Assembly (NCBI RefSeq): GCF_001709345.1
Contig: NZ_MDTQ01000001.1
Location: 972,742-1,036,741, forward strand
Origin: Terasakiispira papahanaumokuakeensis
GTDB lineage: Bacteria > Pseudomonadota > Gammaproteobacteria > Pseudomonadales > Halomonadaceae
Reading direction: 5' to 3'
Length of the DNA: 64,000 nucleotides
A model generated the notes under the pieces. It worked only from the letters and a program-made list of their open reading frames with translations, did not search any database and was not told the DNA's origin. Made by a program: the position numbers and the translations under genes. How positions within the stretch are numbered: the first letter of the stretch is position 1; every line of letters starts with the position of its first letter. This document shows positions 1 through 64,000 of the stretch, piece after piece.

Positions 1-227
1 GGATAAAAAACGCGCCAATGCCCTTCACCGAATCCCCTCGCACCCCAACACCCTCAACCTCGCTCTCAACCCCAAAAAACCATCGAGCAATCTATTAATA
101 GCTATCAATAACGACCCATCAACACCAATGACCAATAGCATCTCAATGGCTTAAGCTTGTTGTTTGAGGGCTGATGTTAGATGATTGACTATTCAATTAG
201 ATCGCTTGGCGGCCCGTAAGACTCGAT

Positions 228-614
228 ATGAATATCAAATTGGTTTTTCTCATGATGGCGGCATTCAGTATTGGTCTGAGTGCCTGTTCTGCGGGGCCTA
301 TCAGTCGAGCAGACGCGCCAGGATTTTCACAGGAAGGTGAAGCCACCTTTTATGCGGATAAGTTTCAGGGGCGGCTGACTGCCAGTGGTGAGCGCTTTAA
401 TCAGCAGGCCATGACAGCTGCTCATCGGCGTTTACCCTTCGGCGTTAAGGTCAGGGTGACTAATTTGGCTAATCATAAAAGCACGATTGTGCGCATCAAC
501 GATCGTGGCCCTTTTGTGTCAGGTCGAGTGATTGATCTGAGTAAGTCGGCCTTCCGGCGAATTGCAAATATCCGAGCCGGTGTCGTGAATGTCAAAGTAG
601 AGGTCGTAGATTAA
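228..614 (+). CDS. RlpA-like double-psi beta-barrel lipoprotein
   Basis: A 128-residue exported lipoprotein. The N-terminus is a short hydrophobic signal ending in the lipobox LSAC, which puts the lipidated cysteine at residue 20. Residues 37-127 match the double-psi beta-barrel core of RlpA-type septal lytic transglycosylases, including [31 protein letters not shown] and RINDRGPF. The C-terminal SPOR domain of full-length RlpA is absent, so this is a minimal family member and septal targeting cannot be assumed. It would act on or bind peptidoglycan in the periplasm. It stands alone, with about 100 bp to the next gene. The family is clear; enzymatic activity is inferred. Confidence 0.85.
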
Positions 615-731
615 TTGGGTGTCGCTTTTAAGCTATTTGACGCTGATGTTCAGGGTGGGCGTTAGGGTTAAAACGATCATATTTAAAATGACCAGACTTG
701 ATATTGTGACTTAATATGAGTGAGAGCAGCT

Positions 732-1232
732 ATGACATCGCCAGGTAAACTCTTTTTCTTCTGCGGCAAGATGGGCGCAGGCAAATCCACAATGTCGAAG
801 AAAGTGGCTGATCAGCACCATGCTGTGCTGATTTCTGAAGATGATTGGTTGAGTGCACACTATCCCACTCAAATTAAGACATTGGATGATTACATGAGGC
901 TCTCTAGCACAATTAAGCCTTTTATTCAGTCTCATGTTGAACAGATTTTAAAATCCGGTACAGATGTTGTGATGGATTTCCCTGCCAATACCGCTGCGCA
1001 ACGGGCCTGGTTTGCGTCTATTGTCTCTGATGCCGAGTGTGATCATGAATTGATTTATTTGGATTTAACGGATGCCCAGTGCTTATCTCAGATCGGCCAG
1101 CGTCGGTTAGAACAGCCTGAGCGTGCTGCTTTTGATAATGAGACTACCTTCTATCAGGTGACTCAATATTTTGAAGCGCCACAGGATGATGAAGCTTTCC
1201 ATATCGTGAGGATTGAACCTCGTATTAATTGA
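732..1232 (+). CDS. P-loop kinase/ATPase (AAA_33, zeta-toxin-like fold)
   Basis: A protein of about 166 residues with a Walker A motif GKMGAGKST near the N-terminus, preceded by a hydrophobic beta strand (KLFFFC). A later hydrophobic strand, DVVMDFPANT, fits the second half of the nucleotide site in small P-loop kinases of the AAA_33 group. The substrate is not evident. I chose ATG 732 over GTG 720 because a GAG-rich stretch precedes it. No antitoxin-like partner is adjacent, so a toxin role is not supported; small-molecule kinase is the better guess. The following acetyltransferase gene nearly abuts it and may be co-transcribed. Confidence 0.7.
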   Translation: MTSPGKLFFFCGKMGAGKSTMSKKVADQHHAVLISEDDWLSAHYPTQIKTLDDYMRLSSTIKPFIQSHVEQILKSGTDVVMDFPANTAAQRAWFASIVSDAECDHELIYLDLTDAQCLSQIGQRRLEQPERAAFDNETTFYQVTQYFEAPQDDEAFHIVRIEPRIN

Positions 1233-1245
1233 TCAGGATATCGGG

Positions 1246-1674
1246 ATGATTCGTACGTTTGTTCAAGATGACATGGAGGCTGTGCTCTCGATTTGGCTCG
1301 ATGCATCGATTGAAGCGCATCACTTTATTGAAGCCGCTTATTGGCAATCGAAAGTCCAAGTGATGCGGGAGGTTTACCTCCCAGCCTCAGAGACCTTCGT
1401 TTTTGAGCGTGAAGACGGCGTGATCGGCTTTTACAGCCTCTATGGAGATCATTTAGCCGCGCTCTTTGTTGAGCCTCAGGCTCAGGGCAAAGGGATTGGA
1501 AGCGCCTTGCTGAGCGATGCCAAAAAGCGGCGGGCAGCGTTACAATTGACGGTCTACCAAGAGAATCCCCCCAGTGTTCTGTTTTATCAGCACCAGGGCT
1601 TTGAGATCCAGCAAGCACAGCAAGATGAGCATACTGGCCATGCTGAATGGCTTATGACGTATGCGCATCGCTAG
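1246..1674 (+). CDS. GNAT family N-acetyltransferase
   Basis: A GNAT acetyltransferase of about 142 residues. The acetyl-CoA binding motif A is visible as FVEPQAQGKGIGSALL, followed by the typical C-terminal strand and YQENPPSVLFYQHQGFE segment. The start at 1246 is preceded by an AGGA ribosome site eight bases upstream. An upstream TTG would overlap the preceding kinase gene and is less likely. It would transfer an acetyl group to a small molecule or protein amine; the substrate is unknown. The ten-base gap to the kinase suggests a two-gene unit. Confidence 0.8.
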   Translation: MIRTFVQDDMEAVLSIWLDASIEAHHFIEAAYWQSKVQVMREVYLPASETFVFEREDGVIGFYSLYGDHLAALFVEPQAQGKGIGSALLSDAKKRRAALQLTVYQENPPSVLFYQHQGFEIQQAQQDEHTGHAEWLMTYAHR

Positions 1675-1773
1675 CACATGGCTGAGCGCCATTGAGGGCG
1701 ATGCTGGGATGCCTTGTCTCCTTGTCTCTACTGGATTACAGTGCAATGAATTAAACAACCGTTTGCTACGCTT

Positions 1774-2250
1774 ATGACTTCTAATCAAAAGCTTCAAGGT
1801 ATTCAACGTTTTGTCGATATGATTCCCCATTGTGCTGCTTTTGATATGCAGGCATTGTCGGTGACCGATGAGCTGCTGGTGATGACACTGCCACCCAATG
1901 AAGCGTTGGAGGGGAACGCCGATGACCATTTGGTGCATGGTGGTGTGTTGACGATGTTGATGGATACCTCCTGTGGCGCTATGGCGGTGCTGGCACTGCC
2001 TCAGCCGGAGTCCTGCCCGACGGTCGATTTACGGCTGGATCACTATCGACCCGCTGTGATGGGCGCCCCTTTGTTTTGCGAGGCTCGGGTGATGCGCTTT
2101 ACCGATAAGATCGTGTTCACCGAGGGGTTGATTTACCAAGAGCGCGAGCGACCAGTGGCACGCGGTATCGGCACCTTTATGCGAATGGGCGTGGAACGCA
2201 CGCCAAAAGGTTTTGCCGAATATCTGTTTGGACAGGAGGCAGGGCAATGA
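1774..2250 (+). CDS. PaaI-type hotdog thioesterase (first of tandem pair)
   Basis: A 158-residue hotdog-fold protein of the PaaI/YbgC-like acyl-CoA thioesterase family. The HGG segment of the family appears as DHLVHGGVLTMLMDTSCGAM near the middle, followed by the beta strands TVDLRLDHYRPA and EARVMRF. It overlaps the next gene by four bases (ATGA), so the two are translationally coupled. The neighbour is also a hotdog protein, so the pair may form a heteromeric thioesterase. The acyl substrate is not predictable here. Confidence 0.8.
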   Translation: MTSNQKLQGIQRFVDMIPHCAAFDMQALSVTDELLVMTLPPNEALEGNADDHLVHGGVLTMLMDTSCGAMAVLALPQPESCPTVDLRLDHYRPAVMGAPLFCEARVMRFTDKIVFTEGLIYQERERPVARGIGTFMRMGVERTPKGFAEYLFGQEAGQ

Positions 2251-2699
2251 ATGAGACGGAGCTGAACGGCCAGGAGCCGGTTGAGGGAAGTGCTTCGGCC
2301 GCGACTGTCATGCAGTGGCTTGCCCGTATTCCTTATGCTCGGTTTATGGATGTGCAGGTGCATGAGGCCGCTGACGGTTTATCTTTTGTGTTGGCACCGC
2401 ATCGCCATAATGTTGGTAATCCGGCATTGCCAGCTTTGCATGGCGGTGTCATTGCGGCCTTTATGGAAACTTGTGCCGTCCTCGATGTGATGGCGCATAC
2501 CGGCGGGCGACAAGTCCCTAGAGTGGTAGATTTCTCCATTGATTACCTGCGTTCAGGGCAGCTGCAACCGACTTATGCGCGTTGTCAGATGAACCGTCTT
2601 GGGCGGCGTGTGGTCAATGTCAGCATCACGGCCTGGCAGTCTGATGAGTCAAAGCCCATTACCATGGCCCGTGCACATTTAATCTGGCCTGAAACCTGA
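2247..2699 (+). CDS. PaaI-type hotdog thioesterase (second of tandem pair)
   Basis: A 150-residue hotdog-fold thioesterase. It carries LHGGVIAAFMETCAVLDVM, which aligns with the catalytic HGG helix region of the upstream gene, then RVVDFSIDYLRSG. The start ATG overlaps the stop of the first thioesterase (ATGA). The two proteins are clearly related but diverged, which suggests an old duplication and possibly a heterodimer. It would hydrolyse acyl-CoA or acyl thioesters in the cytoplasm. It ends about 50 bp before the heat-shock promoter of htpG. Confidence 0.8.
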   Translation: MNETELNGQEPVEGSASAATVMQWLARIPYARFMDVQVHEAADGLSFVLAPHRHNVGNPALPALHGGVIAAFMETCAVLDVMAHTGGRQVPRVVDFSIDYLRSGQLQPTYARCQMNRLGRRVVNVSITAWQSDESKPITMARAHLIWPET

Positions 2700-2752
2700 G
2701 GCGCCTGTCTTTCGGTCGTGGCTGTCATGAGGCTTTTGACTGTCATGATCCC

Positions 2753-2780
2753 CTTGAAATGTTGGCCTATGGCCCCATTT
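2753..2780 (+). promoter_or_regulatory. Sigma-32 heat-shock promoter of htpG
   Basis: The -35 element CTTGAAA at 2753-2759 and -10 element CCCCATTT at 2773-2780 are separated by 13 bases, an essentially perfect match to the RpoH consensus. Transcription would begin about 40 bases before the htpG start codon. This places htpG under heat-shock control in this organism. Confidence 0.9.
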
Positions 2781-2825
2781 GTCTCTTCACGCTAAGTCGT
2801 TTTGTATTTTGGGAGAGACATCATC

Positions 2826-4724
2826 ATGAGCCAGGCCGAGAAACAGACTCTTGGTTTCCAAACGGAAGTTAAACAGCTGTTGCACCTGATGGTGCATTCT
2901 CTGTATTCCAATCGTGAAATCTTCTTACGTGAGCTGATTTCCAACGCATCCGATGCGTGCGATAAACTGCGCTTTGAGGCGGTTCAGCAGTCAGATTTGT
3001 TGTCTGAAGATGCTGAGCTGCGCGTTCGGGTCAGCTTTGATGCGCAAGCCGGTACCGTCACCATTGATGATAATGGTATCGGGATGAACCGTGAGGAAGT
3101 GATTGCTAACCTCGGGACTATTGCACGCTCAGGTACCGGCGAGTTTCTGAAACAGCTCACCGGTGATCAGAAACAAGATGCCAGCCTAATTGGTCAGTTT
3201 GGGGTCGGGTTTTATTCAGCTTTTATTGTCGCCGATGAAGTTGAGGTGGAAACTCGTCGAGCGGGTGAAGCCCATGACCAAGGTGTGCGCTGGACCTCAC
3301 GTGGTGAAGGTGAGTTCACTATTGAGCCGGTTGAAAAAGCCACTCGTGGAACGCGGATTACTTTGCATCTGAAAGAGGATGCAAAAGAGTTTGCTGATGG
3401 TTTCCGCTTGCGCCACATTATTCGCACTTATTCTGATCATATTGGTCTGCCGATTGAATTGCCGGTAGAGCAACAAGCTGAGGATGATCAGGAACCCACT
3501 GAAGCTTGGGAAGTGGTCAATAAGGCCAGTGCTTTATGGACGCGTCCGAAGAGTGACATCAGTCAGGAAGACTACGAAGAGTTTTATAAGCATATTTCCC
3601 ATGATTTTGAGGCGCCGCTCACTTGGGCCCACAATAAAGTGGAAGGTAAGCAGGAATATACTTCTTTATTGTATGTACCTAAACGCGCACCGTTTGACTT
3701 ATATAATCGAGATGCGCCGAAAGGGTTAAAATTGTATGTACAGCGGGTCTTTATTCTGGATAATGCAGAACAATTCCTACCGCTGTATCTGCGTTTTGTG
3801 AAAGGGGTAATCGATTCTGCTGATTTACCACTGAATATTTCGCGTGAGATTCTGCAGCAAAGTCCGCTGACGGATAGCATCAAATCGGCGTTGACTAAGC
3901 GTGTCTTGGATATGCTGGAAAAACTGGCGAAGAACAAGCCGGAAGAATATGCCAGCTTCTGGGCTGAGTTCGGAGAAGTGCTGAAAGAAGGGCCTTCAGA
4001 AGATCCGTCCAACCGTGAAAAAATTGCAGGATTGCTGCGCTTTGATTCCACCCACGATGACGGTGGCAAAAAAGCGGTTGCGCTGAAAGACTATGTTGAG
4101 CGAATGAAGGAAGGCCAGGATAAGATTTATTACCTGGTGGGCGATAGTCTGAGCCAGTTGAAATCTTCGCCGCATCTGGAAGGCTTCCGTAAGAAAGGGT
4201 TAGAAGTCCTGCTGTTGAGCGATCGTATTGATGAGTGGTTAATGAGCCATCTACATGAGTTCGACGGAAAATCTTTTGTGGATGTCGCTCGCGAAGGCGC
4301 AGACCTGACTGAGCTGGATTCTGAAGAAGAGAAGAAAGCGCAGGAAGAAGCCGCTGAAGAGAAAAAAGCACTGGTTGAACGTCTATCTAAAGCGTTAGAA
4401 AGCCGTGTCAGTGAAGTGCGTGTCTCGACCCATCTGACTGAATCACCCGCCGTACTGATGATTGGTCAAGGTGACTTAGGTCCGCAGATGCGTAAGATTC
4501 TCGAAGCGGCCGGTCAGCAGGCACCTGATAGCAAGCCGGTGTTGGATATCAATCCAAGCCACCCGCTGATTGCGCGTTTGGAAGCTGAGGCGGATGATAG
4601 CCGCTTTGGTGAGCTGGCAGGCATTGTGTGTGATCAAGCGGCGCTGGCTGCGGGCCAAGCGTTAGAAGAGCCTGGTGAATTTGTTCGTCGCCTGAACCGC
4701 TTACTGCTGGAAATGAGCCAGTAA
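2826..4724 (+). CDS. htpG: Molecular chaperone HtpG (Hsp90)
   Basis: A full-length bacterial Hsp90 of 632 residues. The N-terminal GHKL ATPase domain is intact: [19 protein letters not shown] supplies the catalytic Glu and Asn, IDDNGIGM the adenine-binding Asp, and [11 protein letters not shown] the glycine-rich lid. The middle domain contains [12 protein letters not shown] with the conserved catalytic-loop arginine. The dimerisation domain runs to the C-terminus. The ATG at 2826 follows a GGGAGAGA ribosome site; an in-frame TTG upstream is not needed. It assists folding of client proteins in the cytoplasm. A sigma-32 promoter lies upstream and an intrinsic terminator downstream, so it is a single-gene transcription unit. 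Confidence 0.97.
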
Positions 4725-4765
4725 TCGGAAGCTTGCGTTGCGCTGAAGGCGCAAGATGTTGCTTA

Positions 4766-4795
4766 CAGGAGGCCTTTGGGCCTCCTGTTTTGTTT
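4766..4795 (+). terminator. Rho-independent terminator after htpG
   Basis: A nine-base-pair perfect stem (CAGGAGGCC / GGCCTCCTG) with a four-base loop is followed by TTTTGTTT. It ends the htpG transcript. The remaining stretch to 5042 holds no gene that I can support; it is the leader of the next gene. Confidence 0.9.
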
Positions 4796-5042
4796 GATGT
4801 CTTTAATGAGAGGCGATTGACGGATTTGATAAAATGATTCACGGAAATGTGGTATTTATTATGCTATTTTACGTCGTGTCTACATAGCGCTACACCTGGA
4901 AACGCAAGCGCATGATTTCGCTCATTTCAAGTGTCGCGAGCTATGGACAATTTCCTGTGCCCCCGTTATCGTTTTACAAGTGGCCTTTTTTCTTTCAATA
5001 CCGGGGCAGCTGAAACCGGTTTAGGGATTCTCTGGAGACGTC

Positions 5043-6077
5043 GTGGAGCGTAGAACTCTTGTCAAAGCGCTGTCCGTGAGCGGCTTTGTGGCGCTCGGCA
5101 GTGGTTCTGTAATGCGCCAACTGCTTAATTCTGCGCCAGCCCAACAGGCTGCGCAATCACCTGTGTTGCTGCCCAAGAGTTTTGGGGTTGGGGCTGCTCA
5201 GGGGCAATGGGCGGGTGCTCAGCTGGCACATGGTATGGAAGATATGGGCATGCCGGGTTCAGCTTCGCAGCAGGCTGCAGGTTCTGCCGGGCGAATGTCG
5301 GTAGGTGAGCATCAGCTGGCTCAGCAGGATGCTGCGATCAAAGATCATATGCCTACCCAGGATATGTCCCCAGCGGACAAGGTCCGTTATTTTGAAAGTG
5401 TTTTTGATGATGACTTCTTTATTTCTGATGCCAAGCTGGCGTTGCTTCGAGAAACTCAGCGACGCTTGGATCGGCTTCAGCGCTTAGTGGGCCATGGTAA
5501 TTTTAACCTTTTGTCCATGGATCAGGCCTTTCGTTATGCGCGTAACTACAGCCAGGTCGGCGATTTTACTGTTCAGGAAAAATCACTTTTTGAAGAGTTG
5601 TTTGAGGCGGATGCCCGACGTTATGGCTTTTATGGTAACAAGGTAGTTGACAGTCTGACCGCAACGATTCCATTGAAAGAAGTCGAGAAAATTCCTGGAA
5701 CCGGCCACTTTTTATATCGTGATAAGTCGATCGATTTCTATAATCGGCTGCGTAATCAAGTCGGTGATACGTTAGTACTGACCTCCGGTGTGCGCAGTGT
5801 GGTGAAGCAGATGCACCTTTTCTTTGCCAAGGCTGACCAGTCTGCGGGTAACTTATCTAAGGCATCACGATCGTTGGCTCCGCCCGGTTATTCCTATCAT
5901 GCGATCAGTGATTTTGATGTCGGTAAAGTGGGCTTTGGCTATCGTAACTTTACGGCCGATTTTGCTGAAACAGATGAGTACAAGCGTATTCAGGATTTGG
6001 GGTTTGTGAAAATCCGCTATACCGCCGATAACCACTTGGGTGTGCGTTATGAGCCTTGGCATATCCAGGTTACCTGA
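5043..6077 (+). CDS. Tat-exported M15/VanY-like D,D-carboxypeptidase
   Basis: A 344-residue exported protein. The N-terminus MERRTLVKALSVSGFVALG is a twin-arginine-type signal. Residues about 35-115 are Ala/Gln/Met-rich and low in complexity. The C-terminal part resembles the VanY/M15 D-alanyl-D-alanine carboxypeptidase fold: SGVRS, then YSYHAISDFDVG in the position of the family's SxHxxGxAxD zinc motif, and RYEPWHIQV matching the ExxWH zinc/catalytic motif near the end. The usual SxHxxGxAxD motif is altered (H..SDFD), so zinc binding needs care. The GTG start follows a CTGGAGA ribosome site. It probably trims peptidoglycan peptides in the periplasm. It is followed by a terminator. Confidence 0.8.
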   Translation: MERRTLVKALSVSGFVALGSGSVMRQLLNSAPAQQAAQSPVLLPKSFGVGAAQGQWAGAQLAHGMEDMGMPGSASQQAAGSAGRMSVGEHQLAQQDAAIKDHMPTQDMSPADKVRYFESVFDDDFFISDAKLALLRETQRRLDRLQRLVGHGNFNLLSMDQAFRYARNYSQVGDFTVQEKSLFEELFEADARRYGFYGNKVVDSLTATIPLKEVEKIPGTGHFLYRDKSIDFYNRLRNQVGDTLVLTSGVRSVVKQMHLFFAKADQSAGNLSKASRSLAPPGYSYHAISDFDVGKVGFGYRNFTADFAETDEYKRIQDLGFVKIRYTADNHLGVRYEPWHIQVT

Positions 6078-6112
6078 TGATGGGCCTACCTCAATTCATA
6101 TGGCTAATCCAA

Positions 6113-6137
6113 ACACCGCCTCCGGGCGGTGTTTTGG
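6113..6137 (+). terminator. Rho-independent terminator
   Basis: An eight-base-pair stem (ACACCGCC / GGCGGTGT) with a TCCG tetraloop is followed by a short T run. It ends the M15 peptidase transcript before the Bax-like gene. Confidence 0.85.
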
Positions 6138-6215
6138 CAAGCTGCTCTCTCAATGACTTAAACTGACGTTTTTCCTCAGTGACTCAAGCTGACTTAAAAG
6201 GACCGATATCGCTTT

Positions 6216-7022
6216 ATGGCTGAGACTCCCACGCCCAAGATTTTTCATGCCCTTTTTTTGTTATGTGGTCTTGTGATCGCGATTGCTGCTTATCGCGAGA
6301 TGACGCGCGAAGAGGTTGAGCCTGTTGAGGTGTTGCAGCGGCCTGATCCTATCCGCCATTGGCCCAACTTGGCCGATGCGGATAGTGTCGATGTGCGGAA
6401 AATGCAGTTTTTTGGTTTGCTCAAGCCCTTGGTTGATTATGAAAATGCTCGGTTACGTCAGGAACGGGCTCAGTTAATGGCACTGTATGTTGATCGTGAC
6501 CAATTGACTGAACATCAACAGCAGCAGTTGTCGCAGTTGGCAGCACGTTTTAAAACGCCAGTACCGGAAGTGAATACCCAATGGCATCGATTGTTGCGCC
6601 GTGTGGATGAGCTTCCTGTGGCGCTGGTGTTAGTTCAGGGGGCAAATGAATCGGCCTGGGGAACGTCTCGATTTGCGGTCAAGGGCAATAATCTGTTTGG
6701 GCAGTGGTGTTTTAAACGTGGTTGTGGCTTGGTGCCACGTGCGCGCTCCGAAGCTGCTCGGCATGAAGTCAAACGGTTTTCTACCGTACTGGCTAGTGTG
6801 CAGAGCTATATGAATAACTTGAATACCCATCGAGCTTATTTTCAGCTGCGACAGCGGCGTGCTCAGTTGCGCGCTGCTGGGAAAACCGTAAGTGCTTTAG
6901 CGTTGGCCTCTGCGTTACAAAACTACTCTCAGCGTGGGCAAGCGTACGTGCGAGAGTTGAAAGCGATGATTCGAATTAATCGCCCTTTAATTGAGCAGCT
7001 TGCGCCTGCTGAGACGCCTTAA
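6216..7022 (+). CDS. bax: Bax-like glucosaminidase domain protein
   Basis: A 268-residue protein with an N-terminal membrane anchor (residues 9-25, FHALFLLCGLVIAIAAY) and a C-terminal glucosaminidase domain. The catalytic region is LVQGANESAWGTSRFAVKGN, in which the Glu of NESAWG is the expected general acid. NNLFGQWCF, FSTVLASVQSYMNNLNTH and QRGQAYVRELKAMI complete the Bax/FlgJ-type signature. It would act on peptidoglycan at the outer face of the inner membrane. E. coli Bax has the same order of anchor plus domain. It is a single gene followed by a hairpin terminator. Confidence 0.85.
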   Translation: MAETPTPKIFHALFLLCGLVIAIAAYREMTREEVEPVEVLQRPDPIRHWPNLADADSVDVRKMQFFGLLKPLVDYENARLRQERAQLMALYVDRDQLTEHQQQQLSQLAARFKTPVPEVNTQWHRLLRRVDELPVALVLVQGANESAWGTSRFAVKGNNLFGQWCFKRGCGLVPRARSEAARHEVKRFSTVLASVQSYMNNLNTHRAYFQLRQRRAQLRAAGKTVSALALASALQNYSQRGQAYVRELKAMIRINRPLIEQLAPAETP

Positions 7023-7028
7023 CGATCA

Positions 7029-7072
7029 GTGGTCAAGCCGATTCCTTCGTGCTTGACCACTTGTCTTGCTTA
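7029..7072 (+). terminator. Hairpin terminator after bax-like gene
   Basis: A perfect ten-base-pair stem (GTGGTCAAGC at 7029-7038 pairing with 7051-7060) begins seven bases after the stop codon and is followed by the T-rich TTGTCTTGCTT. The rest of the stretch to 7317 holds no supported gene. Confidence 0.75.
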
Positions 7073-7317
7073 AATGGCTCATCGAGCTTGAATCTCTCCT
7101 CTTCCTTGACCCCTTGTGTTCATTCTTGTGGCTATCTGCTTGCTGCACTGTACTTGAATGGACTCCCTGTGTTTTCCTGGCCGTGTTAGCCTGATCGCTA
7201 TTGTCTGAAGAGCAGATCATGGTGTCATGAGGCGATGAGCCTTGAGGTCATCTGTTCTGAAGTTGTCATCGTTGGTCAGCCGAATGGTTGATCACTGAAT
7301 GGCTATTGGGAGGTTTT

Positions 7318-8766
7318 ATGCATACGTTGGCTCAGTTGCCATTTGAGTCGCGCTACACGCAGTTGCCGACGCGACTATATCAACGCCTACGTCCAACGCC
7401 TCTAACATCACCTGTTTTGGTGGCGTTGAGTGCTGATGCCGCGCGCCTGATTGATCTTGATCTTTGCCAATTACAACCTGAGCAACTAGCCGCGCATTTT
7501 GGTGCGGGTGAACCTCTTCCTGGGGATGATCCTGTGGCAATGAAGTATGCGGGTCATCAATTTGGTGTCTGGAATCCTCAATTGGGGGATGGGCGCGGCT
7601 TGTTACTCGGGCAAGTGCGCAATGACCGTGGTGAGCTTTGGGATCTACATTTGAAAGGATCTGGACGGACGGCTTATTCGCGCTTTGGTGATGGTCGAGC
7701 GGTCTTGCGTTCTTGCTTACGTGAGTTTTTAGGTAGTGAGGCGCTGTTTCATTTGGGCATACCCACGACTCGGGCATTGTGTGTGGTGATGGGGCAGGGA
7801 CAAGTGCGTCGTGAAATGCCAGAGCCAGAGGCCACCCTGGTGCGGATGACCCGCTCTCATGTGCGCTTTGGACACTTTGAGCATTTGCACTACAGTGGTG
7901 ATCGAGCGGGTTATGAAGCGTTAATGCAGCAGGTCATTGAAGATCATTGGCCTGATTTATTGGCGATACCCGATCAGGCTGAGCGCTGGGCGCATTGGTA
8001 TGAAGAGGTGTTGAAGCGAACAGCTGAGTTAGTGGCCAAATGGCAAGCCTACGGTTTTTGTCATGGGGTGTTGAATACAGACAATATGTCTATTTTAGGG
8101 GAGACCATTGATTATGGCCCCTTCGCTTTTTTAGATGAGTATCGGCCGGATGCGGTATTTAACCATTCTGATGACCAAGGTCGCTATGCGTTTGATCGTC
8201 AGCCCAAGATTGTGCATTGGAACCTGACCGCACTGGCGGAAACATTAACGCCTTATGTGTCTGTTTCCACGCTCGAAGATATTCTGGCACGTTATTCGGA
8301 TTATTTTCAGCAGGCCTATCGCCAGCAATTGAGCGCCCGCCTAGGACTTGCTGTTGAGCAATGGCCTCTAGTCGAGCGGTTTCTGCAGTTATGTCGTGAG
8401 CAAAGTGTCGATTGGACGTTGTTTTTACGTGATCTGGCCGAAAATAAGGATGAGAAACAGTTATTGGATCATGTGTCGGATCAGGATCTGTTTCAGCACT
8501 GGTTAAGGCATTGGCGAAAGGCTGTTGATGAACGGTTTGATTCTATTGAGCAGCGTGTCGAAGCGTTATGTGCGGTGAATCCATGGGTGTTGCCACGCAC
8601 ACATGTGTTACAGGTGGCGATTGAGGCTGCTGAACAGGGCGATTTTACCGAGGTCGCACGTCAGTTACGCAGTTATCGCCAGCCCTACCAGCGTTTACCC
8701 GGCCATGAAGATCACGCTGCACCGCCTCCCGCGGGGAATTTTGTCCATTTAAGTTGTTCTTCCTGA
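7318..8766 (+). CDS. selO: Protein adenylyltransferase SelO (YdiU)
   Basis: A 482-residue SelO pseudokinase-fold AMP transferase. Family signatures are clear: MKYAGHQFGVWNPQLGDGRG, LKGSGRTAYSRFGDGRAVLRS, the kinase-like CHGVLNTDNMSILGETIDYG (metal-binding Asn and Asp) and RYAFDRQPKIVHWNL. SelO transfers AMP to Ser/Thr/Tyr of target proteins and is linked to redox stress. The protein ends in ...LSCSS followed by TGA. In eukaryotic SelO the matching place is a CxxU motif, whereas most bacteria stop after CSS. The ATG at 7318 is preceded by GGGAGG. The last codons and stop are the first unit of a 21-base tandem repeat (8750-8833). Confidence 0.95.
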   Translation: MHTLAQLPFESRYTQLPTRLYQRLRPTPLTSPVLVALSADAARLIDLDLCQLQPEQLAAHFGAGEPLPGDDPVAMKYAGHQFGVWNPQLGDGRGLLLGQVRNDRGELWDLHLKGSGRTAYSRFGDGRAVLRSCLREFLGSEALFHLGIPTTRALCVVMGQGQVRREMPEPEATLVRMTRSHVRFGHFEHLHYSGDRAGYEALMQQVIEDHWPDLLAIPDQAERWAHWYEEVLKRTAELVAKWQAYGFCHGVLNTDNMSILGETIDYGPFAFLDEYRPDAVFNHSDDQGRYAFDRQPKIVHWNLTALAETLTPYVSVSTLEDILARYSDYFQQAYRQQLSARLGLAVEQWPLVERFLQLCREQSVDWTLFLRDLAENKDEKQLLDHVSDQDLFQHWLRHWRKAVDERFDSIEQRVEALCAVNPWVLPRTHVLQVAIEAAEQGDFTEVARQLRSYRQPYQRLPGHEDHAAPPPAGNFVHLSCSS

Positions 8767-8833
8767 GGGGTAGGTTGCTCTTCTGGAGGGGTAGGTTGCT
8801 CTTCTGGAGGGGTAAGTTGTTCTTCTGGAGGGT
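8750..8833 (+). repeat. Four 21-nt tandem repeats across the selO stop codon
   Basis: Four contiguous 21-base units begin at 8750, 8771, 8792 and 8813. The first contains the selO codons for SCSS and its TGA stop. In units 2-4 the equivalent of CCTGA reads CTGGA, so the selO frame stays open through them and would encode repeats of G-V-G-C-S-S-G until TGA at 8848. There are no spacers, so this is not a CRISPR. Confidence 0.9.
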
Positions 8834-8946
8834 TAATTGGCTCGTCTTGATGGCCTCTATATCGGAATCTGTATTCAGGCACAGACGTGAAAGGCGCAAT
8901 CCGCTAGAATCAACCCTCTATTTCATGGGTGAAATGAAGGATCAAC

Positions 8947-10041
8947 ATGAGCCAGATGTTTCCGGTTACCGTACTGGGTGGTGGCAGTTTTGGCACTGCA
9001 CTGGCGACCATTGCAGCAGAAAATGGCTATCCGGTGACCTTGTGGGTGCGTAATGCTGAACTTGCGCAAACGATTAACGAGACACGCTACAACCCACGTT
9101 ATCAACCCGATTTGAAGTTGCCTGAATCGTTAACCGCCACCAGCGACCTTAAGGCCGCATTAACAGGCGCAGAGCTCGTCTTTATGTCGATTCCCAGTAA
9201 GGGGTTCGCCGATGTATTGGCGCAAGCGCGGTCTTATTTGACCCCAGACCAGATCTTGGTCAGTACCACCAAGGGGATCGAAGCCAATGGGTTTAAACTG
9301 ATGAGTCAGATCTTGTCTGAAGAGACTGGCTCGACCCATATTGGGGTCTTGTCTGGGCCTAATCTTGCGGGTGAGATTGCCAAACACCAGCTGACGGCGA
9401 CAGTGATCGCCAGTGAAGATGATCAGACCCGTTCACGTGTCCAACAAGTGTTGGGCTCGCACTATTTTCGTGTCTATGCCAATACGGATATCTATGGGGT
9501 TGAGCTAGGTGGTGCCTTGAAGAATATTTATGCCATTGCCGCAGGTATGGCCTCGGCACTGGGCATGGGGGAAAACACACGTAGTATGTTGGTGACACGC
9601 TCTCTGGCGGAAATGAGCCGTTTTGCCGTCAGTTTGGGGGCCAATCCCATGACGTTTCTGGGGCTGGCAGGGGTGGGCGATTTGATTGTGACATGCTCAT
9701 CACCGCTATCACGCAATTACCGCGTGGGGCAGGCGTTGGGAGAAGGCCGTTCATTGGACGAAGCCGTTGATGCACTGGGGCAGGTGGCCGAGGGGGTCAA
9801 TACGGTACGCTTGGTGAAGCATAAGGCCGAAGCCATGGGGATTTATATGCCTTTGGTGACGGGCCTTTATGAGGTGCTCTTCAATGATCATGATCCACGC
9901 GATATTGCTCACTTGATGATGAATAATCAACAAAGTACGGATGTGGAATTTGTTTTGCCCCGTGAGGAAGTGATTAAATCAGCACAAAAGGTTGCACGGA
10001 TGCCTGCAGTCAAAGCATCAGGAGATCAAACTCATGAATGA
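8947..10041 (+). CDS. gpsA: Glycerol-3-phosphate dehydrogenase [NAD(P)+]
   Basis: A 364-residue GpsA that makes sn-glycerol 3-phosphate from dihydroxyacetone phosphate for phospholipid synthesis. The Rossmann motif is [13 protein letters not shown], followed by FMSIPSKGF and [18 protein letters not shown] and the catalytic Lys region [16 protein letters not shown] are present, as are [12 protein letters not shown] and SRNYRVG. It is slightly longer than E. coli GpsA because of a short C-terminal tail. The start follows an AAGGA site. It overlaps the DUF4389 gene by eight bases, and sixA follows, which is a common gene order in marine gammaproteobacteria. Confidence 0.96.
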
Positions 10042-10528
10042 ACCTAAGCCTTCTTTAATGAAAGATGAGCAGTTTTGGCTGCGTCTACCCTTTATGCTGT
10101 TGTTTTTTCTCGCCTATCAAATCACCGAACTGGTGATTTTTGGGGTGATATTGATTCAACTGCTGTATCGCATGCTCATGGGTGAGCGGCAAATGCAGTT
10201 ACTGCGTTTTGGGGCTCAGTTAAGTCAGTATGCGTATGAGTGCTTCCGTTATTTGACGTTTAATACCGAGACCAAACCGTTTCCATTTGCGGAATGGCCG
10301 CTAGGAGAAGCGCCGGAGCGCAACCCCTATATGCCGACGGCCGAAACCTCGACAACTGATGGCGTTGCGACGACCGGTAGGGCTGCGACGACTCAGGAAG
10401 CATCGACGTCAACGTCGGCTTCTGAGGAGAAAACGTCTAAGGTCGATCACTCGCAAGACTCTTTGGATGAAGGGGCTGACGCTGAATCGGGTCAGACCGG
10501 ATCCCATCCAGCAGACCCTCGCGCATGA
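10034..10528 (+). CDS. DUF4389 domain membrane protein
   Basis: A protein of about 164 residues with two adjacent hydrophobic segments ([14 protein letters not shown] and [17 protein letters not shown]) followed by [15 protein letters not shown], the signature of DUF4389 proteins. The C-terminal 70 residues are Thr/Ala/Ser/Glu-rich and appear disordered. The ATG at 10034 has an AGGAGA ribosome site and overlaps the gpsA stop. Its stop overlaps the sixA start (ATGA). The function of the family is unknown; conserved linkage to gpsA hints at a membrane or lipid role, which is inference only. Confidence 0.85.
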
Positions 10529-11019
10529 GCCGTTTCTGGTGGATGCGACATGCTGAGGCCGCGCCAGGTGCAGTGGATGCTCAGCGGGCTTTAACCCCCT
10601 ATGGGCAGCAACAAGCTCAGCAAGTTGGGCAGTGGCTGCAGCAGCAATCGGTTCAACCCGAGGCGATTTATAGCAGTCATTACTTACGGGCACGGCAGAC
10701 TGCTGAAGCATTGGGTCGCGCGCTACAGCTGGTGCCTGAGGTGCTGGCGGATGTGACACCAGAACACAGTGTTGATCAAGCGTTGGCACAATTATGGCCA
10801 TTATCGGGGCGCCCAGTGTTGGTGGTGACTCACCAGCCGTTGTGGGGCGCCATGATGGCGCGACTATACTCTGAGCCCAATCAGCCTTGGGCGATTCCCC
10901 CAGCGGGCTTAGCTTGGATGGACGGCGAAGTGATTGCACCGGATTGCCTCCATCTAAAACAGGTGTTGGCTGAGGTGCTGTGCGAGCGTGATACTTCAAC
11001 GGGGCATGGAGCGCCTTAA
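10525..11019 (+). CDS. sixA: Phosphohistidine phosphatase SixA
   Basis: A 164-residue phosphoglycerate-mutase-fold phosphatase. The catalytic RHA motif lies at the N-terminus (WWMRHAEA), followed by LTPYGQQQAQQVGQWL, SHYLRARQTAE and the second histidine in LVVTHQPLWG. SixA removes phosphate from histidines of phosphotransfer proteins such as ArcB or PTS components. It is translationally coupled to the upstream DUF4389 gene by ATGA. A 13-base tandem repeat starts at its stop codon. Confidence 0.9.
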   Translation: MSRFWWMRHAEAAPGAVDAQRALTPYGQQQAQQVGQWLQQQSVQPEAIYSSHYLRARQTAEALGRALQLVPEVLADVTPEHSVDQALAQLWPLSGRPVLVVTHQPLWGAMMARLYSEPNQPWAIPPAGLAWMDGEVIAPDCLHLKQVLAEVLCERDTSTGHGAP

Positions 11020-11070
11020 AGAAGTGTCTCAATGAAGTGCCTGAATGAAGTGTCTTCATGCGAGTGCATT
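11017..11070 (+). repeat. 13-nt degenerate tandem repeats at sixA stop
   Basis: Four units of about 13 bases (for example ATGAAGTGCCTGA at 11032 and ATGAAGTGTCTTC at 11045) run from the sixA stop codon TAA. They occupy most of the gap before the next gene. Confidence 0.75.
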
Positions 11071-11106
11071 AATCTTAATGCGAGTGGATAAGGATATAGA
11101 CCGCGA

Positions 11107-12015
11107 ATGATGGATGAATACTGGAACTGGCCTTTTAAAATCTGGCAAAGCAGTGCTGATGTGTTGGGTCGTCAATGGCTGGCAAGTCAATGTCGCCTGT
11201 TACGCCAACATTTGGATGAACTGGCACTCGCCCCGCGAGTGCCCCATGATATTCAGCGCGATCAGCTTGAGGTCGCTGGGCGACATGCCGAATTATTGAG
11301 CCCAATAGGCAGCGAAACGCAGCGCTATATTCTTTATCTTCATGGCGGAGGCTTTGCTCTTGGGTCCTTGGATACACATCGTGAGTTGGCTGCTTTGCTC
11401 GCTCGGGAGGCGCAGGCCCATGTGTTGTTACTGGATTACCGATTAGCGCCTGAACACCCCTGGCCTGCGGGGTTAGAAGATGCTCGGGCGGCCTGGCACT
11501 GGCTGCATGATACAGGTGTGTCACCGGAACGTTTGGTGCTAGCGGGTGACTCTGCTGGTGGTGCACTGGTGTTGGGATTGCTACAGCATCTACGCGATGC
11601 CCATTTACCTCAGCCTGCTGCAGCGGTGATGATGTCGCCCTGGGTCGATCTCACCTGTAGTGCGCTATCTATTGATTACAATGCGCCGACTGACTTGGTG
11701 ATTCAACGCCCTCAGTTGAAAGCCTTCGCTGAGCTGTATGCCGGTCGTCGCCCTCTCAATGATCCCGGTATTTCACCGCTGTTTGGTGATTTATCTCAAC
11801 TGCCGCCGATGTTGCTGCAGGTCAGTCAACATGAGTCATTACGAGACGATGCTGTGCGCCTGAAGCGCGGTTTGCAGCAGGCTGGAGGCGAGGTTGAGTT
11901 GGAAGAAGTGCCTTGGATGCCGCATGTGTGGCAACTGATGAGTAGCTGGTGGCCACAGGCTGCGGCATCATTACGTCAGGCCGGGCGCTTTGCGCGTCAG
12001 CATAGCGAGGCCTGA
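11107..12015 (+). CDS. Alpha/beta hydrolase, hormone-sensitive lipase type
   Basis: A 302-residue esterase/lipase of the HSL (family IV) type. The oxyanion-hole motif is LHGGGFALGS, the nucleophile elbow is AGDSAGGALV, and the acid/histidine region near the C-terminus includes MPHVWQLM. No signal peptide is visible, so it is probably cytoplasmic and active on short acyl esters. It is a single gene in its own unit, convergent with the AEC transporter gene (17 bases between the stops). The natural substrate is unknown. Confidence 0.88.
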   Translation: MMDEYWNWPFKIWQSSADVLGRQWLASQCRLLRQHLDELALAPRVPHDIQRDQLEVAGRHAELLSPIGSETQRYILYLHGGGFALGSLDTHRELAALLAREAQAHVLLLDYRLAPEHPWPAGLEDARAAWHWLHDTGVSPERLVLAGDSAGGALVLGLLQHLRDAHLPQPAAAVMMSPWVDLTCSALSIDYNAPTDLVIQRPQLKAFAELYAGRRPLNDPGISPLFGDLSQLPPMLLQVSQHESLRDDAVRLKRGLQQAGGEVELEEVPWMPHVWQLMSSWWPQAAASLRQAGRFARQHSEA

Positions 12016-12032
12016 TATCTCTGGTTATGACA

Positions 12033-12989
12033 TCAGGTCAGACCGAGTTGGTGCAGCACAAAAATACCCATCGAGAGCGTCAATGTGGAGCCAACCGTGG
12101 TCATGGCCACAATATTGGCGGCTAAAGCGGCATTGCCTTTCATCGCCTGAGCCATGACGTAGCTGGCGGCAGCGGTTGGGCAACCAAAGAACAGCATCAG
12201 AATGCCCAGGGTCATGCCTTCATAACCGAGCCAAGCGGCGCCTGTCACCATTAGCATCGGTAGCCATAGCAGTTTGTAGGAGGAGGCCATTAAGGCGGTG
12301 GTCGATGTCCGTTGCAGGGCTGCCAAGTCCAAAGCGCCCCCAATGCATAGCAGCGCTAAAGGGAGTGTCATATTGGCAAAGTAGTGGCCGACTTTCAGGG
12401 CCAGTTGCGGAGGCTGCCAATGGAGTAATGACGCCGGGACCGCCAATGCGACCGCAATAATCAGTGGATTCTTGAGAATGCGGATCACAACGGCGCGCCA
12501 TTCTAGACGTCGTTCATTTTGCCACAGGCTTAACGCGATGACCGACAGCAAGTTATAAAGCACAATCAGCTGCGCTAATAGAATCGCACCCAGTGCGATG
12601 CCGGCTTCACCATATTGATTGGCCACCAAGGCCAGACCAATAATCCCTAAATTGCCTCTAAACCCTCCTTGCACGAAAACGCCTCGATCGGCAGGATCAG
12701 GCAGCCGTCGTGCATGCCAGATCAGCACCCCAAAAGCGAATAATGTACTGACCAGTGCATAAATCATCAGGCCGGGCGCAAAGACGTCAGTGAGATCGGT
12801 TTTGAGAATATTCAAAAAGATCAGCACCGGTAAGGTGATCATAAACACCAGTTTGGATGCGGTGTGATTGAAGTTCTCGTTGATTAACCCGATGCGACGA
12901 AGCAATACCCCAAGAAATACAATGATAAACACGGGGGCGGTGACATTAAGGGTATAGCCCAGTGTATGCAGCAGATCATTGATATTCAT
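12033..12989 (-). CDS. AEC family (auxin efflux carrier-like) transporter
   Basis: A 318-residue integral membrane protein with about ten hydrophobic segments, of the AEC/malonate-transporter family. Recognisable parts are VFLGVLLRRIGLI near the N-terminus, GGFRGNLGIIGLAL in the first repeat and LMLFFGCPTAAASYVMAQAM in the second. It probably exports or imports a small organic anion. The start codon overlaps the stop of a 31-residue membrane peptide gene (ATGA), so the two are translationally coupled. A second AEC gene occurs at 55609. Confidence 0.85.
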   Translation of the reverse strand: MNINDLLHTLGYTLNVTAPVFIIVFLGVLLRRIGLINENFNHTASKLVFMITLPVLIFLNILKTDLTDVFAPGLMIYALVSTLFAFGVLIWHARRLPDPADRGVFVQGGFRGNLGIIGLALVANQYGEAGIALGAILLAQLIVLYNLLSVIALSLWQNERRLEWRAVVIRILKNPLIIAVALAVPASLLHWQPPQLALKVGHYFANMTLPLALLCIGGALDLAALQRTSTTALMASSYKLLWLPMLMVTGAAWLGYEGMTLGILMLFFGCPTAAASYVMAQAMKGNAALAANIVAMTTVGSTLTLSMGIFVLHQLGLT

Positions 12990-13081
12990 GCGCTGATCAG
13001 GCCATAAGTAATCGCGGCAATGACGATCACTAAAAATAAACCATTACGTACTCGAGTATTACGTTGGGGGCGGCGGGCCAT
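12986..13081 (-). CDS. Small basic single-span membrane peptide (31 aa)
   Basis: A 31-codon gene reading MARRPQRNTRVRNG, then the hydrophobic LFLVIVIAAITYGLISA. It has a strong AGGAGA ribosome site seven bases before ATG and its stop overlaps the AEC transporter start as ATGA. Positive N-terminus plus one hydrophobic span predicts an N-in membrane peptide. It could be a transporter accessory peptide or a translational leader. The coupling and ribosome site are seen directly; the function is unknown. Confidence 0.65.
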   Translation of the reverse strand: MARRPQRNTRVRNGLFLVIVIAAITYGLISA

Positions 13082-13292
13082 AAGGTCTCCTAAAGCTTGA
13101 ATGGGGTGAGGTGGGGGTCTGTGTCAGCGTGCCCGATTACTGTGCCAGGTGATGTGATCAACGAACCCGCGATAATGGATATGAATAGTTTGCGGGAACT
13201 TTATGGCATGTTTTGGGTAGGACACTAGGCATACATTGTAAACGATCTGTTCGCAGATCGGACAAGGGCGGTCGTTTTTCTGTCAGTGATAG

Positions 13293-13399
13293 GCAGTCGA
13301 TAGCAAGCACATCGATAGTAAACACATCGATAGTAAACACATCGATAGTAAACACATCGATAGTAGAGAACATCGATAGCAGAGAACATTGAGAGCAAG
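13293..13399. repeat. 15-nt ATCGATAG tandem repeats
   Basis: Three identical units ACATCGATAGTAAAC begin at 13309, 13324 and 13339. A fourth is at 13354 and degenerate units flank them on both sides. Each contains the palindrome ATCGAT. They lie just upstream of the ABC operon. A related degenerate array of TATCGATTA units is at 18298-18368, downstream of the same operon. Confidence 0.85.
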
Positions 13400-13444
13400 A
13401 ATAGACCGGCGTTTTGTCTGACATGATCCGATGGAAGTTGAGTA

Positions 13445-14497
13445 ATGATTAAAATAGAGGCCCTGGTTAAATACTTCGGCGCTTTAAAAGCCGTGGATGG
13501 ACTGGCTTTTGAGGTGAATCCGGGGGATGTGCTGGGTTTTCTCGGCCCCAATGGGGCGGGCAAATCCACCACGATGAAAATGCTGACCGGTTATCTACAT
13601 CCAGACAGCGGCTATATCAATGTGGCCGGTGTGGATGTCGTGCAAGAGCCCGCTTTGGCTCAGCAGCATATCGGTTATTTGCCTGAAGGGGCGCCTGCTT
13701 ATGGCGATATGACCGTCGAGGCTTTTCTGCGTTTTATCGGTGAGGCCCGTGGAATGTCGGCAATCGCGTGTGAGTCGGCGATCAAGCGAGTGAGTGAGCA
13801 GGTTGAATTGCATAGTGTCTTGGCACGCCCCATCGACAACCTCTCGAAAGGGTTTCGACGCCGAGTCGGCCTGGCTCAAGCCCTATTACATGATCCGCAG
13901 GTCTTAATTTTAGATGAGCCGACCGATGGTCTTGATCCAAACCAAAAACGCCATGTCCGTGAATTGATCGCGGGGCTGGCGCAGGACAAGGTGGTGATCA
14001 TCTCGACCCATATTCTTGAAGAGGTGATGGCCGTGTGCAATCGGGTGTTATTGATTGCCCAGGGCCGTTGCCGTTTTGAGGGGTCTCCTGCTGAGCTGGA
14101 AGCCTTATCACCTCACCACCAAGCCGTGAGCCTACATTTACCCGATCGTGATATTGCCGCAGATCAGGCCCAGCTCAAGACGTTACCAGATGTCGCTGAT
14201 GTGGTCTGTGAACAAGCCCAGTGGCTGACGGTACTACCGCGTGCTGGCGCTTTCGTCTATCCGCAGGTGGATCAATGGCTGCGTGAACAGCAGATCACAC
14301 CGCAAAGTGTACGGGTTGAATCTGGGCGATTGGATGAAGTCTTCACCACCTTAACCCGACCCGCCGCTGATGATGTCACGGGCGATGATGGACAAAACGG
14401 TGGCGGCAGCGGTGTAGGCGAAGGCTCTGATCAGCCTGATATTGATCAAAAGGGGATTGATAAAAAGGGTATTGATAAAAAAGGAGCCTCGGTATGA
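13445..14497 (+). CDS. ABC transporter ATP-binding protein (GldA-like)
   Basis: A 350-residue ATPase. Walker A is GPNGAGKSTTMKM, the signature motif is NLSKGFRRRVGLAQA, Walker B is VLILDEPTDGLDP and the H-loop is IISTHILEE. The C-terminal 45 residues are Gly/Asp-rich and end in three copies of IDKKG-type pentapeptides encoded by a 15-base repeat. It belongs with the next three genes (permease, GldG-like, DUF4340) in an operon with ATGA overlaps or gaps of two bases. The set matches the GldA/GldF/GldG transport group seen in many non-gliding proteobacteria; the substrate is unknown. Confidence 0.92.
   Translation: MIKIEALVKYFGALKAVDGLAFEVNPGDVLGFLGPNGAGKSTTMKMLTGYLHPDSGYINVAGVDVVQEPALAQQHIGYLPEGAPAYGDMTVEAFLRFIGEARGMSAIACESAIKRVSEQVELHSVLARPIDNLSKGFRRRVGLAQALLHDPQVLILDEPTDGLDPNQKRHVRELIAGLAQDKVVIISTHILEEVMAVCNRVLLIAQGRCRFEGSPAELEALSPHHQAVSLHLPDRDIAADQAQLKTLPDVADVVCEQAQWLTVLPRAGAFVYPQVDQWLREQQITPQSVRVESGRLDEVFTTLTRPAADDVTGDDGQNGGGSGVGEGSDQPDIDQKGIDKKGIDKKGASV
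14441..14485 (+). repeat. 15-nt in-frame repeat at the 3' end of the ATPase gene
   Basis: Three 15-base units (ATTGATAAAAAGGGT type) at 14441, 14456 and 14471 encode IDQKG-IDKKG-IDKKG just before the stop codon. The repeat preserves the reading frame. Confidence 0.85.
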
Positions 14498-15243
14498 CAT
14501 CAACCCGTGGATTTCATGGCTTGAGGGCTTTATATAAACGCGAGTTGTCCGGCTACTTCAATACGCCATTGGCGTTGGTCTTTATGATCATCTTCGTGGC
14601 TTTATCGGGAGCGCTGACTTTTTATCTGGGCAATTTTTATGATCGTCGACAAGCCGATTTGTTGCCCTTCTTCCAGTTTCATCCCTGGCTTTACTTATTT
14701 CTTTTGCCTGCGTTGGCGATGCGCTTGTGGGCTGAGGAGCGTCGCAGTGGCACCTTGGAGCTGCTGATGACATTGGGCATTCCTTCCTATCAGCTGGTGT
14801 TGGGGAAATTTCTGGCCGCTTGGACGTTTGCCGGGCTGGCATTGGTGCTGACGTTTCCCCTGTGGGTGACCGTTAACTATCTCGGAGACCCCGATAATGC
14901 AGCCATTGTGACCAGTTACCTTGGGAGCTGGTTGATGGCTGGGGCTTATCTTGCGATCAGTCAGTGCTTGTCGGTGTTGACGCGTAGTCAGGTCATTGCC
15001 TTTATTTTGGCGGTTGCGGTGTGCTTTGTCTTGACCTTGTCTGGTTTTCCTATGGTGTTGGATGCTTTCCAGAGTTGGGCGCCAGGGGCGTTGGTTGATG
15101 CCGTGGCCAGCCTCAGTTTAATGACGCATTTTGAAGGCCTGAGTCGAGGGGTGATCACCTTCTCCGACGTGTGGTTCTTTGCCGTCACTATGGCCGTCTG
15201 GCTCTTGGCGAACCGTTGCTTGCTGGATATGAAAAAGGCGTAA
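14494..15243 (+). CDS. ABC-2 type permease (GldF-like)
   Basis: A 249-residue integral membrane protein with six hydrophobic segments. The N-terminal amphipathic part LRALYKRELSGYFNTPLALVFM and the segment MRLWAEERRSGTLELLMTLGI are characteristic of ABC-2 permeases such as GldF and NosY. It would form the channel with the upstream ATPase. The ATG overlaps the ATPase stop (ATGA) and its own stop lies two bases before the GldG-like start. Confidence 0.9.
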   Translation: MTSTRGFHGLRALYKRELSGYFNTPLALVFMIIFVALSGALTFYLGNFYDRRQADLLPFFQFHPWLYLFLLPALAMRLWAEERRSGTLELLMTLGIPSYQLVLGKFLAAWTFAGLALVLTFPLWVTVNYLGDPDNAAIVTSYLGSWLMAGAYLAISQCLSVLTRSQVIAFILAVAVCFVLTLSGFPMVLDAFQSWAPGALVDAVASLSLMTHFEGLSRGVITFSDVWFFAVTMAVWLLANRCLLDMKKA

Positions 15244-15245
15244 TC

Positions 15246-17093
15246 ATGATGAGGACAATCCAACATTACTTCAAACAGGCGCCGGGTCGTATTCTGCTGG
15301 GCCTGGCGATGATTTTTGTGCTGGCTGTGGCCTTTGGCGATCATGCTTTTCGTAGCTGGCGCTGGGATATGACCGAAGACCAGTTATACAGCTTATCTCC
15401 CGCCACTGAGACATTGGTTAGCCAGATCCAAGAGCCTATGATCCTGCACTTCTATTATTCACGTGATCTGGCCCGCGATCTCCCTCAGATCCGCAGCTAT
15501 GCTGAGCGTGTGCAAACGCTCTTACAACGCTATGCGGCGATTTCAAAGGGTAAACTCAAGCTGGAGGTGGTAAATCCTGAGCCTTTTTCTAAAGCCGAAG
15601 ATGAAGCAGTTCAGTTTGGTTTGCAGGGCGTTGAAGTGGATAACAGCGGCCGTAAGTTATACCTCGGGCTGGCTGTGACCAATAGCGTTGATAAGACACA
15701 AACGATTCCTTTTTTACGGGCCAGCCAAGAGCCTTTTCTTGAATATGATATTGGCCGGATCATTGATGAGCTTTCCAATCGGCAAGCCCCGGTGATGGGA
15801 TTGATGTCGGGCTTACCCATGGAAGGACAATTTAATTTCCAAACACGTCAGCCGCCTCAGCCATGGGCGATACTCAGTCAGTGGCGTGACCGCTATCGCG
15901 TTAAGGATTTGACCGCTGCGGCCAATGCTGATGTGAAACCGGATGTCCTGGTGCTGGTGGCGCCACAATATCTGGATCAAGCCACCTTGGATAAGGCGGA
16001 TCAGTGGGTTAAAGCCGGTACACCGACGCTGGTTGTGGTTGATCCTAAGGCCGAGATGGCCGGACCTCAGCCGCCCAAAGCGGGAGCTGACGCGGTGCAT
16101 CAATTATTAGCGGGTTGGGGAGTGCAATATGACCCCGGCCAGGTGGTCGGCGATTTGAACTTGGCGATGAAAATTGGTTTGCGTGATGGATCGACTCAGC
16201 GCCACCCGGCCCTGTTGCGCTTGGAAACACCGGAAATGGCGAGCCAAGCGCCGGTGAACCGAGATTTGGAGCAACTGGTGTTATCGACGGCAGGGGCTTT
16301 TTCCGTCAATGATCAAGGCCAACCCAATGCCTTTGAACCCTTGTTATCGACCACGCCAGAAGCCGCTCTTCAACCTATCTCGATCTATGCCGATGAGGAT
16401 CCGACCCAAGCGCTGGATCAGTTCCAAGCGGGAGGTCAGACACAAGTTCTGGCCGCCCAATATCATGGTCATGTGCCGGGGCATGAGGATCAGGGGCTGA
16501 ATCTCATTTTGGTTGGAGACAGCGACTTTCTTAGCGATCGGTTGTGGGCGCGCTACCAGCAATTTTATGGACAAACCGTATTGACGCCTTGGTCCGATAA
16601 CGGCAGTTGGCTCAGTAATGCGGTCGATCAGTTGGCTGGTGGATCGGCGTTGATGGACTTACGCGGCCAGGGGCGTCATCAACGCCCGTTTGTGGTGGTC
16701 GATCAGCTGCAACGCCAAGCAGAGCAGCAATTTAGTCAGAAAGCAGAGGAACTCAAAGCCCAGTTGGCCGATACTGAACAACGGTTACAGGCGCTCCAGC
16801 AAGAACGGCAACAAACTCAACAAATGACGCTATCGCCTCAGCAGGAGAAAGAGGTTCAGCGCTTTATTGAGCGTCGGTCTGATATTCGTCAGGCCTTGCG
16901 ACAGGTGCAGCATCAGCTGGATCGTCAGATTGATACGCTGGGGGCTTGGCTTAAGTTCATCAATATTGGGCTCGTGCCGTTGTTGCTGATATTGGCTTAC
17001 TTATTCTGGGCATGGCGTCGTCGACACTCAGTGAGACATCAGTTGGCTGGACATCGGTCGACAGGGCAGCGGCAGGCTGGAGGTCAGTCATGA
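15246..17093 (+). CDS. GldG-like ABC-associated periplasmic/membrane protein
   Basis: A 615-residue protein with an N-terminal membrane span (about residues 15-33), a large periplasmic domain of the GldG/ABC_transp_aux type (TEDQLYSLSPATETLVSQI, FYYSRDL, LVGDSDFLSD), a coiled coil rich in Gln/Glu at about 490-565 and a C-terminal span (FINIGLVPLLLILAYLFWAW). This matches GldG auxiliary subunits of ABC-2 exporters. ATG 15246 is chosen because it follows the permease stop directly; the adjacent ATG 15249 is equally possible. It overlaps the DUF4340 gene by ATGA. Confidence 0.88.
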   Translation: MMRTIQHYFKQAPGRILLGLAMIFVLAVAFGDHAFRSWRWDMTEDQLYSLSPATETLVSQIQEPMILHFYYSRDLARDLPQIRSYAERVQTLLQRYAAISKGKLKLEVVNPEPFSKAEDEAVQFGLQGVEVDNSGRKLYLGLAVTNSVDKTQTIPFLRASQEPFLEYDIGRIIDELSNRQAPVMGLMSGLPMEGQFNFQTRQPPQPWAILSQWRDRYRVKDLTAAANADVKPDVLVLVAPQYLDQATLDKADQWVKAGTPTLVVVDPKAEMAGPQPPKAGADAVHQLLAGWGVQYDPGQVVGDLNLAMKIGLRDGSTQRHPALLRLETPEMASQAPVNRDLEQLVLSTAGAFSVNDQGQPNAFEPLLSTTPEAALQPISIYADEDPTQALDQFQAGGQTQVLAAQYHGHVPGHEDQGLNLILVGDSDFLSDRLWARYQQFYGQTVLTPWSDNGSWLSNAVDQLAGGSALMDLRGQGRHQRPFVVVDQLQRQAEQQFSQKAEELKAQLADTEQRLQALQQERQQTQQMTLSPQQEKEVQRFIERRSDIRQALRQVQHQLDRQIDTLGAWLKFINIGLVPLLLILAYLFWAWRRRHSVRHQLAGHRSTGQRQAGGQS

Positions 17094-18145
17094 AAAAACC
17101 TTGGATGATGTTGGCTCTGGCGGTGATCGTGGTCGCTGGTGCCTTATCCCGTGAGTGGCTGGGGCAGCCGCCTATTGATACTGCTGTGGGGCAGAAATTA
17201 TTACCTAATTTGCACAGTCAGTTAGACCAGATCAACCGAGTGGAAATTTTGACCGGTGATCACAAGTTACAAGTGGTATTGGCGCATGCTCCAAAGGGTT
17301 GGACGGTTGTGAATGCAGATCAGTATCCCGCTAACTTTCATATGATTCAAAAGTTAGTGACCGGATTGGCGAAGACTCAGCTGGTCGAGCCTAAAACTAA
17401 GCTTTCGCAGCACTACCCCACTTTGGGTGTCGAGGATCTGGGGCCGGATGCTCAACATGCCACGCTGGTGCGATTGATTGCTGATAAATCCCCCGTTGCA
17501 GAAGTGTTGATTGGGCTAAACCCTGAACTACGTTCGGGGCACTATGTGCGGTTATCCGGACATCAACAGAGTTGGTTGGTGGACCAAGCCTTTACCGTAC
17601 CGAGCTGGCCTGGCGGTTGGTTGGCTCAACCCTTGGTGGACTGGCCGGCGGATCAGCTCAATCGGGTCATCTTAAGGCCTGCCCAAGGCAAGCCATTGGT
17701 GCTGGAGCGCCAACCGGATCAAATACGATTACAGCCCACACTGCCTGAAAGTTGGTCAGTGACTGATCCTGGCGCGCTGGCGGCACGAAGCCAGTTACTG
17801 AATCGCCTGAATATTGAAGCGGTCGCCCCTTGGCGCACTGAACATGATCGTGAGGGTTGGCAACCGCTTAAGTCGGCTGAGTTTGTCGCCAAAAGTGGCT
17901 TGCAGTTGACGGTGACACCGCTCAAAGGCGCTGAATCTAACTGGGTGAATATCGATTTAAACGTACCGGATGACTTACAACCGAGTATGCGAGAAACGGC
18001 CAAAACACTGCATCAGCGGTTGGACGGTCGTCGTTTTAAAGTCTCGGGCCGAGTTTATCAGCAGCTCCAAAGTGGAGTCTCTGATGTGGCGGGCCCTCCC
18101 GATCCGAAAACCACGACGCATCAGCAGTCAGCATCGCCCCAGTAA
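17090..18145 (+). CDS. DUF4340 domain protein
   Basis: A protein of about 351 residues with an N-terminal signal anchor (KKPWMMLALAVIVVAGAL) and a periplasmic DUF4340 region. Recognisable motifs are RVEILTGDHKLQVVL, YPANFHMIQKLVTGL, SGHYVRLSG and AQPLVDWPADQLNRV. DUF4340 proteins accompany GldG-like ABC systems, and here it is the last gene of that operon. It starts inside the previous stop (ATGA) and ends just before a strong terminator. Its role in the transporter is unknown. Confidence 0.88.
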   Translation: MKKPWMMLALAVIVVAGALSREWLGQPPIDTAVGQKLLPNLHSQLDQINRVEILTGDHKLQVVLAHAPKGWTVVNADQYPANFHMIQKLVTGLAKTQLVEPKTKLSQHYPTLGVEDLGPDAQHATLVRLIADKSPVAEVLIGLNPELRSGHYVRLSGHQQSWLVDQAFTVPSWPGGWLAQPLVDWPADQLNRVILRPAQGKPLVLERQPDQIRLQPTLPESWSVTDPGALAARSQLLNRLNIEAVAPWRTEHDREGWQPLKSAEFVAKSGLQLTVTPLKGAESNWVNIDLNVPDDLQPSMRETAKTLHQRLDGRRFKVSGRVYQQLQSGVSDVAGPPDPKTTTHQQSASPQ

Positions 18146-18174
18146 GCTCGGAGTGACGGCTACGACTCCTATGA

Positions 18175-18208
18175 CCCGCCGATCGTTTGGCCGCGATCGG
18201 CGGGTTTT
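18175..18208 (+). terminator. Rho-independent terminator of the Gld-like operon
   Basis: An eleven-base-pair perfect stem (CCCGCCGATCG at 18175-18185 pairing with 18194-18204) is followed by TTTTAG. It ends the four-gene ABC operon. Confidence 0.9.
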
Positions 18209-18297
18209 AGATGCCCTGATGATAAGCTTGCGGTGAGCAATACGAATGAATAAGTCTGATGATATTTACTTTAGTTTTCATTCTAACGTATGTTTGA

Positions 18298-18368
18298 ACA
18301 TCGATTGATCGCTATCGATTAAATGCTATCGATTAATCATTATCGATTAGAACGCTATTGATTAAACT
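18298..18368. repeat. Degenerate TATCGATTA tandem repeats
   Basis: Five to six degenerate units of about 14-16 bases built on GCTATCGATTAA fill the gap upstream of the hydrolase gene at 18443. Several contain ATCGAT, like the array at 13293-13399. Confidence 0.75.
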
Positions 18369-18442
18369 CTAAAGTGGTGATCTGCTGGATCGGCGTCATC
18401 ACTCTTCTTTGCCAGGATTATGCTGATGCCGGGGTTGTGCTG

Positions 18443-19285
18443 ATGATGTCAAAACCTATTCTGAGCTTTGTTCATGCCAATGGCTTTCCCGGACAGAGCT
18501 ATCGTAGTGTCTGGGCGCCTTTAGCGGAATATTTTGAACTTCAGATTGTCGATCGCCTAGGGCATCATCCGGATTATCCGATTGAATCTAACTGGTCACG
18601 TTCGGTTGATGAATATTTAGCACAGCTCCCGACTGATCGCGGCCCTATCGTGGCGTTGGGCCATTCTTTTGGCGGGGTTATCGTGTATATGGCCGCGCTA
18701 AAAGCCCCAGAACGATTTGCGGCAGTGGTGATGCTTGACCCGCCCTGGATGCGGGGGCCGGATCGCTGGTCGTTAAAACTAGGTAAGCGTTTGGGGCTGA
18801 TTGACCGTATGACGCCTGCTGGCAAGACACGGGGTCGTCGCGCTCACTGGTCTTCACGAGATCAAGCCTCGGAGACACTGCGCCGTAAAGGTTTATTCCG
18901 TCGATTCACCGATACCTCTTTTAATGATTATATGACGGCCGGCTTGGAGGCCTCGCCGCAAGGTGGGGTGAAGCTTCGCTTTGATCCTGAGGTTGAGGTG
19001 AATATTTTTCGCAACCTGCCCGATCACTTGGGGCGACGCGCGAATCCGAGTGTGCCGGCGGGGCTGATTTATGGTCAACAAAGTGACTTACTTAACCCTA
19101 AGCGGTTGGCCCGATTGAAATCGCTGAATATTGCTTTTGATAGTGTGCCTGGCGGCCATATGTTCCCTTTTGAGCATCCTACGTTGGCCTGTCAGTGTGT
19201 ATTGGACATGTTTCGTCGGCTGTGTCCATCAATGGTGGCCGCTTCTGCGCCGGATACTGAAACCGCTCTCGTATCGCAAGGGTAG
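18443..19285 (+). CDS. Alpha/beta hydrolase
   Basis: A protein of about 280 residues with the alpha/beta-hydrolase fold. The oxyanion-side motif is FVHANGFPGQSYRSV, the nucleophile elbow is ALGHSFGGVIV (Ser in GHSFGG), and the catalytic histidine region is GGHMFPFEHP. Start choice is uncertain: two adjacent ATGs at 18443/18446 lack a strong ribosome site, and upstream in-frame starts exist. It is followed within a few bases by another, different alpha/beta hydrolase, and the two probably form one unit. The substrate is not evident. Confidence 0.85.
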   Translation: MMSKPILSFVHANGFPGQSYRSVWAPLAEYFELQIVDRLGHHPDYPIESNWSRSVDEYLAQLPTDRGPIVALGHSFGGVIVYMAALKAPERFAAVVMLDPPWMRGPDRWSLKLGKRLGLIDRMTPAGKTRGRRAHWSSRDQASETLRRKGLFRRFTDTSFNDYMTAGLEASPQGGVKLRFDPEVEVNIFRNLPDHLGRRANPSVPAGLIYGQQSDLLNPKRLARLKSLNIAFDSVPGGHMFPFEHPTLACQCVLDMFRRLCPSMVAASAPDTETALVSQG

Positions 19286-19290
19286 TGTCT

Positions 19291-20208
19291 ATGCCTGTTC
19301 ATGAATTAATGCCTGTGCCTGAAGGCGCTCGGGAAGCCTGCTGGCACCTCCCTCACCGGCAATTGCGTGGTTTGGTTTGGGGGGAGCCTCAGGCGCCGCG
19401 AGTGCTGGCGCTGCACGGCTGGCTGGATTCCGCTATTTCATTTGCTCAAGTTGGGCCTGCTTTGGCTGCAGCGGGGTGGCAGTTGGTGGCTCCTGATTTC
19501 GCCGGCCATGGTTTTAGTGATTGGCATCCCGCTGGGCAGGACTATGCCATGGCCAGTTATGTGTCCGATATTTATGCGCTGATGGAGCATCAGCAGTGGG
19601 CGCCGATTCCCATTGTGGGCCACTCGATGGGAGCTGGCATTGCCGGTATGTTAGCAGCGGTGGCGCCAGAGCAGGTTAGCGCCCTGGTATTGTTGGATGG
19701 CTTGGGAACCTTACCCACCTCCGATGAGGAGGCGCCAGCTCAGATGGCACGTGCTTTGAAATTCTGGTGGCGGCGTTTGAATCAGCCGCCTAAGTTATCG
19801 CGGTTTGCTGATTTAAACGCTGCGACCCAGGCTCGCATGTTGGGCATTGGTGATGTCACTGAGGCGATGGCCTGGACGTTATGTCAACGCGCACTGAGAC
19901 CGGTGACGGACGATGATCATGAGGCTGACGGTTGGGCCTGGCGTAGTGATCCGCGCTTGATGGCGCCTTCTTGGTTACGTTTGACCGAAGCACAAAATTT
20001 GGCTTTTCTGCGAGCGATCACTTGCCCCGTAACCATGCTGGAAGCGGATCAAGGTTTTCTGGTGGCGCGAGATTTTATGCCGCCACGACGTGAAGTCATC
20101 GAGCAGCTGACTTATCATCGACTACCGGGTGGACACCACTTTCATCTTGATGTCATGACTTGTGCATCAGTATGTGAGCATATTCGAGCGGCATTGAGTT
20201 CACTTTGA
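19291..20208 (+). CDS. Alpha/beta hydrolase (second of tandem pair)
   Basis: A 305-residue alpha/beta hydrolase. LALHGWLDSAISF contains the HG oxyanion motif, PIVGHSMGAGIAGM the nucleophile elbow (GHSMG), and LPGGHHFHLD the catalytic histidine. ATG 19291 is preferred; a GTG at 19285 overlaps the stop of the previous gene. It resembles MhpC/serine-hydrolase-like proteins found next to other hydrolases. No signal peptide is visible. Confidence 0.87.
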   Translation: MPVHELMPVPEGAREACWHLPHRQLRGLVWGEPQAPRVLALHGWLDSAISFAQVGPALAAAGWQLVAPDFAGHGFSDWHPAGQDYAMASYVSDIYALMEHQQWAPIPIVGHSMGAGIAGMLAAVAPEQVSALVLLDGLGTLPTSDEEAPAQMARALKFWWRRLNQPPKLSRFADLNAATQARMLGIGDVTEAMAWTLCQRALRPVTDDDHEADGWAWRSDPRLMAPSWLRLTEAQNLAFLRAITCPVTMLEADQGFLVARDFMPPRREVIEQLTYHRLPGGHHFHLDVMTCASVCEHIRAALSSL

Positions 20209-20290
20209 ACGGTGTCGGTTAGAGGTGCAAAATGGTGAAGCCTGTGTATTTTTATAGGCGTCAATCTGTGTCTGGTGTGCGTTAATCGTC

Positions 20291-20332
20291 GTATGACGTG
20301 CTTCAATTTGAGTATGGCGTGCTTCAATGAAA
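20291..20332. repeat. Two 21-nt direct repeats
   Basis: Two adjacent 21-base units sharing CGTGCTTCAAT lie just upstream of the ribosome site of the patatin gene. They belong to the same class of short tandem duplication seen elsewhere in the window. Confidence 0.7.
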
Positions 20333-20347
20333 GTATAGGAGCCCTCA

Positions 20348-21541
20348 GTGAAAGTCCCTAAGCCGTCTACTGCTGAAAGTGAGACTCATGCTGCTGATCA
20401 GCAAAGGGCTCATGCTGTGTCTCATGCTCACTCTTCGTCTCATGCGCAGTCTTCTGCCCACTCCTCGTCGCATGCTGACGCTTCGCCTCGAAAACCAACG
20501 ATTGCATTAGTGCTGGGATCGGGGGGCGCGCGGGGTTATGCGCATATTGGCGTTATCGAGGAGGTGTTGGCGCGCGGCTATCACATTGCGGGGATTTCCG
20601 GCTGCTCCATGGGCGCTTTGGTTGGCGGCATTTATGCGGCGGGTAAACTCGGTGAGTACCGTGATTGGGCTTCTGATTTGCGTTATCTCGATGTGTTGCG
20701 CTTGGTGGATGTGACCTGGAGTGCTATGGGGGCGATGCGCGGTGAAAAGGTCATGCAGGTCATCAGTGATTTGGTCAATGGCATCCAGATTGAAGACTTA
20801 CCGATTCCCTTTACCAGTGTGGCGACTGACTTAACCCGCAAGCGAGAAGTCTGGTTCCAGTCTGGTCCGTTGGAGCAAGCCATTCGCGCATCCATTGCCG
20901 TTCCCGGCGTCATTACACCGGTTCATCATCAAGGCCATATGTTGGTGGATGGCGGCTTAGTCAATCCGTTGCCGATTATTCCGGTGGTCAGTTATCACGC
21001 GGATATTGTGATGGCAGTGAATGCCACGGCACAGTACCCCGAGGTGTCACTGGAGGAGATGCTGCCGGATTGGACCATTAATCGAAATCGTACCAGCCCT
21101 TTTGGTGATTGGGTCGAGGGGCTGGTCGGTCGAGTGTCTGGCCTGTGGGGGCGTTTGGTGCCTGGCCACTTGGAGGCCACGCCACGTCGACAGGCCAAGG
21201 GCACCCCGGCCGAGGAAGAAAGCTGGAGTAAATTGGCCTTAATGCTGGAGTCTTTTGAGATGACTCAGGCCGCATTAACGCAATATAAGGTGGCCGGTTA
21301 TCCACCGGATATTTTGGTGGATGTGCCGAAAAGTGTCTGTGCCGGTTATGAGTTCCATCGCGCTACAGAGCTGATTGAGTTAGGGCGGCGCTTAGCACGC
21401 AAAGCGCTCCAGGAACATGAGCTGATGCAACCGATCGCGCCGCGTGTTTGTCCTGAAACGATACGGACTCAATCTCCTGATGCGAAAAATGAAGCGTCTA
21501 TTGATAAAAGCAAAGGCCCCGCTTCTGAGTCTGAGCGTTAG
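20348..21541 (+). CDS. Patatin-like phospholipase (RssA/NTE type)
   Basis: A 397-residue patatin. After an unusual His/Ser-rich N-terminal tract (about residues 12-48, repeated SHAHSSSHA-like units) comes the oxyanion motif GSGGARGYAHIGV, the nucleophile motif GISGCSMGALVGG and the catalytic DGGLVNPLP. It would hydrolyse phospholipid or lysophospholipid. GTG 20348 is preceded by AGGAG. The His/Ser tract is absent from typical RssA and looks like an expanded repeat. A metal-binding role is possible but unsupported. Confidence 0.9.
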   Translation: MKVPKPSTAESETHAADQQRAHAVSHAHSSSHAQSSAHSSSHADASPRKPTIALVLGSGGARGYAHIGVIEEVLARGYHIAGISGCSMGALVGGIYAAGKLGEYRDWASDLRYLDVLRLVDVTWSAMGAMRGEKVMQVISDLVNGIQIEDLPIPFTSVATDLTRKREVWFQSGPLEQAIRASIAVPGVITPVHHQGHMLVDGGLVNPLPIIPVVSYHADIVMAVNATAQYPEVSLEEMLPDWTINRNRTSPFGDWVEGLVGRVSGLWGRLVPGHLEATPRRQAKGTPAEEESWSKLALMLESFEMTQAALTQYKVAGYPPDILVDVPKSVCAGYEFHRATELIELGRRLARKALQEHELMQPIAPRVCPETIRTQSPDAKNEASIDKSKGPASESER

Positions 21542-21620
21542 TCTGATGCGGTCTGCCGGTGCTTCACCCGCTATGATGCTGACGACCGTCTGGCAATCCC
21601 CCTGACGGTTCGTTGTCCCG

Positions 21621-21700
21621 CCATCGGTCTCGGTTATTCCCCATAGGTTTCGGTTGTACCCCATAGGTTTCGGTTGTACCCCATAGGTCTCGTGATTCTC
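21621..21700. repeat. 20-nt tandem repeats in an intergenic gap
   Basis: Four contiguous 20-base units (CCATAGGTTTCGGTTGTACC type) start at 21621, 21641, 21661 and 21681; the middle two are identical. They lie in the 350-base gap between the patatin and symporter genes, where I see no coding region. There are no spacers. Confidence 0.9.
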
Positions 21701-21891
21701 ACATCGACCGGTGCATGCCTGCTGAGGCGCCCTGGGCGGATGGCCGAGGGACAGCGCCGGTTCTGTCATGAGTCCTTTTTTAGTGCATTGCTTTGTTCTG
21801 GCAAGATATACTGCGAACAATTCGATTTTTGCGAGAAGAAAGGCCTTCCTGTTTCTTTCTTAGTTTATTTTGCTGATATAAGGGTTTGCAC

Positions 21892-23361
21892 GTGTTGGAA
21901 CAGTTAACACTACCTGAATCCTGGGTGATGGCGTTGAACGCCTTTCTGGATCAGGCGAATGGCTTATTGTGGAGTGGTTTAGCCTTTTTGTTGGTTGGCG
22001 TTGGGCTTTATTTTACCGTCGCTACTCGGGCCATGCAGCTGCGCTTTTTTGGTCACATGTTCAAAGTAATGGGCGCTTCCAGGCAAGGAGCCAATGGAGG
22101 CATCTCCTCCTTCCAGGCTTTCAGTACCAGTCTTGCGGCCCGAGTAGGGACAGGGAACTTGGCCGGTGTCGCGGTGGCCATCACCGCAGGCGGACCCGGT
22201 GCGGTCTTCTGGATGTGGGTCACCGCTATGGTGGGGATGTCGACCGCCTTTATTGAGTCGACCCTCGCCCAGGTCTTTAAGGTGAGTCACCATGATCAGA
22301 CGTCTCGTGGTGGACCTGCGTATTATATTGAGCGCGGTCTCGGTCAGCGCTGGTTGGGCATCGTATTTGCGTTGTGTCTTATTGTGGCCTTTGGCTTTGC
22401 CTTCAATTCAGTACAGTCAAACTCGATTGCCCGGGCGATGGAAGGGGCATTCGGGTGGTCGCCGGGTTGGATCGGTTTGCTTCTGGTCGCGCTGTCAGCG
22501 CCGGTCTTTTTTGGTGGGATGAAACGCATTGCACGGTTGGCTGAGATGATTGTACCGGTGATGGCGCTGCTTTATCTGGCGCTTGCGGTCATCATTGTGC
22601 TGAGTAACCTGGATCAATTAGGCCATGTGATGGGGCTGATTTTTGGCGATGCCTTTGCGTTTGACAAGGTGGCGGCTGGCGGTGTCGGTTGGTTAACCTC
22701 GCAAGCCTTGGTCAACGGGGTTCAGCGTGGCCTCTTCTCTAATGAAGCGGGGATGGGCAGTGCACCTAATGCTGCAGCGACCGCAACGACAGCGCATCCG
22801 GCAGCCCAAGGGCTGGTGCAGATGATGGGGGTTTTCGTCGACACCTTGGTTATTTGTACCTGTACGGCGGCGATTATTTTGATGGCGGGAACGCCCGAAG
22901 CGTCCGAAGGGATCTCTGGCATTCAGTTGACTCAAGATGCATTGATCTTCCATGTGGGCGATTGGGGCGGCGATTTTATTGCCGTGGCCATTTTCTTATT
23001 TTGTTATACCTCACTGATCGCTAACTATTCCTATGGCGAGTCTAATCTAGAGTATATTGCGGGCCAACGTAATGCGCGCCCGGTGATTTTTCTGTACCGG
23101 TTACTGGTACTGGGCATGATCATGATTGGTGCGATCGCACAGCTGAAAACCATTTGGAGCTTTGCCAACTTGTCGATGGGCAGCATGGCACTGATCAATC
23201 TGATCGCGATCATGCTTTTGTCGCCGATAGCCATTCGTGTTTTGAAAGACTATGAAACACAACGTTTGACTCAAGATCTCCCCCGCTTTAAATCAGCGGA
23301 TCATCCTCAGTTAGCGCCCAAGCTGGATCATGAAGTCTGGCCGGAAGGCGAAGAGCGCTGA
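21892..23361 (+). CDS. Alanine/glycine:cation symporter (AGCS family)
   Basis: A 489-residue transporter with about eleven membrane spans. The AGCS signature is clear: FQAFSTSLAARVGTGNLAGV near the N-terminus, GGPAYYIERGL, and NEAGMGSAPNAAATATTAHP in the middle. It imports alanine or glycine together with sodium or protons. The start is uncertain between GTG 21892 and TTG 21886. It is monocistronic, followed by a strong terminator. Confidence 0.94.
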   Translation: MLEQLTLPESWVMALNAFLDQANGLLWSGLAFLLVGVGLYFTVATRAMQLRFFGHMFKVMGASRQGANGGISSFQAFSTSLAARVGTGNLAGVAVAITAGGPGAVFWMWVTAMVGMSTAFIESTLAQVFKVSHHDQTSRGGPAYYIERGLGQRWLGIVFALCLIVAFGFAFNSVQSNSIARAMEGAFGWSPGWIGLLLVALSAPVFFGGMKRIARLAEMIVPVMALLYLALAVIIVLSNLDQLGHVMGLIFGDAFAFDKVAAGGVGWLTSQALVNGVQRGLFSNEAGMGSAPNAAATATTAHPAAQGLVQMMGVFVDTLVICTCTAAIILMAGTPEASEGISGIQLTQDALIFHVGDWGGDFIAVAIFLFCYTSLIANYSYGESNLEYIAGQRNARPVIFLYRLLVLGMIMIGAIAQLKTIWSFANLSMGSMALINLIAIMLLSPIAIRVLKDYETQRLTQDLPRFKSADHPQLAPKLDHEVWPEGEER

Positions 23362-23450
23362 TGGTTTTATTCGCGGCGAGTGATCCCTTTTTAGCGCTTG
23401 TCGTTCTATGTTGGCGGTTTTGATTCCGTTTTAATGATCAGCCGTTGTTC

Positions 23451-23482
23451 AAAAAGCCCTGAATTTTTCAGGGCTTTTTTTG
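23451..23482 (+). terminator. Rho-independent terminator after the symporter gene
   Basis: A stem AAAAAGCCCTGAA / TTCAGGGCTTTTTT with a short T-rich loop spans 23451-23482. It is probably bidirectional. The rest of the gap to 23668 is AT-rich leader of the next gene. Confidence 0.92.
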
Positions 23483-23668
23483 AAAACGAATAAATGGGTG
23501 AAATTTTAATAAGTGACTTCACGTATTTTTCCTGTTTTCTGGAATTTAGGTGGATTATTTTCCGAAAGTCCGGAATTGGCGTCTTAGACCATGGTATTGT
23601 GGCTATAGGCAGAATGATTTTCTGGGAATACACTGGAGTCATCTGAAGGACATAATCGAGGACAATCG

Positions 23669-25177
23669 ATGTATCAGGACCGTGTTCGCTTGGCGTCCTT
23701 GCAAGGCAAGGTGATGAGTGCGGCTCAAGCCGCTGAAATGATTCAAGACGGTATGACGGTGGGGATGAGTGGTTTCACTCGTGCCGGTGAAGCGAAAGCA
23801 GTGCCTCAGGCACTCGCTGATCGCGCGGCGAAAAATCCCTTTAGTATCACTCTGATGACCGGCGCGTCACTGGGTAATGACTTAGATAAACAGCTCACTG
23901 AAGCCGGTGTGCTGGCGCGACGTATGCCGTTTCAGGTCGATACAACGCTGCGCAAAGCGATCAATGATGGCAAGGTCATGTTCACCGATCAGCATCTTTC
24001 TGAAACCGTTGAATTGCTGCGTAATCAGCAATTAAAACCGGTTGACGTGGCGGTGATTGAAGCTGTGGCCATTACCGAGGAGGGCGGTATTGTGCCCACG
24101 ACCTCGGTCGGTAACTCGGCGAGTTTTGCGATTCTGGCCAAAAAGGTGATTGTTGAAATCAACCTGTCCCAGCCGATGACTTTGGAAGGGTTGCACGATA
24201 TTTATATTCCGACCTATCGCCCTTTCCGTGAACCGATCCCGGTTGTGCGAACGGATAGTCGTATTGGTTTGCCCTATATCCCGATTGATCCATCGAAAAT
24301 CGAAGCCGTCGTTATTTCTGAGAAGCAAGACTCTTGTTCGACGGTGCTTGAGCCTGATGATGAAACGCGGGCGATCGCTCGACACTTGGTTTCGTTCTTT
24401 GAAGGTGAAGTGGCTGCGGGCCGTTTGACTGAGCGACTGCTGCCCTTGCAAGCCGGGATTGGCAGTATTGCCAATTCGGTGTTGCATGGGTTGATTGATT
24501 CGCCCTTTAAAGACATGACGATGTATTCTGAAGTTTTGCAAGATTCGACCTTCGATCTGTTCGATGCCGGTAAATTACGTTACGCCTCTGGATGCTCCAT
24601 TACCTTGTCCGAGCGCAAAAATGCAGAGGTTTTTGATCATCTACCGAATTACAAAGATCGCATTATTCTGCGTCCGCAAGAAATATCGAATCATCCCGAA
24701 GTGATTCGCCGGTTAGGGATTATTGCAATCAATACTGCGTTGGAGTTCGATCTCTACGGTAACGTGAACTCAACGCATGTGTGCGGTACCCGCATGATGA
24801 ACGGCATCGGCGGCTCTGGTGATTTCGCGCGTAATGCGCACTTAGCGATTTTTGTCACCAAATCGATTGCCAAAGGCGGTGATATTTCCAGCGTGGTCCC
24901 GATGGTTAGCCATGTCGACCATACTGAGCATGATGTGGATATTTTGGTGACTGATCAGGGGTTGGCTGATTTGCGCGGTCTGGCCCCGCGTGAGCGTGCT
25001 CGCAAAGTGATTGATCATTGCGTGCATCCAGATTACCGGCCGCAGTTGCAGGATTATTTTGAGCGTGCTTGCGCCAAAGGTGGACATACCCCACACCTGC
25101 TCGGCGAGGCGTTATCTTGGCACCAGCGTTTAGAAGAAGCGGGCAGTATGCGTATCGAAGAGCCGATGCTGGCTTGA
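23669..25177 (+). CDS. Acetyl-CoA hydrolase/succinate CoA-transferase family
   Basis: A 502-residue class I CoA transferase of the AarC/YgfH/SCACT type. It starts with SAAQAAEMIQDGMTVGMSGFTRAGE. The catalytic glutamate lies in MTMYSEVLQDSTFDLFDAG, followed by YASGCSITLS and, later, VNSTHVCGTRMMNGIGGSGDFARNA. It would transfer CoA between acetyl-CoA or propionyl-CoA and succinate. It is a single gene between two terminators. The exact acyl specificity cannot be read from sequence. Confidence 0.92.
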   Translation: MYQDRVRLASLQGKVMSAAQAAEMIQDGMTVGMSGFTRAGEAKAVPQALADRAAKNPFSITLMTGASLGNDLDKQLTEAGVLARRMPFQVDTTLRKAINDGKVMFTDQHLSETVELLRNQQLKPVDVAVIEAVAITEEGGIVPTTSVGNSASFAILAKKVIVEINLSQPMTLEGLHDIYIPTYRPFREPIPVVRTDSRIGLPYIPIDPSKIEAVVISEKQDSCSTVLEPDDETRAIARHLVSFFEGEVAAGRLTERLLPLQAGIGSIANSVLHGLIDSPFKDMTMYSEVLQDSTFDLFDAGKLRYASGCSITLSERKNAEVFDHLPNYKDRIILRPQEISNHPEVIRRLGIIAINTALEFDLYGNVNSTHVCGTRMMNGIGGSGDFARNAHLAIFVTKSIAKGGDISSVVPMVSHVDHTEHDVDILVTDQGLADLRGLAPRERARKVIDHCVHPDYRPQLQDYFERACAKGGHTPHLLGEALSWHQRLEEAGSMRIEEPMLA

Positions 25178-25229
25178 TCGCCTTGTTGCAATATTGCGCA
25201 AGGTTTTAATGGTTCATATCGCTGTGATT

Positions 25230-25256
25230 GGCGCCCTTATATGGGCGCCTTTTTTG
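25230..25256 (+). terminator. Rho-independent terminator after the CoA transferase
   Basis: A perfect seven-base-pair stem GGCGCCC / GGGCGCC with a six-base loop is followed by TTTTTTG. Confidence 0.92.
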
Positions 25257-25370
25257 TTTGGCATATCAAATTGTTAGCGTGATTTAACCTGTTTTTATGG
25301 TCAGGGTGATATTTGCTTGTCTGCTACATTAGGTTTTTGAGATGATAGGCCGCCATTTGGTCGGGCTATG

Positions 25371-26144
25371 TTATGGCTGCCTGGTCTTGTCTGGGGTCTC
25401 AGTATCTTCGGCGTGTCTGGCCGTTTTTGAATCAGCTTCAGCCAGCTGTTCTAGGCGCGTTAGCACACCGCGTAGCAGGCTCAGTTCTTTGCGGTTTGGC
25501 CGTGCACGCCGGAAGAGGGCATGGAGCTTGTCCAGCGCTTGGCCTGAACGCTTATTCAGGAAGCCGCTGACGGTCAGCGCCTGCTCTAAATGGCTTTCAA
25601 AATGCTGAAGCTGTGATTGCAGTGGATAAGGCGTTTCTTGCGGCGCTGGAATGCTCTGGCGACGTGACGCCATATGAGTTTCATAGCACAGCACCTGAAC
25701 GGCCTGGGCCACATTGAGGATATTGTAATCCGGATTGCCAGGAATATTGACCTGATGAGTACAGCAGGTGATTTCTTCATTGGTCAAGCCACTGCGTTCT
25801 CGGCCAAACACCAGTGCAACCGGGGTTTGCTGGCTTTCTTGGGCCATCAACTCGCCGGCTTGAGGCGGTTCCACTTCCGGTAGTGGAAAACTACGCAGGC
25901 GAGCACTCGCGCCAATCACCAGCCCGCAATCAGCGACAGCCTCTCGAAGCGAATCATAGCATTGAGCCTGCTCCAAAATGTCGACGGCACCGGCAGCCAT
26001 TTGGGTGGCTTCGGGGTCGGGAAAGCAGCGTGGTTGTACCAGACGTAGTTGGGTGATGCCCATGGTCTTCATGGCGCGGGCGGCAGAGCCAATATTACCG
26101 GGGTGGAAAGTGTTCACCAGAATAACGATTTGATTGGCATTCAT
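25371..26144 (-). CDS. trmJ: tRNA (cytidine/uridine-2'-O)-methyltransferase TrmJ
   Basis: A 257-residue SPOUT-class methyltransferase that 2'-O-methylates position 32 of tRNAs. The knot motifs are present: NTFHPGNIGSAARAMKTMG at the N-terminus, ALVFGRERSGLTNEE in the middle, and IPGNPDYNILNVAQAVQVLCYE in the SAM-binding knot. Length matches the family. It is on the minus strand between two plus-strand genes and is transcribed alone. Confidence 0.94.
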   Translation of the reverse strand: MNANQIVILVNTFHPGNIGSAARAMKTMGITQLRLVQPRCFPDPEATQMAAGAVDILEQAQCYDSLREAVADCGLVIGASARLRSFPLPEVEPPQAGELMAQESQQTPVALVFGRERSGLTNEEITCCTHQVNIPGNPDYNILNVAQAVQVLCYETHMASRRQSIPAPQETPYPLQSQLQHFESHLEQALTVSGFLNKRSGQALDKLHALFRRARPNRKELSLLRGVLTRLEQLAEADSKTARHAEDTETPDKTRQP

Positions 26145-26275
26145 AAGCGTTGATGACTAAACCTTATTCATTAACGGCACCAAGGATGGCTCATTTGAAA
26201 ACGATGCTCTGAAAGTCGCGGTTGTTTGACCCGTATCGCAATCAGTCATCGTGTAACCAGCACAGGTGTCTTTGC

Positions 26276-27907
26276 ATGTTCAAAAGATTGACTCAACGTT
26301 TCCAGCTTTTTCTGGCCGCTGTTCTGGCGGCAGTTTTAGGCATCGCCATCGTGGGCGTACTGGCGATGCAGCACGTCATTAATGGCTATGATCGGCTGCT
26401 TGTGCACGACTTATCCCTAGAGCGTGATGTTTCGCACGTGGCACTGAATTTTAAAGTGCAGGTCCAGGAATGGAAAAATGTGCTGTTACGTGGTCATCAA
26501 CCTGAACAAATGGACAAATACTGGGGACGCTTTCAAGCACGAGCGAAAGATATTCAATCGGCTTTAGCGCAAGTGGCGGCCCGTGTGCAAGATGATACCG
26601 TTAAGCAGGACATTCGTCAGTTCCTGTCTGCTTATCAAACGATGATGACGGCATACGCCGAGGGGCGAAACAAGTTTATTGCCAGTGGATTTGATCCTCA
26701 GGCAGGCGATCAAGCAGTACAAGGGATTGATCGAGAGCCAACAGCGCAAATGGAAGCGTTGGCCCAACACTTTGCTGATCAAGCCGCCGAATCATCGGTG
26801 ATATTAGGCGAGCAAGCGGACAATCGGATTATGATGATTCTGACGGCTTTGTTGGTGGGCGCTGTGCTGGTCTTGTTGTTGGCCGGTTGGTTAGGACGTA
26901 AAGGCCTGGTCAGACCGATTCTCCATTTACGTGCTTCGGTGGTGGATTTATCCGAAGGTCGTTTTAACCAGCCTGTCCATGGGGTTGGGCGAGAGGATGA
27001 ACTGGGCGATATGGCCCGAGCCACTCAGCGTTTACAGGATCACCTGAGAAGTTCGGTGACGAGTATGGAGGCTGCCGTTTCGGGGTTGAATCAGAGTGTG
27101 ACTGAGTTGACCGAAGTGGCTGAGGGCATTCGCCATGGTGTGAGTGATCAGTCCCAGCGCACCGAGCTTGTGGCTGCGGCGATGAATGAAATGGTCTCGA
27201 CCGTACAAGAAATTGCACAAAGTGCAGCGCATACAGCGGAATCGGCCAATGAAGCCGATCGGCATGCTGTTGATGGTGGCGAACGTATGGCCCAGGCTGC
27301 CAGCGATATGCAAACCCTGGAAAACGAAGTAGAGACATTGGCCGCTGACTTGGATCAATTGGTTCAGCATACGCGTGAGGTTTCCGGGGTACTGGATGTG
27401 ATCAGTGGTATTGCTGAGCAAACCAATCTATTGGCTTTGAATGCGGCGATAGAGGCGGCACGTGCTGGCGAACATGGTCGAGGGTTTGCGGTTGTGGCCG
27501 ATGAGGTGCGCCAGTTGGCCAGTCGTACTCAGGAGTCTACCGAGCAGGTGGCCCGTATTATTGATCAGGTGCAGCGTGGTGCCGGTAATGTTGTGGAGTC
27601 TATGCGGGTCAGTCAGGAGCAAACCCAGGTCAGTACTCGCAATGTACAGTCTGGCCACGAAATGTTGACGTTTATTATTGAGGCGGTCTCCAAAATGCGG
27701 GATATGACGACTCAGATTGCCGCTGCTGCAGAAGAGCAAGGGCAGGTGGCTGAGGAGATCAATCAAAATATTGTGTCCGTCTCAGAAGTGGCCCAACACA
27801 ATGAATCGCAAACCGCATCTGTGGCGGGCACCGCCGATCAGCTGGCGCATTTAGCCCATGATGTTGAGATGGCGCTTAAATCTTTGAAAAACCAGGCAAC
27901 TCATTGA
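26276..27907 (+). CDS. Methyl-accepting chemotaxis protein
   Basis: A 543-residue chemoreceptor. It has an N-terminal span (residues about 10-32), a periplasmic four-helix-type sensor to about 185, a second span (MMILTALLVGAVLVLLLAGWL), a HAMP domain, and a long signalling coiled coil. The hairpin tip is EQTNLLALNAAIEAARAGEHGRGFAVVADEVRQLA. The ligand is unknown. No chemotaxis genes are adjacent. ATG 26276 follows AGGTG. A 20-base tandem repeat follows its stop codon. Confidence 0.95.
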   Translation: MFKRLTQRFQLFLAAVLAAVLGIAIVGVLAMQHVINGYDRLLVHDLSLERDVSHVALNFKVQVQEWKNVLLRGHQPEQMDKYWGRFQARAKDIQSALAQVAARVQDDTVKQDIRQFLSAYQTMMTAYAEGRNKFIASGFDPQAGDQAVQGIDREPTAQMEALAQHFADQAAESSVILGEQADNRIMMILTALLVGAVLVLLLAGWLGRKGLVRPILHLRASVVDLSEGRFNQPVHGVGREDELGDMARATQRLQDHLRSSVTSMEAAVSGLNQSVTELTEVAEGIRHGVSDQSQRTELVAAAMNEMVSTVQEIAQSAAHTAESANEADRHAVDGGERMAQAASDMQTLENEVETLAADLDQLVQHTREVSGVLDVISGIAEQTNLLALNAAIEAARAGEHGRGFAVVADEVRQLASRTQESTEQVARIIDQVQRGAGNVVESMRVSQEQTQVSTRNVQSGHEMLTFIIEAVSKMRDMTTQIAAAAEEQGQVAEEINQNIVSVSEVAQHNESQTASVAGTADQLAHLAHDVEMALKSLKNQATH

Positions 27908-27912
27908 TTGAA

Positions 27913-28004
27913 GCACTTATTTAGACATCAACGCACTTATTCAGGCATCAAAGTATCTATTCAGACACCAAAACACTTATCAATACACTTATCAAGACAT
28001 CAGG
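27913..28004. repeat. 20-nt degenerate tandem repeats after the chemoreceptor gene
   Basis: Units of 20 bases (GCACTTATTCAGGCATCAAA type) begin at 27913, 27933 and 27953, then a truncated unit and a last copy at 27985. They start five bases after the stop codon and run into the trpI-derived repeat. Confidence 0.85.
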
Positions 28005-28065
28005 CGTATATGTTGAGTGGTTCATGTGCTGAGTGGCTTATATGATCAGTGGTTTATGTGATCAG
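28002..28065 (-). repeat. 16-nt tandem repeats including the trpI stop codon
   Basis: Read on the minus strand, four 16-base units follow each other: CTGATCACATAAACCA, CTGATCATATAAGCCA, CTCAGCACATGAACCA and a degenerate fourth. The first encodes the last residues of TrpI (LIT) and its TAA stop, so the array looks like repeated duplication of the gene's 3' end. Confidence 0.9.
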
Positions 28066-28941
28066 TTGAGACTTGAGCCACTGCGCCAGTTGCTCATTGT
28101 GTGGCGCCGGGTGTGAGCCCGGCTGCCAAAGCGATAGCCAGGCCCCCGTTTCAACAAATCCCCATGGGGCTATCAGTCGGCCTCGTTCGAGTTCTGCGCT
28201 TACCAGGTATTCCGGCGCAATGGCAACGCCTAATCCAACCAAGGCAGCTTCCAGCAAATAATTCAGGTGTTCGAATCCCTCTCCGTAATGTAACTGTGTG
28301 GCATCCAACCCCATTTGTTGAGCCCATTGGGGCCAAGCACTTTGGCGGGAGCGAGTATGCAAGAGGGGCTCGTCCAGTAAAGCGTCTGCCGCAGGGTGAT
28401 CGCCAAAGCGTTGGCAAGTCGGGCTCATGACCGGGCCAATGCGTTCCGGCATCAGGGGCCACACTTGCATATCATCAGGCCAGGGGGGATCAGCAAACTG
28501 AAGTGTGGCATCAATCCCTGATTGGCGAGGATCCAGTGTGCTTTCGCTTGCGGTTAAATGCAGGTTAAGGCTCGGCAGATCTTGTCTGAGCTGGTCTAAG
28601 CGCGGAATAAACCAGCGAGCCAATAAACTGCCCGGACAACTCAGTACCCAGGGGCGTTGGCTGGGTGAGTCGCTGATCTGTTGGCAGGTCTCTCGTAAGC
28701 GGGTGAAACTCTCGCGCGTGGTGGCTTTGAGCTGCATCCCTGCTTCGGTCAGCACTAAACCACGAGACTGTCGTTGAAAAAGCGTGACGCCGAGGGTGTC
28801 TTCAAGCAGCCGGATTTGTCGACTGACGGCCCCGTGAGTCACATTAAGCTGTGTGGCTGCATCACTCATGCTGAGCGTGTTAGCCGTTACATCAAAGGCA
28901 TATAGCGCTTTAAGTGGCGGTATTCTTGAGGTTTTTGTCAT
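28054..28941 (-). CDS. trpI: LysR-type regulator TrpI
   Basis: A 295-residue LysR-type regulator. The N-terminal helix-turn-helix is LSMSDAATQLNVTHGAVSRQIRLLEDTLGVTLF, followed by the effector domain. It is divergent from trpBA with a 169-base intergenic region, exactly the arrangement of TrpI in Pseudomonas, where indoleglycerol phosphate is the inducer. The assignment rests on this context plus family; another GcvA-like specificity is possible. The gene's last codons are part of a 16-base tandem repeat. Confidence 0.82.
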   Translation of the reverse strand: MTKTSRIPPLKALYAFDVTANTLSMSDAATQLNVTHGAVSRQIRLLEDTLGVTLFQRQSRGLVLTEAGMQLKATTRESFTRLRETCQQISDSPSQRPWVLSCPGSLLARWFIPRLDQLRQDLPSLNLHLTASESTLDPRQSGIDATLQFADPPWPDDMQVWPLMPERIGPVMSPTCQRFGDHPAADALLDEPLLHTRSRQSAWPQWAQQMGLDATQLHYGEGFEHLNYLLEAALVGLGVAIAPEYLVSAELERGRLIAPWGFVETGAWLSLWQPGSHPAPHNEQLAQWLKSQLIT

Positions 28942-29110
28942 TGCCTACAACACTTGTTTAAATAGGTTAGATGTCAGTTTTTCTCACAGGCTTGATTGAT
29001 TTTATCGTTTTGGTTCCGGTCTTGTCTGCGTTAAAGTGCGTGACATAGTGATTTCAATTTAATCGACTGAATCGATCGACGTCTTGATGACCGATCACGC
29101 GAGGTTGTCC
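28942..29110. promoter_or_regulatory. trpI-trpBA divergent regulatory region
   Basis: The 169 bases between the divergent starts must hold both promoters and the TrpI operator. It is AT-rich near trpI and contains several A/T-flanked candidate LysR half-sites. I could not single out one operator by eye. A GAGG ribosome site precedes the trpB ATG. Confidence 0.55.
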
Positions 29111-30385
29111 ATGTCAGTGATATCGCAATCCCACCCAGCGGCTGCAGTGAGTGATGGTTTAAGAGCCGGTCCGGATGATCGGGGCTTTTTTGGTCGTTTC
29201 GGTGGGCGTTTTGTCGCCGAGACGTTAATGCCCTTGATTCTCGAGCTGCAGGCTGAGTATGAACGGGCTCAGCAAGACCCCGACTTTTACGATGAACTGC
29301 AAGCCCTACAAGCCGATTATGTCGGCCGTGCTAGCCCTTTATATTATGCCGAGCGGTTAACGGAGCATTTGGGCGGAGCTAAGATTTATCTCAAGCGTGA
29401 AGATCTCATGCACACCGGTGCCCATAAAATTAATAACTGCTTGGGGCAGATTTTATTAGCCAAACGCATGGGCAAACAACGCATCATTGCCGAAACGGGT
29501 GCCGGTATGCACGGTGTCGCGACCGCCACAGTGGCCGCTCGGTTCGGTATGGATTGTGTGATCTATATGGGCAGCACCGATATTCACCGCCAGCAGCCCA
29601 ATGTCGACCGTATGCGACTGCTCGGGGCGCAAGTGATTCCGGTTGAAAGTGGCACTGGCACTTTGAAAGATGCCATGAATGAGGCGCTGCGTGATTGGGT
29701 GACGAATGTTGACTCAACCTTCTACATCATCGGCACCGTGGCAGGGCCACATCCATACCCGGCCATGGTCCGTGACTTCCAGTCAATTATCGGTCAGGAA
29801 GTGCGGGTTCAGATGCAAGCCAAAGAAGGTCGCCTGCCTGACTCATTAGTGGCCTGTATCGGTGGGGGCTCGAATGCCATGGGGCTGTTCCATCCTTTCC
29901 TGGATGATGCCGACGTCGCCATGATCGGGGTCGAAGCTGGGGGTGAAGGGGTCGAAACCGGTCATCATGCGGCGAGTCTGAATGGGGGCGTGCCTGGAGT
30001 GCTGCATGGCAACCGGACTTTCTTATTGCAGTCTGATGATGGTCAAATTCAAGATGCCCATTCCATCTCAGCGGGGTTGGATTATCCCGGCATCGGCCCT
30101 GAGCATGCTTGGTTACACGATATTCAACGTGTTGAGTATATCTCGATTACCGATACCGAGGCTTTAGAAGGCTTTAAAGTGCTATGCCGTCTGGAAGGAA
30201 TTATCCCCGCCTTGGAATCTTCGCATGCGTTAGCCGAAGTGATGCGGCGTGCACCCTCATTACCGAAAGATCATCTGATGGTGGTGAACTTGTCAGGCCG
30301 TGGCGATAAAGACATGGCCACGGTGACTCATTATCTGGCCGATGAACTGGCCGCAGCGGCAGCAGAACAGGAGGGGCGGGCATGA
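29111..30385 (+). CDS. trpB: Tryptophan synthase beta chain
   Basis: A 424-residue PLP enzyme that condenses indole with serine to make tryptophan. The conserved N-terminal [15 protein letters not shown] is followed by [16 protein letters not shown] with the PLP-binding lysine, [12 protein letters not shown], and the phosphate-binding [13 protein letters not shown] 29111 has a GAGG site; in-frame starts upstream at 29084/29087 cannot be excluded. Its stop overlaps the trpA ATG, matching the stoichiometric alpha2-beta2 complex. Predicted to be activated by the divergent TrpI. Confidence 0.97.
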
Positions 30386-31197
30386 GCCGTATTGAGCGTC
30401 GATTTCAGGCATTGAAAGCGGAGCAACGCGCCGCACTGGTGACCTTTGTTACCGCGGGTGATCCGAATCCTGAAGCCAGTTTAGCCACTTTGAAAGGCTT
30501 ACCTGCTGCCGGGGCCGACATTATTGAGTTGGGGATGCCATTTACCGACCCGATGGCGGATGGGACCTCCATTCAAAAAGCCAGTCAGCGTGCTTTGGCT
30601 GCGGGTCAAGATATGCACAAAACCTTGGCCATGGTGAAAGCATTCCGCCAGGATGATCAGGACACGCCCTTGGTACTGATGGGATACTATAACCCGATCT
30701 ACTGCTATGGCATTGACCGCTTTCTTGAAGTGGCCGCTGAGGCCGGCGTTGATGGATTGATCGTCGTCGACTTGCCCCCTGAGCATGATGATGAACTCTG
30801 CCTGCCTGCTGCCAAAGCCGGGATTCACTTTATTCGGTTGGCCACACCGACCACGGATGCCAAACGTCTGCCCAAAGTGTTGGAAAATACGTCCGGCTTC
30901 CTCTATTACGTCTCCAGTACCGGGGTGACCGGTGCTGCCGCCCCGACACCGGCCAAGGTTCAAGCGGAAGTTGAAGCGATTCGTCGTTCGACCGACATTC
31001 CCATTGCGGTCGGCTTTGGGATTCGTAAGCCCGAGCAAGCCGCTGAAATTGGCCGTTTTGCCGATGCAGTGGTGGTGGGGTCCGGTCTGGTTGACTGCAT
31101 TGCACAAGGCGAAACGCCTGAGGCGGGAACGCAAGCCGTTCATCAACTGACTCAAGCCTTATCAAGCGCACTGAAACAAGCGCGCACTCCAGCCTAA
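30382..31197 (+). CDS. trpA: Tryptophan synthase alpha chain
   Basis: A 271-residue TIM-barrel enzyme that cleaves indoleglycerol phosphate to indole and glyceraldehyde 3-phosphate. The catalytic Glu is in [15 protein letters not shown], which also carries the conserved Asp. [17 protein letters not shown] and [25 protein letters not shown] complete the signature. It is coupled to trpB by ATGA. A hairpin at 31276-31301 lies downstream. Confidence 0.97.
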
Positions 31198-31275
31198 GCC
31201 GGGTCTTGGCATGGCCTTAAGCGATGTTGAGCATTGATTGAGGCTGATGAAGGCCAAAATCTGACTCCGTGTGAC

Positions 31276-31301
31276 CACGAGGCCTGCCTTAAGGCCTCGT
31301 G
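31276..31301 (+). terminator. Strong hairpin between trpA and queE
   Basis: A perfect ten-base-pair stem CACGAGGCCT / AGGCCTCGTG with a six-base loop lies 80 bases after trpA. The following TGTCCT is only weakly T-rich, so it may be a weak terminator or an mRNA-stabilising hairpin. Confidence 0.55.
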
Positions 31302-31429
31302 TGTCCTCTGTGGGTTGTCTGTATCCTTGTTCCTATCCCTGATTAAACCTGATGGAATCAATCAGGTATTTTGTCTTGTCTCAGAGTCTGCGATAATGCG
31401 CGCCCGCATTGTTAATCTTCAGGTCGTCT

Positions 31430-32080
31430 GTGTACCACATCAAAGAAGCATTTTATTCTCTGCAAGGCGAAGGCCAGCGCGCAGGTCGCCCGGCTATATT
31501 TTGTCGTTTTACCGGCTGTAATCTCTGGAGCGGCCGGGAGCAGGATCGCGCTACATCGCCTTGTACCTTATGTGATACGGATTTTATTGGTACTGATGGC
31601 CAGCATGGCGGCCGCTTTGGTGAGGCGCAAGATCTGGCCGACCACTTGCTGGCGCTGTGGCCGGATTCTGCAGAAGGGATTGCGGCGAAGCCTTACGTCG
31701 TTTTCACTGGCGGCGAGCCATTACTTCAGCTGGATGTTCCGTTGATCGAGGCTATGCAGACGCGCCGTTTCGAAGTGGCGGTGGAAACCAACGGGACTTT
31801 ACCTTGTCCGCCACAAGTGGATTGGATCTGTGTCAGCCCCAAAGGGCATAGCCCCATTGTGCAGCGTCATGGTCATGAGCTTAAACTGGTCTATCCTCAG
31901 CCTGGGGTGAATCCCGCAGATTTCATCACGCTGGATTTTGAGCACTTCATCTTACAGCCGCTTGATGGCGAGCCTCAGGGATTAACGGAGAATTATACCC
32001 AGGCGGCACTGAATTATTGTCTGGCGCATCCTCGATGGACCTTGGGCTTGCAGACACACAAATTGTTGAATATTGACTGA
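31430..32080 (+). CDS. queE: 7-carboxy-7-deazaguanine synthase QueE
   Basis: A radical SAM enzyme of about 216 residues in the queuosine/7-deazaguanine pathway, converting carboxytetrahydropterin to 7-carboxy-7-deazaguanine. The cluster-binding cysteines are in CRFTGCNLWSGRE...CTLCDTDF, the extended-spacing type common in Pseudomonas-like bacteria. FTGGEPLLQLD is the SAM-binding GGE motif. GTG 31430 is preferred, giving the usual MYHIKEAFYSLQGEG start, with AGGT upstream. It overlaps the queD-like gene by one base, so both steps are encoded together. Confidence 0.94.
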   Translation: MYHIKEAFYSLQGEGQRAGRPAIFCRFTGCNLWSGREQDRATSPCTLCDTDFIGTDGQHGGRFGEAQDLADHLLALWPDSAEGIAAKPYVVFTGGEPLLQLDVPLIEAMQTRRFEVAVETNGTLPCPPQVDWICVSPKGHSPIVQRHGHELKLVYPQPGVNPADFITLDFEHFILQPLDGEPQGLTENYTQAALNYCLAHPRWTLGLQTHKLLNID

Positions 32081-32940
32081 TGAATCTCTTTGTTAATGCC
32101 TTTACCCATTTGGATGCGTCACTATGGTGCCCTGAGCATGGCCTGACCGGAGCCAGCTGGTGGGTTGATTTGGAGTTACAGGGGCCGCAAGGAGACGACG
32201 GCATGATTCTCGACTTTGGCGAGGTCAAGCCTTGGACCAAACGGGCGATTGATGCCGGGCCGGATCATACCTTGCTGGTACCTGAACACGCTGAAGGCGT
32301 AACGGTTCAAACACTGCCTGATGAGCGGTTGTGCATCACCACACAAACCCCTTATGCCATGACCGTCACCGGGCCTGCTGAGGCGTTTACGCTGTTGCCT
32401 GTCGATCGCGTGACGCCTGAGGTGATTGCCCAGTATTTAATGGCCGAACTGAACCCCAAACTGCCGGTACCCGGTCAATTAACACTGGCCTTGCGCGCAG
32501 AACCGATCGAAGGTGCCGAGCTGCACTATAGCCATGGCTTGCGCCTGCACCAAGGGAACTGTCAACGCATTGCCCATGGTCACCGCTCGCGTTTACACAT
32601 CTGGCGAGATGGTCAAGAAGCCCCTGAAGTTGCTGCCCGTCTTGCCGCCCGCTGGAATCATGCTTACCTCTATGATCAAGCCGATGATGTCTCACCATCA
32701 CTCATGGGTGAAGCCCCTTCCGAGCCGCTGACTTCACTGGCCTATACCGCCGCTCAAGGCTTGTTTGAACTGACCTTGCCCACACATGTCTGCCATGCTT
32801 TACCGGTACAAACCACCGTTGAAAACCTGGCGGATGCACTGGCTCAGCAGTTGCATGAGATTGAACCGGGTCATCACTGGCGGGTGTGCCTGAATGAAGG
32901 CATTGATAAAGGCGCCTGTGCTCAACGATCAGCCTCATAA
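32080..32940 (+). CDS. queD: 6-carboxytetrahydropterin synthase, double-domain (QueD-like)
   Basis: A 286-residue PTPS-family protein, about twice the length of E. coli QueD. The first half contains WCPEHGLTGASWWVDLELQG and MILDFGEVKPWTKRAIDAGPDHTLL; the second has LHYSHGLRLHQGNCQRIAHGHRSRL with the HGH zinc-site signature. It looks like two fused PTPS domains with complementary sites, as in several gammaproteobacteria. It makes carboxytetrahydropterin from dihydroneopterin triphosphate, the substrate of QueE, which is encoded immediately upstream with a one-base overlap. Confidence 0.88.
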   Translation: MNLFVNAFTHLDASLWCPEHGLTGASWWVDLELQGPQGDDGMILDFGEVKPWTKRAIDAGPDHTLLVPEHAEGVTVQTLPDERLCITTQTPYAMTVTGPAEAFTLLPVDRVTPEVIAQYLMAELNPKLPVPGQLTLALRAEPIEGAELHYSHGLRLHQGNCQRIAHGHRSRLHIWRDGQEAPEVAARLAARWNHAYLYDQADDVSPSLMGEAPSEPLTSLAYTAAQGLFELTLPTHVCHALPVQTTVENLADALAQQLHEIEPGHHWRVCLNEGIDKGACAQRSAS

Positions 32941-33095
32941 ACGCGCATTGCTTATTGCCTCACCTGCCGGACAACATCGAATGAAAGTCCGGTAGGCCCT
33001 GCCCGGCGTGTTCTCTTTGGGTCGTTGTGCTTCTTTTGGGCATCAAGTAAAAGACGCTATGATGGCGTTTTGCCTGACTGGGGCCGGACGCTCTT

Positions 33096-33725
33096 ATGTA
33101 TACTCCAAGCGCATTGGCGATGACTGAAAAAGATGATATCGCCGCTTTTATCCATCACTTCGGGTTTGCTCTTCTGGTCACTCCTGATCTAGACGCTACC
33201 CATCTACCGCTTTTTCTGGATCGTGAGCAGAGCCCTATGGGGATGCTTTATGGTCATCTGTCGCGAGCGAATCCTCAAGCCCATACGCTGGACGGACAGC
33301 GTGTTCTTGCCATTTTTAGTGGGCCTCATAGTTATATTTCACCGACGTGGTATGCCTCTGCGCCTGCCGTGCCAACCTGGAACTACGCCGCAGTGCATTG
33401 TTATGGGCAGGTTGAGCTTTTAAGTGAAGCAGAGACGACCCGTTCGATGGACACACTCGTGACGCAATATGAGCCTGCTTTATTAAGCGATGATGCCGTC
33501 GCTCAGGCCCTCATGCCCAGCGCTTTTAAGCAGAAGCTACAGCAAGGGGTTGTGGGATTTCGGATTCTCCTGGACCAAATTCAGGGTAAAGAAAAGCTCG
33601 GCCAGCAGCGTCCTGATGCTGATCAACAAGGTGTATATCAGGCATTACAGCAAAGCGATCGACATGACGAGCGAGCACTGGCAGCCTATATGAAGCAGCG
33701 TCAATTGGGCACTGGCGCGCGTTGA
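33096..33725 (+). CDS. FMN-binding split-barrel protein, PaiB family
   Basis: A 209-residue PaiB-like protein. The start MYTPSAL, then HLPLFLDREQSP, GHLSRANPQ and FSGPHSYISPTWYAS, and WNYAAVHCYG are family hallmarks. In Bacillus PaiB acts with PaiA as a negative regulator of sporulation and protease genes and binds FMN or heme-like ligands. In proteobacteria the role is unclear. A GNAT acetyltransferase follows 63 bases downstream, echoing the paiA (acetyltransferase)/paiB pairing, which may be functionally meaningful. Confidence 0.88.
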   Translation: MYTPSALAMTEKDDIAAFIHHFGFALLVTPDLDATHLPLFLDREQSPMGMLYGHLSRANPQAHTLDGQRVLAIFSGPHSYISPTWYASAPAVPTWNYAAVHCYGQVELLSEAETTRSMDTLVTQYEPALLSDDAVAQALMPSAFKQKLQQGVVGFRILLDQIQGKEKLGQQRPDADQQGVYQALQQSDRHDERALAAYMKQRQLGTGAR

Positions 33726-33788
33726 GACCAATGCCTTGAATCGAATCGTGTCGGTGATAGCGGCCTGAATGAACAAGGAGTACATCGC

Positions 33789-34232
33789 ATGGCCATGACA
33801 ATCACAGCGCCAATGCCGACGCATTGGCATGCCATTCGCGCATTGATTCATGAATGGGGATATGAAGCCGATGAGGCGCAGGTGCAGGCATGGGTTGAAG
33901 CCTTAAACGCGTCTTCGCTGCATGCAATCTGGGTAGCCATTAGCGATGGTGAAGTCTGTGGCTGGCTGGTGGCTGAACAACGGATTGCACTGGGGGCAGG
34001 GCAGATCTGTGAGATCACCGGGCTTGTTGTGGGCGCACGGTTTCGTCGCCTGGGGGTGGGCCAGCACTTGATCAAAACGGCTGAACACTGGGCGCAGCAG
34101 CGACAGCTCAGTCAAGTCTTGGTACGCTCCAACATTACGCGTGTGGAATCCCACGTGTTTTACCCGTCGATGGGATTCTCGTTGAAGAAAACCTCGCATG
34201 TTTATGAGAAGGCATTAACGCTGCCTGCTTAA
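33789..34232 (+). CDS. GNAT family N-acetyltransferase
   Basis: A 147-residue acetyltransferase. Motif A is ITGLVVGARFRRLGVGQHLI, followed by ALVRSN-like strand residues and HVFYPSMGFSLKKTSHVYEK at the C-terminus. It is the second gene after the PaiB-like protein and may be a PaiA-like partner. An AAGGAG ribosome site precedes the ATG. The substrate is unknown. Confidence 0.85.
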   Translation: MAMTITAPMPTHWHAIRALIHEWGYEADEAQVQAWVEALNASSLHAIWVAISDGEVCGWLVAEQRIALGAGQICEITGLVVGARFRRLGVGQHLIKTAEHWAQQRQLSQVLVRSNITRVESHVFYPSMGFSLKKTSHVYEKALTLPA

Positions 34233-34306
34233 GAAGGCCTTGTGGGATACCGTGACGCTGAATCGGTACCGCCAGGATCACCGCACGAACGTCATGAAGG
34301 CTGCTG

Positions 34307-35083
34307 ATGGGCATTTGGCAACAGTTAAAACATCGATGGGAACAGCGCCGGATACGCCAACTCGGGCTGAACCGTGAGCAGTGGGAAGCCGCCATTGCCG
34401 ATTGGCCGGTTGCTCAGCGTTACCAAGGCGAAGCACGAGAGCAACTTTGGACATTAACGTTACGTTTTCTTGCCCATAAAACCATCGCTTCTGGCGGCGG
34501 TTATCCATTTGATGATACTCAGCGCTTAAAGCTCGCCACCATGGCGTGTGTGCCGATTTTGCATCTCGGTTTGGCTTGGTATGATCATTTTTATACCGTT
34601 ATCTTGTATGAGGATGACTTTATCCCCAATCGGCCTTATCGCAGTGAAGATGGTGTGGTGCATGCTTCTGCCCCAGGGCTTAGCGGTGAGGCTTGGCAAC
34701 AGGGGCCGGTGATTTTGTCTTGGTCTGCCATTCAGTCTGCTGGTGCCCATGGGCGTTACGGCCAAGCCAGCAATGTCGTGATTCATGAGTTTGCCCATAA
34801 GCTCGATATGCTCAGAGACGGGGCCAATGGTGCACCACCAATGCACCCGGATATGCGCGCAGGCGAATGGCATCAGGTGTTTTCCGAGGCTTGGCAAGCG
34901 CTTCATCAGGATCAATCCCGGCATCATCACTTGCCACTGGACCCTTATGCGCTGACTCATCCTGCTGAGTTCTTTGCCGTGTGTAGCGAGACCTTCTTTG
35001 AAGCGCCCTTGCAATTGCAACAGCACCTGCCTGATGTTTACCGGCTGTTATGCCAGTTTTATCGCCAATCTCCTGCGGATTAA
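34307..35083 (+). CDS. mtfA: Zinc-dependent peptidase MtfA
   Basis: A 258-residue MtfA-family metallopeptidase. The HExxH zinc motif is in NVVIHEFAHKLDMLRDGANG, and HPAEFFAVCSETFFE supplies the downstream Glu. E. coli MtfA binds the repressor Mlc and so links to glucose PTS control; whether Mlc is the partner here is unknown. The end of the gene overlaps the convergent ammonium-transporter fusion gene by four bases. Confidence 0.92.
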   Translation: MGIWQQLKHRWEQRRIRQLGLNREQWEAAIADWPVAQRYQGEAREQLWTLTLRFLAHKTIASGGGYPFDDTQRLKLATMACVPILHLGLAWYDHFYTVILYEDDFIPNRPYRSEDGVVHASAPGLSGEAWQQGPVILSWSAIQSAGAHGRYGQASNVVIHEFAHKLDMLRDGANGAPPMHPDMRAGEWHQVFSEAWQALHQDQSRHHHLPLDPYALTHPAEFFAVCSETFFEAPLQLQQHLPDVYRLLCQFYRQSPAD

Positions 35084-38000
35084 CGCGGCATCATACGTAC
35101 GGCGGCCAGCTCTGTTAAGGGCTGCGGTTTGCCGAGATGGAACCCCTGTGCATAATCCACACCAATGCTTTGCAACGCCTCTAGAATGGCCTCATTTTCG
35201 ACAAACTCGGCCACCGTTTTTAATCCCATTTCATGACCGATGTTGTTGATGGATGCCACCATGACGTGGGCAGTGGTGTCCTGATGAATATCCTTGACGA
35301 AGCTGCCATCAATCTTGATGTAATCGACGGGTAGGTTTTTAAGATACCCAAAAGACGAGACGCCCGAGCCAAAGTCATCCAATGCGAAAATACAGCCAAT
35401 CGCTTTGAGGCGTTCCATCAACACAATGGCATTACTGAGGTTCGCGATGGCATTGGTTTCTGTAATCTCGAAACAAACGGCCGCTGGCGGCACTTGATAG
35501 CGTTCCAACCCATTGAGGACAAAGTCGAGAAAGTCCTCATCGTTGAGCGAGTCTGCAGTGAGATTAATGGCGTAATAGCCCTCAAAGTGCCCTTGCTGGC
35601 GCACATGATCACCTAACCAGGCCAAAGTGTTGGCAATGACCCAGCGATCAATCGCAGCGGCCACGTTATAACGCTCCGCTGCGGGCATAAAGGCGCCAGG
35701 GGGAATCACGCGATTTTGCTCATCAAGCATCCGAATCAAAACTTCATAGATGGGCGCCGTATTGTCTTGTAAACCGACAATCGGTTGCACATAAAGTCGC
35801 AATCGATCTTCATCCAAAGCCCGACGAATGCGGTTGACCCAGTGCATTTCTCCTTGCCGTTCCAGCAGCAGTTGATCATCCGGTTCATACAGATGAATAC
35901 GATTACGACCGGCTTCTTTGGCGGCATAACAGGCGGCATCGGCCGCTCCTAATAAAGGGCTTAACTCATGTCCGAGCCCATCAATCGGGACAAGGCCAAT
36001 ACTGACCCCAATGGCAAAGCTTTTGTTTTGCCAAGAAAAGCGGAAGTTTTCCACCATGGCGCGAATATTCTCGGCGATTTGACGGGCTTCCTGCATCTCA
36101 CACTGATAAAGCAGCACACCAAATTCATCACCGCCTAATCGAGCTAACTCATCAGTGGCGCGGAGTCGGCTGCGAAACAGGTTCGCCAATTGACGTAACA
36201 GTTCATCACCGGCGATATGACCGCAGGTGTCATTCACGATCTTGAACTGATCCAGATCGAGGTAGCAGAGTATATTGTGACGGCTCTTGGACTCACCATG
36301 AAGCGGGGCCGCCGGGTGATACTGAGACAATAGACTGTTCAGGCGGCGCTCAAACTCTTCACGATTAATCAGCCCTGTCAGGGCATCATGAGCGGCTTGA
36401 TGAGCCAATTTACGCGCCAATCGACGAGAGACGGAGACATCACTGAAGGTGAGCACCGCGCCTATCAAATGGCCATCCGTATGGCGAATGGGGGCGGCGG
36501 CATCTTGTATCGGAATGGGTTCTCCTGAGCGCGGAATCAGGGCGCGGTGCTGCTCTCCTGTATGCTTGACGGGGCGATCCGGTCGATTGAATAGTTGAAA
36601 TACCGGATTGGGCAGATTGACGTTTAGTTCGTCATCGATCAGCTGATAAACCTCATTAATCTTCTGACCTTCGGCCTCTTCTCTGGACCACCCCGTGAGT
36701 TGTTCGGCCATCGGGTTTAAATAAGTGACTTGACCGCTGCGATCGGTCGTGATGACCCCATCACCAATGGAGGCCAGTGTGACTTGAGCAAGCCGCTTTT
36801 CCTGCGACAACTGTTCTTCGATACGGCGCCGCTCGGTGATATCACGAAGAATGCCGGTATAGTGGGCTTGTTGGGCTGATTTTTCGCGGCTCACCGTAAG
36901 CTCGGCGAGAAAGGTACTGCCATCCTGACGTTGGCAAAGCACTTCGGCTTGGGCTTCACCCCCGGGTGGGGGCAGGAGTTGCTCGGGGAATCCTTCTTGG
37001 TGTTTAAGTAAATCCTGTAACGTGAGTGGTTTTGCGGCTTGGGCCAATGAAAATTCTGGGGCCAGTGCAAATAGCCGCACTGAGCCTGGGTTCAGACTGG
37101 TCAGGCGACCGTCTTGAGTGAAGGTGATGATGCCATCGCGAATGTCACGGACAATGGCCTGAGTCGTATCGACGGCATCGCCCAAGGCGCGAATCACTTT
37201 ATTATATTGGCTGGCAATTTGGCCGACTTCGGTAAACGGCTCAACGGGCACTTCGCCATGAAAACCACCATTGCGGGCATCACCTTCCATGGCCTCAAGC
37301 AGCTCAAACAGTTCGGTGCGCGCGCCATGTTCTGCAATATTCAGGCCCAGGCGTTCGGCCTCCGGATTGATGCGCAGCGGCATGAACCGATTGAGCACCC
37401 ACAATAATAAATAGGCGACACCAAAGCTCCATAAAGCGCAGATAACGATGCCTTCACATTGCACCCCGAACTGTGCCCAGCGATCAAGCCCCGTACCCAA
37501 ACGCTCTGGATCGCCCAGTAAGGCCACAGCCAATGTGCCCCAAATCCCGGCAGCCAGATGAACCGGAACGGCTGCGACCGCATCATCAACCTGCCAGCGC
37601 AAGAGCCATGCATCCGCTAGCATCATCACGCCACCGCCGACCATACCAATGAGAATGGCGCTGCTCGCCTCGACCACATGCGCTGATGCGGTGATCGCCA
37701 CAAGCCCGGCTAACAAACCGTTCATGATTTGAGTGGCATCAGTGTAACCCTTCAGCTTCCAGCTGATGACCAGTACAGAGGCAGTACCGGCCATACCTCC
37801 TAACAAGGTATTTACCATAATGCCGGGTATGGCCATACTCGCCGATAAAGTGCTACCGCCATTAAACCCGAACCAACCAAAAAACAAGAGCAAGGCGCCG
37901 AGCATGGCTAAAGGTAAGTTAGAACCGGGCATGGCATGAGGGGCAGTGTTAGCCGATGAGAAACGGCCCTGACGTGGCCCAATAATCAGCAAAACGGCTA

Positions 38001-38520
38001 GCGCGACCCAGCCGCCCACACTATGCACAACGGTCGAACCGGCAAAATCAACAAACCCCTTTAGGCCTAACCAGCCTGCGCCATTGGGGGTGCTACCGCC
38101 CCACGCCCAATGACCAAATACGGGATAAATTAACCCAGCGACCAGGGCGCTGATGATGATATACACCGCAAATCGCAATCGTTCTGCCGTAGCGCCAGAA
38201 ATGATCGTAACAGCGGTGGCGCAGAACATCGCCTGAAAGAGAAAAAAGGCGGCAAGCCAAGCATCGCCGCTGCCCACTTTGGGTAGAAAGTCACTGGCGC
38301 CGACCCAGCCCTCGAGACTTTGACCGAACATCAAGCCAAAACCGTATAACCAATAGAGCAGTACCGCCAAAGCAAAGTCAGTCACATTTTTGACCGCGAC
38401 ATTAATGGCGTTTTTACTGCGAATGAGGCCAGACTCAAGACAGAGAAAGCCAATTTGCATGTTGAACACCAAAATCGCGCAAATCACCAGCCAGACAATA
38501 TCAAACAAGGTGTTTTCCAT
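35080..38520 (-). CDS. Ammonium transporter-PAS-PAS-GGDEF-EAL fusion
   Basis: A 1146-residue fusion. Residues 1-385 form an Amt channel with eleven spans; the twin pore histidines are kept at about 166 (STVVHSVGG) and 321 (PVHLAAGIWG). A linker/HAMP-like part (390-455) leads to two PAS domains (about 455-565 and 575-695). The GGDEF motif is intact at 796-800 with an RxxD inhibitory site just upstream (RATD). The EAL domain uses EVL at 926 and has DDFGSGVSSFG. It probably couples ammonium sensing or transport to cyclic-di-GMP turnover at the inner membrane. No glnK lies beside it. Neither start nor length suggests truncation. Confidence 0.93.
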   Translation of the reverse strand: MENTLFDIVWLVICAILVFNMQIGFLCLESGLIRSKNAINVAVKNVTDFALAVLLYWLYGFGLMFGQSLEGWVGASDFLPKVGSGDAWLAAFFLFQAMFCATAVTIISGATAERLRFAVYIIISALVAGLIYPVFGHWAWGGSTPNGAGWLGLKGFVDFAGSTVVHSVGGWVALAVLLIIGPRQGRFSSANTAPHAMPGSNLPLAMLGALLLFFGWFGFNGGSTLSASMAIPGIMVNTLLGGMAGTASVLVISWKLKGYTDATQIMNGLLAGLVAITASAHVVEASSAILIGMVGGGVMMLADAWLLRWQVDDAVAAVPVHLAAGIWGTLAVALLGDPERLGTGLDRWAQFGVQCEGIVICALWSFGVAYLLLWVLNRFMPLRINPEAERLGLNIAEHGARTELFELLEAMEGDARNGGFHGEVPVEPFTEVGQIASQYNKVIRALGDAVDTTQAIVRDIRDGIITFTQDGRLTSLNPGSVRLFALAPEFSLAQAAKPLTLQDLLKHQEGFPEQLLPPPGGEAQAEVLCQRQDGSTFLAELTVSREKSAQQAHYTGILRDITERRRIEEQLSQEKRLAQVTLASIGDGVITTDRSGQVTYLNPMAEQLTGWSREEAEGQKINEVYQLIDDELNVNLPNPVFQLFNRPDRPVKHTGEQHRALIPRSGEPIPIQDAAAPIRHTDGHLIGAVLTFSDVSVSRRLARKLAHQAAHDALTGLINREEFERRLNSLLSQYHPAAPLHGESKSRHNILCYLDLDQFKIVNDTCGHIAGDELLRQLANLFRSRLRATDELARLGGDEFGVLLYQCEMQEARQIAENIRAMVENFRFSWQNKSFAIGVSIGLVPIDGLGHELSPLLGAADAACYAAKEAGRNRIHLYEPDDQLLLERQGEMHWVNRIRRALDEDRLRLYVQPIVGLQDNTAPIYEVLIRMLDEQNRVIPPGAFMPAAERYNVAAAIDRWVIANTLAWLGDHVRQQGHFEGYYAINLTADSLNDEDFLDFVLNGLERYQVPPAAVCFEITETNAIANLSNAIVLMERLKAIGCIFALDDFGSGVSSFGYLKNLPVDYIKIDGSFVKDIHQDTTAHVMVASINNIGHEMGLKTVAEFVENEAILEALQSIGVDYAQGFHLGKPQPLTELAAVRMMPR

Positions 38521-38809
38521 GTGTGCTGAAGCCTCTGATCATGACGGTGTTTACTGCAACGGCGCTATCGCGTGATTCAATGGTCTATCGCCGTTCATGT
38601 CGCATCCGTTAAAAAAGTGAATCACACTCATGTCATCAGATAGAGCAAAATCTAAGCCAGTCTCTATTTTCAATCACGCAGAATCGCGAGGGCGCGGGTT
38701 AGGGTGTGCTGTCGTGATGCGCGGCGCACTGTCTTGATGCCATGGCCTGACTAGAAACGGGGATATGCCCCGATATTGGGCGTAAGCGACGGTTAAGTGA
38801 GGGGGAGCT

Positions 38810-40360
38810 ATGTATGATAAAGCCCAGGCGTTTACTGTGATCCTGGCGAAGCGGCTGAATAGGCTATTAACGCATGGTCAACGAGCGTGCGGGTTTTTAT
38901 CGGCATTGCTGTTCGCAAGTGTGTCGATGTCCAGCTTGGCGGCTGAACCTCCGCCTGGAGCTCTCGTGATTACACAGGCCTCTTGGCAACAGCGTCATAC
39001 TGAATTTTTGGCCAAGCCTGCCAGCTTGATGAAGTTAGTGACGGCGACAGCCGCTTGGCAAACGCTCGGGCCCGATTTTCGGTTTGCCACTCAGTTGCGC
39101 TATCAACGTATTGATCCGCAAACAGGGCGCGTTCAGCTGTCTTTCTCTGGTGATCCGACCTTACGCATCGATGATTTGATCGCCTTGTTCCATCAATTGA
39201 AAAGCGCAGGTGTCACCCATATCACCGAGCTCACCATCGATGACTCACTGTATGCGGGCCACCCTTGGGGGACAGGGCAAGTCTGGAATGACCATGGCAT
39301 CTGTTTTGCCGCACCGACCACCGCCATTATTGTGAGCCATAATTGCATTCGCGGTAATTTAAAACCGACCCAAGTGGGCCAGCCTGCACGCTTGCATATG
39401 GCCGATTATGCCGGTGTGGCGTTCACCAATCACGTGATCACCCAAGCACCAGGTGAACCGCCTTGTGAAGCGCTCCATCAGGTGACATCGGATAATCACT
39501 TTACCTTAAGCGGTTGTATTGATCGTCGGCGCCGAGTATTACCGCTTGCGTTTTCGGTCGTGAATGTACGGGCTTATCTCACTGCGATTATCCAGCGTAT
39601 GACCGAAAACCAAGGGATTGAGTGGTCAGGACAGCCGACTTTCGCCGCCATTGATCAGGCGCTTTATCCCCAAGCCTTGACCCATCAGTCAGCGCCCTTA
39701 ACCAAGCTCATACACCGAATGCTTAAACGATCAGATAACCTGATTGCCGATAGCCTGTTTAAACAGTTGGGGGCGCAACGATATGGTACCGGCACTTATC
39801 AAAATAGCGCTGAAGTGGTGTGGCAGATCTTGGCGGAGTATCAAATTGCCCGCCGCAATCAAGTCATCCAAGATGGTTCTGGGCTCTCACGGGAAAACCT
39901 GCTGTATGCCTCGACCTTGTATCAAATTTTAACGCTATGGCGCGATAACCCGGCCTTTTCTCCCCTGATTGATGCACTGCCTATTGCCGGGCGCGATGGC
40001 ACTTTAAAATATCGACGTAGTGTGCAGAGCCCGGTACTGAAAGGGCATATTCAAGCCAAGACTGGATCGATGGCAGGCGTATCCAACTTGGCCGGATATG
40101 TGATCACCTCACAGGGTTTGAGCCCCTTTGTCTTAATCGCCAATCAGGTTTCAGCTGATGATGAGGCCCAAAGCGCGATCAAGCGAATGACGGATTATGA
40201 AACGGATTGGTTGTTACAAAGCATCGCCAACGCTAACGAAAGAGCAAGCGCTCATGCGGTTGAAACAGAACGAACGGTTAAAGCAGAACGAACGGTTAAA
40301 GCAGAACGGACGGTTAAAGCGGAACCTGCAACTGATATGACCGCCACATCGAAACCATGA
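38810..40360 (+). CDS. dacB: D-alanyl-D-alanine carboxypeptidase/endopeptidase (PBP4)
   Basis: A 516-residue class C low-molecular-weight penicillin-binding protein. A signal peptide precedes the SxxK motif SLMK (in KPASLMKLVTATAAW), the SDN motif (KRSDNLIADSL) and the KTG motif (QAKTGSMAGVSN). It hydrolyses D-Ala-D-Ala and cross-links in the periplasm. The C-terminus carries three in-frame ERTVKA hexapeptides from an 18-base repeat, absent from ordinary DacB. A small ABM-domain gene follows seven bases downstream. Confidence 0.94.
   Translation: MYDKAQAFTVILAKRLNRLLTHGQRACGFLSALLFASVSMSSLAAEPPPGALVITQASWQQRHTEFLAKPASLMKLVTATAAWQTLGPDFRFATQLRYQRIDPQTGRVQLSFSGDPTLRIDDLIALFHQLKSAGVTHITELTIDDSLYAGHPWGTGQVWNDHGICFAAPTTAIIVSHNCIRGNLKPTQVGQPARLHMADYAGVAFTNHVITQAPGEPPCEALHQVTSDNHFTLSGCIDRRRRVLPLAFSVVNVRAYLTAIIQRMTENQGIEWSGQPTFAAIDQALYPQALTHQSAPLTKLIHRMLKRSDNLIADSLFKQLGAQRYGTGTYQNSAEVVWQILAEYQIARRNQVIQDGSGLSRENLLYASTLYQILTLWRDNPAFSPLIDALPIAGRDGTLKYRRSVQSPVLKGHIQAKTGSMAGVSNLAGYVITSQGLSPFVLIANQVSADDEAQSAIKRMTDYETDWLLQSIANANERASAHAVETERTVKAERTVKAERTVKAEPATDMTATSKP
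40268..40321 (+). repeat. 18-nt in-frame repeats at the 3' end of dacB
   Basis: Three 18-base units (GAACGAACGGTTAAAGCA type) at 40268, 40286 and 40304 encode ERTVKA three times, close to the dacB stop codon. Confidence 0.9.
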
Positions 40361-40367
40361 GGCTGAG

Positions 40368-40682
40368 ATGAAATATATTTTCGAAGTGCATATCAAACCG
40401 GGCTACAGCGCAGAAGACTATGCGGCGGTTTGGGTCGAGGCTAGCCAACGGATTCAACAAGCACCGGGCGCATTAGGCACAGCGTTGCACCGCCACATGG
40501 ATGACCCTTCCGTGTTACTGGCGATTGCCCAATGGGAAAGCCGTGCATTACGTGATGCGATGGAAGCGCAACCCCAAGATGAAGTGAAACGGATCATCCA
40601 GAAAGCCGCGCCTTTTTGTGAAATCCGCCCCTTGGGCGCTTTTGATGACCCCGAGTGGGTCGTGATGCCGCCGGATCATTGA
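40368..40682 (+). CDS. Antibiotic biosynthesis monooxygenase (ABM)-fold protein
   Basis: A 104-residue dimeric alpha-beta barrel-type protein. KYIFEVHIKPGYSAEDYAAVWVEAS and the pattern SQRIQQAPGALGTALHRHMDDPSVLLAIAQWES match ABM/EthD-like stress proteins. No catalytic residues can be assigned. It follows dacB closely and may be co-transcribed, but a functional link is not evident. Confidence 0.7.
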   Translation: MKYIFEVHIKPGYSAEDYAAVWVEASQRIQQAPGALGTALHRHMDDPSVLLAIAQWESRALRDAMEAQPQDEVKRIIQKAAPFCEIRPLGAFDDPEWVVMPPDH

Positions 40683-40727
40683 GCTGATCCGACGACATGA
40701 ACAGCCCTTGTTGATGGGGGCTGCTGT

Positions 40728-42044
40728 TTACTGGGGCTGCTGACCCGATGAAGACGCCGCTTTTGCACGTTTTTCGGCGGCGTCGACACTCTTACGCAGC
40801 AACGGCGAGATGGTGCCCCCTTGAACGATAATCGAGAAGATCACCACAATATAGGTCATGATCAGAATCAGGCGGTGAATATCGACCCCATTCACAAACT
40901 CAAGATTACTGGGAATGGATGCCGCCATTGCCAGTGCCAGACCGCCGCGTAGCCCACCCCAAGTCAAAATACGCACTGAGTTCACATCATATTCGCGAAA
41001 ACGGCGGAAACCGATATAAGGAATCGAGACGCTGACCCAACGCGCCAGTAACACCAGAGGCACCGCCATAAAGCCCAGCAACACCTGAGTTATACTGATC
41101 GGGAAAGTGACCAACAATAAGCCAATCAATAGAAACAACAGGCCATTTAAAAAGGCATCAGTGGCATGCCAAAAGGCCTGTAGATTGCGTTCGGTTTCTT
41201 CGCGTTGAGAGCTGGTGACATGGCGCATGGTGATATTGCCAATAAAAATACCACTGACCACCATCGCCAACGCACCGGAGACCTCCAAAATATTGGCCAG
41301 CGCAAACCCTGATGTCGGAATGAGCATCGTGATTAATAAGCGAATCCCTGGGCCGCGGGATTTACGCATCAACCAATGGGCCACCTGAGCCAGCAAAAAG
41401 CCAAACAGCACGCCGCCGACTGCATCGGTTAAAAACAGACTGGCGACACCGCTGAAAGTGGGGGCTGTGCCCATAAACGCAACTGAGAAAATGGTACTGA
41501 AAACGACCAGCCCGACCCCGTCGTTAAACAAGGATTCTCCTTCCACTTGAACGGAAATGCCTTCTGGCGCATTCATCTGTTTAATGATCGCCAACACCGC
41601 AATGGGGTCAGTCGGGCTGATCAGGGCGCCAAACAATAGACAATAAATAAAAGGCACCGACCAACCGACTAATGCCAATCCATAATAGGTGAGCCCACCG
41701 ACCATAAAAGTCGACGTCAGGGTTGAGAAAAGCACCAGAATCGTAATTTCCCAACGTTGCTTTTTCAGCGCCTGCAAATCAATCTCCAGCGCCCCGGCAA
41801 ACAGCAAAAATCCGAGCATGCCCTGTAACAGCAACTGATTGAAATTCAAACTGGCGACCGTATTGGAGATTTCATTGGCCAAATCGTTGTCTGCAAATCC
41901 CACGACAAAAATCAGGAGCAGCGAAATGACCACGGCCCCCGTAGTAATGGCGATGGTGGTTTGCAATTTAAGGATATATTGGTTGGTAAACGCTATAAAA
42001 ACCGCTAGCGCCGATAGGAAGCAGATTAGATACCAGGCGTGCAT
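40728..42044 (-). CDS. Cation:proton antiporter, NhaP/CPA1 family
   Basis: A 438-residue antiporter with about twelve spans. The CPA1 hallmark is FGALISPTDPIAVLAIIKQ followed by VEGESLFNDGVGLVVFS, where the ND pair binds the ion. The C-terminal tail is short, so it lacks cytoplasmic regulatory domains. It would exchange Na+ or K+ for H+ across the inner membrane. It is convergent with the ABM gene and about 500 bases from the next gene. Confidence 0.92.
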   Translation of the reverse strand: MHAWYLICFLSALAVFIAFTNQYILKLQTTIAITTGAVVISLLLIFVVGFADNDLANEISNTVASLNFNQLLLQGMLGFLLFAGALEIDLQALKKQRWEITILVLFSTLTSTFMVGGLTYYGLALVGWSVPFIYCLLFGALISPTDPIAVLAIIKQMNAPEGISVQVEGESLFNDGVGLVVFSTIFSVAFMGTAPTFSGVASLFLTDAVGGVLFGFLLAQVAHWLMRKSRGPGIRLLITMLIPTSGFALANILEVSGALAMVVSGIFIGNITMRHVTSSQREETERNLQAFWHATDAFLNGLLFLLIGLLLVTFPISITQVLLGFMAVPLVLLARWVSVSIPYIGFRRFREYDVNSVRILTWGGLRGGLALAMAASIPSNLEFVNGVDIHRLILIMTYIVVIFSIIVQGGTISPLLRKSVDAAEKRAKAASSSGQQPQ

Positions 42045-42587
42045 TTTGATGATCTCATTATCAGCTTAAAGAAACCGGGGCGCAGGAGTCGAACGGCATT
42101 CATCAACACCTCATAAGCATTGCGCTGAGGGGGCCGGACTGGGTTAATCTCTGGGCTAACGAAGTGTTAACCACAGGGTTAACTAAAGTGTGTTGCTGCG
42201 CAGATGTCGCCTATGGTAACGCTATCTTTATCTGGATAGCAGGCTATATAGATGTATTTCCATAAAACGCCTGCTGAATAAGCTTCATCTGTGATGTAAA
42301 CATGATTAAAAACAATAGGTTGATGAATTATGTCTTTTTGGAATAACTGTATGCAGGATCGAGCCGCCTGGCCATGATGCCCATGCCCCGGATGACCTTC
42401 TATCACCTTGATGCCGATACTTCTCAATAAGCGCTTGGTGGCACATGATCAAACACGAAAGTATGTGGCGGTGTTAGTATTGTAAGCAATCTGCATCATA
42501 GCGGGTTCAGAAAGCGCTTTTGTATATCCTGCTGAAGGCAAGGCCTCGGAGTTGATCTTGACACATAATGAGCAGCTAAGACGTTGT
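42045..42587. other. Gap without a supported gene
   Basis: About 540 bases between the antiporter and a GNAT gene. A minus-strand open frame of 82 codons (42179-42427) is present but lacks a ribosome site and any family I recognise. I do not call it a gene. The antiporter promoter must lie at the left end. Confidence 0.5.
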
Positions 42588-43010
42588 ATGGACATCATCA
42601 TTCAAGCGTCAACCGAGATCGAATGGGCATCGGCGTTAACGCGCACCAATATGCAGCCGTATTATCAAGCACGGGGCTTAGAGTGGGATTCAGCGCAATA
42701 TGAAGCGCATTGGTCTCAATTTGAAAATTTCTCAGTGATCTATCAGGGCCAATGGGTGGGCATTATCCGCTTTACGTTTGATGAACAGGCCCTTTATTTA
42801 CGCGATCTCCAAATTGAGCCTCAGTATCAACGGTTGGGCCTCGGCTTATCATGTTTGAATTACGCTGTTGAACACCTCAAGCGCCAACATCTAAGGCGTC
42901 TTCGGCTCAATGTGTTTGCTGAAAATCCTGCGGTTAACCTGTATCGCCGATTTGGCTTCGGCAAAGTGAGCGAGGATGACGGGGTGATCAGAATGGAGTT
43001 ATGCATTTAA
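42588..43010 (+). CDS. GNAT family N-acetyltransferase
   Basis: A GNAT protein of about 140 residues. Motif A is LQIEPQYQRLGLGLSCLNYAV, followed by RLRLNVFAENPAVNLYRRFGF and the C-terminal strand DGVIRMEL. ATG 42588 is preferred over a TTG at 42552. A broken, internally deleted relative of this gene lies at 51773-51880 and shares long runs of sequence with it. The substrate is unknown. Confidence 0.85.
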   Translation: MDIIIQASTEIEWASALTRTNMQPYYQARGLEWDSAQYEAHWSQFENFSVIYQGQWVGIIRFTFDEQALYLRDLQIEPQYQRLGLGLSCLNYAVEHLKRQHLRRLRLNVFAENPAVNLYRRFGFGKVSEDDGVIRMELCI

Positions 43011-43137
43011 CGCCTTTTGGCTTGTTAAAAACCACGGCTGATTTCAAGATCATATTTTAATCATGAGCTTACGGAAGTGAGACTGGCAATGAACTCCTTC
43101 TGCTTATTGATAAGCTCCACGACCGTCAGGGGGGGAT

Positions 43138-43626
43138 ATGCGGCAAGCGTTAGTTCTATCGAAGGCCTCATTGTCTTTGCGAAGCCCCCAGCCCTTTGAT
43201 TATGAGGCGATAGCCTCCTGGGTTGTCGATCAACAGGCGTGTATTCGTTGGGCAGGCCCCGCCGTTCCGTTTCCATTGGTGCCCGCTACCTTACCTGAAA
43301 TCCTTCAGGTTGAGGGTGGGGCGAGCTACTGCCTAGCGGAGGGGAATCAACCGTGCGTTGGTTTTGGCCAATGCTGGACAGAGGTTGAAGGGGCTGTGCA
43401 TATCGGCCGAATTATGATTGCCCCTGAAGTTCGAGGTCAAGGGGTGGGGCGCCTGCTGTGCGAAAAGCTCATTCACCAAGTGGTCGAATCTACGGGGGCC
43501 CTAAGGGTGACTTTGCGCGTCTATCGCGATAATGCTAGAGCGCGTGCCTTATACTCAAGCCTTGGCTTCGCTGTTGTTGAGTCAAAATCTACTGATGAGC
43601 TCTTGTTTATGAGCGCTTGTTTATGA
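43138..43626 (+). CDS. GNAT family N-acetyltransferase
   Basis: A 162-residue acetyltransferase. FDYEAIASWV resembles the RimI/RimL start and motif A is IMIAPEVRGQGVGRLLCEKLI, followed by LRVYRDNARARALYSSLGFAV. It is unrelated in close sequence to the GNAT just upstream. Upstream bases GGGGGG lie five bases from the ATG. It could acetylate a small molecule or protein; no target is suggested by context. Confidence 0.85.
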   Translation: MRQALVLSKASLSLRSPQPFDYEAIASWVVDQQACIRWAGPAVPFPLVPATLPEILQVEGGASYCLAEGNQPCVGFGQCWTEVEGAVHIGRIMIAPEVRGQGVGRLLCEKLIHQVVESTGALRVTLRVYRDNARARALYSSLGFAVVESKSTDELLFMSACL

Positions 43627-43888
43627 GTTGAGCCGGGTGCCAGCCCTGATCGTGCCAATCTACGCCCTTGATGGAATCTCCCTGCTGTGGGTCACATCAC
43701 CTCATCAAAATACTGTGAAACGACATCAAAACTCTCCTCGGTTTTATTGGTCGTTGGCCCATCAATACTTGGCCTTAGTCATCGTTAGGTGAATCAAAAC
43801 AGTAAATACATCGTGGAGGAGGATCGCCAGTGGTATGCTAGCTCGCTCCGTATCCCATGGACATTCTCAGTAAAAATAGGAGGGTCAA

Positions 43889-44281
43889 TTGACTAAAAAA
43901 CTGTTCGGTATTGTCTTGATGGCGATCGCAGGCTTAAGTGGCTGCGCCTCTGTCTCCTCTTCATCCTCCCCCGCTTTAGCCAAGAGCGAATGGACACAAG
44001 GCCCGGTATTTTTGACCACTGATGCGGTGCCAGCAAGCATTGACTATGAATTTGCTGGGGACGTTAAAGCCAATGCACGAGCGGGTTACGATAGCGTGGA
44101 ATCTTTGTACCCTTTGCTGGTTAAAGAAGCGCGGAAGATTGGAGCGAATGCCGTCATTGACGTTCGGGGTGGACGATCGCCGTCATTATTCTCTTGGGCT
44201 GCACCGTTCACTTATGGTAAAGCCATCAAAGTGGAAGACCCAAAAGCATTAGAAACACTTGATGGTCGTTATTATCAGTAG
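43889..44281 (+). CDS. Lipoprotein with YbjQ-like domain
   Basis: A 130-residue lipoprotein with a TTG start behind a very strong AGGAGGG ribosome site. The lipobox LSGC places the lipidated Cys at about residue 19. The C-terminal half (LYPLLVKEARKIGANAVIDVRGG...YGKAIKVED) resembles the YbjQ/DUF74 fold, in which EA.xLGANAVV is typical. The function is unknown. The TTG start may limit expression despite the strong ribosome site. Confidence 0.75.
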   Translation: MTKKLFGIVLMAIAGLSGCASVSSSSSPALAKSEWTQGPVFLTTDAVPASIDYEFAGDVKANARAGYDSVESLYPLLVKEARKIGANAVIDVRGGRSPSLFSWAAPFTYGKAIKVEDPKALETLDGRYYQ

Positions 44282-44455
44282 TGCCATGATTTTGATCAGT
44301 GCTGTCATGATATTGATAGCCAGCGAGACAAGGCCGCGAACGACCGCGTAGCGGTTATGAGGTATGGCACTGGACGTTGATCGCATCGACGTCAAATCCC
44401 ATCTAGGGCCTGAAGGGTTGCCGATCAACCCGTTCGCTTGATCGGCAAAATAAAT

Positions 44456-44500
44456 CGCTAATCCGCTAATCCGCTAATCCGCTAATCCGCTAATCCGCTA
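44456..44500 (-). repeat. 8-nt tandem repeats across a stop codon
   Basis: Five or more copies of CGCTAATC run from 44456 to 44500. The minus-strand hydrolase gene reads into them and stops at TAG (44482-44484) inside the array, so its last residues GLAD are repeat-encoded. Changes in copy number would alter the C-terminus. Confidence 0.92.
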
Positions 44501-45510
44501 CACTGGCGCTGCTTGATCCACATGGCGATCGTATTCAGTGCCTCGGGTGAATAGGCGTAGGGGCCCAAGAATACAAATAACCCTTCTTTCCATAAGGGCC
44601 ACTGTGACGGCAGCTGGTAATCAAATAACGCGCTACGCAAAAGCCCATGAGTCGCCTCTGGCACCTTTTTGATACACCGAGGAACACGCTGAGGCAGTAA
44701 TTGACGCCAAACCGAAACCGTCGTGTCAGGGTCGACATTCCGATCATTGCCCCCCATTAAAAGCAAAACAGGGCTTTGCATGCTCGTAATGCTTTGTTTG
44801 GCATCTGATCGTGCATTCAAGCGCTCAAAATCTTGTCGAGTGCATTGAGATGAGCACGGCTGCATCGTGGCCGCTTGCGTATATTGTGCATCAAAGGCCT
44901 CCGATTCCTGCTGAATGGCAGTAGCGATATCCGCAGCAGCAAGCCCTTCGTGTTCTAGCCGCGCCTTCATATAATAAAGGCCTTGTGCTTTCCAATTAAT
45001 CGCCGCCCCAATCAACACCACGAAATCCGTTTTGGCGCGCTGGCTGGCCTCAGGCACAACCCAACCCGCCTGAGAAAACCCCAGATAACCGCCACGGCTT
45101 TTTTTCAGCTCAGGTAGCTGCCTTAATCTCTGCATCGCTAACGCCGCTTCTTCGGCACGATCTGCCATCGTTTGCGACAACCAATTGCCCGTACTCTGAC
45201 CAATGCCGGGTTTATCCCATGAGAAAACAGCAATCCCCTGCGAGACAAGAAAATTCACCAGCGGGGTATACCCCTCATTCGACCAACGATCTTGAGGGCC
45301 ATCACCATGAACCAAAAGCACAAATGGCGGAGAGGGCTTATTCGAGGGGAGGATTAACGTGCCTTTCAGCTCATCGCCCTTATGGGTGAATGAGAGGTAT
45401 TTATGCGTACCCGTGCCTGATAAATCAAACTCAAGAAAGCGGATAACCACAAATGAAACCAGTACAACAACAACGACAAGCCATAGCCTGAAAACGCTTT
45501 TCTTAGACAC
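44482..45510 (-). CDS. Alpha/beta hydrolase, dienelactone/S9-like
   Basis: A 342-residue exported or membrane-anchored hydrolase. A hydrophobic N-terminal segment (LWLVVVVVLVSFVVIRFL) is followed by FVLLVHGDGPQDRW (oxyanion side), FSWDKPGIGQSTGNW, GYLGFSQAGWV (nucleophile elbow GFSQAG) and VLLLMGGNDRNVDPD with the acid. The histidine is in PEATHGLL. It resembles BAAT/S9-type hydrolases. It ends inside an 8-base tandem repeat. The substrate is unknown. It marks the left flank of the cassette-like region. Confidence 0.83.
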   Translation of the reverse strand: MSKKSVFRLWLVVVVVLVSFVVIRFLEFDLSGTGTHKYLSFTHKGDELKGTLILPSNKPSPPFVLLVHGDGPQDRWSNEGYTPLVNFLVSQGIAVFSWDKPGIGQSTGNWLSQTMADRAEEAALAMQRLRQLPELKKSRGGYLGFSQAGWVVPEASQRAKTDFVVLIGAAINWKAQGLYYMKARLEHEGLAAADIATAIQQESEAFDAQYTQAATMQPCSSQCTRQDFERLNARSDAKQSITSMQSPVLLLMGGNDRNVDPDTTVSVWRQLLPQRVPRCIKKVPEATHGLLRSALFDYQLPSQWPLWKEGLFVFLGPYAYSPEALNTIAMWIKQRQCSGLAD

Positions 45511-45772
45511 GTATTAACCTGCTTAGAGTGGCTCTGAATGAATACCAAGATGTTATATCAAGCATTAAAAATTAATCGTTAAGACTTTATGTCAAACGCT
45601 AGGGATTGCTCAATTGATCTGAGACCCCCCTGCTCAAAGAGTCTACCTCGTGGCCGACGGAGCAAAGTGACATAGCGCCTGTAGATAAGCGAGGTCCATA
45701 CTTGTAAACGACCTGATATCCACACCCATCGCATTGAACTTCTCTGATACAGCGCCTTAAACCGTGGCACGA
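45511..45772. other. AT-rich gap left of the cassette-like region
   Basis: No gene is supported. A minus-strand frame at 45579-45776 has unusual composition and no ribosome site. This stretch holds the promoter of the minus-strand hydrolase and may be the tail of a decayed cassette. Confidence 0.4.
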
Positions 45773-45931
45773 CCATACGTCAACCTATGTCAATCAATGC
45801 ACATTTTAGACTGGCATCATCGCTTAAGGTGTTTCTATATTAAGGTATCAGGGACATGACGTTGCGGAATAATGAGCATAGATTTTGATACAAATGCGCA
45901 TGCGCACTTATCACAAAAATAATGGTTATGG
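45773..45931 (+). other. Long attC-like (VCR-type) site, copy 1
   Basis: About 159 bases that recur, at roughly 75-80 percent identity by eye, at 48309-48465. The left part (AACCTATGTC) matches the reverse complement of the right part near AATGGTTATGG, and CTTAAGG...TTAAGG pairs inside, so the whole is an imperfect hairpin. It ends in GTTATGG (45925-45931), and similarity to copy 2 stops just after this point, as expected at an integron crossover site. The first cassette gene follows. A shared leader/attI-like origin is an alternative. Confidence 0.5.
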
Positions 45932-46003
45932 ATGTGCGAAAGATTTTAAAAATCAATTGGTTAATAGTTTTATTGGTTCGTTGTCTCCTTGAGGAAAACA
46001 CGG

Positions 46004-46063
46004 ATGCGCAATATTAAAAATACTAGACCTTTTACACCGCAAATAGAAGATGATCATGGATAG
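46004..46063 (+). CDS. 19-codon leader ORF upstream of the peptidase
   Basis: A short frame, MRNIKNTRPFTPQIEDDHG, starts at ATG 46004 nine bases after a GAGG ribosome site. It ends at TAG 46061-46063, overlapping the peptidase start codon. Its ribosome site is better than the peptidase's own, so it may serve as a translational-coupling leader, as small ORFs do at integron attI sites. It could also be a peptide substrate of the peptidase; this is speculation. Confidence 0.4.
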   Translation: MRNIKNTRPFTPQIEDDHG

Positions 46064-46682
46064 ACGAAAATTCCTTAAGGTTGGTTCGAGTTCTCTTGCG
46101 TTAGGCGCTTTTGGCTTAAGCAAGCCTGCTTCTGCTCTTTTAAATTGCACACCGTTTAATTTTCAAGGTATACAGCAGTGTGAGGCGGGAATTGACTCTA
46201 GACTTGCTCATGTGAGTGCAGCTTCTGTCGGCGGGCAGCATATGACTCAATGGTGTTGGGCTGCCTGTATAGAAATGGTTTTCAGATACTATGGATTGCG
46301 CGTCCCCCAAGAAGAAATCGTTCAACAAACCTGGGGTGGGATAGTTAATTTACCTGGCCAACCTCATCAGATTCTCGCGAATCTAAATCGTTCTTGGAGA
46401 GACTCAAGAGGGCGAGGATTTTATGTTTCAGGTGATGCTTTCTCTGCCAATCCAATGACAGCAGCACAAGACTTATCAATCGATATGCCGTTAATTATAG
46501 GCACAATGGGGCACGCTATGGTTTTAACATCATTAATGTATGTACGAGATCACTTTGGTCGTGGAGATGTCACAGCTGCTGTAGTACGAGATCCATGGCC
46601 AGGTAACGGCAGACGAGTTTTATCTGCTCAAGAGTGGTATAACACTTCGTTTCTCGCTCGCATCAGAGTAAACCCGGCCTAG
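46056..46682 (+). CDS. Tat-exported papain-like cysteine peptidase
   Basis: A 208-residue protein with a twin-arginine signal (MDRRKFLKVGSSSLALGAF). The catalytic Cys motif QWCWAACIEMVFRYYG and the His motif MGHAMVLTSLMYV match the papain-like AvrRpt2/C39-like group. VVRDPWPGNG supplies the likely Asn/Asp. It would act in the periplasm or outside the cell. It is AT-richer than flanking genes. Its stop codon lies inside the left arm of an attC-like site, as in a compact gene cassette. The target is unknown. Confidence 0.82.
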   Translation: MDRRKFLKVGSSSLALGAFGLSKPASALLNCTPFNFQGIQQCEAGIDSRLAHVSAASVGGQHMTQWCWAACIEMVFRYYGLRVPQEEIVQQTWGGIVNLPGQPHQILANLNRSWRDSRGRGFYVSGDAFSANPMTAAQDLSIDMPLIIGTMGHAMVLTSLMYVRDHFGRGDVTAAVVRDPWPGNGRRVLSAQEWYNTSFLARIRVNPA

Positions 46683-46740
46683 CAAAGTGCTGCTAGGGAC
46701 AAACCTACGCTACGCTCCGGTTTGCCCCAGATCACTCGTT
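46677..46740 (+). other. attC-like site interrupted by an IS remnant
   Basis: The left arm GCCTAGC overlaps the peptidase stop codon. Inside is the stem GGGACAAACC / GGTTTGCCCC with one extrahelical A, a typical attC feature. The site stops at ACTCGTT, where the IS begins. Joining it to the right flank of the IS (CGTTATGC from 47250, with CGTT duplicated) restores CGTTATGC, an integron-like core. So the IS landed in the core of a complete attC. Confidence 0.6.
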
Positions 46741-47249
46741 CAGGCTGTAGAAAAACCTCCGGAACTATGATGTGATCGGGTTTTGAAACGCAGGAGACGG
46801 TGATGGCTCGATTCAAGCACTACGATTACAACCCAACGACCCGCGAGCGACACCGACTGGATGAAACATCGCGTCGACCGTCCCCACGGTAAACAAATCT
46901 ACAGCCACCGGATGCCCGTTGTAGAACCGGTATTCGGCAACATCGGCACAACGAAGGGGCTGAACCGCTTTAGTCTGCGGGGCAAGAAGAAAGTACAAGG
47001 TCAGTGGCAGCTTACTGCTTGATGCACAATATTGAGAAGTTAGCGAATTATGGTCGTTTGGTTGTGTCATGAAGTGTCATCAGGTGCGAAGTATATCGCT
47101 TTTTGAACCTAGCAGACCGCTTTCAGCGAGCCTAAGTTGGGCGCTCAAGTGACTAAATGCCAATATTAAAATGACTCAGCCAGATGACCGACTAGGCATA
47201 AGGACAAAAGGCGCTGGAGACGGCTCGAAATTGGGCTTTTCTACAGCCT
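46741..47249 (+). mobile_element. Decayed IS1182-like element
   Basis: About 509 bases bounded by 16-base inverted repeats with one mismatch: AGGCTGTAGAAAAACC (46742-46757) and the complement of AGGCTGTAGAAAAGCC (47234-47249). CGTT occurs on both outer sides as a likely target duplication. Inside is only the two ends of a transposase gene, so most of the element was deleted. It cannot move by itself. Confidence 0.75.
46803..47072 (+). pseudogene. IS1182-family transposase remnant
   Basis: The start (MARFKHYDYNP) behind CAGGAGACGG is followed by a large internal deletion. In another frame the C-terminal part reads MKHRVDRPHGKQIYSHRMP, VEPVFGNI, LNRFSLRGKKKVQGQWQL and, after a one-base deletion, YCLMHNIEKLANYGR. 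These are typical IS1182-type DDE transposase C-terminal sequences. At least one deletion and one frameshift make it nonfunctional. Confidence 0.85.
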
Positions 47250-47295
47250 CGTTATGCTTCCCTCGGCTAGCAGGATCAAGGATAAGAATTTCTAT

Positions 47296-48125
47296 ATGAG
47301 CAATAAATTTACATATCAATCAGATGATTATGATCGACAGTCGCAAAGATTCGTGATTCCTTTATATGTCAAGGATGAATTAGACAGTTACGAATATTCA
47401 TCTACAGGGACACTCGTTAGTTATAAAGGATATCATTTTATAATTTTCGCTGCGCATGCGTTAGGCGGTGGGGTTGAGTTTGAGAATATCTACACTTTTG
47501 GTAGTGATGGAGATTTTTATCGGATCATGGATTTTGCAGATGATTATCAAGTGTTCAAAGAAGAGGATATAGTTATTGTTGATTGTTTTAATCGAGCATT
47601 AAAAAACAAAAACTACTTTAATCTTGATATAAAAAGTCTGAACGGTTTTGATAAAAAGCACTTTGCTTGGACTGGGTTTCCTGCAAGTAAAACTAAATTA
47701 AAGAAAGCACATAAAAGCAGTTCAAAAGAAGCTTTGGAAAATAAATTTGTATATATTGATGAAAGTGGAAATACTTTAAAAATGCCAAGTACTTTACGAT
47801 AGTTTCGAAAATAGTAATAAATAACAAAGTTAAAATTTCTGGCGTTTATGATAGAAAGGGTTTGAATTTAAAATACCAAGGCAATGTGAGCATGGGGCCA
47901 CACCCTCAAGGTATGAGTGGTGGTGCTATGTATTTTTTTTCAAAAAATCAGATGTTGAAATCAAACATTGATGACACCTTTCGGTTTGCAGGAATAGGTA
48001 TCGAGTACAAAAAAGATAACTCGATTATCGGTGTTCCTAGGCTTAAAATAATTGAGTTAATAGAAATGCTTGATATCGAAAGACCTATTCAAGTCAAGCT
48101 GGTTCAAAATAGCTCAGCCAGGTAG
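47296..48125 (+). pseudogene. Trypsin-like serine protease cassette gene, frameshifted
   Basis: The first frame (47296-47802, 168 codons) and a second frame (to 48125) read as one protein of about 276 residues if one A is added in the A-run near 47776-47782. The reconstructed protein has His in FAAHALGGG, Asp in EEDIVIVDCF and Ser in PQGMSGGAMYFF, the order of a trypsin-like catalytic triad. There is no signal peptide. It starts 45 bases after the restored attC core, a short leader typical of cassettes. The lesion may be real or an assembly error in a homopolymer. Confidence 0.7.
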
Positions 48126-48202
48126 ATGCAACCGAACTTCGGCAATGCGGCGGATACAAGCGCCTCGATTGATGAAGACAAAGAGGCATGAGCTAGCTTT
48201 TT

Positions 48203-48275
48203 TCGCTTGCAAGCAAGCTCCCACAGCCCTTCAGATTACCCTCTGAACCTTCTGTGGGAGTCTGCTTGCAGGCGA
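48203..48275. repeat. REP-like inverted repeat
   Basis: Two 24-base arms (48203-48226 and 48252-48275) are inverted with three mismatches; each contains CTCCCACAG. This resembles REP/BIME palindromes of Pseudomonas. It lies between the broken protease gene and the second long attC-like site. Together with 48126-48308 it occupies a gap with no gene. Confidence 0.75.
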
Positions 48276-48308
48276 TTGTGTGAAGGGCTGCAAGCAGACC
48301 AGCAATAG

Positions 48309-48465
48309 CCCATCAACCCATGTCAATCAACGCGCATTTTTTACTGGCGCCATCGCCTAAGATGTTTCAGTATCAAGAGATTAGGGGCACAAAGTTGCGG
48401 CATAGTGAGCACAAAATTTGATATAAATGAGCATGCGCACTTTTCACAAGAGACAATGGTTAGGG
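48309..48465 (+). other. Long attC-like (VCR-type) site, copy 2
   Basis: About 157 bases similar along their whole length to 45773-45931. AACCCATGTC at the left pairs with GACAATGGTT at the right, GCGCAT with ATGCGC, and GCCTAA with TTAGGGGC, giving an imperfect hairpin. It ends in GTTAGGG (48459-48465), after which similarity to copy 1 stops. A cassette gene begins 20 bases later. Confidence 0.55.
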
Positions 48466-48485
48466 TTATCTAAAATATCCTTGAT

Positions 48486-48725
48486 ATGACCCCTATAAAT
48501 GAATCTGATGGTGAGGATGCTATATTCTTTGAAGAATACAATCGCTATCCCGGCACTAAGTTCGGAGGCTTTCCAAATTGTATTCAACACGGTCATAATT
48601 TAGATGGGTTCGTTTTTCAAATCGGCAGTGAGGAAAAGCCAAATTGGATGTGGGCTGATAACGGAATCGCCTATTTCAATAAAGACGAGTCTGGTGATTG
48701 GGTGTTCGAATGCCAGTTCTACTAA
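48486..48725 (+). CDS. Small DUF1963-like cassette protein
   Basis: A 79-residue acidic protein. The order TKFGGFPNCIQ, FVFQIGSEE and MWADNGIAYFNK...FECQFY resembles the C-terminal half of YwqG/DUF1963 proteins (TKxGGxPxxIQ ... GDxGxxYxF). The N-terminal half of that family is missing. It is bounded by attC-like sites on both sides and reads in the cassette direction. The function is unknown; DUF1963 proteins often occur near toxin-immunity loci. Confidence 0.7.
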   Translation: MTPINESDGEDAIFFEEYNRYPGTKFGGFPNCIQHGHNLDGFVFQIGSEEKPNWMWADNGIAYFNKDESGDWVFECQFY

Positions 48726-48729
48726 CCAC

Positions 48730-48788
48730 AGCTAACAAGCTTGTCAGTAAAGGCGCTCTTGATTGCGCGCCTTTACAAAAGCATTATG
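48730..48788 (+). other. Short attC-like site
   Basis: Four bases after the preceding stop codon comes GCTAAC, then a perfect ten-base-pair stem GTAAAGGCGC / GCGCCTTTAC (48747-48756 with 48767-48776), then CATTATG. The core differs from GTTATG by one base at the first position. Length (about 59 bases) and position fit a simple attC. Confidence 0.6.
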
Positions 48789-48824
48789 TTCCCGAGTGCC
48801 CCTGTGTTTAGAGAGAGATTGATT

Positions 48825-49349
48825 TTGCTAAAATTTGAACTGTCAGTAGGTACGATTAGTATTGATGATCGTTATGATGAATGTTTTACTGATCCAATAA
48901 AAGTCGCCTTTCTTGATGATAAGGAATGTGAGTTTTTAATTGAGAATTACAAGGATGATAAAGTTAAAGAAGATTTTCAAAAGGCAATCAATAACTTTAT
49001 AAATCTAGACAAAAGCGTTCTCTATGGTGTCAGTGGATTGGTTTATCAATATTATTTGAAAACTTTGAAGTACCTGAGCCCTGAGGATGATGGCTATGTT
49101 GAAATTGAAAGGCCGCAAGATGTTTGGCAATTTGTTCGATTTGGATGTGAGCCAGCGGTGTCTCGTCGAGATGATGATAATACGATATACATTTCATTGG
49201 TATGCAGTTGTGATTGGGAGCGAGAGCATGGACTACAGTTAGTGTTCAAAGATGGTCGCTATGTCAACAAACTAGGGGGGTATGATGGTCATTTAACTCA
49301 CTCGGATGCTTTTGATGATGAATCTCTAGAAGGTGTTATTTATAGATAA
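48825..49349 (+). CDS. DUF6985-like cassette protein
   Basis: A protein of about 174 residues, low in GC. The C-terminal part SCDWEREHGLQLVFKDG followed by KLGGYDGHLT resembles DUF6985-type proteins found singly in many bacteria. The N-terminal part has no recognised domain. The start is uncertain: TTG 48825 follows the purine-rich GAGAGAGA, while ATG 48786 overlaps the attC core. It is on the cassette strand. The function is unknown; an immunity role is only a guess. Confidence 0.65.
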   Translation: MLKFELSVGTISIDDRYDECFTDPIKVAFLDDKECEFLIENYKDDKVKEDFQKAINNFINLDKSVLYGVSGLVYQYYLKTLKYLSPEDDGYVEIERPQDVWQFVRFGCEPAVSRRDDDNTIYISLVCSCDWEREHGLQLVFKDGRYVNKLGGYDGHLTHSDAFDDESLEGVIYR

Positions 49350-49363
49350 GAATAATAAGCTAG

Positions 49364-49454
49364 GTTGCTTACATCGGTAATCAAGTAACACTTGTAGCGA
49401 TGGGCGAGATTGAAAAAATATAGTGGCATTTATTTTGCGGCTTAGCGGTTATGT
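49364..49454 (+). other. Candidate attC-like site (weak)
   Basis: The segment after the DUF6985-like gene ends in GCGGTTATGT (core at 49448-49454). GCTAGGTTGC at its left partly matches the complement of GCGGCTTAGC at its right. Pairing is poor, so this is a tentative site placed mainly by position between cassette genes. Confidence 0.3.
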
Positions 49455-49531
49455 CCTTTGTTTGGATGGCTTTCAATGACCCCAAAATTTTTCCTGCTGG
49501 CTGCGCGAAAGTTTAACATGACACCCTTAGA

Positions 49532-49553
49532 GTGCCTGTCGGCACCTTTTTTT
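49532..49553 (+). terminator. Rho-independent terminator upstream of the qnr-like gene
   Basis: A short stem GTGCC / GGCAC with a TGTC loop is followed by seven Ts. It would stop transcripts from upstream cassettes, so the qnr-like gene probably needs its own promoter in the AT-rich 90 bases that follow. Confidence 0.65.
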
Positions 49554-49642
49554 GGCTGTTTTTTTGTTTTTTAATAGTCTTTTTATTGGAAGGTTTTTGG
49601 TAAATGATAGCCTTCGATTCAATGTTTTAAAAAGGTTGTAAA

Positions 49643-50299
49643 GTGAATAAAACTGATCAGTCATATTCTCAAGTGGATTTCGCCAGTCAAGATCTTAGTG
49701 AATACATTTTTTCTAACTGTAAATTCTATTGCTGTAGCTTTAAGCGCGCTTATCTGAGAGATACTCAATTTATTGATTGTCACTTTATTGAGCAAGGGGA
49801 GTTGGAAGGGTGTGATTTCTCTTACTCCGATCTTCGAGACGCCTCATTTAAGAGGTGTAAGCTAGTTATGTCCTGCTTTATTGGGGCAAACTGTTTCGGT
49901 CTTGAATTGAGGGAGTGTGATTTAAAAGGGGCTAACTTTTCTCAAGCTAGCTTCGTGAATCGAGTGTCTCATAAGATGTACTTTTGTTCTGCGTACATCA
50001 CAGGCTGTAATCTATCCTATGTTAACTTTGAGAAACAGCTTATAGAAAAGTGTGACTTATTTGAGAACCGATGGATTGGTGCTCACTTAAGGGGCGCTTC
50101 ATTTAAAGGCTCAGACCTCAGTCGTGGTGTCTTTTCGGAAGATTGTTGGGATCAATGTCGAGTGCAAGGCTGCGACCTGAGTCATTCTGAATTACATGGC
50201 CTAGATCCTAGAAAAGTGGATCTAACCGGTGTGAAAATATGCACTTGGCAACAAGAGCAATTACTAGAACAATTAGGTCTGATCATCATTCCAGATTAA
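49643..50299 (+). CDS. qnr: Qnr pentapeptide repeat protein (QnrVC-like)
   Basis: A 218-residue pentapeptide-repeat protein with the exact length and landmarks of Qnr quinolone-resistance proteins: GCDFSYSDLRDASFK, GANCFGLELRECDLKGANFS, VSHKMYFCSAYITGCNLSY, KCDLFENRWIGA and the C-terminus VKICTWQQEQLLEQLGL. The N-terminus (MNKTDQSYSQVDF..QDLS..F.NCKFYCCSFKRA) is closest in my recollection to the integron-borne QnrVC group. Qnr proteins mimic DNA and protect gyrase and topoisomerase IV from fluoroquinolones. The start is GTG with a weak AAGG site. A terminator lies upstream; I see no clear LexA box. Resistance is predicted, not shown. Confidence 0.92.
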   Translation: MNKTDQSYSQVDFASQDLSEYIFSNCKFYCCSFKRAYLRDTQFIDCHFIEQGELEGCDFSYSDLRDASFKRCKLVMSCFIGANCFGLELRECDLKGANFSQASFVNRVSHKMYFCSAYITGCNLSYVNFEKQLIEKCDLFENRWIGAHLRGASFKGSDLSRGVFSEDCWDQCRVQGCDLSHSELHGLDPRKVDLTGVKICTWQQEQLLEQLGLIIIPD

Positions 50300-50302
50300 G
50301 CG

Positions 50303-50427
50303 AAAGATTTGACTACGCATATTGGGAGGTCGAGCAAGATGCGGACTACGTCTCTATTCAAGAGGCTAAAGCTAACTTACCCTCTCAATACCAAAACGTA
50401 GCGGTCAATTGGCAAAAATATGGCTAA
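50303..50427 (+). pseudogene. Coding remnant between qnr and the next cassette gene
   Basis: Right after the qnr stop codon, another frame reads about 40 residues of protein-like sequence (RFDYAYWEVEQDADYVSIQ...VNWQKYG) ending at TAA 50425. No start codon fits it, and no attC separates it from qnr. It may be the 3' end of a lost cassette gene fused to the qnr cassette. Confidence 0.45.
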
Positions 50428-50668
50428 GCACATGACAAGTCGAGGCATGCCGCAAGAAGAAGATTTTCCTAAAGGAACGGCGTTTTACATTTTTGAGTGG
50501 GATGTCCCGTTATCAAAAGAGCCCAATGCAGATGGTCAAACGGTTTCTTATTTTAATTGGTTCGGTGGGGAGAAGAAGCCTTACCCGATAGAGCGATTAA
50601 AAATAGATAATCATTGGCCTGCAGATTCATACGCTCAGTGGATTAAGGTTATTGAGGCATCATTGTGA
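50420..50668 (+). CDS. 82-residue orphan cassette protein
   Basis: An 82-residue soluble protein containing GTAFYIFEWDVPLSKE and YFNWFGGEKKPYPIERLKID. I recognise no domain. The start could be ATG 50420, which overlaps the preceding remnant, or ATG 50432. Its stop codon lies four bases before GCCTAAC, the left arm of the best attC-like site in the window, a classic cassette geometry. The function is unknown. Confidence 0.6.
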   Translation: MAKHMTSRGMPQEEDFPKGTAFYIFEWDVPLSKEPNADGQTVSYFNWFGGEKKPYPIERLKIDNHWPADSYAQWIKVIEASL

Positions 50669-50672
50669 AAGG

Positions 50673-50744
50673 GCCTAACAAATGGTTGTGGCGGAGCAAC
50701 TTTTCGCTGGTGCTACAAGCTGCCCACTATGCCAAGCGTTAGCG
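50673..50744 (+). other. attC site (best example)
   Basis: About 72 bases starting with the R'' box GCCTAAC and ending with the R' box GTTAGCG. The arms CTAACAAATGG and CCAAGCGTTAG are near-complementary, and shorter pairings lie inside. It follows a cassette gene stop codon by four bases. This is the expected form of an integron recombination site, and it appears to be the right boundary of the array. Confidence 0.72.
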
Positions 50745-51182
50745 TTCAAAAGATTCTGAGATACGCTTAAGAACAGACAGTGTTGTCTCAAGCTCTGCTT
50801 TGGTGATACCCGTCGAGCATTCCATCGCCCATCCCGATTGCTTTTCACTCAACTTCGAAAATACCGTTTCCCCTAGTGCCGAGAGGCATATCAGTTTTGC
50901 ACGTTTATGGTCTGGGTTGTTCTGGAAACACAGCAGTTCATCCTCACGCATGGCGTCAACAAGTCGTTGGACTGCTTGTCGTGTCAGCCCCATGCTTCTG
51001 GCTATTTGCGGCACGGTTTGCGGTTTACCCGCTAGGGAAAGTGCACCCAAAACCTTCCATCGGGCACTCGTAATGCCATATTCCTCACCCATGTGGTCAC
51101 CTTCACTGACAAGAAGCCCTCCCAGCTTGAATACTTCAAGAACAATGTCGGTGAACACCGGGCCCTTCTGAGGGTCGTTCAT
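50739..51182 (-). CDS. MarR family transcriptional regulator
   Basis: A regulator of about 147 residues. The winged helix is visible as GITSARWKVLGALSLAGKPQTVPQIARSMGLTRQAVQRLVDAM, followed by the wing NNPDHKRAKLICLS. I chose ATG 51182 because it has an AGAAGGA ribosome site and leaves a palindromic operator outside the gene; longer starts to 51239 are possible. It is divergent from a small membrane protein and probably represses it and itself. Its stop codon falls in the attC core. Confidence 0.85.
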   Translation of the reverse strand: MNDPQKGPVFTDIVLEVFKLGGLLVSEGDHMGEEYGITSARWKVLGALSLAGKPQTVPQIARSMGLTRQAVQRLVDAMREDELLCFQNNPDHKRAKLICLSALGETVFSKLSEKQSGWAMECSTGITKAELETTLSVLKRISESFER

Positions 51183-51203
51183 ATCCAATCCTTCTGCTTG
51201 TTT

Positions 51204-51257
51204 TGACAACATGTTGACATAATGAGTCTGTATTTTCATAATGACAACATGTTACCA
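51204..51257. promoter_or_regulatory. Paired MarR operator palindromes
   Basis: TGACAACATGTTGACA (51204-51219) and TGACAACATGTTACCA (51242-51257) share a 12-base block, TGACAACATGTT, with an internal AACATGTT palindrome, 38 bases apart, between the divergent marR-like and membrane-protein genes. They are the likely binding sites of the MarR protein. Confidence 0.75.
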
Positions 51258-51282
51258 AATTGGTCTTCCTGAGGAAACACAG

Positions 51283-51726
51283 ATGCTCATTCTCCATCGA
51301 TTTGCAGCATTCATCGCGGTCTTGTGCATTGCGACGTTTTTCTCGGCAACCATTTTGGTCGAGCTTTTGGGCACTGGAGAATCTATTGCTATTCTGAAAA
51401 GCCTCATTGTATGGCCCGGCTTGTTTATTCTTGTTCCTTCCATTGCCTTAACTGGGGGCAGTGGTTTCGCTTTGGCAAAATCTAGAAGTGGCCAATGGGT
51501 ACGACAAAAGAAAAAGAGAATGCCGTTTATTGCTGCCAATGGCATATTGGTGCTCATTCCATGCGCAGTATTTCTGAATTGTTGGGCATTTGCGGGCACT
51601 TTTGATACCCATTTCTACATCGTGCAAGGCGTCGAGTTACTGGCGGGTGCAATCAATCTCATTTTGATGGGATTGAATATGAGAGATGGCTTTAGAATGA
51701 GCGGTAAATTTAGGCGATCGGCGTGA
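51283..51726 (+). CDS. Four-span membrane protein under MarR control
   Basis: A 147-residue integral membrane protein with four hydrophobic segments (for example FAAFIAVLCIATFFSATILVE and FIAANGILVLIPCAVFL). It resembles small DUF2269-like proteins but I cannot assign a family with confidence. ATG 51283 follows GAGGAAA. The MarR-type operators just upstream suggest inducible expression. The function is unknown. Confidence 0.75.
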   Translation: MLILHRFAAFIAVLCIATFFSATILVELLGTGESIAILKSLIVWPGLFILVPSIALTGGSGFALAKSRSGQWVRQKKKRMPFIAANGILVLIPCAVFLNCWAFAGTFDTHFYIVQGVELLAGAINLILMGLNMRDGFRMSGKFRRSA

Positions 51727-51772
51727 ATAAACCGCTCACAATGCTGCCTTGCGGACGCAGCCGCTAAGCTCT

Positions 51773-51880
51773 GTTTGAACATTTCTCAGTGAAATATCAG
51801 GGGCAATGGGTCGGGGTTATCCGCATCGAAAGTTTGGTTTCGAGAAGGTCAAAGCAGTGGATGGGATGGTGAGAATGGAG
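51773..51880 (+). pseudogene. Internally deleted GNAT gene remnant
   Basis: The segment encodes FEHFSVKYQGQWVGVIR, nearly identical to residues of the GNAT gene at 42588, then jumps without the intervening 180 bases to RKFGFEKV...DGMVRME, its C-terminus, in another frame. It is a deletion remnant of a paralogue. The rest of 51727-52041 contains no gene. Confidence 0.85.
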
Positions 51881-52041
51881 AGAAGGCACAATAAGAAATG
51901 CGATGTCTATCACTTGCAGTATTTGGTTAACAAAGCAAAGAACTCATGAGTTTTGGGAAAGCTATTCAACAGATCTCATCTACCGCCACGAGACGTTATG
52001 GCGCACTGAGTCAATAGCCCTCGATTAGGAGGGCTTGTGGG

Positions 52042-52644
52042 TTAGGCGAAGGCGGTTGTTGTGGTGCTGGGACGTTCTGACAGGCCTGTCGCCCAGTTTG
52101 CCAAGTGTGGGTGCTGGTGCTGCCATTGTCGCTCAGGCAGCCGAAAATCGATGTAGCTCAAGGCCACGATGGTAATAATCTGGCCCAGGTTGATCTCGCC
52201 CCGCATGACGTCAGTGTCGACCTTATCTTCTAGCCTTTGCAGGCCTCTTGTGATGGCCTTTTGTCGACGTTCCCCGAGGACTGTTAGGTCACTCTCTTTG
52301 CCTAAATGCTTGCGGTTAATCACTGTTGTAAACGCTGCATCAGTCAGCCCCTGACTCAGGCCCGAGAGGGCAAGAACATCAGCGTAGTGAGGGGTATGCA
52401 GTAAGCTGTTGGCCGGGGAAAGGCTATCCAAATAGGAGGCAATAAGCAGGGATTCTGAAATGGCTTCGCCCTCATCGGTGACCAATACTGGAATCTTGCT
52501 GTTTGGGTTGGCAGTGAGCAAAGCTTTGTCGTCGGCCCAGGGGTCGACCCAGATCAGATTCACTTGCGGGTCCAGCTGTTTTTCGATCGCGCAGATTCGC
52601 GCGACTCTTGCGTAAGGGGACGTTTTGTTTAGGTACAATTCCAT
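52042..52644 (-). CDS. Glutathione S-transferase family protein
   Basis: A 200-residue GST-fold protein. The thioredoxin-like N-terminal domain starts ELYLNKTSPYARVARI and has the cis-Pro region NSKIPVLVTDEGEAISESLLIASYLD, the glutathione gamma-glutamyl site. The C-terminal helical domain follows. It lies seven bases after the MFS transporter gene on the same strand, so transport and conjugation or reduction of a compound may be linked. The substrate is unknown. Confidence 0.88.
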   Translation of the reverse strand: MELYLNKTSPYARVARICAIEKQLDPQVNLIWVDPWADDKALLTANPNSKIPVLVTDEGEAISESLLIASYLDSLSPANSLLHTPHYADVLALSGLSQGLTDAAFTTVINRKHLGKESDLTVLGERRQKAITRGLQRLEDKVDTDVMRGEINLGQIITIVALSYIDFRLPERQWQHQHPHLANWATGLSERPSTTTTAFA

Positions 52645-52651
52645 CGTTGTT

Positions 52652-53842
52652 TTACTCCGTCTGCGTGGCTTTTCGAAATAACACGTATTGGGCTGATAGC
52701 AATAGCACGCCGCTCATCAGGACCACCGCCCCAATGCTGAATAAGGGCGCGTAGGTCTCCTGCACGGCATAGATCGATGATAACGCGTACCCCCCAGCCG
52801 CTTGAGCGACTGCAAATATGGCGGTCGCCAGCCCCCATATTTTTTTATGGTTCGTCGGTCCGGCAATTTCTGAAAGCCGCCCTGCGGTGAGCGCGACAAT
52901 ACCCGGAATCATGGCCCCAACGACAAAGGAGGATAGGCTCAGGCTGACGATGGAGACCGATACAGTGGGTAATGCCGTAGCGATGGCTTTGGCGAGGAAG
53001 CCTGCGAGTAGCGCCCCATGCCAACCGAGCTTTTTGGCTGCTCGTCCGACAATAAAGGGCCCCATCATGGCGCCGATGCCCAGCACCGCCCATTGCTCAC
53101 TGGCCATGGTTTGTCCCATACCGACTTCGCGAGCGAGATAATCGACCCAGAATACGGTATGGGGAACGAAGCCGATGGCGTCCATCGCATACGCCAGCAT
53201 CACAATGCCGATACTCCATTTTTGAGCAGAGTTTAAGCCCTCAACGCCATTGTCTGGCTGAGGTGTGGCCGCTAATGCTTTCAAGCCTGTAAGCGCCCGA
53301 TCAGCGATGAGGCCCGCAGCCGCCGCCAGGATGCCGAGACCCACCCACGTCACCATCAGCCCTGAGTTGAGGAGTAATGGAATAATCGTGGCGGATAAGA
53401 AAGCGCCGATGCCGATGCCGGTAAACACCATGGCTCCGGTCACGGGGCGCTGAGATTCGGGGGTATTGGATAGGGCCAACGATGGGCCGACGACCATGAG
53501 AGTGGCGCCAGCAAAACCAGAGACAAATCGCCAGACGAAGAACCACATGAAACTTGTCGGGCTCAAGCAAAGAAAAAAGCTCAATGCCACGGCTATATAA
53601 GCGCCTCCTAACACATGGCGATGTTTGTACCGTTCTGAAAGTGTGTGTGCGCCAACCGCTCCCCCGAGATAACCCAGCAGGTTCGCGGCGCCTAGGTAGG
53701 CGGCTTGGGAGGCGGTAAACCAGTGGGCGTCGACCAGTGCAGGAATCATGGGGGTGTAAGCAAATCGTGCAAGGCCAATGCCCACAAAGGTGGCCATGGC
53801 CCCAACGAGCAATGTCGAGAGATTAAATCGACCCGCTATCAT
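52652..53842 (-). CDS. MFS transporter, YbfB/YjiJ family
   Basis: A 396-residue transporter with twelve spans. The start LVGAMATFVGIGLARFAYTPMIPALV and FTASQAAYLGAANLLGYLGGAVGA are typical of the YbfB/YjiJ branch of the major facilitator superfamily. It heads a two-gene unit with the GST. A decayed LysR gene lies divergent to it and was probably its regulator, so present control is uncertain. Confidence 0.9.
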   Translation of the reverse strand: MIAGRFNLSTLLVGAMATFVGIGLARFAYTPMIPALVDAHWFTASQAAYLGAANLLGYLGGAVGAHTLSERYKHRHVLGGAYIAVALSFFLCLSPTSFMWFFVWRFVSGFAGATLMVVGPSLALSNTPESQRPVTGAMVFTGIGIGAFLSATIIPLLLNSGLMVTWVGLGILAAAAGLIADRALTGLKALAATPQPDNGVEGLNSAQKWSIGIVMLAYAMDAIGFVPHTVFWVDYLAREVGMGQTMASEQWAVLGIGAMMGPFIVGRAAKKLGWHGALLAGFLAKAIATALPTVSVSIVSLSLSSFVVGAMIPGIVALTAGRLSEIAGPTNHKKIWGLATAIFAVAQAAGGYALSSIYAVQETYAPLFSIGAVVLMSGVLLLSAQYVLFRKATQTE

Positions 53843-54012
53843 CGTATTATGCCCCCGTGGCGCTCAGTGTTTCCGGCGCATGGCTTTGCGCTGGCCGTGC
53901 TGATTGCCGGATGTGTTGGAACAAGTTAGGGAAGCTTCTGTTTCATGGAAAGTGATTTATTTTGATATTAGATATCACTTATTGTGATAGTTAAGATGGG
54001 GAGGGCCGACAG

Positions 54013-54345
54013 GTGCAATTGAAGTCGTTAAGGGTATCTCGAGAAGTTGCCCGCAGCGGTAGCTTTGTGGCGGCCGCTGAATTGCTGCATACGGTTCAGT
54101 CCAACGTCACGGCTCATATCAAAAAGCTAGAAGAAGCGCTAGGTCTCTGCAGGCTGGGCCGACGTCGGATCTGATTCAAGGGATGATGGAGGGCGAGCAT
54201 GATTGTATGTTTGTAGCCGGTAAGATCCATCACCCTGTCTTCATCTTTTCAAAGCCTTCGACGAGCCGTTGGTGCTTGTCGCCAACGCATCACTTCAATA
54301 CCGCTCATCGATGAGGTGTTCTCCATGACTGAGTATTTTCCAGCG
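54013..54345 (+). pseudogene. LysR-type regulator remnant
   Basis: The N-terminal helix-turn-helix reads LKSLRVSREVARSGSFVAAAELLHTVQSNVTAHIKKLEEALG, then the sequence jumps to effector-domain fragments (LQAGPTSDLIQGMMEGEHD, then CMFVAGKIHHPVFIF). The first frame stops at 54174. It is divergent from the MFS gene, the normal place for its regulator. The rest of 53843-54591 holds no other supported gene. Confidence 0.8.
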
Positions 54346-54591
54346 ATGACCTAGGCACTTGGCTGTTGATCAGTGGGTATAGAAAGGGACCATATGAAAG
54401 TGATGATGCCCTTCATTATGGGCGTCAATGATGTGAAATATTTGCCAGTATTCTGAGCGACTTCTATCCATTAAGCTACTCCGAATCACACCCGTCAACA
54501 TGATGAAGCGTGTGATTTTAATGACCTGAATGTCATCTCATTTTGTGAGTGTCTTTAGTCTATAAAGTGTTAGCTTTAGGATAACCATCAT

Positions 54592-55224
54592 ATGGAACAG
54601 AGTGATCAGGCGCTGAATCCTTGGATTTCAATGTGGACGAAACCGCGCGCCACCATACAACACATCATTGACACTAATCCCGAACAAAGTGTCATGCTTT
54701 TAGCCGCCATTTATGGCTTTTCTCAAGCACTTGATCGTGCAAGCGTCAGAGACCTTGGGAACAGTTTTGACTGGCCCTATATTCTGTTGATCGCGGCTGT
54801 TTTGGGCCCCATCAGTGGTATTATTTATCTTTATCTCGGTAGTGCCATCATGCGCTGGGTGGGCGGCTGGATGGGCGGCACGGCATCACCACAAGCTGTG
54901 CGCGCTGCGCTGGCCTGGTCTTGTATTCCGATGATATGGGCCTTGATCCTCTGGCTGCCAGAGCTGGCCTTATTCGGTCAAGAGATGTTCACAACGGCCA
55001 CACCGACGCTCGATTCAACCCCATCGTTGTCATCTGTTCTTCTCGCACTGAGCACGATTGAGATGCTTATCGGGATTTGGGCCGTGGTTTTATTGGTACT
55101 GAGCTTAGCGCAGGTGCAAGGATTTTCTGCCTGGAAAGCGTTGGGCAATGTCCTGCTCGCCGTGTTGGTTGTGATGGTGCCTCTTTTGGTCATGGTTGTC
55201 GGGTTTTACAGTGTCAGGCAATGA
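54592..55224 (+). CDS. Yip1 domain membrane protein
   Basis: A 210-residue membrane protein of the Yip1 family. The start NPWISMWTKPRATIQHIIDTNPEQSVMLLA is typical of bacterial members, followed by five spans. The function of bacterial Yip1 proteins is unknown. AGGATAA precedes the ATG. An 11-base tandem repeat and a weak hairpin follow its stop codon. It is monocistronic. Confidence 0.85.
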   Translation: MEQSDQALNPWISMWTKPRATIQHIIDTNPEQSVMLLAAIYGFSQALDRASVRDLGNSFDWPYILLIAAVLGPISGIIYLYLGSAIMRWVGGWMGGTASPQAVRAALAWSCIPMIWALILWLPELALFGQEMFTTATPTLDSTPSLSSVLLALSTIEMLIGIWAVVLLVLSLAQVQGFSAWKALGNVLLAVLVVMVPLLVMVVGFYSVRQ

Positions 55225-55280
55225 CGATGGGCTCAATTCGGAGCATCACTCGCCTACTTGAAAGAAACGCACGATAAGCA

Positions 55281-55313
55281 TATTGAAAGAATATTGAAAG
55301 GGTATTGAAAGGG
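55281..55313. repeat. 11-nt tandem repeats and hairpin after the Yip1 gene
   Basis: Three units TATTGAAAGGG/TATTGAAAGAA lie 56 bases after the stop codon. The last runs into a hairpin AAAGGGG / CCCCTTT (55308-55330) that may act as a weak terminator. The remainder of the gap to 55608 has no supported gene. Confidence 0.7.
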
Positions 55314-55608
55314 GGCTCAGCGTCCCCTTTATGCTTAAAGCCCCCTTAAGGCTTAGCCTTCTCTGAATACTCAGAACCTGTTTATTCAGCTGAATTCTGT
55401 CGAGCAACCGTTGCGTGCGGGGTCATCTTAGTATCGGACTTCTCTGCGATAGTGACTCGCTTCGGTTTGACTTTCTTTATCATCTCATCATTATCATCAG
55501 TTTTTTCGCCGCACTAGCGGTGAGGGGCTGATGCCGTTGTGCGGTCAGGTTGAGTGTTTGCCATGGCATGGGGTGCTTGTCTTGTCTTGGCATGGTGTTG
55601 GAGGTGGT

Positions 55609-56490
55609 GTGCTGTCAGCTTATTGGAATGCTTTATTTCCCGTTGTGTTTTGTGCCGGGTTGGGGGTGATGCTCGCGCGTCGAACCTCGCTATTGGATTC
55701 CCCCGAGTTATCTCGATTAGTGACATTGATTGGTTTGCCAGCGTTGATTCTAAATGCGCTGTTCACCATGACAACGTCACTTTGGGCGGTTTCGGATACG
55801 TTTTTGGCTATTGTGGCGACATTAGCGCTTTCGGCGGTGATTGGGGCGGCTGTGTTGCGTTTGGCAGGGTTGGATGTGCGTGGTTATCTGTCGATGTGGG
55901 TAAACCCTAATACGGGTAATTTAGGGCTTCCTCTGGTGTTTGCTTTGTTAGGGCCGCAGGCGATGGTGCATGCGGTGGTGATTTCAACGGTGGTTCAGAT
56001 CAGCCATTTTACGTTGGGTGTTTGGCTGCTTTCCGGGCGTTTTTCGGTGAAGTCGTTGCTGTCTAACGCTTCTGTAATTGCTTTATGTTTCGGGGTGGCT
56101 TGGTCTTCGACCGGTTGGCAGGTGCCGACGGCGGTGTTGCGAACGGTTGATATTTTATCTGGGATGACGATTCCGGTGATGCTGCTGTTGTTAGGGCGCT
56201 CTTTGTCTTCGATCAATTTGCGAGAATTGACGCGACTGAAACGGATTGTTGGTCTATCGGTCGGTCGAGTGACGTTGGGCTTGGGGGCGGCTTTTTTAGT
56301 CACTCAAGCATTCGCATTAAGCCCTTTGGTGGCACATACGCTGATGATTCAAGCCAGTATGCCGGTCGCGGTGATCAGTTATATCTTGGCCGCGCATTAC
56401 CATGGGCCCAAAGAGGATATTGCGGCAGTGATTTTAGTGAGCTTGCCTTTTTCGCTATTGGCAGTTTTGTTCCTGGTGGCACGATTCTGA
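55609..56490 (+). CDS. AEC family transporter
   Basis: A 293-residue AEC/auxin-efflux-like carrier with about ten spans. WVNPNTGNLGLPLVFALLG is the first-repeat signature with its conserved Asn-rich crossover, and MIQASMPVAVISYILAAHY is the second. GTG 55609 follows GGAGG at short spacing and gives the expected N-terminus LSAYWNALFPVVFCAGLGVMLAR. It is a diverged paralogue of the AEC gene at 12033. The substrate is unknown. Confidence 0.82.
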   Translation: MLSAYWNALFPVVFCAGLGVMLARRTSLLDSPELSRLVTLIGLPALILNALFTMTTSLWAVSDTFLAIVATLALSAVIGAAVLRLAGLDVRGYLSMWVNPNTGNLGLPLVFALLGPQAMVHAVVISTVVQISHFTLGVWLLSGRFSVKSLLSNASVIALCFGVAWSSTGWQVPTAVLRTVDILSGMTIPVMLLLLGRSLSSINLRELTRLKRIVGLSVGRVTLGLGAAFLVTQAFALSPLVAHTLMIQASMPVAVISYILAAHYHGPKEDIAAVILVSLPFSLLAVLFLVARF

Positions 56491-56697
56491 AATGATCTAT
56501 GACTTAAATATTTCGTACATGCTCATCAGCGAATGTCGTGTATGCTCAATATTGGCGGAATGATCAGTCTTTGTGACGTATCTTTGGTATATTAATGTTA
56601 AATCTTATCGGGGGAATGTGTGACGTCGCCCCGAACAGATTCGGACAGCATTGAAGACTGTTTGCTTATCACAGGATGCCAGGGGATATTGATTGCC

Positions 56698-57549
56698 ATG
56701 ATGTGGTTTCGTTTATTGGCCGTTTGCATCGGCATCTGGGGGATATCAGGCTGCGCATTTCAGGCTGAACGCGCTTCTTCTGATACAGCTAATCAAGCCT
56801 TTGAGGCCGATAAGGCTGCGGTTCAGGCGTTGTTTGATCAGCCTTATATTGATCCGCTCACACGCTTTCTCAAGCAGCCGCAAGGGCAGCAATTGCCGCA
56901 GGATTTGCAGAACAAAATTCGTGTTGAGCGCGACCGTCGTTGTCAGGCTGTGGCACAAGAGTATGCCCAGCGCCCGCTAACGGCCCAATCCCTTGCCCGC
57001 TATCGGGCCGGTTATCAATATTCATGCCCCGATGATGTCGATGCTTTTGCCGAGCGTTTAAAAGTGCAGTCTAAGGATTCGAACCAAGCGGCGGAAACGG
57101 CCAGCGGACAAAGTGATGAGGTTTCTGATGATCCGGATGCAGCCGCAGAAACACAGAGGCAACAGACGACTAGCACCGCATCGGTGGGTGCCGATGCGAT
57201 CAGTTCGCAGCAGCTTAATGATTGTTACCTGCTGACTCAGATCCGCAATTTCAGTGATGCATTAGACGCGTGTCAGGAGCCCGCCGAAAAAGGCTACGTT
57301 AAGGCGCAGCGTAATATGGCGATGATGGCCTATACCCTGGAAGATTATGAGCGAGCACGACTCTGGGCGGAAAAGGCCGCTTCGCAGTCGGGGCAGGCTG
57401 CGAACATTTTGGGTGAAATGTATGCCCAGGGGCAGGGCGTGAATGTGGATTTGGCTCAAGCTCGCCACTGGTTTTTAGAAGCGGTGCGTTTAGGCTATGC
57501 CAAAGCCCAGAGCCGTTTAGAGACGCTACCGGCTGATGAATCACAATGA
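56698..57549 (+). CDS. Sel1-like repeat lipoprotein
   Basis: A 283-residue lipoprotein with lipobox GISGC near residue 18. The middle is Gln/Ala/Asp-rich. The C-terminal 90 residues hold Sel1/TPR-like repeats: YVKAQRNMAMMAYTLEDYERA, NILGEMYAQGQGVNVDLAQAR and LGYAKAQSRLE. Such repeats bind partner proteins. It overlaps the following GGDEF-EAL gene by ATGA, so it may be part of that signalling unit. ATG 56698 is preferred because it restores the lipoprotein signal. Confidence 0.8.
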   Translation: MMWFRLLAVCIGIWGISGCAFQAERASSDTANQAFEADKAAVQALFDQPYIDPLTRFLKQPQGQQLPQDLQNKIRVERDRRCQAVAQEYAQRPLTAQSLARYRAGYQYSCPDDVDAFAERLKVQSKDSNQAAETASGQSDEVSDDPDAAAETQRQQTTSTASVGADAISSQQLNDCYLLTQIRNFSDALDACQEPAEKGYVKAQRNMAMMAYTLEDYERARLWAEKAASQSGQAANILGEMYAQGQGVNVDLAQARHWFLEAVRLGYAKAQSRLETLPADESQ

Positions 57550-60038
57550 GCAACCAGTGGCCCACCGTTGTATTCGCTCGCCTCTGTCACTCATTGCACG
57601 GGTTGCGCCAGTACTGGGAAGTCTTCTATTCACGGTTAAGCCGTGTTCTAAGAGGGCGTGCTAGCGAAGCCACACAGTCCATTACGGGATTATTGATTCT
57701 GCTGATGGTGCTCTTTGTGGTGGGGATGGCGCTGTTATCCCATCTGAATCTGAGTTATTCCCAACAAGCCATGCATAAGCTCCGCCTGGAACAAATTCAG
57801 GATGTGGTGAAATCGGGGCTGTCTCGCATGAATACTCACCAGGCAGCGCTGGCCCGAAGGACCCAAGGGCTTGCCAATATGGGTGAGAGTTTTTATCGCC
57901 TTTCGTTATCGGCCTCTCGATCGCAGCGCGCGACTCTGCGCGAACAGTTGACGCTGACATTACGTGATTACTTGAAAGACATGCCTGGCGTCTCCGGTGG
58001 GGGGATTTGGTTTAATCCCAATATTTTGGCGGCTAAAGGGCAAACGTATGCGGTTCAGCTCAATAAAACGGCAGCAGGGTTTGAGCCCATCGAGCTGCCT
58101 CGGGATGTTGATTATCGTGCTCAGCGCTGGTTTGAGTTGACTTTTGGCAAGGATGGGCGGCCTGGCGAAGAAGCGGAGTTCAATACGGCTTGGTCTCCGG
58201 TTTATTTTGATTTTGTGACTGAACAAGCGATTTTGACTTTGGCGCGGCCCATGCTGAATGAAGCGGGGCAGATTATCGGCTGGGTCACCACCAACTGGTC
58301 ATCGGAGCAACTGGTTGAGTTGGTCAGTCATGTTGAGGTGACCGCAAACAGTTTTGCGTTTCTCAATGATCGTAATAACCGTAATTTGTCGAGCTTGAGT
58401 GAAATCGCCGACCCTAAAGTTGAGCAGCATATTATCGATGCAATTTTGGCGAAGCGTCTGACGGCTGACACATGGACTCCGGCGTCTCGACAAGAGGGGG
58501 CGCTTCAAAGCGCTTTGCAAACGATGTCCCTCGATGTCGATGGTCGCACTTACGAGCTTTACTATGCGGGCACGCCGGCCGGTATGGTGTATGGCGCGGG
58601 GGTCCCGCAACAAGAGATTGACAGTGTTTTGGTGCCGATGCGCGATACCAACTATCGGATTCTGTTAGGTACGGCGGCGGTGATGCTCATTCTGGGCGGT
58701 TATCTGGTTTATCGTTTGTTGTTACTGATTCGAGAGTTAAAGGCCTCTTATACTGATGTGCTGACGGGGTTATATAATCGAACGCGCCTACTCAAAGATG
58801 CCGAGGCTCAGCCTGATGCGGCTTTGATGATTCTGAATCTCGACCGCTTTAAAGAGATCAATAGTTTATTTGGGCATGAGTGTGGCGATGAGGTGCTGAA
58901 AGAAGTGGCTCGTCGGCTGCAAGGATTTGTAAAACAGCGTATCGGGGAGTTGTGTACGGCGCATCAATGGCCTGTGCTCAAGGGGCGCCCTTTTCATGTC
59001 TATCGTTTAGGGGCGGATGAGTTTGCATTGTTGGGCCCGGCGATGGATGAGCCCGTAGCGGAGATGGTGGCAGGGGCGATGATTGAGAGCGTCCGGCAGC
59101 AGGCGGTGATCTGGCAGCATCAGAGTATCAGCCTTGAGACCAGTGTCGGGATTACTTTCCAGACGGCTCAATCCATGGTGATGGCATCAGATGTGCTGCT
59201 GAGTCAGGCGACGATTGCCGTTGTCCAGGCGCGTCAGCAGATTCGCCCCTATGTTTTTTATGATCAACTACAAGAAATTGAGAAAAGTTACGAGCGTAAT
59301 CTTTATTGGGCTCGCCGCTTGAAAGAAGGGCTGGAGCAGGATCAGATGTTGCCGCACTTTCAGCCGATTTATGATAATCGCCTCAAACGTATCACTAAGT
59401 ATGAATGTCTGGTGCGTATGCAAGATGCCGAGCAAGGGGTCATTGCCGCGGGGCAGTTTATCGGTGTGGCTGGGCGTTTGCGGCTGAATCGGCAAATTAC
59501 GCGGGTGATGATTGAAAAATCCTTTGCCGCCTTTGAGCAAGCCCCTTACGAGTTTTCGATTAATCTATCTTATGCCGATGTGGTCGACCCTGAAATTCTT
59601 GATTTGATTATGACCCAATTGTCGCAGTTGGATATTGGCTCGCGTGTGATCTTTGAGATTTTGGAATCAGATGGGATCGACAACTATGAAGATGTGCTGC
59701 ATTTCATCGAGAAGGTCAAACCCTATGGCTGTAAGATTGCCATTGATGATTTTGGTACGGGCTATTCTAACTTTGCGCACCTTCTTAAGTTGAACGTCGA
59801 TATTATTAAGATCGATGGCAGTCTGATTCGTCATTTAGATGAAGATCCAACCGCTGTTCAGGTGGCCCGAGGTATTGTTCAGTTTGCCCATAGTCTGGGG
59901 ATTAAAACGGTTGCTGAGTTCGTTCATAATGAAGCGGTTCAGACTCAAGTGGCGGCACTGGGTATTGATTTTTCTCAGGGCGGATTTTTCAGTATGCCAC
60001 GGCCTGATCTAATGCAGCTTGAATCTCATGATGTGTAA
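57546..60038 (+). CDS. Cache-GGDEF-EAL membrane signalling protein
   Basis: An 830-residue protein. Two spans (about 48-68 and 371-395) enclose a periplasmic cache-type sensor (GVSGGGIWFNPN, YRAQRWFELTF). The cytoplasmic GGDEF domain has GADEF at 489-493 and no RxxD site, so cyclase activity is doubtful. The EAL domain has ECL (620-622), an ExL variant, and DDFGTGYSNFAHLLKL, so phosphodiesterase activity is plausible. The gene is coupled to the Sel1 lipoprotein upstream; the esterase-like gene follows 11 bases later. Confidence 0.92.
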   Translation: MSNQWPTVVFARLCHSLHGLRQYWEVFYSRLSRVLRGRASEATQSITGLLILLMVLFVVGMALLSHLNLSYSQQAMHKLRLEQIQDVVKSGLSRMNTHQAALARRTQGLANMGESFYRLSLSASRSQRATLREQLTLTLRDYLKDMPGVSGGGIWFNPNILAAKGQTYAVQLNKTAAGFEPIELPRDVDYRAQRWFELTFGKDGRPGEEAEFNTAWSPVYFDFVTEQAILTLARPMLNEAGQIIGWVTTNWSSEQLVELVSHVEVTANSFAFLNDRNNRNLSSLSEIADPKVEQHIIDAILAKRLTADTWTPASRQEGALQSALQTMSLDVDGRTYELYYAGTPAGMVYGAGVPQQEIDSVLVPMRDTNYRILLGTAAVMLILGGYLVYRLLLLIRELKASYTDVLTGLYNRTRLLKDAEAQPDAALMILNLDRFKEINSLFGHECGDEVLKEVARRLQGFVKQRIGELCTAHQWPVLKGRPFHVYRLGADEFALLGPAMDEPVAEMVAGAMIESVRQQAVIWQHQSISLETSVGITFQTAQSMVMASDVLLSQATIAVVQARQQIRPYVFYDQLQEIEKSYERNLYWARRLKEGLEQDQMLPHFQPIYDNRLKRITKYECLVRMQDAEQGVIAAGQFIGVAGRLRLNRQITRVMIEKSFAAFEQAPYEFSINLSYADVVDPEILDLIMTQLSQLDIGSRVIFEILESDGIDNYEDVLHFIEKVKPYGCKIAIDDFGTGYSNFAHLLKLNVDIIKIDGSLIRHLDEDPTAVQVARGIVQFAHSLGIKTVAEFVHNEAVQTQVAALGIDFSQGGFFSMPRPDLMQLESHDV

Positions 60039-60049
60039 GGTGGTGGGGC

Positions 60050-61891
60050 ATGATATGGAGCGTCATCGGACGATTCTCCTCTTTACGGATGACTTTGGGG
60101 CTGGCCTGCTGTGTGTGGGCTTTAAGCCTAAGTGTGTCTGCGGCTTTTGCGGCGTCGGTTTCCGAACCCCCTGAATCTGACCGCTCGCCTGCTGCGGATG
60201 TGCTGAGCCTGCCCGCACATTTGACTCGGGGCGAGGGGCATTTTCTATTTCGCCTATCGCTTCAGCAAGGGGATTATATTCAGGGCCGGATACAGGGCGA
60301 TGGTGCTTTTCATGCCTGGCTCAGTACTCCAAACCAAGCCTTTTGGCGCCACTTGAATCGATATGGCGAAACCTTTTCGCACTTTCAGTGGGTTGCCCCT
60401 CGAACGGGGGTTTATTTTTTAGAGGTGGATGCGGATCAAGTTTGGCAAATCCACCTGTCTCAATTGAATCGCTTACCTTTTGACCCTCTTAAGCCTGCCC
60501 ATAAACGCCCTGAAAGCCCTCGCATTCAGGCGGCTATCGAGCGGCTTAAAGCAGGGCAGTCTGAGGACAAAGTGTGGTTTGATCTGGTGGCTGAGGGGAC
60601 GCCACTGGTTGAGCCGCTGCCGCAATACGCTGAGTTGGCGCCTCATCAGCGCTTGGTGACTTTTTTATGGCGTGGTGCGCAACACAATGTCCAGTTCTTG
60701 GGCGCGCTCGGCGGCGTCAATAACGAGCTGTATCGTTTGCCCTATACGCGCGATATCTGGTTCCGGAGTTATCAAATGCCAGATGATACTCGGATGAGTT
60801 ATCAGCTGGCGCCGGATGTGCCCAATGTGGTGGGGGATGCCCAAGTACAAAAAGAGGCGGCTCTGGCGACCGCGCAACGCGATCCCTATAACCGTGAGCC
60901 TTGGGGAGCCGATTGGGATGAGCCGTTTGATGCGCGGGCTGATCCATTCTTGCTTAAGTCCACGCTGGCGCTTGAGCGGGCGTCGCAAGACACTTTTCTC
61001 ACACCGCCTGAGCACTCGATTCCCTTTATGCAACGGTATCATTTTCGTGGCACGTTGGATCATCAGTTGTCGAGCCTTGTGCATCATATTGACCTGTGGC
61101 AGCCCGATCATCTATTGGTGAAAGCGTATCTCGCTGCTAAAGATCCTCTCACTGGTAAAGATGCTTTTGCTGATAAGAAGACTCTTTCTGAGAAAAGCCA
61201 TTTCGCTGAGGCCGAAGAGGTCTCGTTGCCGGTCGTGATTTTTCTCAATGGTCAGCGCTATCAAGATGAGATTCCAGCGATTCGAGTGCTTCATAATCTG
61301 ATGCATGAAGGGTTAATTCCGCCCGTGGTGGCGGCTTTGGTCAGTTACCCCAACCAAGATGCCCAGCAGGATGCGCTGGCTTGTAATCCAGCCTTCTCTG
61401 ATTTTATTGCACAAAAGCTGCTCCCTTTGATTCGGCAAGAAACGAGGCTTCGCCTTCGCAGGCGTCACATTATGCTGGTGGGGGCGGGGGATGGTGGCTT
61501 GGCGGCCGCTTGTGCGGCATACCGGTATCCCCAGTATTTTGGCATGGTGTTAAGCCAATCAGGCGCTTTCGGGTGGCATCCGAATCATCCGGATGAGTCT
61601 GAGGCATTGATCGCACGTTTTGAGCAGCGGTTGCCGCAAAGGCCTATTCGTTTTTATTTTAGTGCCGGTTGGTTTGAAAACGATTTTGATGAAGGGCCCG
61701 GTGTGCGCAGCTCAACTCAGCATTTAGCTCAAGTGTTAGAACACCAGGGATATCCTGTGGCATTAGAGATGTTTAATGCCGGGCATGATGCGTATCACTG
61801 GCGTGCCACCTTGTGGCGCGGTTTGGTGAAGTTGCTAGGGCCGTTATCCGCTGAGGTAAAAATGCCCCGGAGAGCCGGGGCGAATGACTGA
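60050..61891 (+). CDS. Exported enterochelin-esterase-like protein lacking the catalytic Ser
   Basis: A 613-residue protein with an N-terminal signal (LGLACCVWALSLSVSAAFA). The middle contains a Fes-like domain (VTFLWRGAQHNVQFLG, YTRDIWFRSYQMPDDTRMSYQLAPD). The C-terminal esterase domain has VIFLNGQRY and MFNAGHDAYHWRATLW with the histidine. The nucleophile elbow, GxSxGG in Fes, reads VGAGDGGLAAACA, so serine is replaced by glycine. Residues near 365-385 carry a Lys/Asp-rich insertion. It may be a binding pseudoenzyme in the periplasm. It lies in one unit with the GGDEF-EAL gene. Confidence 0.82.
   Translation: MIWSVIGRFSSLRMTLGLACCVWALSLSVSAAFAASVSEPPESDRSPAADVLSLPAHLTRGEGHFLFRLSLQQGDYIQGRIQGDGAFHAWLSTPNQAFWRHLNRYGETFSHFQWVAPRTGVYFLEVDADQVWQIHLSQLNRLPFDPLKPAHKRPESPRIQAAIERLKAGQSEDKVWFDLVAEGTPLVEPLPQYAELAPHQRLVTFLWRGAQHNVQFLGALGGVNNELYRLPYTRDIWFRSYQMPDDTRMSYQLAPDVPNVVGDAQVQKEAALATAQRDPYNREPWGADWDEPFDARADPFLLKSTLALERASQDTFLTPPEHSIPFMQRYHFRGTLDHQLSSLVHHIDLWQPDHLLVKAYLAAKDPLTGKDAFADKKTLSEKSHFAEAEEVSLPVVIFLNGQRYQDEIPAIRVLHNLMHEGLIPPVVAALVSYPNQDAQQDALACNPAFSDFIAQKLLPLIRQETRLRLRRRHIMLVGAGDGGLAAACAAYRYPQYFGMVLSQSGAFGWHPNHPDESEALIARFEQRLPQRPIRFYFSAGWFENDFDEGPGVRSSTQHLAQVLEHQGYPVALEMFNAGHDAYHWRATLWRGLVKLLGPLSAEVKMPRRAGAND
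61856..61881 (-). terminator. Terminator for the CsrA-like gene
   Basis: On the minus strand a seven-base-pair stem GCCCCGG / CCGGGGC with a CTCT loop is followed by ATTTTTA. It lies within the last codons of the convergent esterase-like gene and would end the minus-strand transcript. Confidence 0.65.
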
Positions 61892-61977
61892 ATTGAACCA
61901 GAACGATGCTAACGCATCGGCAAACTGACGGCGCCTTAAGTTTCCTGTTCGGCTCATCAGCTTGCCGATGGGCCACC

Positions 61978-62370
61978 TCAAGCGCGGGTTAAGGTTTCCA
62001 GCACATATTGAGCGGCATCTTGAGTGCTGTAGCTTTCATGGCTCAACCAGACATTATCCGCTCGCCAAATCGTAATACAGGTGCCCTTCTTGGCATGCTC
62101 AATGCCGTAACGCCAGGGGCCATCCGAAGCGGTCAGCTGAAGATATTGGATATATTGATCCAACTGGGTCAACGGGTCGGCAATATCCAAGTCTGCTGGG
62201 GTGAGTAAGCCTTTATAAAGCATTTGTTCGTAAATTTCTGAACGCCATATCGGGATAAAGGCGGGGGCATCCACCGCGAGTTTCACTTTATGGTCACCCT
62301 GATTGATAATCCGGATGTTATTGCCAATTTGGATGCTGGTTTGGGGGCTACGCGTCAGTACCAGTGCCAT
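61978..62370 (-). CDS. CsrA/RsmA-like protein with a C-terminal extension
   Basis: A 130-residue protein. Residues 1-50 align with CsrA: VLTRSPQTSIQIGNNIRI matches LTRRVGETLMIGDEV, VKLAVDAPAFIPIWRSEIY matches VRIGVNAPKEVSVHREEIY. The RNA-contacting arginine (R44 in E. coli) is kept as R43. CsrA is only about 60 residues; here an unknown 75-residue domain follows (QLDQYIQYLQL, PWRYGIEHAKK, VWLSHESYSTQDAAQYVLE). It may be an mRNA-binding post-transcriptional regulator. A strong AAGGAG site precedes the ATG. It stands alone. Confidence 0.75.
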   Translation of the reverse strand: MALVLTRSPQTSIQIGNNIRIINQGDHKVKLAVDAPAFIPIWRSEIYEQMLYKGLLTPADLDIADPLTQLDQYIQYLQLTASDGPWRYGIEHAKKGTCITIWRADNVWLSHESYSTQDAAQYVLETLTRA

Positions 62371-62409
62371 TGTGATCTCCTTTTCACAGCAGTGATCCCT
62401 TGATCTCCA

Positions 62410-62447
62410 TTTCGAACGACTGGCCCTGTTTCGAACGACTGGCCCTG
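62410..62447. repeat. Perfect 19-nt tandem duplication
   Basis: TTTCGAACGACTGGCCCTG occurs twice in a row, 40 bases upstream of the CsrA-like start on its 5' side. It could duplicate a promoter or operator element, or be a neutral slippage product. Confidence 0.9.
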
Positions 62448-62621
62448 TTGATTCAATGACAGGGGCTGTCGTCAGCGCCTATTATTATTGATATCAATTT
62501 TAGGTTGATGTCGTCAATAACTTTTGATTGGTTTTTTTGTGGGTGAGGGATAAGGGTATGGGCTCAGGGCCTCATGGATCAGAGGCATCACCGAGCGAGA
62601 TCTCAGTTGATGGCAAGACGC

Positions 62622-63311
62622 TCAGTGAGCGTATTTGAGAATGGCGCTCATCGCATGCATACGCAGCACTGACGCTTCTGGTAGGTACAAAGGGGAGGTA
62701 TCGTGATTGATGCTGTCAAAACGGTATTGACCGGCACGCAGCGCAATAAACTCACGAATTAGGCAACCTTCATTCTGGGTATAAATCAACACTTCATCGC
62801 CTGCCACATACTGACGGCTGGGTTCAATAATCAGGTATTCGTGGTGCTGCAAGCGGGGCGCTAAATGTGATCCGTTGATCTGTAGGGCATACGCTTTCTG
62901 GTCAGCGCTGCTAAAACGCAATGTCGTTGCAGTGGCGGTGCCCGGCGTATACGAAAAATGCTCAAGCCGACCTTCGTGGTCAGGGGTGACCGGCCCGACC
63001 ATGGGGATGGCCGGGGCATGGAGCTGGTAATGACCGGCCTCTTCTGTCAGCTGTTGACGCCCGTATTCCAGCCACTCCTCGCGTGTTTCCAGCAATTCGG
63101 CCAATAATTTCAAATTGACTTTGTTGGGTGTGGCTTCGCCTTTAAGCCACTTGCCGATGGCCGTGGTGCTGTTATGGACACCTAAATGATTTAAAGCCTT
63201 TTGCAAATCCACAGCACGACCGCGCCGTCGGATTCCGACAGCGTCACAGGCCTTATTCAGCCGTTGGGCAAAAGCGTCACGCAATTGCTGTGCATTCATA
63301 TGATCAACCAT
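62622..63311 (-). CDS. CI-like repressor with S24 domain
   Basis: A protein of about 229 residues with an N-terminal HTH (RAVDLQKALNHLGVHNSTTAIGKWLKGEATP) and a C-terminal S24/LexA-like domain (PMVGPVTPDHEGRLE, LQINGSHLAPRLQHHEYLIIEP, GDEVLIYTQNEGCLIREFIAL). The Ser of the dyad is present in GSHLAP, but the position of the catalytic Lys appears to be Arg (LIREFI), so self-cleavage may be lost. The start is ATG 63311 or 63299, both within the palindromic operator. It faces a Cro-like gene, forming a phage-type switch. No other phage gene is visible here. Confidence 0.82.
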   Translation of the reverse strand: MVDHMNAQQLRDAFAQRLNKACDAVGIRRRGRAVDLQKALNHLGVHNSTTAIGKWLKGEATPNKVNLKLLAELLETREEWLEYGRQQLTEEAGHYQLHAPAIPMVGPVTPDHEGRLEHFSYTPGTATATTLRFSSADQKAYALQINGSHLAPRLQHHEYLIIEPSRQYVAGDEVLIYTQNEGCLIREFIALRAGQYRFDSINHDTSPLYLPEASVLRMHAMSAILKYAH

Positions 63312-63322
63312 TGGTTGATCAT
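63300..63322. promoter_or_regulatory. Perfect 23-bp palindrome, repressor operator
   Basis: Arms of eleven bases, ATGATCAACCA and TGGTTGATCAT, meet at one central T. The palindrome covers the start codon of the CI-like gene, so the repressor probably controls its own translation start region and the divergent Cro-like promoter. Confidence 0.85.
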
Positions 63323-63535
63323 AGAGGAATCTTGACGAAACTCGCAGTTGTTGTTTAATTGAAACTACCAGTTGATTCGCTGGGGTGGGCATCAATGCTA
63401 TCGCGAGTTGATGATATCAGCGCGTGGAAAATGATCGCACAAGGATGATGTCGGTGAATGGGCGTCAATAAGTCGACATCGGTGAATAAGTGCCGATCAG
63501 TGATTGTAGGCTAATGCAAAGGAGGGGCAGGGACA

Positions 63536-63796
63536 ATGCAGGAGACGTTGAGAAAGGCACAAGAACATCATATCAATCCGGTCGCTTATGCGGTGAAGTG
63601 TGTGGGCGGGCCGATTGAAGCCGCTCGGATTTGTGGGCGGTCGCGTCAGGCGGTCGATAAGTGGATAGTGAATGGTCGCTTACCTCGTACGGAGTATACC
63701 GGTGAAACGTGCTATGCCGAACAACTCGCGGCCGTTTCAGAAGGCGCTTTTACCGCAGAATGGCTCTTAGCTCAGAGTACCTATTCTTCATCATGA
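63536..63796 (+). CDS. Cro/YdaS-like DNA-binding protein
   Basis: An 86-residue protein with AVKCVGGPIEAARICGRSRQAVDKWIVNG, the helix-turn-helix of the YdaS/Cro group, and ETCYAEQLAAVSEG near the end. An AGGAGGGG ribosome site precedes ATG 63536. It is divergent from the CI-like gene. It may be a fossil or functional phage-derived switch. Confidence 0.8.
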   Translation: MQETLRKAQEHHINPVAYAVKCVGGPIEAARICGRSRQAVDKWIVNGRLPRTEYTGETCYAEQLAAVSEGAFTAEWLLAQSTYSSS

Positions 63797-63852
63797 TGGT
63801 CTTATCTCGATGGCCTTATTGCGATGGTATGTGTGATCGCGATGGTGTTATG

Positions 63853-63908
63853 ACGAGGGCTTCATAGCCAGGGCTTCATAACTAGGGCTTCATAACCAGG
63901 GCCTCATG
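63853..63908 (-). repeat. 14-nt tandem repeats including a stop codon
   Basis: On the minus strand, four 14-base units (CATGAGGCCCTGGT, then TATGAAGCCCTAGT-type copies) begin with the TGA stop of the gene entering from the right edge. The layout is the same as at trpI and selO. Confidence 0.88.
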
Positions 63909-64000
63909 GCGATACTTTGAGATGGGTCGCAAAAGCTTGATGAAACCAGTCAAAAAGTTGTTGGTTTAAGGCATGTTGTCGACGATAAGCCGGCATCAGG
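63904..64000 (-). CDS. Partial gene, C-terminus (possible LysR regulator)
   Basis: The last 31 residues of a minus-strand gene cut by the window edge. It reads MPAYRRQHALNQQLFDWFHQ and ends in LKVSP. The pattern resembles the C-terminal helix of GcvA-like LysR regulators, but the fragment is too short for certainty. Confidence 0.5.
   Translation of the reverse strand, partial: LMPAYRRQHALNQQLFDWFHQAFATHLKVSP

Follow-up and report, generated by a model that had tools for sequence, protein, structure and literature searches.

An element of about 250 bases that recurs along the chromosome of Terasakiispira papahanaumokuakeensis is probably (at a probability of about 0.88) a copy of an integron attI region, reaching from the promoter/operator side of the integrase gene intI to the G|TT core, which appears to have multiplied chromosome-wide without the integrase gene and to provide docking sites for gene cassettes. 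An integrase supplied in trans would join circular cassettes to each attI copy by attC x attI recombination at ATTAAAATG|TTA; the cassette gene would thereby start ~25 bases past the cut and end in attC. Two copies lie in the window, the whole 64-kb stretch of DNA that was analyzed. Further copies were identified with model R1, which consists of seven Terasakiispira copies and three intI-linked sites (matches to these arise by construction), and attC sites with the covariance model R2.

The repeat and the cassette array in the window

The two-copy long repeat of the original prediction is real: direct copies at 45780-45931 and 48313-48465 are identical at 122 of 153 aligned positions, with a local alignment score of 149, whereas none of 200 shuffles scored above 28. 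The prediction also had the similarity end at a recombination core. It seems to stop near GTTATGG/GTTAGGG because the second window copy (48309) is truncated there; other long copies in the genome stay alike for ~90 bases further, and their alignment extends the homology to ATTAAAA(A)TG|TTA. That both copies fold back on themselves was not confirmed. The 150-base pieces gave z-scores of +0.26 and +0.52 against dinucleotide shuffles (112/200 and 137/200 shuffles folded at least as well), in a weak test in which the attC at 50672-50740 itself reached only -0.42. Copy 1 contains a 34-base imperfect palindrome at 45872-45929.

All parts of the array lie on the forward strand. Copy 1 (45775..46026), an attI of the intI-attI intergenic type without intI, matches R1 at 45874-46021 (E 1.6e-29, by construction, copy 1 belonging to the model). 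Its core, ATTAAAAATACTAG, looks decayed beside intact copies, which have ATTAAAA(A)TGTTA. The ORF of the first cassette starts 30 bases past the point taken as the attI end; its gene (46050..46682) is weakly assigned to papain-like cysteine proteases of the Peptidase_C70 family (PF12385, E 7.6e-4, 19.8 bits, cut-off 19). The attC of this cassette (46676..46740; R2 E 0.005, not a training site) has its GTT core cut by an internally deleted insertion sequence (46737..47254) with the end CAGGCTGTAG and a DDE transposase remnant (PF13751, DDE_Tnp_1_6, E 3.4e-12 for 46861-47019). The second cassette gene (47254..48125), delimited by its ORFs, is apparently split in two frames, and neither 47254-47799 nor 47862-48125 has a Pfam match. 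A REP-like flank (48134..48308; blastn and alignment), also present left of five other attI copies of the genome, is followed by copy 2 (48309..48486), which is truncated: it has no right half or core, matches R1 at 48407-48486 over model positions 1-80 of 151 (E 1.8e-12) and is fused to a partial gene, the C-terminal fragment of a DUF1963 gene (48486..48725; PF09234 positions 133-195 of 216). A DUF6985 cassette gene (48807..49349; PF22481, E 8.4e-40), a probable cassette gene for a pentapeptide-repeat protein (49643..50299; PF00805, E 1.2e-25) and the last attC found in the array (50672..50740; R2 E 4e-6, among the 23 training sites) complete it. An R2 scan of the 64-kb window (E up to 1) reported these two attC sites only, which bears out the predicted integron/cassette context; with 46676-46740 and 50672-50740 and no nearby intI, the array has the at least two attC sites of a CALIN. 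A group II intron was rejected, an Rfam gathering-threshold scan of the window having returned nothing. Beside the Peptidase_C70-like, DUF1963-fragment, DUF6985 and pentapeptide-repeat cargo of the window, Terasakiispira cassettes (10 chosen proteins per search) encode a LysE transporter, a GmrSD-type nuclease (PADLOC HEC-06, E 9e-215), DUF4145 and DUF5343 proteins, a HEPN protein with a weak match under the Pfam cut-off and several proteins without a family.

The window repeat is the left part of the ~250-base element, of which 11 copies occur between 534 kb and 2574 kb on the 4.04-Mb contig (genome 4,048,029 bases, 2 contigs); a longer query adds end fragments, including right ends at 1822162 and 2579709. 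Eight of the 11 copies reach the right end, six of them ending in ATG|TTA (the 534k copy with an internal deletion), and the core is altered in the window copy at 45775 and in the 2333k copy. The right end is absent from the 1021k, 1194k and 2320k copies. The ORF that begins past the element end differs from copy to copy, and an attC usually follows at some distance. The REP-like left flank is common to six copies of this genome (all-against-all blastn and alignment). By hand, we found an attC-type palindrome of 45-80 bases downstream of the gene at six loci (window, L012, L013, L017, L019 and L020); in each, the GTT is interrupted by what is left of an insertion sequence, with the end CAGGCTGTAG. 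This remnant, whose transposase piece is DDE_Tnp_1_6, has nine genome matches, all inside attI-cassette regions. No inverted repeat of the element ends was recognized by eye. A plasmid search with copy 1 gave no match, and a left-end pattern scan of databases of genome contigs and viral contigs, from which the genome itself is possibly absent, gave none either.

Homology to intI-attI regions and anatomy of the copies

On sequence homology, the repeat is an integron intI-attI intergenic region, i.e. an attI with the intI promoter side, because a profile of it finds intI-attI regions, the LexA-type boxes are alike and the core is like that of attI2. The profile, made from seven genome copies with no relative included, matches the intI-attI region of relative G079 twice (E 2.9e-6 and 2.4e-5, spanning profile positions 20-250 and 20-249 of 251) and that of G090 at E 5.9e-5, the next match among the eight intI loci searched being at 0.074. 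In the first 25 intI loci, G090 alone fell below 0.01 (1.7e-4) and the other 24 gave nothing below 0.2; with the attI region unmatched at 24/25 loci, the homology is therefore to one integron type only. In G079 (C2) and G090, the attI homologues lie beside a full-length integrase gene, between intI and the first cassette, which is the place of attI in class 2 integrons. At G079 locus C14, only the first part of intI is present, ~1.3 kb off and behind an insertion. The 1426k copy carries a LexA-type box, CTGTATATAAATACAG, like the box ahead of intI in G090 (a motif scored without a chance control), and the DNA upstream of G090 intI ends in CGCGCATGCGTGATATTAAAATG|TTG. The element core ATTAAAATG|TTA resembles AATAAAATGTTRRRY, the published minimal delta-attI2 core (PMC12901181). 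A consensus sigma-70 promoter was not found in the two attI copies scanned. The Terasakiispira genome yielded no integron integrase (TIGR02249 at E 1e-5), and hence not the intI of a complete integron; the only matches were to pieces of that model at two loci, with best scores of 77.6 and 56.3 bits against the cut-off of 265, and we take these loci to be XerC and XerD.

Anatomy was read from 56 copies, comprising 10 from the Terasakiispira genome, three intI-linked copies and 43 others. The set omits the Terasakiispira copies without a right end (1021k, 1194k and 2320k), and 46 of the 50 R1 matches in G079, G004, G068, G040, G090, G056 and G023 were examined, G068 C210:356504, G040 C15, G090 C373 and G056 C82 being left out. 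An intact TG|TT core is present in 34/56 copies and lacking in 22/56, the window copy at 45775 included. In the 34 intact-core copies, sequence turns variable directly after TTA, the behavior of a G|TT core, with 26.9 bits in the 30 columns before the cut against 5.2 bits in columns 4-30 after it; conservation on the left is partly by construction, since copies were detected with the model and then selected for their core. A forward ORF starts within 70 bases in 46 of the 53 copies with enough sequence (median 26), compared with 439/1088 random upstream positions (median 109). Homology to intI (tblastn, E 1e-3) was detected beside 7/56 copies, full-length in two (G079 C2 and G090) and partial in five (143, 101, 42, 36 and 29 residues), the upstream sequence covered being ~2 kb for most copies and <0.8 kb for L151. 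A recurrent left edge was visible by eye: in at least nine copies (G079, G004, G040 and G068), homology stops at or beside TATACAGTATATTT, a LexA half-box, other copies ending further in. Two of these copies stand at one orthologous site, and the DNA leftward shows no intI.

The association with attC rests on R2, trained on 23 sites mostly picked downstream of attI copies and showing compensatory changes in 12 of 13 predicted pairs. An attC lies on the same strand, at most 4 kb downstream, for 35/56 attI copies and on the opposite strand for none (53 loci scanned); these 35 are not all independent, because pairs in L014, L136 and L144 share one attC. With training sites excluded, 23/56 copies still have a downstream attC, and 30 distinct non-training attC sites lie downstream of one of the copies examined. 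For 21/56 copies no attC was found within 4 kb; four copies had <1.3 kb of downstream sequence covered. The single attC upstream of an attI copy sits between two tandem copies. The count started from 68 scanned rows, from which six with E >0.0045 were dropped and seven from L055/L056 left out (six overlap other loci; 2327507 does not), two window rows were added and 57 were kept. Four kept non-training attC sites belong to L015 and L019, loci with attI copies outside the set of 56; the two in L019 are part of the array starting at 2333k and stand further along it, upstream of the truncated 2320k copy. A whole-genome scan gave 14 matches at E 0.01 (seven being training sites), and all 14 follow an attI copy on the same strand at a distance of up to ~8 kb, the copy being the truncated 2320k one in two cases; the list is incomplete because the first filter scored 150/930 candidates and missed 50672-50740. 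R2 replaced hand-made scans. One of these found hairpins in 33/56 downstream versus 18/55 upstream stretches, hardly an enrichment per base (45 in 159,808 downstream, 22 in 90,746 upstream), reported 13 in window positions 1-40000 and missed known sites; another passed one site only. Hairpins from the hand-made scan adjoined an ORF stop at 20/53 loci (no control), and most R2 training sites came from those 20 loci.

Copies in related genomes

The raw repeat, used as a DNA query against 37 relatives, found nothing, and copies in relatives were recovered by profile only. At E 0.01, R1 matched 32/201 family genomes in 7/24 genera; an integrase match at 1e-40 was present in 57/201. Matched places numbered 13 in G079, 10 in G068, nine in G004 and eight in G040, while G141 had eight matches at four places and G210 seven at six (both strands of a place counted). 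Five genera, all of one family (g1, g3, g5, g11 and g24), have several matched places per genome, copies being examined in g1, g5 and g24. No integrase match at 1e-40 occurred in G004, G040 or G068; G040 has the 42-residue remnant beside one copy. An exact core pattern recovered 15 stretches, which belong to Oceanospirillum maris, O. sanctuarii, O. linum, O. multiglobuliferum and two Oleispira MAGs, and Oceanospirillum genomes likewise have scattered attI copies.

Two sites are orthologous across genomes and have different first ORFs. At site A, attI follows the same gene, which we take from its translation to be an indolepyruvate ferredoxin oxidoreductase, in G079, G004 and G068; at site B it follows another gene, presumably an aldehyde dehydrogenase (again from translation), in G004 and G068. 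From the oxidoreductase to the gene closing the site A interval, by its translation presumably a serine dehydratase, G004 has ~3.5 kb and G068 ~9.8 kb of largely different DNA with a few shared segments. G040 and G056 are not syntenic at the oxidoreductase locus, and no empty site was found for a check of target-site duplication. In the tree, eight Terasakiispira copies form one clade (100/99), as do the G090 copies (98/93) and the G023 copies (98/79), and attI has therefore multiplied within the Terasakiispira lineage from one ancestor. Within Oceanospirillum, copies from the various species intermingle; the oxidoreductase-site pair of G004 and G068 groups together (99/95). Many inner branches are poorly supported (9/51 starred), and the tree omits two Terasakiispira copies, L018 (internal deletion) and the 1822k fragment.

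Alternative readings and known integron systems

The main rival is the decay of several complete integrons, each locus being the remains of a separate one that lost its own intI. Partial intI near 5/56 copies and the LexA-type box kept by some would fit it, as would Xanthomonas, for which one study describes integron decay, intI loss and CALINs at conserved places across species (PMC12444791). We nevertheless consider it unlikely: 49/56 copies have no intI trace within the sequence covered, L128 has no intI and yet is 91% identical over 283 bases to an attI beside a full intI, the left homology of at least nine copies in four genomes ends at about the same place (the half-box TATACAGTATATTT, by eye), and the eight Terasakiispira copies in the tree make up one clade. 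An ordinary dispersed repeat, REP-associated or MITE-like and near cassettes by chance, is very improbable. It would account for 11 scattered genome copies and for the REP-like left flank of six, but not for the constant orientation to ORF and attC, the variable DNA starting at the same base or the intI-attI homology. The genome-wide BLAST proposed with the original prediction is double-edged here: each full copy leads into an ORF, and the unit also occurs well outside this array; the dispersal that was to count against the prediction is thus real, and the cassette context it was to lack is present.

Scarcely credible is the reading first proposed for the repeat, a long Vibrio- or VCR-type attC shared between cassettes. 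It drew on small genes and real attC sites beside the repeat and on the core-like GTTA string that ends the aligned part; the repeat, however, lies 5' of the first cassette, matches intI-adjacent DNA of relatives and continues in other copies past GTTAGGG. A VCR-type attC would be a hairpin with R''/R' and L''/L' at the cassette 3' end; the repeat folds no better than its shuffles, in the weak test above, and R2 reports no match to it. Since the repeat is an attI and not such an attC, the predicted mixture of attC types in the array falls as well. Two further candidates were set aside. The element ends seemed to us to resemble IS21-family ends (TGTCAATCAATGCGCA-like), a reading dropped once the intI match appeared, and ATGCGC...ATGTTAAAT we took as reminiscent of dif, a Xer/dif site being ruled out because the bases after GTTA vary.

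The preferred reading, multiplied attI copies, touches several described systems. Integrons are usually described with one platform and one attI. Unlike the attI of class 2 integrons, which it resembles in core and place, the element occupies several to thirteen places per genome in those examined, nearly always without an adjoining intI. CALINs share cassettes and attC without a neighboring intI, and those of Xanthomonas also conserved positions across species, whereas the arrays here begin with an attI homologue, absent from the CALIN definition of that study (PMC12444791). Cassettes inserted at attG are likewise scattered outside the integron (PMC12444791, PMC12901181), but attG stands for varied genomic sites and the landing site here is a repeated ~250-base attI homologue. 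In delta-attI-type unusual gene cassettes, attI pieces also travel outside their original platform, and a partial attI replaces the cassette attC inside an integron array (PMC12901181); here, by contrast, many places on the chromosome have an attI 5' of their first cassette. Scattered attI copies were not found among the titles and abstract openings of integron literature covered (Oceanospirillum, Halomonas, CALINs and attI-like sites; few subscription papers).

We infer that the copies would have been served in trans by one IntI, which may since have been lost in this lineage, the sites now being relics; both window copies and the core of the 2333k copy are damaged. A distributed integron is a tentative proposal that falls slightly short of an even chance: one integrase would serve ~ten attI sites in trans, and the attI block, with a left end close to the LexA box in the promoter of intI, would itself be mobile and have multiplied separately in several genera. 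The landing site here is multi-copy and scattered, and the first cassette at a given position differs between species. Scattered attI would place cassettes in many chromosomal contexts, could account for some of the attC clusters that lack an integrase (CALINs) and makes the independent movement of attI a testable question.

Surroundings of the attI and cassette loci

Several cassette loci of T. papahanaumokuakeensis (L012, L016, and L019) adjoin a repeated gene (MRRSLDHLPEYKQRELATISTILRDTLEDYLQ... or a close variant). Two copies of attI, the dispersed repeat read as the integron landing site, sit within repeat regions (L015 and L018) whose ORFs appeared Rhs-like by eye. The window also contains a tandem repeat with an 18-base unit at 40257-40325, close to the end of an ORF.

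Insertions at attI and a possible one in the intI promoter region

An IS110-family element starts at the attI core in three genomes, with ...ATTAAAA running directly into TAATGAGATGGACGCCC. It lies at the end of attI at position 2143 of locus L132 (identified by PF01548), 2118 of L162 (PF01548 and PF02371), and 2173 of L164, where the assignment was made solely from a start identical to the others. The element possibly targets attI. At the intI-linked attI locus of a relative (L091, G079 C14), what appears by eye to be a further insertion sequence splits the intI promoter region, with an apparent 8-base duplication, TTAAATAT.

Insertion sequence at the attC core

At the DDE insertion-sequence remnant at window 46737-47254, CAGGCT comes after the attC GTT, an arrangement repeated at attC sites of L013, L128, L130, L146, L148, L152, and L160. 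Because this junction occurs both in T. papahanaumokuakeensis and in Oceanospirillum, different genera may have in common a DDE insertion sequence that targets attC.
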